A stretch of DNA of 42,337 bases, taken from an uncultured Geobacter sp. (GTDB lineage Bacteria; Desulfobacterota; Desulfuromonadia; Geobacterales; CAIOGM01). Location: contig CAIOGM010000087.1 in the NCBI GenBank assembly GCA_903857795.1, positions 1 through 42,337 of the forward strand, read 5' to 3'. Within the stretch, counting starts at the first letter, position 1. Each line of letters starts with the position of its first letter. Of the stretch, positions 1 through 42,337 are shown piece after piece. The notes under the pieces were generated by a model. That model worked only from the letters and a program-made list of their open reading frames with translations. It did no database searches and was not told the origin of the DNA. The translations under genes were made by a program, and so were the position numbers.

Positions 1-536
1 CGGTCATTTAATACCACCCCGCTCTTTTCGATCTCCTTGGAGACGGTATACACGACCAGTACTGTCCCACCCTGGGTGATGTTGTGGGCAACACTCACGA
101 TCGCCACTTCCGGCGGCTTGTTCTCCAGCGTGAAGGAGTGGGTCATGGTGGTACTCTTGTCGGCGCCGAAACGGGGGGCGGCGCTCGTCGCGGTGACCCG
201 CAGGGTGAACATCCCTTCCTGCAAGCCGCTCTTCGCCAAGTCGAAGTTCCCCAAGGCTTGATGGCTGCCGGGAGGATACTCCTTCACCAGAACAGTGACC
301 GTCTTGTCGGCCTGTACAGCGGTTACCGTAAGCTTGCGCAGAAGCCCTCTCTTAGCGTCCATTTTAAGGGTAAACCCTCGCTTGACGCCGATCAGACCGG
401 CATCGGGGCTCAATGAGAGGTGAGGGGGAGGTGTCACCAAAAAATAAAACAAAACAATTCCTAATATGGCGACGAGTGCGATTGCCGAAAACAGCTTGAA
501 TTTTTTCACAGTATCCCCTTGGGGTGTTTTTGTCAT
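1..536 (-). CDS. Membrane-anchored protein with Ig-like extracytoplasmic region, partial (possibly N-terminus of an M23-family peptidase)
   Basis: An open frame runs from an ATG at 536 to the window edge without a stop, so only about 178 N-terminal residues are present. After a short basic segment (MTKTPQGDTVKKFK) there is one hydrophobic helix at about residues 15-34, then a beta-rich, extracytoplasmic-looking stretch (LSLSPDAGLIGVKRG, then alternating hydrophobic strands). This layout, a single N-terminal anchor followed by an Ig-like domain, resembles the N-termini of Geobacter M23 metallopeptidase-like proteins, but the catalytic domain would lie outside the window, so the peptidase assignment is inference. 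No strong Shine-Dalgarno was found before 536, and a GTG at codon 10 is a possible alternative start. It is separated from the next upstream gene by a terminator. Confidence 0.6.
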   Translation of the reverse strand, partial: MTKTPQGDTVKKFKLFSAIALVAILGIVLFYFLVTPPPHLSLSPDAGLIGVKRGFTLKMDAKRGLLRKLTVTAVQADKTVTVLVKEYPPGSHQALGNFDLAKSGLQEGMFTLRVTATSAAPRFGADKSTTMTHSFTLENKPPEVAIVSVAHNITQGGTVLVVYTVSKEIEKSGVVLND

Positions 537-564
537 TTCCCGCGGCCCTTTTGCACGATGTCAT

Positions 565-604
565 AAAAAAAGTGCGCCTGTCAGGTAACGTACCCTGACA
601 GGCG
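565..604 (-). terminator. Rho-independent terminator after the NrfJ-like gene pair
   Basis: A perfect 11-bp stem (CGCCTGTCAGG, 575-585, with its complement at 594-604) and an 8-nt loop is followed, in minus-strand reading, by a run of seven T (565-571). It lies 89 bp past the stop codon of the NrfJ-like gene and before the next minus-strand gene. Confidence 0.85.
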
Positions 605-692
605 ATAGTGGACAGGAGGATGAAGGTGGAGGGTTCAGTAACCTACGTCAGATACTGCAGAAGAAATTCATCACAGACGGCAGTTGTTATCG

Positions 693-1859
693 CTATTTTT
701 TTACCAGAGTGGTTTCTTCAATGATGATGCCATACTGATATCCGCCACCGAAATCCTTGTCCTTGGCAAGTTTCCCGGTAGCAATCACCAGATCTCCTAC
801 AACGGCAAGGTCCTGAGTGGTGGTCGCCAGATTGTTGGTTCCCGTAGCGGCGTCACCACTTCCATCCTGAAGATGAATCCAATTCTTCCCCATGATCTGC
901 TTTGAGACCTTAACCACTCTGCCGGCAACAACGACCTCCTTGCCATTCAACATTGTGCTTTTTTCATAAAGCTCTGCCACGGTATACCCATTTGCGACGG
1001 ATGCCTTTTCCACCTTACCCACCACTGCTTTGGCGCTCTTGGCGGAACTCTCTGAACTGCCCTGCGTTGCTACGCTGGGGGAGGCAACACCATCGGAAAA
1101 GATGATACTCTCGAAGGTTCTATCCAGCGCTTTGCTCTTGAAGTTTTTCATTTCGCTGCCCTGTTTAAAGGTCATGACATCACCGACCTTCCCCGCACAC
1201 TTGGTAACAGCGACCCACGTCTTCTTCCCCTCTTTTTCCAAGGCAAAGTAACTGTAGCCCCCCGCCTCCATGGCCTCAACAACTTTACCCGAAATGACGT
1301 CAGTCGATCCGGCATTCGTCTCTATGGGATCACCTTGGGATGTGGGCGCTGCGGCCTTCAGTTCGTGGGACTTTTTCATCAGGAACTCTTCGCCCTGCTT
1401 AGTCCCTTCTGAGCCGACCTTGCCCACAGAAAAAATGATGTTATCAAAGGTCCGGTTGAGTCGGGCGCTCTTGAATTCGCCCATCTGCATCCCCGGACGG
1501 AATGAGATCTCTTCTCCCACCTTACCTTCAGTGGGCGGCACAGCTACCCAGGTTTTCTTGCCATCTTTTTCTATCAGGAAATACGTATAGCTCCCGGCGT
1601 TGAAGGTTTCGACAATCTTACCGGATACCGCAACCGTGTCTGAATCGGGTGCGCGCTTCAACTCTCCCGTGCCGGTGGTTGTGGGTTTTGCAGTACCCGG
1701 CTTATTCTCGGCCACTGGCACCACAGCCTTGTCGGCAACCACTCCCTTCACAGCATCGGATCCAGCAGTTGTAGCATTGCTCTTTGCCGCTTCAGCATAA
1801 ACCAGAGATGGCAGACAGGTAGCCATGACCAGAGCGAAACGTACTGTTACCTTCTTCAT
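693..1859 (-). CDS. Secreted protein with two NrfJ-like domains and a C-terminal OB-fold
   Basis: 388 residues from an ATG at 1859, chosen over a longer frame because AAAGGAG sits at good distance upstream and a typical signal peptide follows (MKKVTVRFALVMATCLPSLVYA). Two copies of a ~70-residue module follow, at about residues 78-146 and 179-247. Each has SGK-V-E---AG-Y-YF-LEK-GKKTWVAV, then a K-FKS---L-RTF--IIFS ending. This pattern is found in NrfJ-related proteins of Geobacter and other nitrite- or metal-reducing bacteria, whose biochemical role is not settled. Residues 275-388 look like a small OB-fold (VAELYEKS---GKEVVVAGRVVKVS...NWIHLQDGSG). It lies 57 bp after a paralogue with one module and is probably co-transcribed with it. 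Periplasmic location is inferred from the signal peptide; the ligand is unknown. Confidence 0.8.
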   Translation of the reverse strand: MKKVTVRFALVMATCLPSLVYAEAAKSNATTAGSDAVKGVVADKAVVPVAENKPGTAKPTTTGTGELKRAPDSDTVAVSGKIVETFNAGSYTYFLIEKDGKKTWVAVPPTEGKVGEEISFRPGMQMGEFKSARLNRTFDNIIFSVGKVGSEGTKQGEEFLMKKSHELKAAAPTSQGDPIETNAGSTDVISGKVVEAMEAGGYSYFALEKEGKKTWVAVTKCAGKVGDVMTFKQGSEMKNFKSKALDRTFESIIFSDGVASPSVATQGSSESSAKSAKAVVGKVEKASVANGYTVAELYEKSTMLNGKEVVVAGRVVKVSKQIMGKNWIHLQDGSGDAATGTNNLATTTQDLAVVGDLVIATGKLAKDKDFGGGYQYGIIIEETTLVKK

Positions 1860-1916
1860 AATTAAAAGCTCCTTTGGTGAGTTGCCGGTACAGAGATTAC
1901 TGGGCACCCGGTGTAG

Positions 1917-2795
1917 TTATCGTTTTGTCCGGGGATCCTTACGATATCTGCTATCTTCAAGAACAACATAGTAGCGATAGCCCCCTCCAAAATCAGCATT
2001 GTTCCGGAGGGTGCCGGTTGCCGTAACAATATCCCCGACCTTTGGCAGATTCTTGTTAGCAGATGGGGTGGTCGTAACCAAGCGACAATCTTCCATCCCC
2101 GGTTTTCCGGTTCCATCCTGGAGATGAACCCAGGAGCGTTTCAATATGCCGAGATTGACTTTGATGACCCTTCCCCGGATGACCACCTTCTTTTTATCGA
2201 GCTCTCCCCTCCGGTCATAGAGTTGTCTCACCGTGTAGGCATTTGAACCGCCGGCCTTTTGCACCTTGTCACCCGAATTAACCGGCAAAGGCGAGGAGTG
2301 CGTGGTTACCGGCGAAGGAGAAATCATTGGCAATGGTGCGACAGGGGAAACCAGGCTCTTTTCTTTCTGTTTCGCCTCAGATTCCGGCGGCTGAGCCGAA
2401 CGCCCCTTGTGCGCTTCCTTGACGAGGTTGGGATCCAACGACTGCTTTTCCACCGGCCCGGCGGAAAAGACAACCCGTTCGAAGGTCCTGTTGAGAGTCT
2501 TGCTCGTGAAGTTCTTCATCTCATAACCAGGTACCAGCACCAGCTCCTGTCCCGGCTTCAGGGGGATAGTTGGAAACGCCGCCCATACCGGATCCCCGTT
2601 ACCAGCGAGCTTGACGTAGGTATACCCGCCGGAAGTGAGAAGTTCTGTCACTTTTCCCGAGAGTGGAATCTCTTTTGGTCCGCCGGTTTTAACAGCCTTC
2701 CTGATCTCTTCGGAAACTTTTGGAGGTTCGGCAGTGGCTATGGCTTCTACGAGGAGAATCCCGATGAGGATTGGCGCAAAAAGATATCGTGTCAT
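1917..2795 (-). CDS. Secreted NrfJ-like/OB-fold protein, single-module paralogue
   Basis: 292 residues with an N-terminal hydrophobic signal sequence (MTRYLFAPILIGILLVEAIATA). One NrfJ-like module lies at about residues 43-112 (SGKVTELLTSGGYTYVKL ... NFTSKTLNRTFERVVFSAG). A low-complexity Pro/Ser-rich linker follows, and then an OB-like domain (about 180-290: YTVRQLYDRRGELDKKKVVI, then GRVIKVN ... SWVHLQDGTG). The module order and wording match the downstream gene at 693-1859, so the pair arose by duplication and differs by one extra module in the neighbour. The ribosome-binding site before the ATG is weak. Function unknown; a periplasmic role linked to redox or metal chemistry is only suggested by where NrfJ-like genes usually occur. 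Confidence 0.75.
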   Translation of the reverse strand: MTRYLFAPILIGILLVEAIATAEPPKVSEEIRKAVKTGGPKEIPLSGKVTELLTSGGYTYVKLAGNGDPVWAAFPTIPLKPGQELVLVPGYEMKNFTSKTLNRTFERVVFSAGPVEKQSLDPNLVKEAHKGRSAQPPESEAKQKEKSLVSPVAPLPMISPSPVTTHSSPLPVNSGDKVQKAGGSNAYTVRQLYDRRGELDKKKVVIRGRVIKVNLGILKRSWVHLQDGTGKPGMEDCRLVTTTPSANKNLPKVGDIVTATGTLRNNADFGGGYRYYVVLEDSRYRKDPRTKR

Positions 2796-2853
2796 TGAAT
2801 CCGCAGGGTTCTTACTGTGTGAGATAAATATGCAACCGGAGCGTAATGCTTTT

Positions 2854-2888
2854 GGAAAAAATACACAAGCCTCTTTTACTGTCAGGCT
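2854..2888 (-). terminator. Weak terminator-like hairpin after the DUF3187-like gene
   Basis: Reading the minus strand just past the stop at 2894, a 5-bp stem (AGCCT/AGGCT, 2868-2888) is followed within a few bases by a run of six T (2855-2861). The stem is short, so this is only a possible terminator. Confidence 0.3.
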
Positions 2889-2893
2889 CTGTT

Positions 2894-3934
2894 TCAGAAC
2901 CGATGGGCGATCCCCGCATGAAATGTCACGTCGGGCCAGGTAGAGACGGCCAGGTCTTCGGAGACTCCCAGTTCCAGCACCGTCTTCTCCCCCAGCGCCA
3001 GGTTACCGCCCATGAGCAGGCCGCAGGTCGTACCGGAAAGCGTGGAAAACGAGCTGCCATGGTAGAGCGGGGTGCTGGCGTCAATCTGGAGGTTAAAAGA
3101 GATTATCTCCCAAGGGCTCCAACCGGCGCCGACGTTGCCGAAGGCGACCCAGCTGTTCTGCTGTTCCCGCAGGACATCTCCCGGGGAGAGGTACATCCCG
3201 CCGACTGCGCCGTAAAGGGTGGCATGTCCAAGCGCGAGTTGATGGTCACTCCGGCCGATGAGCCAGAGGGAGAGATCGGTGCTGCCGCTGCCGGTGAGCA
3301 GTGCAGAGTCGCCGGTCGGAATCTTTATTGAGACTCTCAGGGCTGCCGCCTGGGGGCTCTTCGATTCTCCGAGGAATTGCCACCCCCCCGTGAGCATCAG
3401 GTCGCCAAGCCCCGCATGGTGGTCGCGAATATCCAGCCGGGGAACGCCGTCGCGGGCGTACTGGTAGCGGAGCCGGTTGTTGGGAGCCTGGAGCCGTCCC
3501 CCCTGAGGGAGGCCTAAAAATCGGTGCCACGACTCGATGAAGCCGTCTACTGTCCCGCCGCCGTAGGCGAGCCACGGCAGATCAATCCCTAGCTCGAACC
3601 CGGCAGGGAGCCCCGCCTTGAGGATGAGGTCGAAACTGTATGATTCCCCGTCAAGGAGCAGCGATTCGGTGGAGGAGGTCGAGGTCGTGTAGCTGTTAGC
3701 CAGATCGAAGTAGAGCCCCGCACTGTACGTCCCCGGCCCGAGTACCTTGGCGTCGCCGACGGCGGGAAGCCCGAAGATCCTGATGAGGGGGTTCTGGTTG
3801 CGGAGCTGGAAGGGGGTGATCTCAACTGCCGGTATCTTGCCTGGGACAATGAGGAAGAGGAACAGGAGCAACAGAAACCGGCCGATGCTTCCCAGCTCCT
3901 CATACAAACGGGATGAGACGGATCTTCTCTTCAC
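2894..3934 (-). CDS. DUF3187-like outer-membrane protein
   Basis: The frame is open to an ATG at 4066 (390 residues), but that ATG has no ribosome-binding site and its first 44 residues look non-coding. A GTG at 3934 gives 346 residues starting with a basic segment and a hydrophobic core (RFLLLLFLFLIV) that would serve as signal sequence. The mature part starts with FQLRNQNPLIRIFGLP and is built of alternating amphipathic strands ending in a terminal aromatic (AGIAHRF), as in outer-membrane beta-barrels. The N-terminal FQLRNQNP wording and the overall length match DUF3187 proteins common in Geobacter; their role is unknown. The start codon choice is uncertain. Confidence 0.65.
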   Translation of the reverse strand: MKRRSVSSRLYEELGSIGRFLLLLFLFLIVPGKIPAVEITPFQLRNQNPLIRIFGLPAVGDAKVLGPGTYSAGLYFDLANSYTTSTSSTESLLLDGESYSFDLILKAGLPAGFELGIDLPWLAYGGGTVDGFIESWHRFLGLPQGGRLQAPNNRLRYQYARDGVPRLDIRDHHAGLGDLMLTGGWQFLGESKSPQAAALRVSIKIPTGDSALLTGSGSTDLSLWLIGRSDHQLALGHATLYGAVGGMYLSPGDVLREQQNSWVAFGNVGAGWSPWEIISFNLQIDASTPLYHGSSFSTLSGTTCGLLMGGNLALGEKTVLELGVSEDLAVSTWPDVTFHAGIAHRF

Positions 3935-4094
3935 GATGGTCCAAGGAGCTCTACTCTGGTGTAAGCGAGGTATGCGCAACGGTCCCTTCTGTATACGTGT
4001 CGTTCCGAGATTCTGCAGCCATTGATAGCATTGCCTTTGTTCCCCTGTAAACATGAAAGAATACATTATTCAAAAATACTGCTGCTCATACGGA

Positions 4095-4136
4095 CTTAAC
4101 TGACCCGGCCGGCTGAAACCAGTCGGGTCAGTTAAG
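4095..4136 (-). terminator. 13-bp-stem hairpin after the PEP-CTERM gene
   Basis: CTTAACTGACCCG (4095-4107) pairs perfectly with 4124-4136, 30 bp beyond the stop of the PEP-CTERM gene in the minus direction. The stem is strong but no T run follows on the minus strand, so it may be a Rho-independent-like terminator or an mRNA 3'-end stabiliser. Confidence 0.5.
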
Positions 4137-4165
4137 CTTTCTGCCACGGATCACCCCTTTCTCAC

Positions 4166-4807
4166 TCACCGCTTCTGTTTCCGTCTCATAGTCAGAAGCC
4201 CTGCAACGCCGGCCGTGAGCAGCACGATGGTAGACGGTTCCGGGACTCCTCCAGCCGCCTGGAAATCCAGCGGGGAGGCATTGGTCAGAGTGAGGGTGCC
4301 AGGCGCGCCTCCCTCTTCGAATACAGCAAGTGACGAATAACCGACCTGTGACTGCACTCCCCTCAGGGAGGTGTGCGGAGTCATCAGGTGATAGCTTTCA
4401 AAGAAACTGTCTGCTCCCCTGATGATGGTCGACTCCAAATCGGTGCCGATCTCAAATTCGCCGGGAAACGCGGAATTTACCTGGCTGTCCATGACATAGA
4501 TTCTGTTCTGGAAGGTGAACTGTCCCACCCCTTCTATGAACATTGTTCCCGTCAGATCCGGACCGGAAAAGAGAGGTGAGTTGTTCCCGACTCCATAGAT
4601 GTCATGTGTATCAAACCAGCTCACCGCCGTAACATCGGTTGCGTTAGCCGTGACCTGGAGGTTGAAATCGCTCCCCAAAAACGCTACCCCGTTGTAATCG
4701 CCGGATAGCTGACCTGACAGTCGATAGGTAATGGGCCATGGCTCCGCCATTGCGGCGCCCGCGGTGAGCAGCAACAGCCCGATTAGCAGTGAGATCAACT
4801 TCGTCAT
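4166..4807 (-). CDS. PEP-CTERM sorting domain protein
   Basis: 213 residues. A signal peptide (MTKLISLLIGLLLLTAGAAMA) is followed by a beta-rich secreted region with no recognisable catalytic motif. The C-terminus carries the full PEP-CTERM tripartite signal: VPEPSTI, a hydrophobic helix (VLLTAGVAGLL) and a basic tail (RRKQKR). In the known system this tail is cut by exosortase after membrane insertion, and the protein is usually exported into the extracellular matrix. An excellent ribosome-binding site (GAGGAGGT) precedes the ATG. It starts 21 bp after the stop of the multihaem cytochrome gene and is surely co-transcribed with it. No exosortase gene is in the window. Confidence 0.85.
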   Translation of the reverse strand: MTKLISLLIGLLLLTAGAAMAEPWPITYRLSGQLSGDYNGVAFLGSDFNLQVTANATDVTAVSWFDTHDIYGVGNNSPLFSGPDLTGTMFIEGVGQFTFQNRIYVMDSQVNSAFPGEFEIGTDLESTIIRGADSFFESYHLMTPHTSLRGVQSQVGYSSLAVFEEGGAPGTLTLTNASPLDFQAAGGVPEPSTIVLLTAGVAGLLTMRRKQKR

Positions 4808-4828
4808 CTCGTTACCTCCTCTGAATGA

Positions 4829-7093
4829 TTACGGTGCGCTCCAGGTTCCCTGAGTCATGAGGAACGGTGCGCCGCCGTCCAGGTTCTTGTTGTGATCCCA
4901 CAGGTTGAAGATAGTATCACCCCACGCCCTGAGCTTGTCGAAAAATGGATCGGTCTGGGCGATGTAGGCGGCGGCGGGGAGGGTCTTCCTGCCGTTCCCG
5001 TTGATCTCGTCTCTCAGAAATTCGATGTACTCTCTGCTGGTGGTCTGGTAGTAGAGATTCACGGCGATGGAGGTCGCCCCCTTGGGCACGGTCAGGGCGA
5101 GTTCATCGTAGCCACCTGCATATTCGGCGGCGGTGAAATAGTTCGGAGCCGATTGCCCCAGCCAGACCGGTTCGCTGAGCCGTGCTGCCGCACCGGCGAT
5201 GCTGAACCCCTTGGGGGGAATCCGGTTGTCCTTGTAGCGGTGGGTCGCCAGGGCAAAGTGGAAGGTCGTCAGCTCTCCGGTGATAGTACTCCCCAGCTTG
5301 ACTTCGTAGACCAGCGGGTCGGCATAGAGTTCGTTTGCCGCCAGTTTTGGGCTGTTGGGCGCATCGGGGAGCCCCTTGAGGGTACCCACCGTGTAGTCAT
5401 AGGGATTGATCTCCTGTAGCAGGGTGGTCCCCTTGTGGACCTTGATGTTGACGAACATCCGCCGCCCTTCCGGGAAGCCGGATATCAGCTTGTGACCCGA
5501 GTTGTTTTGAACCCTGAAGGTAAGGGCGCCCGACGCAGATACATACTTCAGGTCGGTGATGTTGGCGGCGTTATTCAGGACGCCGCGGTTGCGGGTGGCA
5601 GTCAGCTGCAGGGCTGTGGTGATATTTGGTGGATTCAGGGACGGATCGAGAGTCGGCGGCATGAGGCTTGTCCAGGTCCCCTGCATGACGTCCATGGTCA
5701 GCTTGTTAACCTGTAACGGCCCCACCAGCAGGGCCTTATTGACGCTGTCGGGAAAAGTGTTGTCCGGGGCAATACTCGCCAGGATGGTGGGAATCCAGAC
5801 GTTGCCGCCGGTCAGCGCATGACATGGCATCCAGGTGTTGGGATGCTCCAGGCTATCCTGAGGGCGAACCGGCCCGATGGGGTCATTGGAGGCGATACTC
5901 CATCGGGAGCACATGTGGCAATCCTGGCATTTGGTGATCTTGTTGCCCGGCTGATCGGTCTCCCACCACCCGGCCGGAGGTGGGGTATCACGCGGGCCAA
6001 TGTACGGTTTGAAGTTCCCCTTGCCGTCCGCGCCGCCGGGGAGGTTGTAAGCGGAGAGGCGGAACTCGGAGAAGGTCCGTTCCACGTGGGAGAAGGCAAA
6101 GGCCGGCAGTTTCTCCGTGGCAAGGATCACCTTGTCCCCCGGCTTGGCGCTCTTCTGTGGCAGATTGGCCATCACCGGATTTGAGACATCGTGACAGGTG
6201 TCGCAGATGAACTTCCCCTTGTGATAACGGCTGTAGAGGGTATCGTGATCCGGGTTCGGGTCGTTCACGAAGACATCGGCGAAGGAGGCGCGCCGCTCCT
6301 CTGTGGGGCTTATGAAATACTGGCCACTGCCGTTCTCGGTGTAGGTGATACTAAACGGGTTATTCCCCACGAAGAACTGGGCGCCGCTGAAGAGTTTGAT
6401 CATAGGAGCGATCGCAATGTCGGCCAGGTAGGTGTCGTAGGCTCTCTTTTGAGAGCGGTACACTTCCGGAATCGCCTGACTGTTCTGTTCGTCCCAGTAG
6501 ACGTTCCAACTGCTCCCCTCACGTGTGCCGGAGTAGGTCGTCTTGTAGAAGGGGTCGGTGAGGCGGTGGCAGAAGGTGCACTGGGTGCCGTCGTAATCGT
6601 CGCCGGTCATGGCCGAGGCGTTGAGCTGGCCGGGTTGGCTGGAGCGCCCCTCCAGCCACCCTTTCGGAAAGTGACAACGAAGGCAGATATCTACGGCGTT
6701 GGGGTTGCCGAGGGCATAGATGGAATCCTGGGCAGCCACGGTGAAGCAGGCAAACATGAGCGGATCCCGGGCGGAGTTTCCCATCATGGAGCCCTGCCAG
6801 GCGTGGAAGATCTCATACTCGCTGTAATCGGTCCGCCCGCGCAGACTGGGATTCGGCTTTACCCACGCCCCCTGGCCGTTACCATGACAGGGGAAACAGG
6901 TAGTGGCGCCGGCCAGCGGGTGTTGAGGAATCTGTCCCGGCTGGGTCCCCGGCATCCTGACCAGCGGGTCTTCACGGACAGGAAGGGTGTTGCGGGGAGC
7001 CGGTGCGGCAGCTCCCAGGGCGGTGGAGAGTGTGGCCGTAATAGTCACAGATAGCAGTGAACAGACCAACAGCAGACGCTTCATCCGGCTCAT
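4829..7093 (-). CDS. Secreted multihaem c-type cytochrome (five CXXCH)
   Basis: 754 residues. An N-terminal signal sequence (MSRMKRLLLVCSLLSVTITA) is followed by five CXXCH haem-binding motifs, all in the N-terminal 60 percent: CFPCH, CLRCH, CTFCH, CDTCH and CQDCH. One more Cys-His (MPCH) lacks the first cysteine and would not bind haem in the usual way. The C-terminal third has no haem motif and looks like a beta-sandwich (NNSGHKLISGFPEGRRMFVN). This is similar to large periplasmic or outer-surface cytochromes of Geobacter with a cytochrome c554-like N-terminal part. AAGGAGG lies six bases before the ATG. The likely role is extracellular or periplasmic electron transfer; donor and acceptor cannot be told. 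First gene of a two-gene operon with the PEP-CTERM protein. Confidence 0.85.
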   Translation of the reverse strand: MSRMKRLLLVCSLLSVTITATLSTALGAAAPAPRNTLPVREDPLVRMPGTQPGQIPQHPLAGATTCFPCHGNGQGAWVKPNPSLRGRTDYSEYEIFHAWQGSMMGNSARDPLMFACFTVAAQDSIYALGNPNAVDICLRCHFPKGWLEGRSSQPGQLNASAMTGDDYDGTQCTFCHRLTDPFYKTTYSGTREGSSWNVYWDEQNSQAIPEVYRSQKRAYDTYLADIAIAPMIKLFSGAQFFVGNNPFSITYTENGSGQYFISPTEERRASFADVFVNDPNPDHDTLYSRYHKGKFICDTCHDVSNPVMANLPQKSAKPGDKVILATEKLPAFAFSHVERTFSEFRLSAYNLPGGADGKGNFKPYIGPRDTPPPAGWWETDQPGNKITKCQDCHMCSRWSIASNDPIGPVRPQDSLEHPNTWMPCHALTGGNVWIPTILASIAPDNTFPDSVNKALLVGPLQVNKLTMDVMQGTWTSLMPPTLDPSLNPPNITTALQLTATRNRGVLNNAANITDLKYVSASGALTFRVQNNSGHKLISGFPEGRRMFVNIKVHKGTTLLQEINPYDYTVGTLKGLPDAPNSPKLAANELYADPLVYEVKLGSTITGELTTFHFALATHRYKDNRIPPKGFSIAGAAARLSEPVWLGQSAPNYFTAAEYAGGYDELALTVPKGATSIAVNLYYQTTSREYIEFLRDEINGNGRKTLPAAAYIAQTDPFFDKLRAWGDTIFNLWDHNKNLDGGAPFLMTQGTWSAP

Positions 7094-7366
7094 GTATGCC
7101 TCCTTGTTCGGCTCTTCTTCTCCGCCATGCCGCTGGCGCCCATCAGATCTTGCCTGACCGTTACTGCAATTTCAGTTCCATGTTCGTAACCATGCTGTTC
7201 TGCAACGACGAGACATGGCCGGATCGGCCATGATAACCGTGCGTGTCTCATGAACAATCGACGTATCCCGCATTTATTGTGCAAGATTATCCCGGCGAGA
7301 AAGTAACGGGTTCTTGGCTGGTGTGGGGCACTTGGCTCGGGAGGGAGAGAGGGGATGAGGAATGCT
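7094..7366. other. Intergenic leader of the cytochrome operon
   Basis: No credible gene. On the minus strand this is the leader of the cytochrome gene. It holds a 7-bp-arm hairpin (CATGGCC/GGCCATG, 7214-7232) about 120 bp before the start codon. I could not pick a clear promoter or recognise a riboswitch in it. Confidence 0.5.
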
Positions 7367-7400
7367 CCGCCATTTGACCGCTGACACGGTCAAATGGCGG
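7367..7400 (-). terminator. 14-bp perfect hairpin after manB, end of the tol-pal transcript
   Basis: CCGCCATTTGACCG (7367-7380) pairs perfectly with 7387-7400 around a 6-nt loop, only 16 bp past the manB stop codon. It has no T run on the minus strand. Its place at the end of a long operon makes transcription termination or mRNA end protection likely. Confidence 0.55.
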
Positions 7401-7415
7401 AAGAAGAGTAGTCGG

Positions 7416-8801
7416 CTACGGTAGCGCGTCGATCAGGCTCTCCAGCTCGGCCAGATACTGGGCCACGGCTGCAGTATCGCCTCGGGTCTCCACGTTCAGC
7501 CGCAGCAGCGGTTCGGTGTTGGATGAGCGGAGGTTGAAGCGCCAGTCGCTGAACTCCATGCTGATGCCGTCGGTCTGATCGATGGCAGGCTGCCTATGGG
7601 CATAGTAGCTAACCACCCGCTCAAGGGTTGCAGCCACATCCTGGACCCGATAGTTGATCTCCCCGCTGCAGGGGTAGGCGGCCATCCGCTCCCCCACGAG
7701 TTGAGAAAGCGGTTTCCCGCTGCGTGAGATCAGTTCCGCCACCAGCAGCCAGGGGATCATGCCGCTGTCGCAGAAGGCGAAGTCCCTGAAGTAGTGATGG
7801 GCGCTCATCTCGCCACCATAAATGGCGTTTTCAGCACGCATCCGCTCTTTGATGAAGGCGTGCCCGGTCTTGCTCTGCACGGGGATCCCTCCGGCAGAGG
7901 CGATGATCTCCCGGCTGTTCCAGGTCAGTCGCGGGTCATGGATGATCTTCTCCCCGGGGTGCTTGGCGAGAAACGCGGCGGCCAGCAGTCCGACGATATA
8001 ATACCCTTCGATGAACCGCCCCTGCTCGTCGAAGAGGAAGCAGCGGTCAAAGTCGCCGTCCCAGGCGATGCCGAAGTCGGCCCCTCGCTCGATTACGGCC
8101 CGGGCCGTCGCCTCCCGGTTTTCGGGAAGGAGCGGGTTGGGGACGCCATTGGGGAACGTGCCGTCAGGGATCTCCTGGATGAGGGAGAAGTGGAAGGGGA
8201 GACGCTCCTGCATCAGACGGATGATTGGCCCGGCCCCACCGTTGCCCGGGTTTCCCACGATGCACAACGGACGCAGCCCGTTCACCTCCAGGTATCCGAG
8301 CAGGTGATCGATATAGGCACCCCTGGCCGGGTCAGCGATGGTCACCCCCTTCACGGCGACATCGGTAAAAGTGCCAACCCGTACCCTCTCCCGGAGGGCG
8401 AACAGGCCGCTGTCACCGCTGATGGGGCGCGCCTCTTGGCGCACCAGCTTCATGCCGTTGAACCCCTTGGGGTTGTGGCTGGCAGTCACCATGATGCCCC
8501 CGTCCGCACCACGGTGAAAGGTCTGAAAATAGACCTCTTCGGTGCCACAGAGGCCGATATCGACGACGTCGGCCCCGCCGTCGTTGAGCCCTCGGGCCAG
8601 GGCCGCAGCCAGGAGCGGACTCTCCTGACGGATGTCCCGGCCGACGACGACGCTCCCGGGTGAAAATTCATCGGCAAAGGCCCGTCCCAGCCGGTAGGCG
8701 ATATCATCATTCAGCTCATCCGGGACGCTCCCCCGGATATCGTACGCCTTGAAGCACGAAAGTGAGGTCTTGATCTCCCCAGATGAGCAGTTATTCTTCA
8801 C
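7416..8801 (-). CDS. manB: Phosphomannomutase/phosphoglucomutase
   Basis: 461 residues. Alpha-D-phosphohexomutase with the expected motifs in order: a start of FKAYDIRG, the phosphoserine loop TASHNP, the Mg-binding loop DGDFDR, the sugar-binding loop GEMSAHH, and the phosphate-binding SSNTEPLLRLN near the C-terminus. The wording is close to the E. coli CpsG/ManB group, which interconverts mannose-6-phosphate and mannose-1-phosphate for GDP-mannose and surface polysaccharide synthesis. Activity on glucose phosphates is also possible. The start is a GTG that shares its first base with the TAG stop of cpoB, so translation is likely coupled. Last gene of the Tol-Pal cluster. Confidence 0.9.
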   Translation of the reverse strand: MKNNCSSGEIKTSLSCFKAYDIRGSVPDELNDDIAYRLGRAFADEFSPGSVVVGRDIRQESPLLAAALARGLNDGGADVVDIGLCGTEEVYFQTFHRGADGGIMVTASHNPKGFNGMKLVRQEARPISGDSGLFALRERVRVGTFTDVAVKGVTIADPARGAYIDHLLGYLEVNGLRPLCIVGNPGNGGAGPIIRLMQERLPFHFSLIQEIPDGTFPNGVPNPLLPENREATARAVIERGADFGIAWDGDFDRCFLFDEQGRFIEGYYIVGLLAAAFLAKHPGEKIIHDPRLTWNSREIIASAGGIPVQSKTGHAFIKERMRAENAIYGGEMSAHHYFRDFAFCDSGMIPWLLVAELISRSGKPLSQLVGERMAAYPCSGEINYRVQDVAATLERVVSYYAHRQPAIDQTDGISMEFSDWRFNLRSSNTEPLLRLNVETRGDTAAVAQYLAELESLIDALP

Positions 8802-9604
8802 TATTTCAACCCCTTGAGCAGATCCTTCGCCCGTTTGGCCTCTTCACTGGCCGGATACTGTTTCTGCAACTCCCTGAGGACGTATTTGGCGCTCTTGGCG
8901 TCGCTAAGGTTGATGAACGCCATCCCCTGTTTCAGTTTTGCCGACGCCACCTTCTCCTTGTCCGGATAATTCTTGATCACCTTCTGGTATTCCAGGATCG
9001 CCTGGTCGTAACTCTTCTCGCTGTAATAGGTCTCACCGACCCAGTAGACGGCGTTGGCTGCCAGGGCATTCTTTGGGTAGAGCTCGGCAAAGCGGGAGAA
9101 GAGCTCCCGGGACTTCTTCATGTCCCCTCCCTTGAACGCCTCCTGCCCTGACTGATAGAGAATATCGGGGCTATCAGCGACCTGTTTCTGGACGGCGTCC
9201 TGCTCCTTGGAAACCCCCAGGAGCTTCGTCTCCAGGGCGGTAAGCCGGCGTTCCAGATCTTCCTTGAAGAGAGCCAGGTCGTCTCCGGGTCTCTTCGACT
9301 GGAGCGTCAGGTCGTCCATCTTGCCGCTGAGGACCTGCAGGTCCACCTTCACTCCTTCCTGAGTCGCCTGAAGGTCGGCGTTCAACTTGCGGATACCCTC
9401 CAGCTCCTTCTGGACATCCTGAATACCCTTATCCATCCCCTCCTTGCTCTCGCTCTTCACGACGGAGAGTTCCCGCTCCGACTTGAGTTGTCGGCCACGC
9501 AGCTCATCAATTTCGCTCTTGAGTGCCTTGAAGTCGTCCCTGGTGGCGCATCCGGCTAGTAACAGCAGCGCAAGCAGCGGCGCCGAGAGTTTCATCATCT
9601 GCAT
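8801..9604 (-). CDS. cpoB: Tol-Pal accessory lipoprotein CpoB (YbgF)
   Basis: About 267 residues from the ATG at 9604, preferred over ATG 9610 because AGGAG lies eight bases upstream of it but only two before the other. A lipoprotein signal ends in the lipobox LLAGC. Residues about 30-135 form a long coiled coil (heptad-rich E/K/L segment) that trimerises in known CpoB. The C-terminal part holds TPR-like repeats (DILYQSGQEAFKGGDMKKSR, ALAANAVYWVGETYYSEKSY, then DQAILEYQKVIKNYPDKEKV). In E. coli CpoB links Tol energy to peptidoglycan synthesis at division. It lies directly after pal and before manB, the usual position in this group. Confidence 0.9.
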   Translation of the reverse strand: MQMMKLSAPLLALLLLAGCATRDDFKALKSEIDELRGRQLKSERELSVVKSESKEGMDKGIQDVQKELEGIRKLNADLQATQEGVKVDLQVLSGKMDDLTLQSKRPGDDLALFKEDLERRLTALETKLLGVSKEQDAVQKQVADSPDILYQSGQEAFKGGDMKKSRELFSRFAELYPKNALAANAVYWVGETYYSEKSYDQAILEYQKVIKNYPDKEKVASAKLKQGMAFINLSDAKSAKYVLRELQKQYPASEEAKRAKDLLKGLK

Positions 9605-9670
9605 GGGCATTACTCCTTCCCGGTGACGGGGCAACCAGGTTCGCGTCCCGTCACCGGATCTGAATCATCA

Positions 9671-10249
9671 CTATTTCAAGACTACAAAGTCGTCCCGCCG
9701 GTTCTTTGCCCAAGCGGCCTCGTCGTGCCCCGTGTCGGCGGGGCGTTCCTTACCGTAGCTGATCACGTAGAGCTGGTTGGCCGGCGCACCCAGGGTGACA
9801 AGGTAGTCATAGGCGGACTTGGCCCGCTTTTCACCCAGAGCCAGATTGTAGGCATCCGAGCCGCGTTCGTCACAGTGTCCCTGAATCTGGACCTTCAGCC
9901 CCTTGTTTTTCTTGAGAGCCACGGCGTTTTTTGCAAGGGTGTCCCGTGCCGTTTCGCTGAGCGTGATGGCATCAAAGCCGAAGTAGATGGTCTGGAACTG
10001 TTTAGACGCGGCAGGATCCTCGTTCAGCGTGGAGATCTCTTCGGTGGTCGTGATCTTCTCTTTGATCACAGGGGGGGGCGCCGGCTCCTCCTTCACCGGA
10101 GGCGGCGTCGGTTTCGGTTGCGGGGGAACCACCACGGCCGTTTCGATGGGAGGGGACTCTTGTTTCACCATCTCCTGCTTGGCGCAGCCGGCCACCATCA
10201 TCATGGTACAGCAGAAGGCCGCAAACAACGTTGTCATGCTAGTTCGCAT
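9671..10249 (-). CDS. pal: Peptidoglycan-associated lipoprotein Pal
   Basis: 192 residues. A lipoprotein signal sequence with lipobox VAGC is followed by a Pro-rich linker (VPPQPKPTPPPVKEEPAPPP), then an OmpA-like peptidoglycan-binding domain at about residues 85-190. That domain has the conserved IYFGFDA, VQIQGHCDERGSDAYNLALG and KRAKSAYDYL segments; the Asp and Arg of CDERGSDAYN are the diaminopimelate contacts in this family. Pal anchors the outer membrane to peptidoglycan and binds TolB. AAGGAG precedes the ATG. It is followed at 66 bp by cpoB and preceded at 124 bp by tolB. Confidence 0.95.
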   Translation of the reverse strand: MRTSMTTLFAAFCCTMMMVAGCAKQEMVKQESPPIETAVVVPPQPKPTPPPVKEEPAPPPVIKEKITTTEEISTLNEDPAASKQFQTIYFGFDAITLSETARDTLAKNAVALKKNKGLKVQIQGHCDERGSDAYNLALGEKRAKSAYDYLVTLGAPANQLYVISYGKERPADTGHDEAAWAKNRRDDFVVLK

Positions 10250-10319
10250 CGTCTTGTTCTCCTTTTCATGGTGTATTTTTCCACGGCTGTACCGGGAAAA
10301 GCGGTGTTTGAAATTCGAG

Positions 10320-10364
10320 GTTCAGGGTTCCAGAACAGAGAACCTTGAACATAGAACCTTGAAC
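10320..10364. repeat. Short direct repeats in the tolB-pal gap
   Basis: GAACCTTGAAC occurs at 10340-10350 and again at 10354-10364 (period 14), with a related GTTCAGGGTTC at 10320-10330. The rest of the 124-bp gap (10250-10373) has no gene. The repeat may be slippage-prone filler or a small mobile-repeat remnant. Confidence 0.5.
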
Positions 10365-10373
10365 CTAGGGTCC

Positions 10374-11654
10374 TCAGGGGGACCAGACCGGGTGAGTGTC
10401 GCTGCCGCCACTCCGGGAGACCTTTGTCTGCCCGGTGCCATCGGCACGCATGACGTAGAGCCCCTCTTTCCATCCCCTCTTGGAACTGAAGGTTATGAAG
10501 CGCCCGTCCGGTGACCACCGGGGATGTTCGTTGCTCCCCTCGGAGGTTAGCTGGCTACTCTCGCCCCCATCGGAGTTCATGACGAAAATCTGGAATCCTC
10601 CCCCCATCTGCCGGCAGTAGGCGATTCGACCACCTTTAGGCGCCCAGCGGGGCTCCACATTATAAGAACCACTGGTCGTGAGCCGCCTGACATTGGTGCC
10701 GTCAGCGTCCATGACAAAAATCTGTGGCCTGCCGAGACGGTCCGAGACGAAGGCTATCCGCTTTCCGTCGGGCGACCAGGCAGGAGAGACCTCCAGGGCC
10801 GGGCTGTTGGTCAACCGGGCCAGTTGCTTCCCCTGGGGGGTGATGAGATAGAGCTGGGAGTGCCCGTCCTTGCTCATGGCCAGGGCGATCCGGTCCCCGG
10901 AGGGGGCCACGGCTGCCGTCACATTGAGCCCCCGTTGTGCCGACACCTTTGCCTCAGCCCCGGTGGTGATCTCCCGGCGGTAGAGGTCCGGATTCCGGTT
11001 CTTGTAGGTGGTATAGATGAGTTCACGGCCGTTGGGAAAGAAGTCCGGGTTGAGATTGATTGACCTGTTTTTCGTCAACTGCTGGACGTTTCGGCCGTCA
11101 TAGTCCATCAGGTAGATCTCTTTGTTGCCGCTCCGCTTGGAGACGAAGGCGATCTTCCCCGTAAAAGGGCCCGCCTCGCCGGTCATGATCCGGAGGATCT
11201 CGTCGGAGAAGGCGTGGGCCATCTTCCGGGCTTCCTTGCTGCTCCCGGTAAACCGCTTGGATGCCAACAGCTTTTCCTGAAGCACATCGTAGAGTCGCAG
11301 TTCCACGGTCAGTCGATCAGGGGCGGTCACGCTGAAACCGCTCTTAACGAGGAGTTTGGCACCTGCCATCTTCCAGGGGGCAAATGAGAAGTCCCCCTGA
11401 CGGATTCCTCCCCGCTCCGGATCGCCGGCGGCGACCTGGAACAGGCCAGAGAGGGTGAGGTCAAAGGAGAGGGCGTCGGCTATCTCGCGGGCTACCTCGG
11501 CATTCTCCCCCCCTTCTAGCCTGACCGGAGTCGCAATGCTGCAGGCAAGTTGACCACTCCCGGATGCCGTCACAGCCAAATAGGAATCCTCTGCCTGAGA
11601 AGTCGCGATACAGGCCACCAGAAGCGCCACCAGCATGATGATGATCCTGTTCAC
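10374..11654 (-). CDS. tolB: Tol-Pal system protein TolB
   Basis: 426 residues. A signal peptide (MNRIIIMLVALLVACIATSQA) is followed by the N-terminal alpha/beta domain (about 30-160, with AGAKLLVKSGFS). A six-bladed beta-propeller of WD40-like PD40 repeats follows. At least four blades are plain: GKIAFVSKRSGNKEIYLMD, SPDGKRIAFVSDRLGRPQIF, APKGGRIAYCRQMGGGFQIF and SPDGRFITFSSKRGWKEGLY. TolB is periplasmic and passes signals between TolA and Pal. The start codon is GTG and overlaps the tolA stop by four bases, so translation is coupled. It lies 124 bp before pal. Confidence 0.95.
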   Translation of the reverse strand: MNRIIIMLVALLVACIATSQAEDSYLAVTASGSGQLACSIATPVRLEGGENAEVAREIADALSFDLTLSGLFQVAAGDPERGGIRQGDFSFAPWKMAGAKLLVKSGFSVTAPDRLTVELRLYDVLQEKLLASKRFTGSSKEARKMAHAFSDEILRIMTGEAGPFTGKIAFVSKRSGNKEIYLMDYDGRNVQQLTKNRSINLNPDFFPNGRELIYTTYKNRNPDLYRREITTGAEAKVSAQRGLNVTAAVAPSGDRIALAMSKDGHSQLYLITPQGKQLARLTNSPALEVSPAWSPDGKRIAFVSDRLGRPQIFVMDADGTNVRRLTTSGSYNVEPRWAPKGGRIAYCRQMGGGFQIFVMNSDGGESSQLTSEGSNEHPRWSPDGRFITFSSKRGWKEGLYVMRADGTGQTKVSRSGGSDTHPVWSP

Positions 11655-12439
11655 TTCTTGTCTACCCCCTCAGGCTTGAAGACGAATCCGTACCCGAACT
11701 CTTTGCCGCCGGGCGGCGGCACGAAGTTTTTCTTTGCGAGTTGTACTGCCCGATACACGGCCTCCTCGAACACCACATCTCCGGAACTCTTCTCGACCTT
11801 GTACGAGATAAGTCCACCCCTGGCGTCGATCTGCAGCCGTACCACCACCAGCGGTTTCTTGCTCTGCCAAGCGATGGTCTGTTGGAACGTGTCCTTAAGT
11901 CGTGACTGGATATAGGCGGCATAGTCGCTCCCTGCCTGGCTGCCGCTCCCTCCGGGCATCCCGGCCGGGGCGTTTTCCCGACTTCTGGAGGCAATCCGCT
12001 TCCGTATGTCGGCCAAGGCCACCTCCTGCCGGCGGGCGTCGTCTCTCTGCTCGAGGGCCTCCAGCCGGGCCTCGTACTCGCGAGCTGACTCCTGCCGCGC
12101 CGCCTTCTGCGGCAGGGGCGCCGGTTTATTGGATGCCTTCCTGGCCGCGGGAAGCTTCATCTCCCGACGCGCAGGGGGGGGGAGCGGAGCAGTCGATGGT
12201 GCCTTCACCGGGGAAGGCACTCCCGTGGTCGATCCCGACGGTGATCCGGCCTGGGGCGCCTCCACCGGCAAGTTAAGCAACTCCACGTAGATCGGTTGCG
12301 CCACCGGAAGATCGCCGGGATACAGCTCCAACCTCCCCGCCATAAAAAAGAGGACCACATGGCACACCAGCGAGAGAGCCAGCATGCCACCTAGTCCGTT
12401 GGTCGGCCGTACATTCGGGGTATAAATCCTGTGGGTCAT
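11651..12439 (-). CDS. tolA: TolA/TonB-family energy transducer
   Basis: 262 residues. One N-terminal membrane helix (about 20-37: MLALSLVCHVVLFFMAG) is followed by a Pro/Ala-rich segment, then a charged alpha-helical region (ARREMKLPAARKASNKPAPL ... EARLEALEQRDDARRQEVAL). The C-terminal TonB/TolA-like domain includes YAAYIQSRLKDTFQQTIAWQ and VVVRLQIDARGGLISYKVEK. This layout is that of TolA, which carries the proton-motive force from TolQR to TolB and Pal. It is shorter than E. coli TolA (about 420), mainly in the middle helix, as is common in this group. Its ATG overlaps the tolR stop by four bases and its stop overlaps tolB by four bases. Confidence 0.9.
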   Translation of the reverse strand: MTHRIYTPNVRPTNGLGGMLALSLVCHVVLFFMAGRLELYPGDLPVAQPIYVELLNLPVEAPQAGSPSGSTTGVPSPVKAPSTAPLPPPARREMKLPAARKASNKPAPLPQKAARQESAREYEARLEALEQRDDARRQEVALADIRKRIASRSRENAPAGMPGGSGSQAGSDYAAYIQSRLKDTFQQTIAWQSKKPLVVVRLQIDARGGLISYKVEKSSGDVVFEEAVYRAVQLAKKNFVPPPGGKEFGYGFVFKPEGVDKK

Positions 12440-12855
12440 CGCCGGGGAGAGGGCTCCGTAATCATGCCGAGGCGTTCCACCCCGGCCCCCTTGATCTCAG
12501 CCATGGCCTTGACAACGTCACCATACGGGACATCCTTGTCGGCCTTGAGGAAGACCTCCTTCTTGGTTCGCTTGGCAAAGAGCTCCGCCAGCTTCTGCCG
12601 CAGCTCTGCCGGTTTCACCGCTGTGCTGTCGATGAACGCCCCGCCGCTCTTGTCGATGGAGACGATGACCGCCGCCTCTGGCGCCGGGAGCCCCTTGGTG
12701 TCGGCCTTGGGAAGGTTAACCTGCACCCCCTGCTGCATCATCGGGGCGGTCACCATGAAGATCACGAGGAGAACCAGCATGACGTCGACTAGGGGGGTAA
12801 CGTTGATCTGCGACATGGTGCCCCGATCGCCACCACTCCTGTTACCGATTTCCAT
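12436..12855 (-). CDS. tolR: ExbD/TolR-family biopolymer transport protein
   Basis: 139 residues with one membrane helix (about 19-38: LVDVMLVLLVIFMVTAPMM). The family-typical INVTPLVDVMLVLLVIFMVT contains the membrane aspartate needed for proton use. A small periplasmic domain follows, with VSIDKSGGAFIDS and FLKADKDVPYGDVVKAMAEI. It forms the inner-membrane motor with TolQ. GGGGG lies before the ATG; tolQ ends nine bases upstream and tolA starts inside the stop codon region. Confidence 0.95.
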   Translation of the reverse strand: MEIGNRSGGDRGTMSQINVTPLVDVMLVLLVIFMVTAPMMQQGVQVNLPKADTKGLPAPEAAVIVSIDKSGGAFIDSTAVKPAELRQKLAELFAKRTKKEVFLKADKDVPYGDVVKAMAEIKGAGVERLGMITEPSPRR

Positions 12856-12864
12856 GGTATCCCC

Positions 12865-13542
12865 CTATTTCCTGGCGAAGCTGCGCTGCACGATGTTGAG
12901 GAATTCGGTGGAAAAGTTGTCCATCTGGGCGATAACCACCTTGATCTTCTGCTGAAAGTGGTTGTAACCCATGACCGCCGGGATGGCAGCCACCAGGCCG
13001 ATCGCCGTAGCGATGAGCGCCTCGGCGATGCCGGGGGCGACTACGGCAAGGGAGGCGGATCCGCTTTCACCTATCCCCTTGAAGGCGGTCATGATCCCCC
13101 AGACCGTGCCAAAGAGCCCGATGAACGGCGCAGTGGAACCAGTGGTGGCAAGGAAGGTGGTGTACTTCTCTAGGCGGGTGATCTCAGATGTAGTGGCGCG
13201 CCGGAGCGCCCGGGAGATGTTGTCGATTCCCCCAATATCCGTGCTGATAACCGAGGGATCGGCGGTCTGCTGCTCCCCCGGTTCCATCAGTTTTTTTAAC
13301 TCGGTGTACCCCTCATTGAACATGAGCGAGAGAGGTGCGTTGGGAAACCGGTCAATCTGGGTGCTGATGGTGTCGAACCGCTTGGTCTTCCAGAAGAACT
13401 CCAGAAAACGCTCCGACTCCCTGTTGGCCCGGTAGACCTGGAGAAGTTTATAGAAGATGATTGCCCAAGAGACCACCGAAAAATAGATGAGTATGATAAG
13501 AACGAGCTTGACGACCAGACCTGTGCCGGTAAAAAAGATCAA
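12865..13542 (-). CDS. tolQ: MotA/TolQ/ExbB proton channel protein TolQ
   Basis: 225 residues. Three membrane helices are seen (about 8-28, 125-150, 158-185). The conserved core contains TGSTAPFIGLFGTVWGIMTA and ALIATAIGLVAAIPAVMGYN, the TolQ/ExbB channel signature. The start appears to be TTG at 13542 with AAAGGAGG upstream; no in-frame ATG is better placed. First gene of the tolQ-R-A-B-pal-cpoB-manB run. The promoter should lie in the 120 bp before it (13543-13662), where I see no certain boxes. Confidence 0.92.
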   Translation of the reverse strand: MIFFTGTGLVVKLVLIILIYFSVVSWAIIFYKLLQVYRANRESERFLEFFWKTKRFDTISTQIDRFPNAPLSLMFNEGYTELKKLMEPGEQQTADPSVISTDIGGIDNISRALRRATTSEITRLEKYTTFLATTGSTAPFIGLFGTVWGIMTAFKGIGESGSASLAVVAPGIAEALIATAIGLVAAIPAVMGYNHFQQKIKVVIAQMDNFSTEFLNIVQRSFARK

Positions 13543-13662
13543 AACCTTGTTCCTCCTTTGAATAGCGTAAACAAAACTCGATAAAAATAGACCGTCCGTT
13601 CGGTGAAGTCAATACGATTCATCCCGTCAGAAGCCGGTTCTCACCGACGGAGCGTCAACAGC

Positions 13663-14442
13663 TCAATAACACTCCGGTTTCCGGTCCAGGAGGCAGGGGA
13701 TCTGGAGACGCCACTGCTCCATGGTCTCAAAATCAAGGGTCGCGATCAGCTCGGTGTTCTCGTATCCTCCTTCAGCCAGGATCTCCCCTTTCGGGCCTAT
13801 GATCATGCTTTCACCGAAAAAATCCAGCTTCGCCTGTATTCCGCAACAGTTGGCAGCCACCACGAAGAGCTGATTTTCGATGGCCCGGGCCTTGAGGAGC
13901 GCTCGCCAGTGCTCCTGTCGCGGCTTGGGCCACTCGGCCGGGATAACAAGGATGTCCGCTCCTTCCACTGCCAACCTCCGCGCCAGCTCCGGGAAGCGGA
14001 GATCATAACAGATGAGGAGCCCCAGCCGCCCCACCGAGCTCTCCACCACGAGCCAGGAGTCGCCACCGGAGAGGGAGCGGTCCTCCCCCATCATGGAGAA
14101 GAGGTGAATTTTGCGATAGCTGCCGATCAGCTTCCCTCGGTCATGGAGATAGGCAGTGTTACAGACTTTGTCACCATGGGGCTCGGGGAGGCTCCCGACG
14201 ATGACCAGGCCATACTTCCGGGAGAGTCGAGCCATCTCCTCCACGACCTCTGGCGTCCGGAGGGCCAGTTCATTCAGGTTCCGGTAGGAGTAGCCGGTGC
14301 TCCACATCTCCGGCAGTACCGCCAGATTACAACCCTGTCCGGCAACCCGGGCCAGGGCCTCTCGAGCAGACGCCAGGTTTGCATCGACATCCCCAACCAC
14401 CAGGTTGAATTGAATTGCTGCGGCTTTAACCAATCGTTTCAC
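13663..14442 (-). CDS. Nitrilase-family carbon-nitrogen hydrolase (omega-amidase-like)
   Basis: 259 residues. The three catalytic residues of the nitrilase superfamily are visible: Glu in AVLPEMWSTGY (about 42), Lys in SYRKIHLFS (about 107), and Cys in LGLLICYDLRFPELARR (about 142). The length and wording fit the YafV/Nit2 omega-amidase group, which hydrolyses alpha-ketoglutaramate and related omega-amides, but substrate cannot be proved from sequence. Its start overlaps the yihY-like stop by four bases. It is the last gene of an rdgC-like/yihY-like/amidase run and stands 120 bp ahead of tolQ. Confidence 0.85.
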   Translation of the reverse strand: MKRLVKAAAIQFNLVVGDVDANLASAREALARVAGQGCNLAVLPEMWSTGYSYRNLNELALRTPEVVEEMARLSRKYGLVIVGSLPEPHGDKVCNTAYLHDRGKLIGSYRKIHLFSMMGEDRSLSGGDSWLVVESSVGRLGLLICYDLRFPELARRLAVEGADILVIPAEWPKPRQEHWRALLKARAIENQLFVVAANCCGIQAKLDFFGESMIIGPKGEILAEGGYENTELIATLDFETMEQWRLQIPCLLDRKPECY

Positions 14443-15794
14443 GAAAGTTCCTCCTCGAGGATGATCTCTTTTTCAAGCAGCCCGGCAAGGGTCCCGATGG
14501 TCACCCCTTCCAGTGCCGTCTCGCTCCCGGACGCGGCACGATGGAGCACCGTCCTGATCAGCTCTTCACACCGGTTGACCCGGGGGATAAGGCACACTCC
14601 TCCGGCCAGATTCAACTGCGCGACCACCTCACTGACCGGAATGAGCCCCGGCTCCCGGGCCGGATGCCACGCCGGATTCTCCCCCGCCAGGCGCGACAGA
14701 TAGCCAAGCCGTTCAAGCTCTCCCAGTAGTTCCTTTACCTGACGCACCGGCAGGGCGAGCCCTGTCGCCATCTCTTCGGCGGTACGGGACGTACCTCGCC
14801 GGAATGCCGCGGCAGACGCCAGCAGAATGGTCAACGCCATCTCCACCCGTGCCGCATGATTCAGCGATGTCCCGTGGTACTCCAGCCGGAGAGTCGCGCG
14901 GTTCTGGTGGGCATACACCAGTTCGACCCCGAAGAGGACGATGATCCAACTTGTGTAGAGCCAGATCATGAATATCGGTAGGAGCGCCAGTGTGCCGTAG
15001 ATGGCGTTGTACTTGCCGACCCCCACCTGAAAGTGAATGTAGCCCCACTGGGCGACCTGCCAGATGGTCCCGGCAAGGATGCCCCCCACGAGGGCCGATG
15101 TGAACCTGACCCGGGCGTTGGGGATAAGGAGGTAGAGGAAGGTGAACGCCACCCAGACGGAAACGTAGGGGATGAGGTTGAGCGCAAACAGGAAGAGTTC
15201 GCCGAGATACTCCCGCTCCATGAGCCAGCCGATGACTCCCTGGTTTTCCAGGGAGGTGGTGATCCCCACAGCAGCCAGGATGAGGAACGGGGCGCCGGAG
15301 ATGACGCTCAGGTAGCTGATGAACTTCCGGGAGAAAGGACGGTCCTCATGCACCCCCCAGATGGCGTTGAACGCCTCCTCGATACTCCCCAGGAGGGAGA
15401 GGACGGTTAAGATGAGGCCGGCCAGGCCGATGGCGCCGAGGGAGCGCACATTGGTGTTGTTGATGGAGGTGACGATCTGGCTGACCACCTCTTGGGAGCC
15501 GGCGGCGACCTGTTCCAGGATGAGCGGTTCCAGCCGGTTTTGGACCCCAAACCCCTTGAGCAGGGCAAAGGAGAGGGCGCAGAAAGGGACCAGAGAGAGG
15601 AGGGTGGTGAAGGTGAGGGCTGCGGCATGGAGCAGGCAGCGGTCGGACCAGAAGTCCCTGATGATGAGGGTTGCCATCTGGAGGACGCGGATCAGCAGGC
15701 GGCTTGCTCCGGGGTAGGCGGCCGGATCAAGCCGCCAAAGCCCCGGGGGCGCCAAGGCATCGATACCGAGTTTTTCCGGGGCTCCGGCAGGCAT
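14439..15794 (-). CDS. YihY/BrkB-family (UPF0761) inner-membrane protein
   Basis: 451 residues. Residues about 45-290 hold six predicted membrane helices with family wording (LLHAAALTFTTLLSLVPFCA, then LIPNARVRFTSALVGGILAG, YNAIYGTLALLPIFMIWLYT). About 150 more residues form a C-terminal cytoplasmic part that looks like a winged helix (RTAEEMATGLALPVRQVKEL). This domain is present in many Geobacter and proteobacterial YihY homologues and absent from the short E. coli protein. Once called ribonuclease BN, which is now considered wrong; the function is not established. AAGGAC lies before the ATG. It follows the rdgC-like gene at 15 bp. Confidence 0.85.
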   Translation of the reverse strand: MPAGAPEKLGIDALAPPGLWRLDPAAYPGASRLLIRVLQMATLIIRDFWSDRCLLHAAALTFTTLLSLVPFCALSFALLKGFGVQNRLEPLILEQVAAGSQEVVSQIVTSINNTNVRSLGAIGLAGLILTVLSLLGSIEEAFNAIWGVHEDRPFSRKFISYLSVISGAPFLILAAVGITTSLENQGVIGWLMEREYLGELFLFALNLIPYVSVWVAFTFLYLLIPNARVRFTSALVGGILAGTIWQVAQWGYIHFQVGVGKYNAIYGTLALLPIFMIWLYTSWIIVLFGVELVYAHQNRATLRLEYHGTSLNHAARVEMALTILLASAAAFRRGTSRTAEEMATGLALPVRQVKELLGELERLGYLSRLAGENPAWHPAREPGLIPVSEVVAQLNLAGGVCLIPRVNRCEELIRTVLHRAASGSETALEGVTIGTLAGLLEKEIILEEELS

Positions 15795-15809
15795 GGTGTT
15801 GTCCTTGGT

Positions 15810-16991
15810 TTACTCTTCCTGCGCCCCTTCCGCCTCAAGCCACTGCTGGATGATCCGGAGAGTGCTGCTCCATTGGTCGCCGAGGCGTTCGGTTAGAAAG
15901 GCGGTATAGAGGCTGTCGAAGAGCTGTATCCCCGTTTCCAGGAGAAACATCCTTTCGAAAAAAACCGCTTCCCGTTCGCTCTGGGGATCGGTGGTATCGT
16001 CCTTCTCGATCTTGACCGCCGGGGCACGGAACGCCCCGAAATGGAACAGCTCCCCCTTGAGGGTGGTTTTCCACCGTTCGTCATCCTTTTCCAGATAGAG
16101 AGTCGCCTCGATAATCTGCTTGCCGGTCTTGAGTGCCGTATAGGTCTCGCTGAAATGGTCCTGAGGACCGGCAACGGTGATCTTCTGGACCCCTTCGTCG
16201 CTCCCCCCCCGGAGGACCAAACGGTCGTTCAGGTAGGCGACGTACGGGTCACCCTGACCGGCCGGCCCCGGCTGGGTGATTCGGTACTCGCCGGAATCGT
16301 TCATGGTCCGGTACATGAGCCAGAGGAGAAAATCGGTCCCGATCCAGCGGTTGCTGGCGATCAGATCGAGTACGGCATCGCTTCCGGCCAGGTTTGCCTG
16401 CTGCAGGAGCTCGCGTCCAGCCTCGTCCAGCAGCCGTTCACCCCGGGCAAAGGGATGGATCGCCACAAGCCGCAATCCGGGAAAACTCTTCTTGAAGAGC
16501 TCCTCAAAGAGCTCGATAACTTTGGGGCTCAGGCTGGTGATAGTGACGATACCGTCGCGGGTGTCCCAGAGAAGATCGAAGGTGGCGGGAGACGGCAGGG
16601 TCCGGGCGAAGAGAGAGAGACGAACCGCCTCCTTCAACTCCTCCCGTTTCTGCTTCGGCACCCGACGGAAATTCGGATTCGCTGCGAGGTAGGCGGCCTC
16701 GGCCTCGGCCACGTGGGCCTTTACCAGAGGGCCTGGCAGGCGGCGGACATCCCGGCGCAGGGTGAAGGTCAGGTAGTGGTCGCGCCGGAACGCGGCCTCG
16801 GTGTCGAACCCGGACGACTGGTGATCATCCAGATGGACCCAGCCGATGGACGACTCCTCTGCCGACTGCTCGATCGGCTGAAAGGCATGGCGGGCCAGAC
16901 ACTCTCCGGCCCAGGTAAAGAGATCTCCGGCAGGGTACTCTCCCCGGACTTCAAAGTGGCAGATGCTGACAGAGTTTGCAAGAATTCCCAT
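15810..16991 (-). CDS. RdgC-like recombination-associated protein
   Basis: 393 residues from the ATG at 16991, chosen because GGGGAGC precedes it; a longer frame to 17120 would add 43 unlikely residues. The order of conserved elements matches RdgC, a ring-forming DNA-binding protein that modulates RecA. These are an early I-GWV segment (SSIGWVHLDD), then a charged helix after a proline turn (LPGPLVKAHVAEAEAAYLAA ... KQKREELKEAVRLSLFART). Next comes a strand motif (TFDLLWDTRDGIVTITSLSP) followed by helices. The protein is longer than E. coli RdgC (303), with insertions and a C-terminal extension. The assignment rests on pattern recognition and is moderately sure. It starts an operon with the yihY-like gene. 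Confidence 0.6.
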   Translation of the reverse strand: MGILANSVSICHFEVRGEYPAGDLFTWAGECLARHAFQPIEQSAEESSIGWVHLDDHQSSGFDTEAAFRRDHYLTFTLRRDVRRLPGPLVKAHVAEAEAAYLAANPNFRRVPKQKREELKEAVRLSLFARTLPSPATFDLLWDTRDGIVTITSLSPKVIELFEELFKKSFPGLRLVAIHPFARGERLLDEAGRELLQQANLAGSDAVLDLIASNRWIGTDFLLWLMYRTMNDSGEYRITQPGPAGQGDPYVAYLNDRLVLRGGSDEGVQKITVAGPQDHFSETYTALKTGKQIIEATLYLEKDDERWKTTLKGELFHFGAFRAPAVKIEKDDTTDPQSEREAVFFERMFLLETGIQLFDSLYTAFLTERLGDQWSSTLRIIQQWLEAEGAQEE

Positions 16992-17248
16992 GATAGTGCT
17001 GCTCCCCGGTGTCTTTGCGGACGATAGTGGATACACCTTTTGGCGGCGGACGGCAAGGGGAAAACGGCGTCCCCCGGTACCGGAAGATGCCGAACCCGCT
17101 TTCGCCGGAAACGGAATCAATCTTTACCCCTCGCGATAAAGATGCTATTAATGCAGGTGTCGTGAGCCTCTCACCTCTCCCGCGCCGTGCCGGTCACGGC
17201 CGGTTTTGCTCCTCTCGGGCTCTCCTGTATGGCAATGAGGGAACAGAT

Positions 17249-17683
17249 ATGTCAGAACTGCTATCGTCAGATCAGATTAATCCGGTAAACGGGAGGCTCC
17301 AGAAAAGGGCGTTGATTCTTGTGGCCGAGGACAATCCGCTCAACCAGCAGGTTACCCTCCGGATGCTGGAAAAAATCGGTCATCGCGCCTACGCCGTCGC
17401 CAACGGCAGGGAGGCGCTGCAGGTCCTGACGCTGCTCGCCTACGATATTATCTTCATGGATATCCAGATGCCGGAGATGAACGGTTTCGAAGCCACCATG
17501 GAGATACGGCGTCGGGAGAAGGTGAGCGGAAAACACATCCCCATCATCGCCATGACTGCCTATGCCCTGCTGGGGGACCGGGAAGCGTGCCTTGAAGCGG
17601 GGATGGATGATTACATTACCAAGCCGGTTCAGCCGGCTGAACTGGCTGCGGCAATTGCCCGCAATTTTGGCCATAAGGGATGA
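17249..17683 (+). CDS. Single-domain response regulator (CheY-like receiver)
   Basis: 144 residues from the ATG at 17249, with GAGGG upstream. A longer frame from 17009 lies over the divergent gene and is not credible. A ~20-residue N-terminal tail precedes a full receiver domain: acidic pair in VAEDNPLNQQ, phosphoacceptor Asp in DIIFMDIQMPEMNGFEA, Thr/Ser switch in IIAMTAYAL, and Lys in YITKPVQPAEL. There is no output domain. The wording is typical of receivers clipped from hybrid histidine kinases, so it may take part in a phosphorelay. It is divergent from the rdgC-like gene, and the 250 bp between them (16992-17248) must hold both promoters. No partner kinase is adjacent. Confidence 0.9.
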   Translation: MSELLSSDQINPVNGRLQKRALILVAEDNPLNQQVTLRMLEKIGHRAYAVANGREALQVLTLLAYDIIFMDIQMPEMNGFEATMEIRRREKVSGKHIPIIAMTAYALLGDREACLEAGMDDYITKPVQPAELAAAIARNFGHKG

Positions 17684-17708
17684 GCCGAGGGAACGACTCC
17701 TCTTCACC

Positions 17709-18479
17709 CTACCGGAACGAAACGATCAGCTTGGCCAGGAAAAAATCGGTTATGAGGATCAGCACCGACGAGAGGACCACGGTCCGCTTGGCGGCGTCTC
17801 CCACTCCGGCGGCTCCGCCGGAGGTATTGAGCCCCACGTAGCACCCCATCATGGCGATGATGAAGCCGAAGAGCAGCGGCTTCACCAGCCCCTCCAGGTA
17901 ATCGATGAAAAACATGAACTGAGTCAGGGAAGAGATGTACATGACCGGCTTTATCTCGTAGCCACCGGCGATGAGATAGCCCCCCACCAGGGAGACCGTA
18001 TCGGTCACCACGGTCAGGAGCGGCAGGGAAACGAGAATTGCCGCCAGGCGTGGCGCCACGAGCCGGCGGATCACGTCGGTCCCCTCCACCGCCATGGCGT
18101 CGATCTGCTCCGTCACCACCATGGTTCCCAGTTCGGCGGTAATGGCGGAACCGACCCGACCGGCCACCATGAGGGCCGAGAGGACCGGTCCGAGCTCCTT
18201 GACCATGGTGACCGCTACCATCCCCCCTACGTAGCTGGTTGCGGCAAAGGGCTTCAACTGGGCCAGAAACTGGAGGGCCATGACCATGCCGGTGAAGGTT
18301 CCGGTGAGGACGATGATGAAGAGGGAGCCGACTCCGATCCGGTCCAACTGCAGGGCAAACTCCCGGTAGTAGAAGGGGGGGGTGAAGAGCCGCGCCACAG
18401 TCTTGCCGGAGAGGAAGAAGAACTCCTGCAACTCCCAAAAGAGCGCCTTAAGACGTCCCATGCCTCTGGTCGCGGTCAC
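17709..18479 (-). CDS. MlaE-family ABC transporter permease
   Basis: 256 residues with about six membrane helices. It carries the conserved MlaE core VKELGPVLSALMVAGRVGSA followed by ITAELGTMVVTEQIDAMAVE, and a C-terminal part with GLNTSGGAAGVGDAAKRTVV. MlaE permeases move phospholipids between the membranes together with an MlaF ATPase and an MlaD substrate protein. Neither is found next to it here: the gene is the last of the ABC-F/lon/mlaE run and the next gene is on the other strand. The start is GTG and overlaps the lon stop by four bases. A standalone permease in a lon operon is unusual. Confidence 0.85.
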   Translation of the reverse strand: MTATRGMGRLKALFWELQEFFFLSGKTVARLFTPPFYYREFALQLDRIGVGSLFIIVLTGTFTGMVMALQFLAQLKPFAATSYVGGMVAVTMVKELGPVLSALMVAGRVGSAITAELGTMVVTEQIDAMAVEGTDVIRRLVAPRLAAILVSLPLLTVVTDTVSLVGGYLIAGGYEIKPVMYISSLTQFMFFIDYLEGLVKPLLFGFIIAMMGCYVGLNTSGGAAGVGDAAKRTVVLSSVLILITDFFLAKLIVSFR

Positions 18480-20806
18480 GCCGTCGACTCTTTGGCAAAG
18501 ATCTGGCCGAGGGCATCGCGGGCATCATCCAGGAAGACGAAGGTCATCTCCTCACGGACATGCCCGGGAACATCATCCAGGTCGGGGCGGTTGCGCTCCG
18601 GCACGAGGACCGTCCGGATCCCCGCCCGTCTGGCCGCCAGAACCTTCTCCTTGAGCCCGCCGATGGGGAGAACCCTCCCGGTGAGGCTGATTTCGCCGGT
18701 CATGGCCACATCCCGGCGGGCGATCCGCCCCGACAGGAGCGAGACAATTGCCGCCATCATGGCCACCCCGGCAGAGGGACCATCCTTGGGGATGCTCCCG
18801 GCCGGGACATGGATGTGGAGGTCAGACGCGGCGAAGAGTTCCTGGTTTACCCCGAATTCGTCGCCGTTAGCCCGGACAAAGGAGAGGGCGGCCCGGGCCG
18901 ACTCCTTCATCACCTCTCCTAACGAACCGGTGAGGATCAGCTCCCCCTTGCCGGCCATCCGGCTTGCCTCGATGAAGATGATATCTCCCCCCGCCTCCGT
19001 CCAAGCGAGGCCGGTGACCACCCCCACCCGGTCCCGGCCGGCGCTCACCTCGTCGTAGAATTTCCGGTGACCCAGGAACTCCTCCACCGTCTCGGGGGTC
19101 ACCTCATCCCGGAGGGGTTTCCCCTGAGTGATCTCCTTGGCCAGCTTGCGGCAGACGGCGGCGATGTTCCGCTGAAGATTCCTGACACCCGCCTCACGAG
19201 TGTAGTCGCGGATGATGCGGTGAATCGCCTCCCGGGTAAAGGTCGGCGGGCAGTTTGCCAGACCGTTCTCCTCCGTCTCCCGCTGGATGAGGTAGCGGAA
19301 GGCGATCTGTTCTTTCTCTTCATCAGTGTAGCCGGAGAGGGAGATGATCTCCATCCTGTCCCGCAAGGGGGCGGGGACAGGATCAAGCTGGTTGGCTGTG
19401 GTGATAAACATCACGTTGGAGAGATTGAAGGGAACATCCAGGTAGTGGTCGGTGAAAGAGAAGTTCTGCTCCGGATCCAGCACCTCCAGGAGGGCGCTGG
19501 CCGGGTCCCCCCGGAAGTCCAGGCCGATCTTGTCCACCTCATCCAGCATGAAGACCGGGTTGTTGCTCCCGCAGCGGGAAATCTCCTGGATGATCCTCCC
19601 CGGCATTGCGCCGATGTAGGTCCGCCGATGCCCGCGGATCTCCGCCTCGTCCCGCATCCCGCCGAAGGAGACCCGAATGAATTTGCGTCCCAAGGCCCGG
19701 GCGATGGAGCGCCCCAGGCTGGTCTTGCCGACCCCTGGTGGGCCCACGAAACAGAGGATCGGCCCCTTCATCTGCGCCTTGAGAGAGCGGACCGCCAGGT
19801 ATTCAAGGATTCGCTCCTTTACCTTCTTCAGGTCATAGTGGTCTTCGTCAAGCACCGTCTCGGCCTGGTTGATATCCTTGTTGTCCAGGGTGGCGCTCTG
19901 CCACGGCATCCCTGACAGGTACTCCAGGTAGGTCCGGGATACGGTGTGCTCCGGCGACATGGGGTTGATCCGTTCCAACCGCTTCAGCTCCTTGTCCGCC
20001 ACCTTCTTGACCTCTTCGGGCATTCCGGCGTCGTCGAGCTTCTTTCGCAACTCCGCCAACTCCGCCCCTTTGGTCTCCTCCTCTCCCAGTTCCTCTTTGA
20101 TCTGCTTCATCTGTTCCCGGAGTAGGTACTCCTTCTGGGTCTTCTCCACCCGCCGGTTCACCTCCTGGGCCACCTCCCCCTTCACTTGGAGCCGTTTGAC
20201 CTCGTTGGTCAGATGGATATAGACCTTCTTGAGTCGCTCCAGCGGGTCCACCGTCTCCAAGAGCTGTTGACGCTCGTCCACGGAGAGGGGGACATAGAGG
20301 GCCACCAGGTCCGACAGGTGGGCCGGGCTGTCGATAAAGTCAATCATCTTCATGACATCATCAGGGAGGGGACGCCCATAGGAGAGGGCAATCTTGAGCA
20401 GGCCGTTGAGGCTGTGGATGAGGGCATCGGAGACCATGGTCTTCTCGAAAAATTCCCGCACAGACTCAACTCTCGCCAGGAGGAACGGGTTCTCCTGGAT
20501 CACCGCCTTGAGCCGGACCCGGACCTGCCCCTCCAACATCACCTTGGCCCCATCATCGGAGAGCATGACGATCTGGCTCACCTTGCAGACCGTACCGATG
20601 TCGTGAAAACCGCCAGGCTCTTCGCCCGAGCCGTCCCTCCGGGCAAAGAGGGCGATGAGCGAATCGAACTGAAACGCCTTCTCGAAGGGGAGTCGCTCCT
20701 CCCGCTTCAGGTAGAGCGGAAAGACCATGAAAGGGAAAACGACCAGCTCTTTCAGGACAAAGACCGGCAGAATCTCGGGGATGGTGATATGTGCGTTACC
20801 CGGCAT
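18476..20806 (-). CDS. lon: ATP-dependent Lon protease
   Basis: 776 residues from the ATG at 20806 (GGGAG upstream), close to E. coli Lon (784). Order: N-terminal LON substrate-binding domain (about 10-200), coiled coil (about 200-290), AAA+ domain with Walker [12 protein letters not shown] and Walker [11 protein letters not shown] plus the sensor and arginine region, then the proteolytic domain with catalytic Ser in [11 protein letters not shown] and Lys in [13 protein letters not shown]. Lon degrades damaged and regulatory proteins in the cytoplasm. The start lies inside the end of the ABC-F gene (11-bp overlap) and the stop overlaps the mlaE-like gene. Geobacter species often have more than one Lon; which paralogue this is cannot be told here. 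Confidence 0.95.
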
Positions 20807-22760
20807 GGCAGCTCTCCCATTGTGAGTACAAGTCGGCGATCTGTTCCGTGAGTTGGAGGTGAAGCTCGCCTCCCCGACGGGCCTGCTCGGGATCGGCAAA
20901 AAAGGAGGAGTCGGCCATCTTTAGCTCCAGGGCGGAAAGCTCCATCTCCCACCGTTCGATCTCCCGCTCGAGCTCCGTAAGCTGTTTTTTGCGACCGCTC
21001 TCTTCTTTTTGACGCTGCTTCTCCTCCTCCCGGCGGCGGAGACGTTCATCTTTGGCCAGAGGTGGGAGCGGCGCCGGGGTTGAAAGCGGGGAAGAACCCG
21101 AGGTGGTTGCAGGGGCGAGGTATGCCTCGCCCCTGCGGACGCTCTCCACGACACCTACCTCTTCTCTTTTTCGGGCCAGGAAGTACTCGTAATCTCCCTG
21201 GTACGAAGCGACGCCCCCGCCTTCCACCTCGACCACGCGGGTAGCCAGATGGTCGATGAAGTAGCGGTCGTGGGAGACAAAGATGACTGTTCCGCCGAAG
21301 GAGCTGAGGGCATCCAGCAGCACTTCTTTGCTGTTCAGATCCAGGTGATTGGTGGGCTCATCCATGAGGAGGAGGTTGGAGGGACGCAGCAGCATCTTTG
21401 CCAGGGCCAGTCGGTTCTTCTCCCCTCCCGAGAGGACCCCCACCCGCTTGTGAATATCATCACCGGAGAAGAGGAATGCGCCGAGGATGTCGCGGAGCCG
21501 GGGGACCGAGTCATAGGGGGCGTCAGCCAGGAGCTCATCATAGGCCGAGCGGTCGCCGGTGAGCACATCCGCCTGGTCCTGGGCAAAGTAGTCCATGGCC
21601 ACATTGGCCCCCGTGATCCGCTCGCCCGACTGGAATTCTCCGCCGGCCAAGATCCTCATGAGGGTCGACTTTCCGGCACCGTTATGTCCGACCAGGGCGA
21701 TCCGCTCCCCTTTCTCCACGGTCAGATCAACGCCGTCGAGGACCACCTTGGGGCCGTACGCCCTGGTAACATTCTTCAACTCCATGGCGATTCGTCCGCT
21801 CTTGGGGGCTTCCGGAAAGGTGAAGCGGATCCGCTTCCTCTCCGGCGGGATGACGATCCGTTCCACCTTCTCCAGCTGCTTGATCCGGGACTGGACCAGC
21901 GACGCCTTGTTGGCGTTATAGCGGAAGCGCCGGATGAAATCCTCCATTGCCGCCACCTCCTCGTCCTGGCGGCGCTTGGCCTCCCGGAGCGCAGCGAGTC
22001 GCTCCTCACGAAGCGTCAGGTAGCGGGTATAGGAGCAGTGGTAGTCGGTGAGGGTATGGTTCCAGACTTCGGTTATCCGGGAACAGACACAGTCGAGAAA
22101 GAAACGGTCATGGGAGACGAGGATCACCGAATAGGGATAGCCGCAGAGGTACTCTTCCAGCCAGTTACGGGCCTCGATATCCAGGTGATTGGTGGGCTCG
22201 TCCAGAAGGAGGACGTTGGGTTTCTTGAGGAGGAGCTTGGCGAGGGCGATCCGCATCTGCCAGCCCCCGGAGAACTCGCTGCACTCCCGCTCCCAGTCGC
22301 CGGGAAGAAAACCGAGTCCGCGGAGTACTGTCCCCACCTCCGCCTCCATGGTGAACCCCCCCCTCTGGCGGAACTCCTCCTGAAGTTGCCCGAACCGGTC
22401 TAGGAGCGCGTCGTGATCGGATTCTTCGGCGGGACTCTCCCCTAGGCGCAGGGTCAGCTCCGCCAGCTCCTTCTCGATGGCCTGCAACTCTTCCAAAGCA
22501 GAGAGCGCCTCGTTAAAGAGGGAGCGCCCTCTCGTGGTGAGTCCCTCTTGGGGAAGGTAGCCGGTTGTGGCGCCCCGGGCGTACTGGAGGGCTCCGGATG
22601 ATGACTCCACCTGCCCGGCAATTATCCGCATGAGGGTAGACTTGCCGGCGCCGTTGTCCCCCACAAGTCCCACCCGTTCCCCCTTCTTCAGGTGCCAGGT
22701 GATGTCGGTGAAGAGCGGTTTGCCGGCGAACTCTTTGGTGAGGTTTATGAGATGCAGCAT
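20796..22760 (-). CDS. ABC-F family ATPase
   Basis: 654 residues from the ATG at 22760 ([17 protein letters not shown]), which begins the first ABC domain; longer starts add unlikely sequence. Two ABC domains lack membrane helices. The first has Walker [13 protein letters not shown], signature [15 protein letters not shown] and Walker [13 protein letters not shown]. The second has [28 protein letters not shown] and [12 protein letters not shown]. They are joined by a charged P-site-tRNA-interaction linker of about 80 residues, and a C-terminal coiled coil of about 100 residues follows. ABC-F proteins act on the ribosome rather than in transport; the linker and C-terminal coil resemble the YheS/Uup type. 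It overlaps lon by 11 bp. No ribosome-binding site is obvious. Confidence 0.88.
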
Positions 22761-22882
22761 TGTCTGGGGTCCCGGGTTCCTGATACAGGATGAAACTGCG
22801 GAGTCATTGTGTAATAGACTCCATGATTTGTCAAACTTACAGTGATTAATGTCTCGCAGGAGAGGCATTCTGTAAAAACTGG

Positions 22883-22911
22883 TTTACAAAGAAAAGGCAA
22901 TGCTGTATATT
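22883..22911 (+). promoter_or_regulatory. Sigma-70 promoter of tRNA-Arg
   Basis: TTTACA (22883-22888), a 17-bp spacer and TATATT (22906-22911) form a near-consensus promoter. Transcription would start near 22918, about 24 bp before the tRNA. It also lies just outside the divergent ABC-F gene. Confidence 0.75.
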
Positions 22912-22941
22912 CCGGACTCCTTACGGGAATAGCACGACAAT

Positions 22942-23018
22942 GCGCTCGTAGCTCAGCTGGATAGAGCAACGGACTACGAATCCGTAGGTCGGGGGTTCGA
23001 ATCCCTCCGGGCGCACCA
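22942..23018 (+). tRNA. tRNA-Arg (anticodon ACG)
   Basis: 77 nt with encoded CCA. The acceptor stem GCGCTCG/CGGGCGC, D arm, anticodon stem ACGGA/TCCGT with loop CTACGAA (anticodon ACG, read as ICG after modification), and T arm with GGTTCGAATCC all fold. The 3' part, from 22973, is repeated at 30672, so this tRNA is the attachment site of the element that follows; the tRNA itself stays intact. Confidence 0.97.
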
Positions 23019-23019
23019 A
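22973..23019 (+). repeat. Attachment site attL (47-bp core copy 1)
   Basis: Anticodon loop to CCA of the intact tRNA-Arg plus one A; identical to 30672-30718. Flanks differ on both sides (GG before and T after here; AA before and A after in copy 2), which sets the repeat edges. Confidence 0.92.
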
Positions 23020-23028
23020 TAAAAACAA

Positions 23029-23060
23029 AGACTTAGCCGATTCGGTTAGGTCTTTTTTTT
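23029..23060 (+). terminator. Terminator after tRNA-Arg, carried by the element
   Basis: An 11-bp stem with two G-U pairs (23029-23039 with 23043-23053) is followed by a run of eight T. Because it lies inside the element, it replaces the chromosome's own tRNA terminator, which should be the one at 30736-30768. Confidence 0.8.
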
Positions 23061-23083
23061 GTTCTTTTTAATCGTATTCGGAG

Positions 23084-23105
23084 CACGGGTTCCATTTGGG
23101 TTCAG
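23084..23105 (+). repeat. Integrase arm-type site, left copy
   Basis: A 22-bp word (CACGGGTTCC then ATTTGGGTTCAG) identical in sequence and direction to 30531-30552 near the other element end. It lies 65 bp inside attL. Paired identical words inside both attachment sites are what tyrosine integrase arm sites look like. Confidence 0.6.
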
Positions 23106-23520
23106 CCAGGGGAAAAGAGGGACGATAAAACCGGTATCCCCTGACAGGTCCGGTCGGCGTGGTTCAAGGTATAGAACTTGAAAGGTTTACAGCGACGCAC
23201 CATAGAAGACTGTAAAGCAGTTTTGAGGGGTGACAAACTTTTATAGGGGTATTTTTGGGGGTATCTACCAAAAGTATATGCTTCAAGATACTGATATAAA
23301 ACGTTTTTTTGATCTAGATCGATACCTTGTGGAGGGGTCTACTTGCTTTTTCAGGGTGAAAACGGTGTAAATGGTCCCCCCTGGTGAGGTCCGGCCCGTC
23401 ATCTCCCCATGATGATGAGCGCCGCCGGTGTCGTTGTTTCGGATCATGGCGAGGAGCGGGCGGTGGAGCTCCGGTGGGAGAGCGGAGAGGGTGCGGAGTT
23501 GACGCTCAGGGATGGTCCCT
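23106..23520. other. Non-coding left end of the element
   Basis: No credible gene on either strand. AT-rich stretches (for example around 23230-23330, with a 10-bp palindrome GATCTAGATC) and poly-G/T runs are seen, then a GC-rich part from about 23384. A plus-strand frame at 23384-23938 has no ribosome-binding site and is antisense to better-supported frames. Confidence 0.5.
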
Positions 23521-23533
23521 ACTGACCCATGGG

Positions 23534-23793
23534 TCAGTCGAGATTCAATCGTGTTCGCGGAATGGTTTTCTCGTTGACGTTGAACTGTTCGGCGAGGGAT
23601 TCCGCCGTTTTGGGGAGGACATTTTGTCCACCCGAAAAATCACGGTTTTCTCGTTGCTGCCGGTGAGGGAGGCGGCTTGTTGGGAGGCGGTTTTGTTGGG
23701 CTCCCGTTCTGGAATTATTTCCATAACGGATTCTTTCGGTTTGCCTGGGGCCGTACCGCGTAACGATCTTCGCGACGAGCGGGTGGTGGTCAA
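23534..23793 (-). pseudogene. Decayed HTH/ParB-like gene fragments in two frames
   Basis: Two HTH-like segments sit in different minus-strand frames. One reads NKTASQQAASLTGSNEKTV and the other LPKTAESLAEQFNVNEKTI; both follow the KTA--LA----V-EKTV pattern of HTH units in plasmid/phage ParB-like and DNA-modification-associated proteins. No single frame holds both, so at least one frameshift or a fusion of remnants is implied. It begins directly after the 80-residue Cys protein (overlapping its stop) and ends in a palindrome at 23521-23538. It could alternatively be one short real protein (23545-23793, TTG start). Confidence 0.4.
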
Positions 23794-24032
23794 TCCATCG
23801 GCTCGAACTGGATGCCGTGGTCGCCGGGGTAAGCGTCATGATGGTCATTTACCCCGTCAAGAATTTCCTGTGGTATGCCATCGGGGAAGGCTGCGCATGT
23901 ATGCTCCCGCAGGTAATTGCGGCAAAGGAAACAGGTAGATTCCGAGTATAGCTCTTCCTCTTCTCCGTCTACGACAACGATATCATCGGGTTTTCTCTCG
24001 GAGAATGATATTATTTCAGGGTGTTTTCTCAT
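23790..24032 (-). CDS. Small conserved-type protein with CxxC and AFPDGIP motif
   Basis: 80 residues with a good ribosome-binding site (GGGAGG, 10 bases before the ATG). The C-terminal half has CFLCRNYLREHTCAAFPDGI, then GVNDHHDAYPGDHGIQFEP. I recognise this as a recurring small bacterial protein pattern, CxxC, then CxAFPdGIP, then DH and PGDxGIxFEP, found in many genomes with no known function. The cysteines could bind a metal. It lies 18 bp after the ParB-like frame and is probably co-transcribed with it. Confidence 0.75.
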   Translation of the reverse strand: MRKHPEIISFSERKPDDIVVVDGEEEELYSESTCFLCRNYLREHTCAAFPDGIPQEILDGVNDHHDAYPGDHGIQFEPMD

Positions 24033-24050
24033 GGTTCATATGCCTCCCGG

Positions 24051-24480
24051 CTATAGATCAACCCCGTCCAGCGTAGCCACCACATTATCTTTCGATTCTT
24101 CCATATTAAAGCCTCTCTTGCGCACCATATCACCAGCACCGGCAGAGTCAACAGAATCCGCCTGTACGGGCTCCGGTGGCCGATTCTGTGTATATGCACG
24201 AAACCTCCCACGTTGCCCTGTACGGCCTTCGGTGGCGACGGGTGATACTCTGCCATGCATGGTGCGTGGCGAGACACCTGCAAGCTTTGCGGCTATGTAT
24301 CGGGATTTGCCTTCTTCGAATGCGTTGGGGTCTGGAACATGTGGCAATGTTGCCACCTCTTCCACTTTCCTCTCTGTGAACGTGGTGAGGTTCTGTTTGT
24401 TTGTGCAACGTTGCACAAACAGAATTATCCGCCGGTTTCCTGATCTGTCTCTCCTTCGCCTCCACCTTCAACTCGTCCAT
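24051..24480 (-). pseudogene. ParB/HTH-like gene, probably frameshifted at its N-terminus
   Basis: From a GTG at 24416 a 121-residue frame runs to 24051. It contains VEEVATLPHVPDPNAFEEGK, then SRYIAAKLAGVSPRTMHG, an HTH, followed by VATEGRTGQRGRFRAYTQN, close to the RTGxDGxxR tails of plasmid ParB-like proteins. The GTG has no ribosome-binding site and lies inside a perfect palindrome. A different frame begins with ATG at 24480 (MDELKVEAKERQIRKPADNS, then VCATLHKQ) and could be the true N-terminus, joined by a frameshift near 24390-24410. Either the protein is short with a weak GTG start or the gene is broken. The intact stop and close spacing to the 80-residue gene support past or present expression. 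Confidence 0.45.
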
Positions 24481-24863
24481 CTGGTCGGTGGCTCAAAACT
24501 GAGCCGCCAGAATAGGAGTCACTCAGTTTTGAAAACTCAGTGATCCACTCAGCTCGTTACCGTTTGAACTGGTAACGGTGGGCTTTGAAATGCGACACTT
24601 TCAGATAAGTGATCCAAAGTCACTTATCCGCTCAACGCATAATTGCGCTCAGTGATCCGGCCCAGGTGGTGGCGCAAAATTGCACCGCGAAACAGAAGAG
24701 CCGCTACTGGACAATTGTGTAGTAGTGATTCGGTGGTGGGAATCTGAGAACAATTGTTCTCAATGGGACCAACTGGTCCCAAACGAGAAGAGCCGCCCCC
24801 GGTGAAGGAGCGGCCCTGCTGCTGCCGGGAGGTGATCCCCGTGACGGATGGAACTGTAGTTCC
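24341..24863. repeat. Cluster of about ten different short palindromes
   Basis: Inverted repeats with 0-9 nt centres, all of different sequence: 24341-24356 (GTGGCAA/TTGCCAC), 24399-24420 (perfect 22 bp, half GTTTGTGCAAC), 24487-24508 (GGTGGCTCA/TGAGCCGCC, one wobble), 24555-24577 (CGTTACC/GGTAACG), 24604-24628 (GATAAGTGA/TCACTTATC), 24671-24686 (GGCGCAA/TTGCACC, one wobble), 24704-24725 (imperfect, centre ACAATTGT), 24745-24762 (perfect 18 bp, half TGAGAACAA), 24764-24781 (TGGGACCA/TGGTCCCA) and 24850-24863 (GGAACT/AGTTCC). A related perfect 18-bp one is at 23521-23538 (half ACTGACCCA). AGTGATCC recurs three times and AGAAGAGCCGC twice between them. Most of 24481-25154 has no credible gene. 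Confidence 0.85.
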
Positions 24864-24867
24864 CGCC

Positions 24868-25180
24868 ATAGGGTAATCTTAGGGTCACCTTGTGGTAATC
24901 TTGCGGTGATGCTCCCTTTTTTATTGGCTCTCTTTCCTCGCTTTTTCCCCAGGAGCGAGACGACAAAACCGCTCGGAACTGGTAGCCCTGAGCGGTTCCG
25001 TGGTTGCCCAACCCTGTTGTAATCTTGCTGCGATTCGGGAGGTGGTCCCGCCGCCAACCTTACCGTGATGTTACCGTAAACCGTACCGTGATGTTACCGT
25101 TCAACGTGAGTTTTCCCGAGTAGTTTCAAATTGGAGTTTTTTGGAGTAGTCGCCCTATCCTGCTGTAATCTTGCCGTGGT
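24868..25180. repeat. Iteron-like direct repeats
   Basis: A 17-bp word TACCGTGATGTTACCGT is present at 25061-25077 and 25084-25100 (period 23 bp). On the minus strand GCAAGATTAC followed by an ACAGG-like end occurs three times (around 24890, 25020 and 25168), with a fourth TAAGATTACCC near 24871. The last GCAAGATTAC copy is the C-terminal coding end of the Mor-like gene. Such direct repeats in a non-coding stretch of a helicase-carrying element suggest a replication origin or operator array. Confidence 0.6.
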
Positions 25181-25460
25181 CCCGCTTCTTCCGCTGACTC
25201 ATCCGATGGATGTATCGAAACCGGCTCCTGCTGATTCCGTATTCCAGGCAGAGCCGTTGCAACTCTTCGCCGTTGTTGAACCGCTCCATCATAGTCGTGT
25301 CCCGATCCTTCCGGCGTTGCTTGCCAGAAACATAAATCTGTTGCCCCTCGAAGCAGTCAAGGAAGGAATCCCGCACCAATGGAATAAGCCCGTGGGGGAG
25401 TCCGTTTTCAAGGAGCATGTCAAGGTATACGTCAAGCGGTTCCGTCTGCTCTCCGGGCAT
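25155..25460 (-). CDS. Mor/C-like HTH transcription regulator
   Basis: 101 residues with AGAGG eight bases before the ATG. The second half, from about residue 40, has QQIYVSGKQRRKDRDTTMME followed by FNNGEELQRLCLEYGISRSR. This resembles Mor/C-type phage regulators, where a Q-YIP-like strand is followed by a loop and an HTH (N-EEL---YGIS---). The C-terminus is basic (RMSQRKKRDHGKITAG). The likely role is control of element genes or early transcription, by analogy with Mu Mor. It stands between the hairpin at 25503-25539 and the repeat-rich non-coding region, towards which it reads. Confidence 0.6.
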   Translation of the reverse strand: MPGEQTEPLDVYLDMLLENGLPHGLIPLVRDSFLDCFEGQQIYVSGKQRRKDRDTTMMERFNNGEELQRLCLEYGISRSRFRYIHRMSQRKKRDHGKITAG

Positions 25461-25502
25461 CCTGTTGGCCTCTCTGCGTGTCCTGGTGAGATAGAGGGGG
25501 GA

Positions 25503-25539
25503 GGGGACGCCGCAAACCCTTGCTGGTCACGGCGTCCCC
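25503..25539. other. 10-bp-stem hairpin between two small genes
   Basis: GGGGACGCCG (25503-25512) pairs with CGGCGTCCCC (25530-25539) around a 17-nt loop. It lies between the 56-residue gene and the Mor-like gene on the minus strand. A T run exists only on the plus side (TCGGTTTT), so in the minus direction it is more likely an mRNA structure than a terminator. Confidence 0.6.
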
Positions 25540-25578
25540 TCGGTTTTGATGATGTAATACTCTGCCAATTAGGACGGG

Positions 25579-25749
25579 TTACGCGGTAACGTCGGCGGTC
25601 TGGTGGGTGTCTGCATCACAAAGTTCGGCAATCTTCAACAGGTTGTCCAGCACCGTGACGAGGTCGCCGTATCCCCATTCCGTCAAGCATTCTTCAACTT
25701 GCGGTATCGCCTCGGCAACGAGTGCCTGTATCTGCTTCGTGTCAAGCAT
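25579..25749 (-). CDS. Small acidic protein, 56 residues
   Basis: ATG at 25749 with a near-perfect ribosome-binding site (GGAGGAGT, seven bases away) and stop TAA at 25579. The peptide starts MLDTKQIQALVAEAIPQVEE and continues with an amphipathic helix (YGDLVTVLDNLLKIAEL), ending in a polar tail. It looks helical and acidic; no family recognised. It lies downstream of the SF3 helicase across a long inverted repeat. The strength of the Shine-Dalgarno and the coding look are the main support. Confidence 0.6.
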   Translation of the reverse strand: MLDTKQIQALVAEAIPQVEECLTEWGYGDLVTVLDNLLKIAELCDADTHQTADVTA

Positions 25750-25790
25750 GGCCTACTCCTCCCTGGTGGATGAATGGTTAAAACTCTGCA

Positions 25791-25888
25791 ATGTATAGTT
25801 GAACAGTTGAAGGGCAAATCCCATTCTTTTCTAGGAAATTTTCTCTAAGGACTTTAGGGGAATAGCCTTCAACTGTTCAACTATACAT
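25791..25888. repeat. Perfect 23-bp inverted repeat around a 52-bp AT-rich spacer
   Basis: 25791-25813 (starts ATGTATAGTTGAACAG) is the exact reverse complement of 25866-25888. The spacer (25814-25865) is AT-rich. The unit lies seven bases from the helicase stop codon and 41 bp before the start of the 56-residue gene. It would make a 23-bp stem in the transcript. It could be a MITE-like insertion, a processing stem, or a protein-binding pair; no target duplication is evident. Confidence 0.9.
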
Positions 25889-25894
25889 GGGTAC

Positions 25895-27322
25895 CTATTC
25901 ATAATCTGATATAAGCGAGAGTCCGGCCCAGGCGATACCGGCAAATTTCCGCTCTTTACGAAACCCACATTCAGACAATAACTTCCCGAATTTCGTAGCA
26001 GTCATAAACCGGTTGCCAGTATGAGCGGTGAAGGAATCCATTAAATTCCTTGATGTATCGGAGAGTTCCGGGCCTTGATCGCAACACTCAGCCAGCCATG
26101 AATGAAACGTATCCTCTCCGGCCCGGTATTCGGCGACAGCGGCCGTTACTTCCTCCGGTGGCTGTAACCCTACTCTCTGCCATTCGAGACAGCCACGGAC
26201 AGCCCAGGCGAGGATTCCGGGAAGTTCAGTATTCAGCTTTTCAGGTAACAGTGGGTCTTTGGCGTCTTCTGGAACGATTACCCGAAACGGCATCATGTGC
26301 ACACGCCGCCATGTTCCGTGATCTGTCTCGGAAATCCGTGGCTTCGAGTTCCCCGCCATGATAATCTTGTAATTCGGCGTGTACTCGAAAGGTTCTTGGT
26401 ACAAAAAGCGGCAAGTGATACGGTCGCCGCCGGTAAGAGTTTTCAGCCGTGCGGCGTCCAAACGAACCGACTCGTTGAACTCGGATATTTTCACCAAGCG
26501 TGCGCCCCTGAGCGCGGCCATGTCGTTCGTAGCCGCGCCTTTCTCCCGAGTCATAAGAAGGTCAGCGCCGGCAGTAAAAGAAAGATCCCCCAGGATGCTT
26601 TCGATAACAGTCAACAGGGTAGACTTCCCATTGCAGCCGACGCCCCACATGAAGAGAAATACCTGTTCATGGGTTTTGCCGGTGAGGCAGTAACCGATGA
26701 ACCTTTGCAGATAGTCAACAAGCTCCTGTTTCCCTCCCATGATTTCGAATAGAAATTTCTCGAAGGTTTTGCAGGTCGCCGCCCGGTCATACTCGACTTG
26801 CACCAAACGGGTGATGAGGTCGCCGGGGTCGCTCGGTCTGGCGTCTCCGGTCGTGAGGTTGATCGTTTCGCCCAGGCAGTTTAACAGCATTGCATCCTGG
26901 TCAAGATCATCAGCCGACACGATGAGCGAGGGGAGAGTTTGTGCGGCACGAATGATGGTCTCCTGCCGGGGATGCGCTTCAAGTTTCCCGACGGCTTTCA
27001 TTGCCTCGGCACGGTCGCCGGACTGCATGACTCTGCCGTAAAGCATCGTAATCAATTCCCTGACGAATGGGTACGGTCCCCCAGGTGAATCAGTCACCCA
27101 TCGCCGTGAATCGTAGACAAGCCACTTCCCCAGGTCAGGACAGTACCGAAGGCGGTTGTGGAATGTCTCCGCGAAGATCGCCGCGACACGCATGTCGGTG
27201 AACTGGTCGGCAACGGCGTTGACAGGAAGGGCAACCGCCGTGTGGATAGGCTCCGGTTTCGGCTTCGACGGTCGCGGCTTCTTCATCGCTTGGAGCTGCT
27301 CAAGGAAGGATTTATTTTCCAT
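25895..27322 (-). CDS. SF3 helicase / D5-P4-type DNA replication protein
   Basis: 475 residues from the ATG at 27322. The N-terminal half (about 30-200) resembles the D5_N/primase-linker region (CPDLGKWLVYDSRRWVTDSP). The SF3 ATPase core follows: Walker A WGVGCNGKSTLL, KISEF acidic motif after GARLV, and motif C IIMAGNSKPRI. A C-terminal winged-helix-like end follows (MTATKFGKLLSECGFRKERK). Related to the C-terminal half of phage P4 alpha protein and to many phage/plasmid primase annotations; the zinc-binding primase part of the full-length family is missing. It should unwind and load replication at an element origin. It overlaps the upstream coiled-coil gene by 11 bp. Confidence 0.9.
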   Translation of the reverse strand: MENKSFLEQLQAMKKPRPSKPKPEPIHTAVALPVNAVADQFTDMRVAAIFAETFHNRLRYCPDLGKWLVYDSRRWVTDSPGGPYPFVRELITMLYGRVMQSGDRAEAMKAVGKLEAHPRQETIIRAAQTLPSLIVSADDLDQDAMLLNCLGETINLTTGDARPSDPGDLITRLVQVEYDRAATCKTFEKFLFEIMGGKQELVDYLQRFIGYCLTGKTHEQVFLFMWGVGCNGKSTLLTVIESILGDLSFTAGADLLMTREKGAATNDMAALRGARLVKISEFNESVRLDAARLKTLTGGDRITCRFLYQEPFEYTPNYKIIMAGNSKPRISETDHGTWRRVHMMPFRVIVPEDAKDPLLPEKLNTELPGILAWAVRGCLEWQRVGLQPPEEVTAAVAEYRAGEDTFHSWLAECCDQGPELSDTSRNLMDSFTAHTGNRFMTATKFGKLLSECGFRKERKFAGIAWAGLSLISDYE

Positions 27323-27626
27323 GAAGAACCCCCGCCGCAATAAGATTTAAGATAAGCTTTTCAGCCTCAATGCGGATGGCTTCTGCGAGATATCTCGCAT
27401 TTGCCTGCTCCCATTCGATTTCGCGTTTCTCGTGATCCTCCCTCGCCTGTTTTTGCGCCAAATCCAAACACCTTGCCTCCGCCGCAAACAGCAATCTCCT
27501 CTCCATGTGGTGCGCGTCTTCGGCCTCTATCACTTCTTCCCGTGTAACCGGACGATTATATTTTACCTCCTGGTCATTCCCCAGGGTGGCCCGTATGTGG
27601 TCGCAGAATGCCGCCGTGCTGTTCAT
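27312..27626 (-). CDS. Small charged coiled-coil protein
   Basis: 104 residues with an excellent ribosome-binding site (AGGAGGTG, six bases away). Residues about 40-95 are a continuous charged helix (EARCLDLAQKQAREDHEKRE and IEWEQANARYLAEAIRIEAE). No family recognised. It ends inside the helicase gene and starts on the stop codon of the short peptide frame before it, so it is part of the helicase operon and may help replication or its control. Confidence 0.7.
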   Translation of the reverse strand: MNSTAAFCDHIRATLGNDQEVKYNRPVTREEVIEAEDAHHMERRLLFAAEARCLDLAQKQAREDHEKREIEWEQANARYLAEAIRIEAEKLILNLIAAGVLHGK

Positions 27627-27754
27627 GGCTCACACCTCCTGAGCCTGACAGACGGCTTGACGGTGGGCCTGTGGACGTGAGATGATCCGCTTACAATCTG
27701 CGTCGTTCTGGGGGCTCTCACTGTGGCGGTGGGGGCCTTCTGTCGTCTGGTCAC
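27623..27754 (-). CDS. Possible 43-residue basic peptide
   Basis: GTG at 27754, one base after the stop of the excisionase-like gene, and TGA at 27623-27625, overlapping the ATG of the coiled-coil gene by four bases. The peptide is rich in Arg, Thr and Pro (VTRRQKAPTATVRAPRTTQI). It fills the gap exactly and would couple translation of its neighbours, but there is no independent evidence of coding. Confidence 0.35.
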   Translation of the reverse strand: MTRRQKAPTATVRAPRTTQIVSGSSHVHRPTVKPSVRLRRCEP

Positions 27755-27755
27755 G

Positions 27756-27983
27756 CTACACCCCCGCCTGAGCTGCCGTGGTGCTCTCGTAAGTCCGAAC
27801 TGACAGGTAGGTGTCAAGGTCGCCGCGCCGATACCGGCACGATCTGCCAACCTTCACGAAACGAGGACCACAACCGCGCCAGCGCCATTGCTCAAGGGTC
27901 GTTGGTTTCACCTGTAAGAGTTCCGCCGCCTGCGCCGTGGTCATGAGTTCCAAGAGTACCGCCGTCAATACTTTCTCTGCCAT
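27756..27983 (-). CDS. Excisionase/AlpA-like helix-turn-helix protein
   Basis: 75 residues from the ATG at 27983 with GAGGAG upstream; a longer start at 28061 is less likely. MTTAQAAELLQVKPTTLEQW, then WRGCGPRFVKVGRSCRYRRG and DLDTYL form the classic MerR-like winged HTH of the helix-turn-helix/excisionase family. In integrative elements such proteins direct excision or activate the integrase. It lies upstream of the replication genes and downstream of two unknown small genes. Confidence 0.88.
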   Translation of the reverse strand: MAEKVLTAVLLELMTTAQAAELLQVKPTTLEQWRWRGCGPRFVKVGRSCRYRRGDLDTYLSVRTYESTTAAQAGV

Positions 27984-28061
27984 GTCTGTTACTCCTCTCG
28001 GTTGTGAGCGGATGGCAGAAACGAAAAAAGGCCAGCCGCTCAAGATGCACGTGTAGTGCAA

Positions 28062-28166
28062 TGAGCAACCAGCCTTCCGGTTAAGTCCATTAAGGGGGCG
28101 GAATCTGTGTTGATTAAGTCGGTCTATGAACAGATAAGATACCGGATCAAGTCCGGGTCCTCTGCT
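28062..28166. other. Gap before the HTH gene
   Basis: About 105 bp between the 124-residue gene and the upstream region of the excisionase-like gene. It ends in an AT-rich part (TTTAGATTTAAA) and likely holds the promoter of the replication operon; I cannot place boxes with certainty. Confidence 0.3.
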
Positions 28167-28541
28167 TCAACCTTTAGATTTAAACTCTGCTTTTCTCAAT
28201 ACTCCTTCGTGGAAGTGTAGAGTGATCCAGCCGGTGAAATGTAAAAAGTGTGGGAAGTGTTCCAGCAGTTCCGGGTATTCCTCCGGTAGACGGCGCAATA
28301 CTTCGCCATGGAAAATATCAAGGTCATGCCTGGTGTATGGGCTATGCCTGTTCCGTATACCACCCTGGTTGACTTGAAGCGAAAATTGCCCGTTTCGCCG
28401 TAACCATGTCGGGTCAACAACTGCATCCCGGTACAGCGAACTATCTTCGTAACTCTTGCCGGACCAACCTATGTGCTCCAGGATGAAAAACGGGTGGTCC
28501 TGGTCCTGCGTCTTCCGCCGTGCAACGCTGTAACTACCCAT
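28167..28541 (-). CDS. Uncharacterised 124-residue protein
   Basis: ATG at 28541 but no clear ribosome-binding site. The protein is rich in aromatic residues and histidine (PFFILEHIGWSGKSYEDSSL, then ELLEHFPHFLHFTGWITLHF). It has no signal peptide or membrane helix. No family recognised. It lies in the cargo-like segment between integrase and excisionase-like gene. Confidence 0.55.
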   Translation of the reverse strand: MGSYSVARRKTQDQDHPFFILEHIGWSGKSYEDSSLYRDAVVDPTWLRRNGQFSLQVNQGGIRNRHSPYTRHDLDIFHGEVLRRLPEEYPELLEHFPHFLHFTGWITLHFHEGVLRKAEFKSKG

Positions 28542-28614
28542 GGTTCATTAACCCCGCTATACCTGTATCCACTTCTACACCAATGTTCGTAATAACTCAA
28601 AGCCTTTTTTTCTT

Positions 28615-28905
28615 CTATGCTGCTTGTCTCGCCGTTGCGGTGTCAATGGTGGTGCTTCCGTCGTTTGTGGGGTCAGGTGTCCGCACCTTGTCCAGCAGTT
28701 TCTGTGCGAACTCAATCCCATGGGTTTCGATGAGCCAAAGCATTGCCGTCTTGCAAACCTCGTCCATTTTCTGTCTCGGCGTCGTAGACCTATCTGCTAA
28801 AATTTCGGCGTAGTCAGGGTCTTCGCTGACTGCGTGGTTCTTAATCTCCGCCTCAAACTCCTCGTTAGTCATCTCCCAGTTTCCACTACTCATAACATAC
28901 TCCAT
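28615..28905 (-). CDS. Uncharacterised 96-residue acidic protein
   Basis: A possible ribosome-binding site (GGGAACGG) precedes the ATG at 28905; the second Met (MSSGNW) is also possible. The protein is acidic and helical (NEEFEAEIKNHAVSEDPDYA, then MDEVCKTAMLWLIETHGIEF). No family recognised. It follows the integrase gene at 61 bp and could be expressed with it. Confidence 0.6.
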   Translation of the reverse strand: MEYVMSSGNWEMTNEEFEAEIKNHAVSEDPDYAEILADRSTTPRQKMDEVCKTAMLWLIETHGIEFAQKLLDKVRTPDPTNDGSTTIDTATARQAA

Positions 28906-28966
28906 TGCCGTTCCCGGCGTCCGTGGTTGCCCCCTGAGCGGTTTTAATCGCCTCCCCCTTGCTCCC

Positions 28967-30415
28967 CTATGCCGCTTTCTTCTTCGCCGTGGTGAAGTCG
29001 ATAAGCTGCCCGTGCTGCGTCCCGATCCGCGCCAGGAGTTTATCTGTGATTCGCTGCATGGGTTCCCTTAACCGGTCCTCGTTCAAGTCAATATAACCGT
29101 TGGTCACGTCCCGTTTATCCTGTTTATGGTTCAACAGACTTTTTAGCGCATATTGTGACAGTTCCAAACTCTCTGCTTGGGTGGCAAAGGTCCGGCGTAA
29201 GTCATGACAGGAAAACTCAATACCTGTCGTGTCCTTCACCTCATTGATTGCCTTCCTTGGTTCTTGCAGATATCCGGTTTTACCCTCGCCAGGAAACACA
29301 TACTCATTGACGGCGTTTCCCTTCCGTCTCTGCAAGAGGTCGAAAAGGTAATCACTCAAGGGGAGAGTGTGCGGGGTGCCGTTCTTCGTGTCGGTCACGG
29401 TGAATGTCTGTTCCCTGAAGTCAACCAGTTTCCAGACAAGCCGCGCCGCCTCATTCCGCCGTAATCCAGTGAACATGAGGAATAGGAGGTAATCCCTCAT
29501 GGTGTCATTCTCCAGCGCCATGACAGCCTTATGCCATGCCGGGAGGTCACTTGACACAATCAGAGTCTTGCGCCTGTCAACCTTGAACCATTTGCCGGTT
29601 ATGGTTTTGCGCCTGCTCTTGCCTGAAAGGGTCCGCACCGGATTTGCGTAAGCCGGGTTCTTCTCCTCCTTGTAGAATTCAAGAACGGCCCCCAGGGTCC
29701 GCATGCAGTTATCTGCCGCCGCTTCCCTTGGCTTCGGTTCCGGGTCAGGTATCCGCTTTGTAAGGGTAGTCCTCTCGTTTATATGTTGCCCCCGAGTCCT
29801 GGTACGATCTGCCAGCGCTGCCCGTTCCCCTTCGATCTCTTCCGGAGTCTTCGGTACGGTGATGAACCGGGGGCGTCCCCGCTCTCCTGTGGCAATCTCC
29901 GCATGCCGCGCCTTAATCATGTCCGGGGTGATCTCCGTCACGGAAACGGCAAGCCAGTCTTGCAGATACAAACGGATCAAGGCTTGATATGTGGTGGTGG
30001 TCCGAGGCTTCAACTTGATTGCTCCAAGGTATGCGTCAACCACTTCCTGCAATGTCAAGGCGAGCGCCTTCTCTTCTGCCTCTTGCCGCTTCCGTTTGCT
30101 CTTCGCCGCTTCCTCCTGCCGGAGCTGCTCCCGTGCCGCTTCGTTCGGGTCAACCCCTTCTGCCATGCCCCCCAGGGTAATAAGCGCCTTCTCTCTCGCC
30201 TTCTCCGCCGTCAATATCCGCGAATCCCCCAGGGTGACACGTACCCGTTTCGCCCCGACATACTTCATGACGAAATACTTCTTTGAAGAGCCGGAAACCC
30301 TTACGCCAAAATTAGGGAGTTCGGAATCATAGTAGTCTTTCCTTTCGTTCGGCCCACTTGCCAGAGGGAGACGTTCAACGGCGGTTTTGGTCAGCTTGAT
30401 CTTGTCGGTTTTCAT
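28967..30415 (-). CDS. int: Tyrosine-type site-specific integrase
   Basis: 482 residues with GAGGAG before the ATG. The N-terminal arm-binding domain of P4-type integrases is seen (NFGVRVSGSSKKYFVMKYVG). A charged linker and the core-binding domain (about 115-260) follow, then the catalytic domain with Arg in TGLRRNEAARL, His-x-x-Arg in CHDLRRTFAT, His in LLNHKQD and nucleophile Tyr in VTNGYIDL. It integrates into the 3' end of tRNA-Arg by the att repeats found here. It is longer than P4 Int (about 440) because of the linker. Its leader carries an inverted copy of the arm-type word at 30434-30452, so it may regulate itself. Confidence 0.95.
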   Translation of the reverse strand: MKTDKIKLTKTAVERLPLASGPNERKDYYDSELPNFGVRVSGSSKKYFVMKYVGAKRVRVTLGDSRILTAEKAREKALITLGGMAEGVDPNEAAREQLRQEEAAKSKRKRQEAEEKALALTLQEVVDAYLGAIKLKPRTTTTYQALIRLYLQDWLAVSVTEITPDMIKARHAEIATGERGRPRFITVPKTPEEIEGERAALADRTRTRGQHINERTTLTKRIPDPEPKPREAAADNCMRTLGAVLEFYKEEKNPAYANPVRTLSGKSRRKTITGKWFKVDRRKTLIVSSDLPAWHKAVMALENDTMRDYLLFLMFTGLRRNEAARLVWKLVDFREQTFTVTDTKNGTPHTLPLSDYLFDLLQRRKGNAVNEYVFPGEGKTGYLQEPRKAINEVKDTTGIEFSCHDLRRTFATQAESLELSQYALKSLLNHKQDKRDVTNGYIDLNEDRLREPMQRITDKLLARIGTQHGQLIDFTTAKKKAA

Positions 30416-30433
30416 GGTGTCTCCTCAGCCTAT

Positions 30434-30552
30434 TGTACCCAAACGGAACCCGGCCTACAGATTGTTAACCCCTTCTACGGATTGTTCCATTGTCAAAAAT
30501 ACGGGCGGAAAACGGGTTCCAAACGGGTTCCACGGGTTCCATTTGGGTTCAG
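30434..30552. repeat. Integrase arm-type site cluster, right end
   Basis: Successive copies of ACGGGTTCC at about 30512, 30523 and 30532, plus the TTTGGGTTCAG end, form a short tandem array whose last 22 bp (30531-30552) equal 23084-23105. An inverted copy (ACCCAAACGGAACCCG) lies at about 30437-30452, just before the integrase start. Confidence 0.65.
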
Positions 30553-30671
30553 TAAAAGAAAGAGTTTTACAATGTTTCTGTAGAGGACTATAGAGGATAA
30601 TATACTAATATGCAAGGATATTATAAAAGAGGATAGAAGACAATATAGCGGGGTAAATGCTGTTTCCACAA
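30553..30671. other. AT-rich spacer before attR
   Basis: No gene. A-T-rich, with GAGGA repeats (TAGAGGACTATAGAGGATAA, then AAAGAGGATAGA). It may hold the core-proximal part of the attachment region or an IHF-type bend; not resolved. Confidence 0.4.
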
Positions 30672-30718
30672 ACTACGAATCCGTAGGTCGGGGGTTCGAA
30701 TCCCTCCGGGCGCACCAA
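30672..30718 (+). repeat. Attachment site attR (47-bp core copy 2)
   Basis: Identical to 22973-23019. It lacks the 5' half of the tRNA, so it is not a tRNA gene, only the displaced 3' end. Confidence 0.92.
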
Positions 30719-30735
30719 AAAAGAAGCAAGAAAAC

Positions 30736-30768
30736 AAGGACTTAGGCGAAATGCTTGAGTCCTTTTTT
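30736..30768 (+). terminator. Probable original tRNA-Arg terminator
   Basis: AAGGACT...AGTCCTT stem (30736-30763, with a mismatched inner part) followed by six T. It lies outside the element, behind attR, at the same distance from CCA as the terminator behind attL, so it is likely the terminator the tRNA used before insertion. Confidence 0.75.
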
Positions 30769-31047
30769 CTTGCCATTTGTTGCGGAGGGTTAATACACGG
30801 TACAATAAAGTTCATCGCTACAACCTCCCAACGACGCAAATAGCCGTTCTCCATCTCGGAGAGCGGCTATTTTTTCAGTTTACGGTGGTGTTACGCAGTA
30901 ACGGGTGGAGCGTTCGGTGGCATCGACCATGATCACCACGAATCTCCTCCAGGTGGATCAGCGCCAGCAGGGTGATGCTTACCCTTGCCGATGGAGCTGC
31001 TGGTCGTGGTGGAGATGCAGGCGAGGATGGCGACGAGCGGGTGGTGA
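30769..31047. other. Non-coding scar after the element
   Basis: No credible gene. A small hairpin (AGCCGTTCTCCATCTCGGAG/AGCGGCT, around 30841-30868) followed by T is a possible terminator. The rest looks like decayed sequence leading into the degenerate repeat at 31048. Confidence 0.4.
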
Positions 31048-31231
31048 GCCTGGTGGAATAGTAGGTATTCCGGCCATTGGCATTGGTGATACCCACTAAA
31101 AAAGCGAAGGAGAGGACTTTCCCCGAGATGGGATACCGGAATCCCGGGAGAGGGTGCATTCAACCATTTGGTGATGTGCAATCTCCACAGCCTCACAGAT
31201 ACGGTGATTGGCGTGGTGAGGACATACCACG
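31048..31231. repeat. Degenerate ~190-bp repeat, copy A
   Basis: Direct, clearly related copy of 33864-34061. Shared words include TGGTGGAATAGT, CCCACTAAAAAAG, TTTCCCCGAGA, GGATACCGGAATCC, GAGGGTGCAT and an identical 26 bp at 31191-31216 and 34013-34038 (starting CCTCACAGATACGG). Short frames in both strands are not conserved between the copies, so it is more likely an old mobile or RNA-type repeat than a gene. Confidence 0.75.
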
Positions 31232-31291
31232 GTAAGGATGAGAGGACGACTGCCCCGCCTGGAGACATTTACCACAGCATGGGGTTAGTAT

Positions 31292-31481
31292 TGTTCGCAA
31301 TCCGTTTTATCTGGACGGCGAATCCGGAACCGACTGGAGACTCAATCCGGAAAATGGAAAAAATTGTCCAGTGAAAACCGGATTCTCTGTCCAGTCTAAA
31401 CCGGATTACCTGTCCAGCCAAAACCGGATTCGGTGTCCAGTCAATTCCGAACATGGTGTCCACTTTACTCCGGATTACGCA
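31292..31481. repeat. Head-to-head array of 23-bp repeats, likely collapsed IS ends
   Basis: Five plus-strand units start at 31365, 31388, 31411, 31434 and 31457, exactly 23 bp apart, each TGTCCA-n-ACCGGATT-like. Immediately to the left (31300-31350) the same pattern continues on the minus strand, with units CCGGATTGAGTCTCCAG and CCGGATTCGCCGTCCAG also 23 bp apart. The outer edges read TG (31292) and CA (31480-31481). Multiple inverted repeats at each end with TG...CA tips are typical of IS21-type elements, but no transposase gene is present, so this would be an internal-deletion relic or an end junction. The family name is inference. Confidence 0.7.
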
Positions 31482-31920
31482 GGCGCTGCCGGTCAGTGCC
31501 CAGATCTGATGAGTGAACCCGCAACGAGTCGGGACGATTTGTCCCGGTTGGTAATACCTCCCCAGGTTCAGGATGAGGTGCTAGTGATGCTCACATTTTG
31601 GGTATCGGTCCACTCCGACGAATCTCGCCTAGGATGGTGAACTTACCGTGATCTTCACCCGGCTGGAGTGGATTCACACCGCTCCAATACGTAAGCTGAA
31701 AATCGGCTCCTTGATGCAGGTTCCACCGCCTTCTGTGCTGTAATTATTTACACGAAATAATATCATTGCAATGTAAGCGCACCTTAACTATACTCGCCAC
31801 CAGCTTGTGCTTTTATTAATTCAGAAGCAAGAAAGGCTGTAATGGCTTAAACAACGCAGGTGAACCACAAAATTAAAGAATAACCCTCAGGGTGGACCCG
31901 AAAACCGAATGGAGTCAAAC
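31482..31920. other. Non-coding region upstream of the diguanylate cyclase gene
   Basis: No credible gene (a plus frame at 31371-31640 runs through the repeat array and lacks a ribosome-binding site). The part from about 31735 becomes AT-rich and should contain the promoter of the GGDEF gene; no box is certain. Confidence 0.4.
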
Positions 31921-33702
31921 ATGCCGAATCATTTGTCTTTTTTGAATTTCACTCGCAGCCTGATCGAAGCCAGCATTGACCCGCTGGTGACCATTGATAG
32001 CGATGGCAAATTCATCGACGTAAATTCCGCAACCGAAACGATGACGGGCGTGATGCGCGACAAACTGATCGGAACCGATTTTTCCTCTTACTTCACCGAT
32101 CCGGCAAAGGCGCGTTGCGGCTATCAGCGCGCCTTTGCCGAGGGGCATTTGTCCAATTGCTCTCTTGCCATCCGCCATACATCCGGTTCCATAATCGAAG
32201 TGCTTTGCAACGCTTCGATCTACTACGATGAATCGGGAGAAATCGCCGGGATATTCGCCTCGGCCCACGACATAACCGCCATGAAACAGACGGAAGAGCA
32301 GCTTCGAGCGGCTTCCCACTATGCCCGGAGCCTGATTGAAGCCAGCCAGGATCCGCTGGTGACCATCAGCGCCGACGGCACCATTATGGATGCCAATAAA
32401 GCCGCTGAAAAAGTGACCGGCGTTTCCCGCGAAAAGATTATCGGCAGCGACTTTAGTGACTACTTCACCGAACCGGAGAAGGCCCGCATCGGGTACAAAT
32501 TGGTCTTCTCCCAGGGATTTGTGACCGACTACCCGCTGGCCATCCGTCATACCTCGGGAACAGTCACGGAAGTTCTCTATAACGCCAGCGTCTACCAGGA
32601 CGAAAACGGCAAGGTGGCGGGGGTCTTTGCGGCGGCCCGGGATATCAGCAAGTTGCTACGCTCGCAGCAGGAGTTGGAAAAGAGTAATCGTGAGATCCTG
32701 ACCATGGGACAGATGACGGAATTTCTACAAAGCTGCCAATCGGCGGAGGAGACGTACCCCATTATCCAATCCACACTGGCTCAACTGTTTCCGGACAGTT
32801 CCGGTAGTTGCTTTATTCTCAATGATGCCAGCGAGTTCCTGGAAGAGGTGGCCAAGTGGGGCGACTCCTCCACCAGCGAACCCCTTTTCCATATGGAGGA
32901 TTGCTGGGCCTTACGGCGTGGGCACCTCCACTCCTTTGACACCTCACAATCCATCAATGTCCGCTGCAAGCATGTGGGGAGGGAAAATGCCTCGTATCTT
33001 TGCGTCCCTCTGCTGGCCCATGGCCATTGCCGGACCCTGGGAACGATCCATCTGACTCCCGTCACACCTCTGGAAGGTAAGAACGTCTTGGATCATCGAC
33101 GACAACTGGCGGTTTCCACCGCGGACAACATCAGTCTGGCTCTTACCAACCTGAAACTGCGCGAATCCCTGAAGACACTCTCCCTGCACGACCCTCTCAC
33201 CGGGCTGTTCAATCGGCGATTCATGGAAGAGACTATGGACCGCGAAATAATTCGGGCCACGCGCCTCAATCAGTCTCTGATCATCGCCATACTGGACATC
33301 GACCATTTCAAAAACTTCAATGACACCTACGGTCACAATGCAGGCGATCTGGCGCTCAAGCAGGTGGGCGCCATCTTGAAGGGGTTTCGCTCAGGCCTGG
33401 ATGTGTCGTGTCGGTTTGGCGGGGAGGAGTTCATTCTGATTCTGACGGACATTACGCTGGAGCAGGCTACGACCCGGCTGGAGAGCTTGAGGGAAGCCAT
33501 CGGCAAACTGAATCTCAGCGTCGGTTGCCAGAGCTTGCCGCGTATCACCATTTCCATGGGGGTCTCGCGCTTTCCCCCGCACGGCACCACAGCCACAGAG
33601 TTGATAAAGAGCGCCGACGAGGCGCTTTATCAGGCCAAGAAGAACGGTCGAAACCGGATGGAAATAGCCGGAGCCGAAGCAGTCACTGCAGTGGCGCTTT
33701 GA
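31921..33702 (+). CDS. PAS-PAS-GAF-GGDEF diguanylate cyclase
   Basis: 593 residues from the second ATG (31921), which has GGAG seven bases upstream; the ATG at 31909 overlaps that site. Two PAS domains of near-identical wording lie at about 8-125 and 135-250 (ARSLIEASQDPLVTISADGT, then GVSREKIIGSDFSDYFTEPE, and YPLAIRHTSGTVTEVLYNAS). A GAF-like domain follows (about 265-420), then GGDEF (about 430-585) with active-site RFGGEEF and DIDHFKNFNDTYGH. It should make cyclic di-GMP from GTP. The usual RxxD inhibitory site is not in register (SGLD precedes it), so product inhibition may be lost. The PAS pair is an internal duplication. No membrane helix: cytoplasmic sensor. Confidence 0.92.
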   Translation: MPNHLSFLNFTRSLIEASIDPLVTIDSDGKFIDVNSATETMTGVMRDKLIGTDFSSYFTDPAKARCGYQRAFAEGHLSNCSLAIRHTSGSIIEVLCNASIYYDESGEIAGIFASAHDITAMKQTEEQLRAASHYARSLIEASQDPLVTISADGTIMDANKAAEKVTGVSREKIIGSDFSDYFTEPEKARIGYKLVFSQGFVTDYPLAIRHTSGTVTEVLYNASVYQDENGKVAGVFAAARDISKLLRSQQELEKSNREILTMGQMTEFLQSCQSAEETYPIIQSTLAQLFPDSSGSCFILNDASEFLEEVAKWGDSSTSEPLFHMEDCWALRRGHLHSFDTSQSINVRCKHVGRENASYLCVPLLAHGHCRTLGTIHLTPVTPLEGKNVLDHRRQLAVSTADNISLALTNLKLRESLKTLSLHDPLTGLFNRRFMEETMDREIIRATRLNQSLIIAILDIDHFKNFNDTYGHNAGDLALKQVGAILKGFRSGLDVSCRFGGEEFILILTDITLEQATTRLESLREAIGKLNLSVGCQSLPRITISMGVSRFPPHGTTATELIKSADEALYQAKKNGRNRMEIAGAEAVTAVAL

Positions 33703-33863
33703 AAATGTGTCTTCTTCTGTTTTGCCATCTTCTTCCTTCCCCCCTATAAATCACAAGTCTTCTTCAGTATTTTATTCCTGATATCAATCAGTTTTTCCCA
33801 TAGTACGCCTTTATGTCTGATGATTGGCCCGGAGGTTTCGGGTCATGAAACGCATCAAGGTGG
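33703..33863. other. Non-coding gap after the diguanylate cyclase gene
   Basis: No gene or clear terminator seen. Pyrimidine-rich stretch followed by repeat copy B. Confidence 0.4.
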
Positions 33864-34061
33864 GTCTGGTGGAATAGTGGGTTTTCCAGCCATCGATGAC
33901 ACCCACTAAAAAAGTGGAGCGTGAGGAGGAGAGCTCTTTCCCCGAGAGAGGATACCGGAATCCGGGGGGAGGGTGCATCCACCCATTTGGTGGTGGTGCG
34001 CAATTTCCACGGCCTCACAGATACGGTGATTGGCGTGGGTAAAATGTTGAGGGCATACCAC
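33864..34061. repeat. Degenerate ~190-bp repeat, copy B
   Basis: Direct repeat partner of 31048-31231, about 75-80 percent alike by eye with small insertions. Together the copies flank the diguanylate cyclase gene with 2.6 kb between them. Confidence 0.75.
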
Positions 34062-34261
34062 AGCGTTGCAAAATGATTTCCCCATCCGCGAATGACCTGT
34101 TGATCTGGTCGATCAGCGTCCTTGCCCTTCAAAGCTCTAGCGCATATCGACCGCGTGGTCATACAGTAAAATTCCGAGTGGCAGTAGGGCTGAAGCTGTT
34201 CAGTTCAACAGGAGTTTATGTATCGGCTACGCGATGCGTAAACTCTTAAAGTGTTAATGAT

Positions 34262-34296
34262 GTAAATAATCCCGACACGATGTCGGAATTATTTAC
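34262..34296. other. 16-bp hairpin upstream of the riboswitch
   Basis: 34262-34277 (GTAAATAATCCCGACA) pairs with 34281-34296 except for one mismatch, around a 3-nt loop. It is AT-rich on the flanks and symmetrical, so it may terminate transcription in either direction and insulate the region to the left from the riboswitch transcript. Confidence 0.6.
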
Positions 34297-34377
34297 AGTT
34301 ATGTCTTCAATGTTGCGAAAATATGACAATAACTCACTGACTTAATGAGACCACCGCGTGGCGTACTTTTTGCATAC

Positions 34378-34454
34378 AGTACGTGACGAAAGCCAAACCA
34401 CCCGTGAGGGTGGGACGGAAAACCTAGGGTCTTGCCGAGACAGCCGGGCTGCCA
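34378..34454 (+). ncRNA. GEMM-I-type cyclic dinucleotide riboswitch aptamer
   Basis: The order GCCAAACCACCC, a GTGA (GNRA) tetraloop (34404-34407) on a CCACCC/GGGTGG stem, GGGACGGAAAACCTAGG, a GTCT/AGAC-closed hairpin and GCCGGGCTGCC matches the GEMM-I aptamer and is very like those I know from Geobacter, some of which bind 3',3'-cGAMP instead of c-di-GMP. The specificity base cannot be fixed with certainty by eye. It lies about 115 bp before a chemoreceptor gene and is followed by a terminator, as expected of a transcriptional switch. Confidence 0.85.
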
Positions 34455-34491
34455 AAGGATTGAAGTTCCTTCGATCAGGGTCCCGGTTTTT
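34444..34491 (+). terminator. Riboswitch-controlled terminator
   Basis: An outer stem CCGGG (34444-34448)/CCCGG (34482-34486) and an inner stem GATTGAAG/CTTCGATC (34458-34465/34469-34476) are followed by five T (34487-34491). The 5' arm is also the 3' strand of the aptamer (GCCGGGCTGCC), so ligand binding should block the terminator: an ON switch. Confidence 0.7.
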
Positions 34492-34569
34492 GTACGTTGT
34501 GAGCCTTTTGGAACCATGACCCCACGCCCTTTAGCAGTCGAATAAACAGAGCTTACGGAGAGGTTTATC

Positions 34570-36921
34570 ATGCAGAACTTGAAGATCGGCGTAAAACTGG
34601 CTTGCGGATTCCTGGTCGTGGCGATTTTCGCCGCCGTCGTTGGCGGGGTCGGGATTCTCAATATCAAAACAATCGACAAGGCAGACACCAAGCTCTACGA
34701 GAAGATCACGGTTCCCCTCGCCGAAATTGGGCAACTCTCCACCTCCTTCCACCGGATGCGCTGCGACGTAATAAGGATGCTCATCGCCAGAGATCAGGCC
34801 GAACTGAAGGACCTTGAGAGTAAGGGCAATGAGCGCGACAAGGAAATCGACGTGTTGCTCGTCAAAATCGAGAAAACCCTTTTGACCGATGCCGGCCGGA
34901 AGCAGTTCCAAGAGATGAAGCGGAGCTACGCCAGGTATGATGCCGCGGAGAAGAAGTACCTCGCACTTGTCATGGTCGGCAAACGGGCCGAAGCTGAGGC
35001 CATCCTGAATGGAGAGATGGAGGCCGCTCGCAAGGAAGCCCAAAAAGATATCGCAACCATCATGGAGACCAAGGTCCTGCTGGCAAAAGAGACCTCGGAC
35101 AGTAACACCGCCATGGCGGACCACTCCACTATTTTGATGTCCGGGTTCACGCTGGCGGCCATCCTGTTCGGTCTCGGCATCGGCTGGATCATCACCCGGG
35201 GAATCAAGCGGCAACTGGGGGGAGAGCCGGCTTTTGTGGCCGAGTTGGCCGGCAAGGTGGCGATAGGCGATCTCTCTACCCGGATTGATACTGCAGGCAA
35301 GGACCCCAACAGTATCATCATGGCCATGTACAGGATGTCAGAGGCGATCAAGTCCCTGGTGGCCGATGCCGGACTGCTCTCCCAGGCAGCGGTGGCGGGC
35401 CAACTGGCCACCCGGGCCGATGCCGACAAGCATCAGGGAGATTACCGACAGATTGTTGTCGGTGTCAACGAAACCCTGGATGCCGTCATCGGCCCACTCA
35501 ATGTCGCGGCCCGCTATGTGGACCGGATCTCCAAGGGCGACATCCCGCCGAGGATTTCAGAATCATACAATGGTGACTTCAATAACATAAAGAATAACCT
35601 CAACACCTGCATCGATGCAGTCAGCGCCATGGTAGCTGACGCCAACCTTCTGGTTCAGGCCGCCGTGGACGGCAAGCTATCAACCCGGGCCGACGCCGGC
35701 AAACACCAGGGGGACTTTCAGAAGATTGTAGCAGGAGTTAATCAGACCCTTGACGCGGTCATCGGCCCGTTGAACGTGGCCGCCGAATACGTGGACCGAA
35801 TCTCCAAGGGTGATATGCCCCCCATTATCAGCGACACCTACCACGGCGACTTCAACGAGGTAAAAAACAACCTCAACGTCCTAATCGAAGCCTTGAACCG
35901 TATCACCGCCGGCGCCAAGGAGGTGGCCAGCGGCAACCTGATGGTGGATCTCAAGGAACGCTCCATCAATGACGAGCTCATGCACTCTCTCATCGCCATG
36001 GTCCGGCAGCTCACCTCCGTTGTGAGCGAGGTGAAGAGTGCCGCAGACAACGTGGCAGCCGGTTCTCTGGAGATGAGTTCCGGATCGGAGAATATGTCTC
36101 ACGGGGCTTCGGAGCAGGCTGCTGCTGCCGAACAGGCCTCTTCCAGCATGGAGCAGATGACCTCCAACATCCGGCAGAACGCCGACAACGCCCAACAGAC
36201 CAACAAAATCAGCAATAAGGCTGCGGAAGACGCCGCAAGCGGCGGCGCGGCGGTGGCGGAGACTGTGGCGGCCATGAGGGAGATCGCGGGGAAGATCACC
36301 ATCATTGAGGAGATTGCCCGGCAAACAAATATGCTGGCGTTGAACGCGGCCATCGAGGCGGCCCGAGCCGGGGAGCACGGCAAGGGGTTTGCAGTGGTTG
36401 CCTCGGAGGTGCGCAAGCTGGCCGAGCGGAGCCAGGCTGCGGCCCGGGAGATCTCCGGACTCTCGGCGTCCAGCGTGGAGGTTGCCGAACGGGCCGGAGA
36501 GATGCTGACCAAGATCGTGCCGGACATCCAGAAAACTGCGGAGCTGGTGCAGGAGATAAACGCTGCCAGCCGGGAACAGGACAGCGGAGCCGAACAGATC
36601 AACAAGGCGATCCAGCAGCTGGATCAGGTGATCCAGCAGAACGCTTCGGCCGCCGAAGAGATGGCGTCAACAGCTGAAGAGCTCTCCTCCCAGGCGGAGC
36701 AACTTCAGGCCACGGTGGCCTTCTTCCGGATTGACGACAGCGGGCGGAGAGCCTTGCCGGCCCGGCGGGTGTCGCGGGCCGCGGCGAAACCGGCCCAACG
36801 GCCTGCTCCCACCGCCATAAAGTCTATGCCGATCAGTTACGGCGGAGTGAAGAAGGCGGTAGGGCACGACCTGGTTATGGAGAGCGGCGATCACCTGGAC
36901 AACAGCTTCGAAAAGTTCTGA
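34570..36921 (+). CDS. Methyl-accepting chemotaxis protein with duplicated HAMP-like modules
   Basis: 783 residues; GGAGAGG precedes the ATG. A first membrane helix (about 9-30) is followed by a periplasmic four-helix-bundle sensor (4HB_MCP, about 32-185), a second helix (about 193-213), and a HAMP domain. Two nearly identical 91-residue modules then start at residues 264 and 355 ([20 protein letters not shown], ending [17 protein letters not shown]), as in poly-HAMP receptors. The signalling domain follows, with hairpin tip [20 protein letters not shown]. The C-terminus is an extended tail ending DNSFEKF, with no NWETF-like tether. Its leader carries the GEMM-I switch, so a cyclic dinucleotide controls its expression. 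Ligand unknown. Confidence 0.93.
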
Positions 36922-36951
36922 CATGGAGGGGATGCATGAAGCAAGAGTATC

Positions 36952-37196
36952 ATGGTAACCACCCCGGATCTCTCCATTAAGCTCGGAGATGAGCTCTTTG
37001 CTGTGGATGTGGCAAAGGTCCGAGAGATCCTGGACGTCATCGCGACCACCAAGGTCCCAAGACACCCGAGTACATGAAAGGGGTCATCAATCTCCACGGC
37101 AGTGTCGTTCGTCAAGTCAAGGGGATAGGCAAAAGCGCCGATCAATTCCTATCATCCTCAGTATCGACAAGGTAATCACTACAAAGCTACGATCAG
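36952..37196 (+). pseudogene. cheW: Broken cheW
   Basis: The frame from ATG 36952 reads MVTTPDLSIKLGDELFAVDV, then AKVREILDVIATTKVP, a CheW start, then stops. Skipping one base near 37059 restores PEYMKGVINLHGSVV, the CheW core, and a further shift near 37140 restores IPIILSIDKVITTKL, the CheW C-terminal strand. At least two frameshifts and a shortened middle make it non-functional. It follows the chemoreceptor gene by 30 bp, the usual neighbour relation. Confidence 0.8.
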
Positions 37197-37229
37197 AGGC
37201 CGAAGCAACGGGTCAAAGGCGATGCTGCG

Positions 37230-37413
37230 TCCATGCCGGGGGATGAGATCGGCAAGATCAGGGAGGGGCTGGAAATTGACTACATTCTGGCCGATGGGGT
37301 CGACGTGATCAGCGAATCCATGTCCGGTGCGGTGCGGGTCAGCCGGATTGTCCAGGATTTGAGGAGCTTTTCCCGGGTGGATGCGCCGGAGACAGAAGTA
37401 CCTGACATTTCCT
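37230..37413 (+). pseudogene. Histidine kinase remnant (DHp helix fragment)
   Basis: An open stretch reads IREGLEIDYILADGVDVISE, then SMSGAVRVSRIVQDLRSFSR, wording of the helix after the phospho-His in sensor kinases that end in DLRSFSR. No kinase ATP-binding domain or upstream part is present, and the frame runs on into the hypA leader. It is a leftover piece of a deleted two-component gene. Confidence 0.65.
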
Positions 37414-37484
37414 TACATAATTTGATGCACATTCGCACGGATAGTCGCTACTATGCGCCATCCCGCCGAAAGTGTGAGGTCCCG

Positions 37485-37814
37485 ATGCACGAACTGTCCA
37501 TAACCCAGAGTATGGTGGAACTATGTGAAAGAAACGCCGCCGGACGCCGGGTCATCTCCGTCACCATGGAGATCGGCGAGCTCTCCGGCGTAGTCCTCGA
37601 CGCCGTGGAGTTCTGCTTCGACGCCTGCAGCCGTGACACCCTGCTGGAAGGAGCTCTGCTGATTATGGAGCGAATTCCCGGACGGGGGCGCTGCTGTTGC
37701 GGCGCCGAATCCCCCATCTCTTCCTACTTTGACCCCTGTTCCAGCTGCGGCGGTTTCGGCCTGACCGTCACCGCCGGAGAGGAGCTGCGGGTCCGCGAAC
37801 TGGAGGTCGAATAA
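37485..37814 (+). CDS. hypA: Hydrogenase maturation nickel metallochaperone HypA
   Basis: 109 residues from ATG 37485 (GAGG upstream). It begins [15 protein letters not shown] with the Ni-binding His2 and Glu3. Zinc cysteines are RCCCG and PCSSCGG; the first pair is normally CxxC and here reads Cys-Cys-Cys with one residue fewer, so the zinc site may be slightly different. Strand-helix wording [20 protein letters not shown] is typical. HypA brings nickel to [NiFe]-hydrogenase with HypB. Its stop overlaps the hypB start by one base. Its frame is open upstream through a kinase relic, which is not part of it. Confidence 0.92.
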
Positions 37815-38623
37815 TGTGCACTACCTGTGGCTGTAGCCCGACCGAAACCCACGACCATCTCTATGCCGATGGCCGGCGTCACCACCATACCCACGAACTG
37901 AATCTCCCGCAGCATAAGCACGAGCATGACCATGAATCCAGGATTATCGCCATCGAGAGCGATATCCTCGGCAAGAACAACATCCTGGCCGGCGACAACC
38001 GGTCGCTCTTCCGTGAGAAGGGGATCTTTACCCTCAATCTGGTCAGCTCTCCCGGCTCAGGCAAGACCACCCTCCTGGAGCGGACGCTCACCGATCTGCG
38101 AGAGTCGTCCCGTTGCGCCGTCATCGAGGGGGACCAGCAGACCAGCAACGACGCCGACCGGATCGCCGCCACGGGAGTACCGGTGCGGCAGATCAACACC
38201 GGCGCCGGCTGCCACCTGGACGCCCACATGGTGAGCCACGCCCTGGAGCAGTTCGACCTCAACGGGTTGGAGCTCCTCTTCATAGAGAACGTGGGGAACC
38301 TGGTCTGCCCGGCGGCCTTCGATCTGGGGGAAGATCACAAGGTGGTCGTCCTCTCAGTCACCGAGGGGGAGGACAAGCCGCTCAAGTACCCCCAGATGTT
38401 CCATAACTCCACGGTCATGCTCCTCAACAAGATCGACCTCCTCCCCCATCTCGATTTTAACGTGGCGCGCTGTCTCGAAATGGCCCGCCGGGTCAATCCA
38501 GGGATACTCATCTTCCAACTCTCCGCCCGCACCGGGGAGGGGATGGAAGAGTGGTACGGGTGGCTCAAGGAGCAGCAACGGCTTAAATTAATTACTAATT
38601 ATGTTAAAACGTATCCGGTGTGA
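37814..38623 (+). CDS. hypB: Hydrogenase maturation GTPase HypB
   Basis: 269 residues. The N-terminal high-affinity Ni motif region is [15 protein letters not shown] followed by a His-rich stretch ([19 protein letters not shown]) that can store nickel. The GTPase domain has P-loop [12 protein letters not shown], switch [13 protein letters not shown], the Cys-His metal site [20 protein letters not shown] and NKIDLLP. It drives nickel insertion with HypA. It overlaps hypA by one base and hypF by 23 bp. Confidence 0.95.
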
Positions 38624-40880
38624 CATAGGCGGCATCGTGCAGGGAGTGGGATTCAGGCCCTTCGTCTACCGGCTTGCCCGGCGCCATGGCCTTACCGGCT
38701 GGGTCTGCAACAGCTCCGGCGGGGTCATCATCGAAGCCGAAGGTTCGGACGAGGAGCTGAACCTCTTTATCTCTGCCATAAGAGGCGAGGCTCCGCCGCT
38801 GGCGATGATCACCGGAGTCGAAACCTCGGAGATCCACCTTGTCGCTGACGACGGTTTCGTCATAAGGGAGAGCGCAGCGGGGGGGAAGAGCATCGAGATC
38901 TCGCCCGATTGGGACGTCTGTCCCGACTGCCTCCGGGAATTGTTCCACAAGGATGACCGGCGCTTCGGCTACCCCTTCATCACCTGCACCAACTGCGGCC
39001 CCCGCTACTCCATCATCACCGGAACCCCCTACGACCGGCCGCTCACGACCATGGCCCCCTTCGTCATGTGCCCCGTCTGTCAGGGAGAGTACGACGATCC
39101 GGCTGACCGGCGGTTCCACGCCCAGCCCAACGGCTGTCCTGTCTGCGGCCCTCGCCTGACGCTGACCGACGCCAGCGGGGCGACGATAGCCGGTGATCCC
39201 GTGGCGACGGCGGTACGACTCCTGACCGCAGGAAAGATTCTCGCCGTCAAGGGGACCGGCGGCTATCACCTGGCCGTGGATTCCGCCAATGACATGGCGG
39301 TGCGGGAGCTGCGCCGGCGGAAGCAGCGGGACGAAAAGCCCTTCGCCCTCATGGCGCCGGGGCTGGTGGAGACCCGGCGGTTCGCCCTTCCCGACCAGCG
39401 GGAGGAGCGGTTCATGGCCTCGCCGGAACGCCCCATAGTCCTGCTCCGCAAAAGGGAGGAGAGCTCTCTTTCGCCGGCCATCGCCCCGGCCAACGGTTAC
39501 TACGGCGTCATGCTCCCAAGCACACCGCTGCAGCATCTCCTCCTTAGGGGGAATTTTTGGGCCCTCGTCATGACCAGCGGCAATCTGAGCGACGAGCCGA
39601 TCGCCTTCCATGACGAGGAGGCGCGGCGGCGGCTGGAAGGGGTCGCCGATCTCTTCCTGACCCATGACCGGGCGATCCGGACGCGGCTGGATGACTCGAT
39701 AATCAGGGTCTTCCAGGGGAATCCGCTCTTTCTCCGGCGCTCCCGCGGGTATGCCCCCCGGGCCGTTGCGCTGCCGGTCGGACAGCGGAGCGTCCTGGCC
39801 GTGGGGGCCGAGCTGAAGGGGGCTATCTGTCTCACCCGGGACGACCGCGCCTTCCTGAGCCAGCATGTGGGAGACCTGAAGAACCCGGAGACGCTCGCCT
39901 CCCTGGAAGAGACTGCGGCTCATCTGGCATCACTCCTTGAGATCCGGCCGGAACTCGTGGCCCACGACCTTCACCCGGACTACCTCTCCACCCGGTGGGC
40001 CCTCTCCATGGACAACCTGCCGAAGATGGGGGTCCAGCACCACCACGCCCATCTGGCAGCCTGTATGGCGGAGAACGGCCTGGAAGGCGAGGTCATCGGG
40101 GTGATCTTCGACGGGACCGGGTACGGGAGCGACGGGACGGTCTGGGGAGGGGAATTCCTCGTGGGAGGATACGACATCTTCCGGAGGGCAGGCCACCTCC
40201 GGCAGGTGCCGCTTCCTGGCGGAGACGCGGCGGTGCGCGAACCGTTCCGGATGGCCCTTGCCTGGCTGCGCGAGGCCTTCGGCCCGGAGGCGTTCGACCT
40301 CCCCCTGCCGTTCATCACCTCCCTGGCGGAGGGGGAGCGGAAACTCTTCGACAAGATGATCCAGCGGGGGCTCAACTCTCCTCTCACCTCAAGCTGCGGC
40401 CGGCTCTTCGACGCCGTGGCGGCACTTTTAGGGATCAGAAGTTCGGTCACTTACGAGGGGCAGGCAGCCATAGAGCTGGAGGGGATGGCGGAGCGAGGGG
40501 CAGAGCGTGCCGTGTTCCCCTTCGAGATTGCCCATGCCGGCGCTACTGCTTCTCTCATCCTTGACATGGCGCCGACGGTCCGGGCGTTGACGGAAGCGGT
40601 TCTGGCCGGGGATGGCTGGGCCGACCTCGCCCGGGCCTTCCATCTGACCCTTGCCACGGCGACGGCGGAGCTCTGCGCAACCATCCGGGAGGAGAGCGGC
40701 CTCAATCGGGTGGTTCTCTCTGGCGGGGTCTTTCAGAACAGGCTCCTGGCTGCGGGGGTGCACGACCTTCTCTCGGCCAGAAATTTTCAGGTTTTCACCC
40801 ACCGGCTGGTCCCCCCCAACGACGGGGGGGTGGCCCTGGGGCAGGCAATCATCGCGGGAAGGAGCAGGATATGTGCGTAG
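38601..40880 (+). CDS. hypF: Carbamoyltransferase HypF
   Basis: 759 residues, full family length. Acylphosphatase domain ([20 protein letters not shown]), zinc-finger pairs [17 protein letters not shown] and CPVCGP, YrdC-like domain ([20 protein letters not shown]) and Kae1-like domain ([39 protein letters not shown]). It makes the carbamoyl group that HypE turns into the cyanide ligands of [NiFe]-hydrogenase. It starts inside hypB (23-bp overlap) and ends inside hypC (10-bp overlap), so translation is coupled. Confidence 0.96.
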
Positions 40881-41101
40881 GGGTCCCTATGGAGGTCATC
40901 AGCAGGAACGGCGACAATATCGTCGCGGAGATCGACGGAGTCAGGCGGGAGGCGAGTCTCATGATCCTGGGGGACGAGGTGAACGTGGGTGACTACGTCA
41001 TCGTCCACGCCGGGTTCGCCATCTCCCTCCTGGACAAAGAGGAGGCACTGGAGACGCTGGAGCTGATGCGGGGTGTCTTCTCGTCGGCGGATATGGCATG
41101 A
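40871..41101 (+). CDS. hypC: Hydrogenase assembly chaperone HypC
   Basis: 76 residues beginning MCVGVPMEV, the family start with the essential Cys2. The small beta-barrel continues (VAEIDGVRREASLMILGDEV, then GDYVIVHAGFAISLLDKEEA). HypC forms the HypCD complex on which the Fe(CN)2CO group is built. GGAGGTCA is not before it; AAGGAGCAGGAT before the ATG serves. It overlaps hypF by 10 bp and hypD by four bases. Confidence 0.95.
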   Translation: MCVGVPMEVISRNGDNIVAEIDGVRREASLMILGDEVNVGDYVIVHAGFAISLLDKEEALETLELMRGVFSSADMA

Positions 41102-42186
41102 ACTATCAGGACGACTTTCGTGACCGGCAGCTGGTAGCCGGACTGGCGGAGCGGATCAGGCTCCTGACCCAGGGGCTCAAAGCCCCCCTGACCTTCATGG
41201 AGGTCTGCGGCACCCACACCATGGCCATCTACCAGTACGGCCTCCGGACCCTCCTCCCCACCCAGGTGCGGCTGATCTCCGGTCCCGGCTGCCCGGTCTG
41301 CGTCACCCCTAACGGCTACCTGGACCGGGCGCTGGCTCTCTCCCGGCTCACCGATGTGACCATTGCCACCTTCGGCGACATGCTCCGGGTCCCCGGCTCC
41401 CGGTCCTCCCTCATGGAAGAGCGGGCCCGGGGAGCGGACATCCGGATCGTCTACTCCCCCCTGGACGCCGTGGCCCTGGCGTCGAAGAATCCGGAGCGGC
41501 GCGTCGTCTTCCTCGGTGTCGGTTTCGAGACCACGGCCCCGACCATCGGCGGGAGCATCCTTACCGCTCAGACAAGGGGGTTGACCAACTTCTTCGTCCT
41601 CGCCACCCACAAAACCATCCCCGGCCCCATGGCGCTCCTCGCCAACGACCCGGAGCTGACCATCGACGGCTACCTCTGCCCGGCCCACGTCAGCGCCATC
41701 ATCGGCGCCGACGCCTTCCTCCCCCTGGCTCAGACGGGAATCCCCTGTGTTGTCACCGGTTTCGAGCCGGCGGATGTCCTCCAGGGGGTGGAACTGCTGG
41801 TGCGGCAGGTGGTTGAGGGACGCCATGAGGTGGAGAACCAGTACCGGCGAGTGGTGAGTCGGGAGGGAAACAGGAAGGCCCAGGAGATCATCCGGCAGCT
41901 GTTCGTGACTGCCGACGCTGCCTGGCGCGGTATCGGCGTCATTGAAGGAAGCGGCCTGGTCATTGCTCCGGCCTACCGTGAGTTCGACGCAGCCGAGATG
42001 ATTCCTGTAGAGGTCGAGGCGCCGGTGGAGCACCCCGGCTGCCGTTGCGGGGAGATCCTCCGCGGGAAGATCTCCCCCTTCGACTGCCCTCTCTTCGGCA
42101 TCGTCTGCACCCCCGAAGCCCCGGTGGGGGCCTGCATGGTCTCCTCGGAAGGGACTTGCGCCGCGGCGTACAAATACGGCAGATAA
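41098..42186 (+). CDS. hypD: Hydrogenase formation iron-sulfur protein HypD
   Basis: 362 residues. Conserved motifs: FMEVCGTHTMAI (active Cys), SGPGCPVCVTP (thiol pair), GFETTAPT, and the Fe-S cysteines near the C-terminus (HPGCRCGEILRGKISPFDCP, then FGIVCTP). HypD with HypC binds the iron and its CO and CN ligands. Start ATGA overlaps the hypC stop. Nothing after the gene in the window continues the operon. Confidence 0.96.
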   Translation: MNYQDDFRDRQLVAGLAERIRLLTQGLKAPLTFMEVCGTHTMAIYQYGLRTLLPTQVRLISGPGCPVCVTPNGYLDRALALSRLTDVTIATFGDMLRVPGSRSSLMEERARGADIRIVYSPLDAVALASKNPERRVVFLGVGFETTAPTIGGSILTAQTRGLTNFFVLATHKTIPGPMALLANDPELTIDGYLCPAHVSAIIGADAFLPLAQTGIPCVVTGFEPADVLQGVELLVRQVVEGRHEVENQYRRVVSREGNRKAQEIIRQLFVTADAAWRGIGVIEGSGLVIAPAYREFDAAEMIPVEVEAPVEHPGCRCGEILRGKISPFDCPLFGIVCTPEAPVGACMVSSEGTCAAAYKYGR

Positions 42187-42337
42187 GAACCCAAGGTAAT
42201 TAGTGCTTGAACGTGATGCCAAATTATCCAATAAAAGCAAATAGTTATATCTTTTTTGCTCTATAAAGTTTATACTCTCTCGGATGGTGGTGGTTTTCCC
42301 AGAGGCCGTAATGGCCTGATTTAGCCATGATTTTTTA
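42187..42337. other. Non-coding tail after hypD
   Basis: No gene. AT-rich, with a short stem AGCAAA/TTTGCT (about 42236-42261) across a T run, and GGCCGTAATGGCC near the end. hypE, the usual partner of hypD, does not begin here; it may follow beyond the window or lie elsewhere. Confidence 0.5.

Follow-up and report, generated by a model that had tools for sequence, protein, structure and literature searches.

The gene at 34570-36921 of the forward strand, which encodes a methyl-accepting chemotaxis protein (MCP), lies downstream of a short RNA element. We analyzed the element within a stretch of 42,337 nucleotides from an uncultured Geobacter sp. (the window, to which all plain coordinates refer), and we hold with good confidence that the MCP leader is a GEMM-I transcriptional ON riboswitch most likely sensing c-di-GMP.

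Aptamer, terminator and downstream gene

An Rfam cmscan of the whole 42-kb window placed a GEMM-I/c-di-GMP-I aptamer at 34382-34456 (+), matching the full RF01051 model (positions 1-87) with 54.8 bits (E value 3.9e-8) against a gathering score of 35, and the sole other Rfam match was one tRNA. The aptamer core runs in the order GAAAGCCAAACC, P2, GGGACGGAAAACC and, last, P3, whose 3' strand is GACAGCCGGGCUGCC. In the Rfam alignment and in folding, P2 (34398-34413, +) consists of six pairs with a GUGA tetraloop. P1 is weak, with three scattered pairs in the RF03167 alignment, and P3 has an A-C mismatch at its base. Loss of P1 abolishes ligand binding in Vc2 (PMC9262584); Cd1, however, has no detectable P1. 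Overall the element is well formed and falls within a known riboswitch family as an essentially ordinary case.

The strand AGCCGGGCUGCC (34442-34453, +; segments AGCCGGG, CU and GCC) forms P3 in the aptamer together with its ligand-pairing end. In an alternative fold the same strand pairs with a strand ending in CCCGG (34482-34486), which is followed by TTTTT (34487-34491), forming an intrinsic terminator at 34442-34491 (+) with a minimum free energy of -22.1 kcal/mol, compared to -13.7 ± 2.8 kcal/mol for dinucleotide shuffles (z = -2.98). The z-score of the whole leader is weak (-1.6) because U-tract pairing is also part of that fold. The ligand-free leader folds into the terminator with -40.6 kcal/mol, whereas constraining it to form P1b and P2 and to leave the terminator 3' arm unpaired gives at best -29.6 kcal/mol. 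By folding, the terminator and the ligand-bound aptamer are mutually exclusive via 34442-34453, and the predicted layout of the leader is that of a transcriptional ON switch in which ligand binding should favor readthrough. The equivalent of C92 (34452), a ligand-pairing base, is buried within the predicted terminator, and the ligand-pairing C of the Geobacter pilM switch is likewise buried (PMC9262584).

The MCP has 783 residues, with the Pfam domains 4HB_MCP_1, HAMP/HAMP_2 and MCPsignal, and a GGAGAGG ribosome site lies ahead of its reading frame (34570-36921, +); from these domains it is predicted to be a membrane-type chemoreceptor. An earlier note, made from the letters alone, had described a GEMM-I riboswitch at 34378-34491 in a Geobacter-like setting, with an aptamer 3' strand that doubles as the terminator 5' arm, an ON layout and a chemoreceptor as its target. 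The class agrees with the covariance score, the coordinates are correct to within a few bases, and the setting, the shared strand, the layout and the target are all supported by the present data.

In the mechanism that we propose, AGCCGGGCUGCC is contested between the bound aptamer fold and the terminator. Without ligand it would pair with the downstream strand ending in CCCGG to form the terminator before TTTTT, and therefore the transcript would stop near 34491. When c-di-GMP is present, G20 (34392) and C92 (34452) would pair with its two guanines and A47 would stack between them, the aptamer would keep 34442-34453 and RNA polymerase would continue into the MCP gene, so that high c-di-GMP would lead to more of this chemoreceptor. 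Ligand binding, its selectivity, the in vivo direction of control and any role in physiology are what we infer here.

Specificity base and the 22-45 pair

The earlier note considered the ligand impossible to settle by eye, given that the specificity base depended on how the segment before AAACC is aligned, and asked for position 20 to be checked by alignment. That position resolves to G at 34392 (+), in an ungapped register in both the RF01051 and RF03167 alignments, and the base can be assigned because no gap separates position 20 from the AAACC anchor. Counting back from AAACC gives C22, C21 and G20, and counting on from GGGAC gives G45, G46 and A47. In the Rfam structure, C21 and C22 (34393-34394, +) pair with G46 and G45 (34418 and 34417), and the base listing puts A47, which stacks between the two ligand bases, at 34419 (+), where RF03167 has a G. 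This numbering follows the Vc2 crystal structure. The ligand pocket thus holds the canonical c-di-GMP set of G20, A47 and C92 (34392, 34419 and 34452).

In GEMM-I aptamers, G at position 20 goes with c-di-GMP and A with cGAMP, the Geobacter cGAMP switches have A20, and an A20G mutation confers c-di-GMP selectivity on the GEMM-Ib aptamer of Gmet_0970 (PMC6456294). Selectivity conferred by G20 is not absolute since one OmcST switch binds both ligands (PMC6456294).

We surveyed 141 genomes of the order (Geobacterales-like) for the pair adjoining these bases. The A20 pattern had 756 matches in 121 genomes, and only 10 of the 756 carried a Watson-Crick 22-45 pair (10 C22-G45 and none U22-A45); the remaining A20 matches were counted as U-G wobbles; this pattern is looser, and a few of its matches are chance occurrences. 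Among the 90 G20 matches of canonical length, the pair was Watson-Crick in 77 (66 C-G and 11 U-A) and U-G in 13. The window, with C22-G45, shows the commonest G20 form. Fisher's test of pair 22-45 against base 20 gives a vanishing p-value, which overstates the support since the sequences are related and is not to be taken literally. That the pair alternates between C-G and U-A across the order supports the register. One U22-A45 G20 element (L015/L200, G001:C480) precedes a short ORF that is PilZ-like by eye.

These counts suggest pair 22-45 as a possible second marker by which Geobacterales GEMM-I RNAs could be assigned a likely ligand. The marker was not found in the literature searched, a search that left out the key 2015 papers, and it may already be known. 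Directly established here are the aptamer match, the strand overlap, the predicted folds, the gene and base identities and the covariation of pair 22-45 with the specificity base.

Across GTDB, the same G20 form was found in Methylomonas, sulfate reducers, Sulfurovum, Nitrospirae, Vibrio and others, the complete aptamer not being verified for every match; the P3 strand was present in 71 of 117 such matches. As this form occurs in many groups, it is not special to Geobacter.

Known systems and alternative readings

The element resembles the Vc2-type c-di-GMP-I aptamers (RF01051) in its full-length match over the cutoff, in G20, A47 and C92 and in a P2 with a GNRA loop, but its 21-46 pair is C-G instead of the G-C of the Vc2 type and its P1 is weak. 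Moreover, Vc2 is reported to be a translational OFF switch (PMC9262584), whereas the element here has a transcriptional terminator platform. With the Geobacter GEMM-Ib cGAMP switches (Gmet_0970, GSU1761 and pilM) it shares C21-G46, a P3 with GAGACAGCCGGG and an ON switch whose terminator overlaps the aptamer, but differs from them in G20 with C22-G45 as opposed to A20 with a U-G wobble, and in having an MCP as target. ON switches on such platforms are known in Geobacter (PMC6456294, PMC9262584), and c-di-GMP-I switches have been found ahead of MCP genes in the Bacillus cereus group (Bc1/mcpE; PMC11218506) and in B. anthracis (PMC6366702). Bc1 likewise has terminators on its platform and is reported to turn on transcription, although its host is distant, its platform is long with two terminators and its aptamer starts from +48 (PMC11218506). 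There is thus precedent for an ON switch of the c-di-GMP-I class ahead of an MCP gene, and the element described here would be a further case.

The likeness to the GEMM-Ib switches raises the alternative that the same ON switch senses 3',3'-cGAMP, or both ligands about equally, as part of a cGAMP regulon of this genome. The P3 and platform of the element do resemble the A20 elements of its own genome, which holds three of them together with a Hypr-like GGDEF protein, C21-G46 is common to it and the GEMM-Ib elements, and binding of both ligands is on record for one Geobacter switch (PMC6456294). Base 20, however, is G at 34392 and not A, and pair 22-45 is C-G, of the G20 type, and not the U22-G45 wobble that our survey associates with GEMM-Ib. 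We consider cGAMP sensing unlikely on these grounds, and the hint in the earlier note of cGAMP sensing with a link to extracellular electron transfer is not sustained.

It is also quite improbable that the aptamer has decayed and left a constitutive terminator on an element that no longer responds. The weak P1, the basal A-C mismatch of P3, a score of 54.8 bits compared to 77.9 bits for another element of the same genome and a U tract of just five would fit such decay; yet all three ligand-contact bases are retained, P2 keeps six pairs and its GNRA loop, and the terminator is significant against shuffles.

Membership in the variant class c-di-GMP-I-GGC (RF03167), a model that fits the overall aptamer at a marginally higher score than RF01051 (55.1 versus 54.8 bits) and whose cutoff sister elements exceed, was rejected as very unlikely, since 55.1 bits does not reach the gathering score of 59 and the base at 34419 is A47 where the consensus has G. 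We read GGC as bases 20, 47 and 92, which is our own interpretation of the model, and the class is not known to have an assigned ligand. For some of the GEMM-I elements RF03167 is the better-scoring model, and seven Geobacterales G20/A47 elements (L009, L012, L015, L121, L133, L179 and L195) lie above the RF03167 cutoff though they lack G47, so this model draws no sharp line around the variant.

Genome setting and promoter region

The genome has eight GEMM-I matches including the present element: three are of the A20 cGAMP type (L005, L006 and L007), one is a canonical G20-G21 element (L001) and three are divergent (L003, L004 and L008, on G000:C2, C140 and C73). The divergent elements have GGCACAGC or GGCACCGC in place of GGCAAACC, and a direct scan nevertheless assigns L003 to RF01051. 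Of 17 GGDEF matches, 13 have a readable motif, 12 with GHxxGD and one with GHRIGS and GGDEY. The latter (L364, G000:C140:20420-20893) bears a Hypr-like mark and is a candidate cGAMP synthase; in GacA, Ser at the Hypr position is linked to cGAMP synthesis. With A20 elements and a Hypr-like GGDEF protein beside G20 elements and other GGDEF proteins, signaling by both c-di-GMP and cGAMP is plausible in this cell. Sensing of c-di-GMP by the leader would put the MCP in the c-di-GMP and not the cGAMP regulon, despite the A20 elements elsewhere in the genome.

A sister element in G001, a genome of the same genus, is 88% identical over 68 bases, has the same platform and lies before a large HAMP-array MCP, which is 75% identical to the window MCP at the signaling end and 45% at the sensor end. 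Among the sampled G20 and A20 elements, this sister is the only one besides the window that precedes an MCP related to the window's. No GEMM element was found upstream of the closest MCP homologues (G003:C316, 71% identical, G001:C532 and G002:C23) or the paralogue G000:C117, the lone AAACC in G003 falling in coding sequence. Nor did an MCP domain follow any of the 117 same-type GTDB elements, about 65 to 77 of which had enough downstream sequence, in a scan that recovered the window as positive control. A conserved MCP linkage was rejected on both counts, and the link between element and MCP looks recent and local.

Upstream of the aptamer, TGGCGTACTTTTTGCA (34359-34374, +) fits the sigma-54 -24/-12 spacing as TGGC-N7-TTGCA. 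It is the sole full match in the window, against 0.36 expected on both strands, and was picked out after the fact. Sigma-54 promoters carry GG-N10-GC at -24/-12 and work with an enhancer-binding protein. In Geobacter, several che, mcp and flagellar operons have predicted sites of this kind ahead of them (PMC2577667, PMC2725144). A sigma-54 promoter at 34359-34374 is suggestive only. Its start would fall near 34385, the aptamer 5' end, and would leave almost no P1. The sister leader in G001 lacks such an element. General sigma-54 control of this leader type was rejected, as 13 of 133 leaders score at least 7 compared to 5.6 by chance; many leaders of this type have sigma-70-like boxes. A palindrome at 34261-34297 (17-bp arms, 94% complementary, with a 3-nt loop), found by repeat search and also flagged as terminator-like, lies ∼106 bases upstream of the putative sigma-54 start; an activator site and a terminator are both conceivable roles for it.

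We regard as tentative, and on balance doubtful, the fuller picture of a two-input chemoreceptor gate in which a sigma-54 promoter is joined to a c-di-GMP ON switch starting almost at +1, with the aptamer in a Geobacterales G20 branch where pair 22-45 changed with ligand choice. If it were true, these cells would operate both a cGAMP and a c-di-GMP regulon using RNAs that are almost identical.

Elsewhere in the window, a diverged duplicate (31043-31216 and 33859-34038, 83-92% identical in blocks) flanks a PAS-GGDEF gene (31909-33702) on both sides, and a five-unit array of 23-bp direct repeats, starting TGTCCA, occupies 31365-31479.
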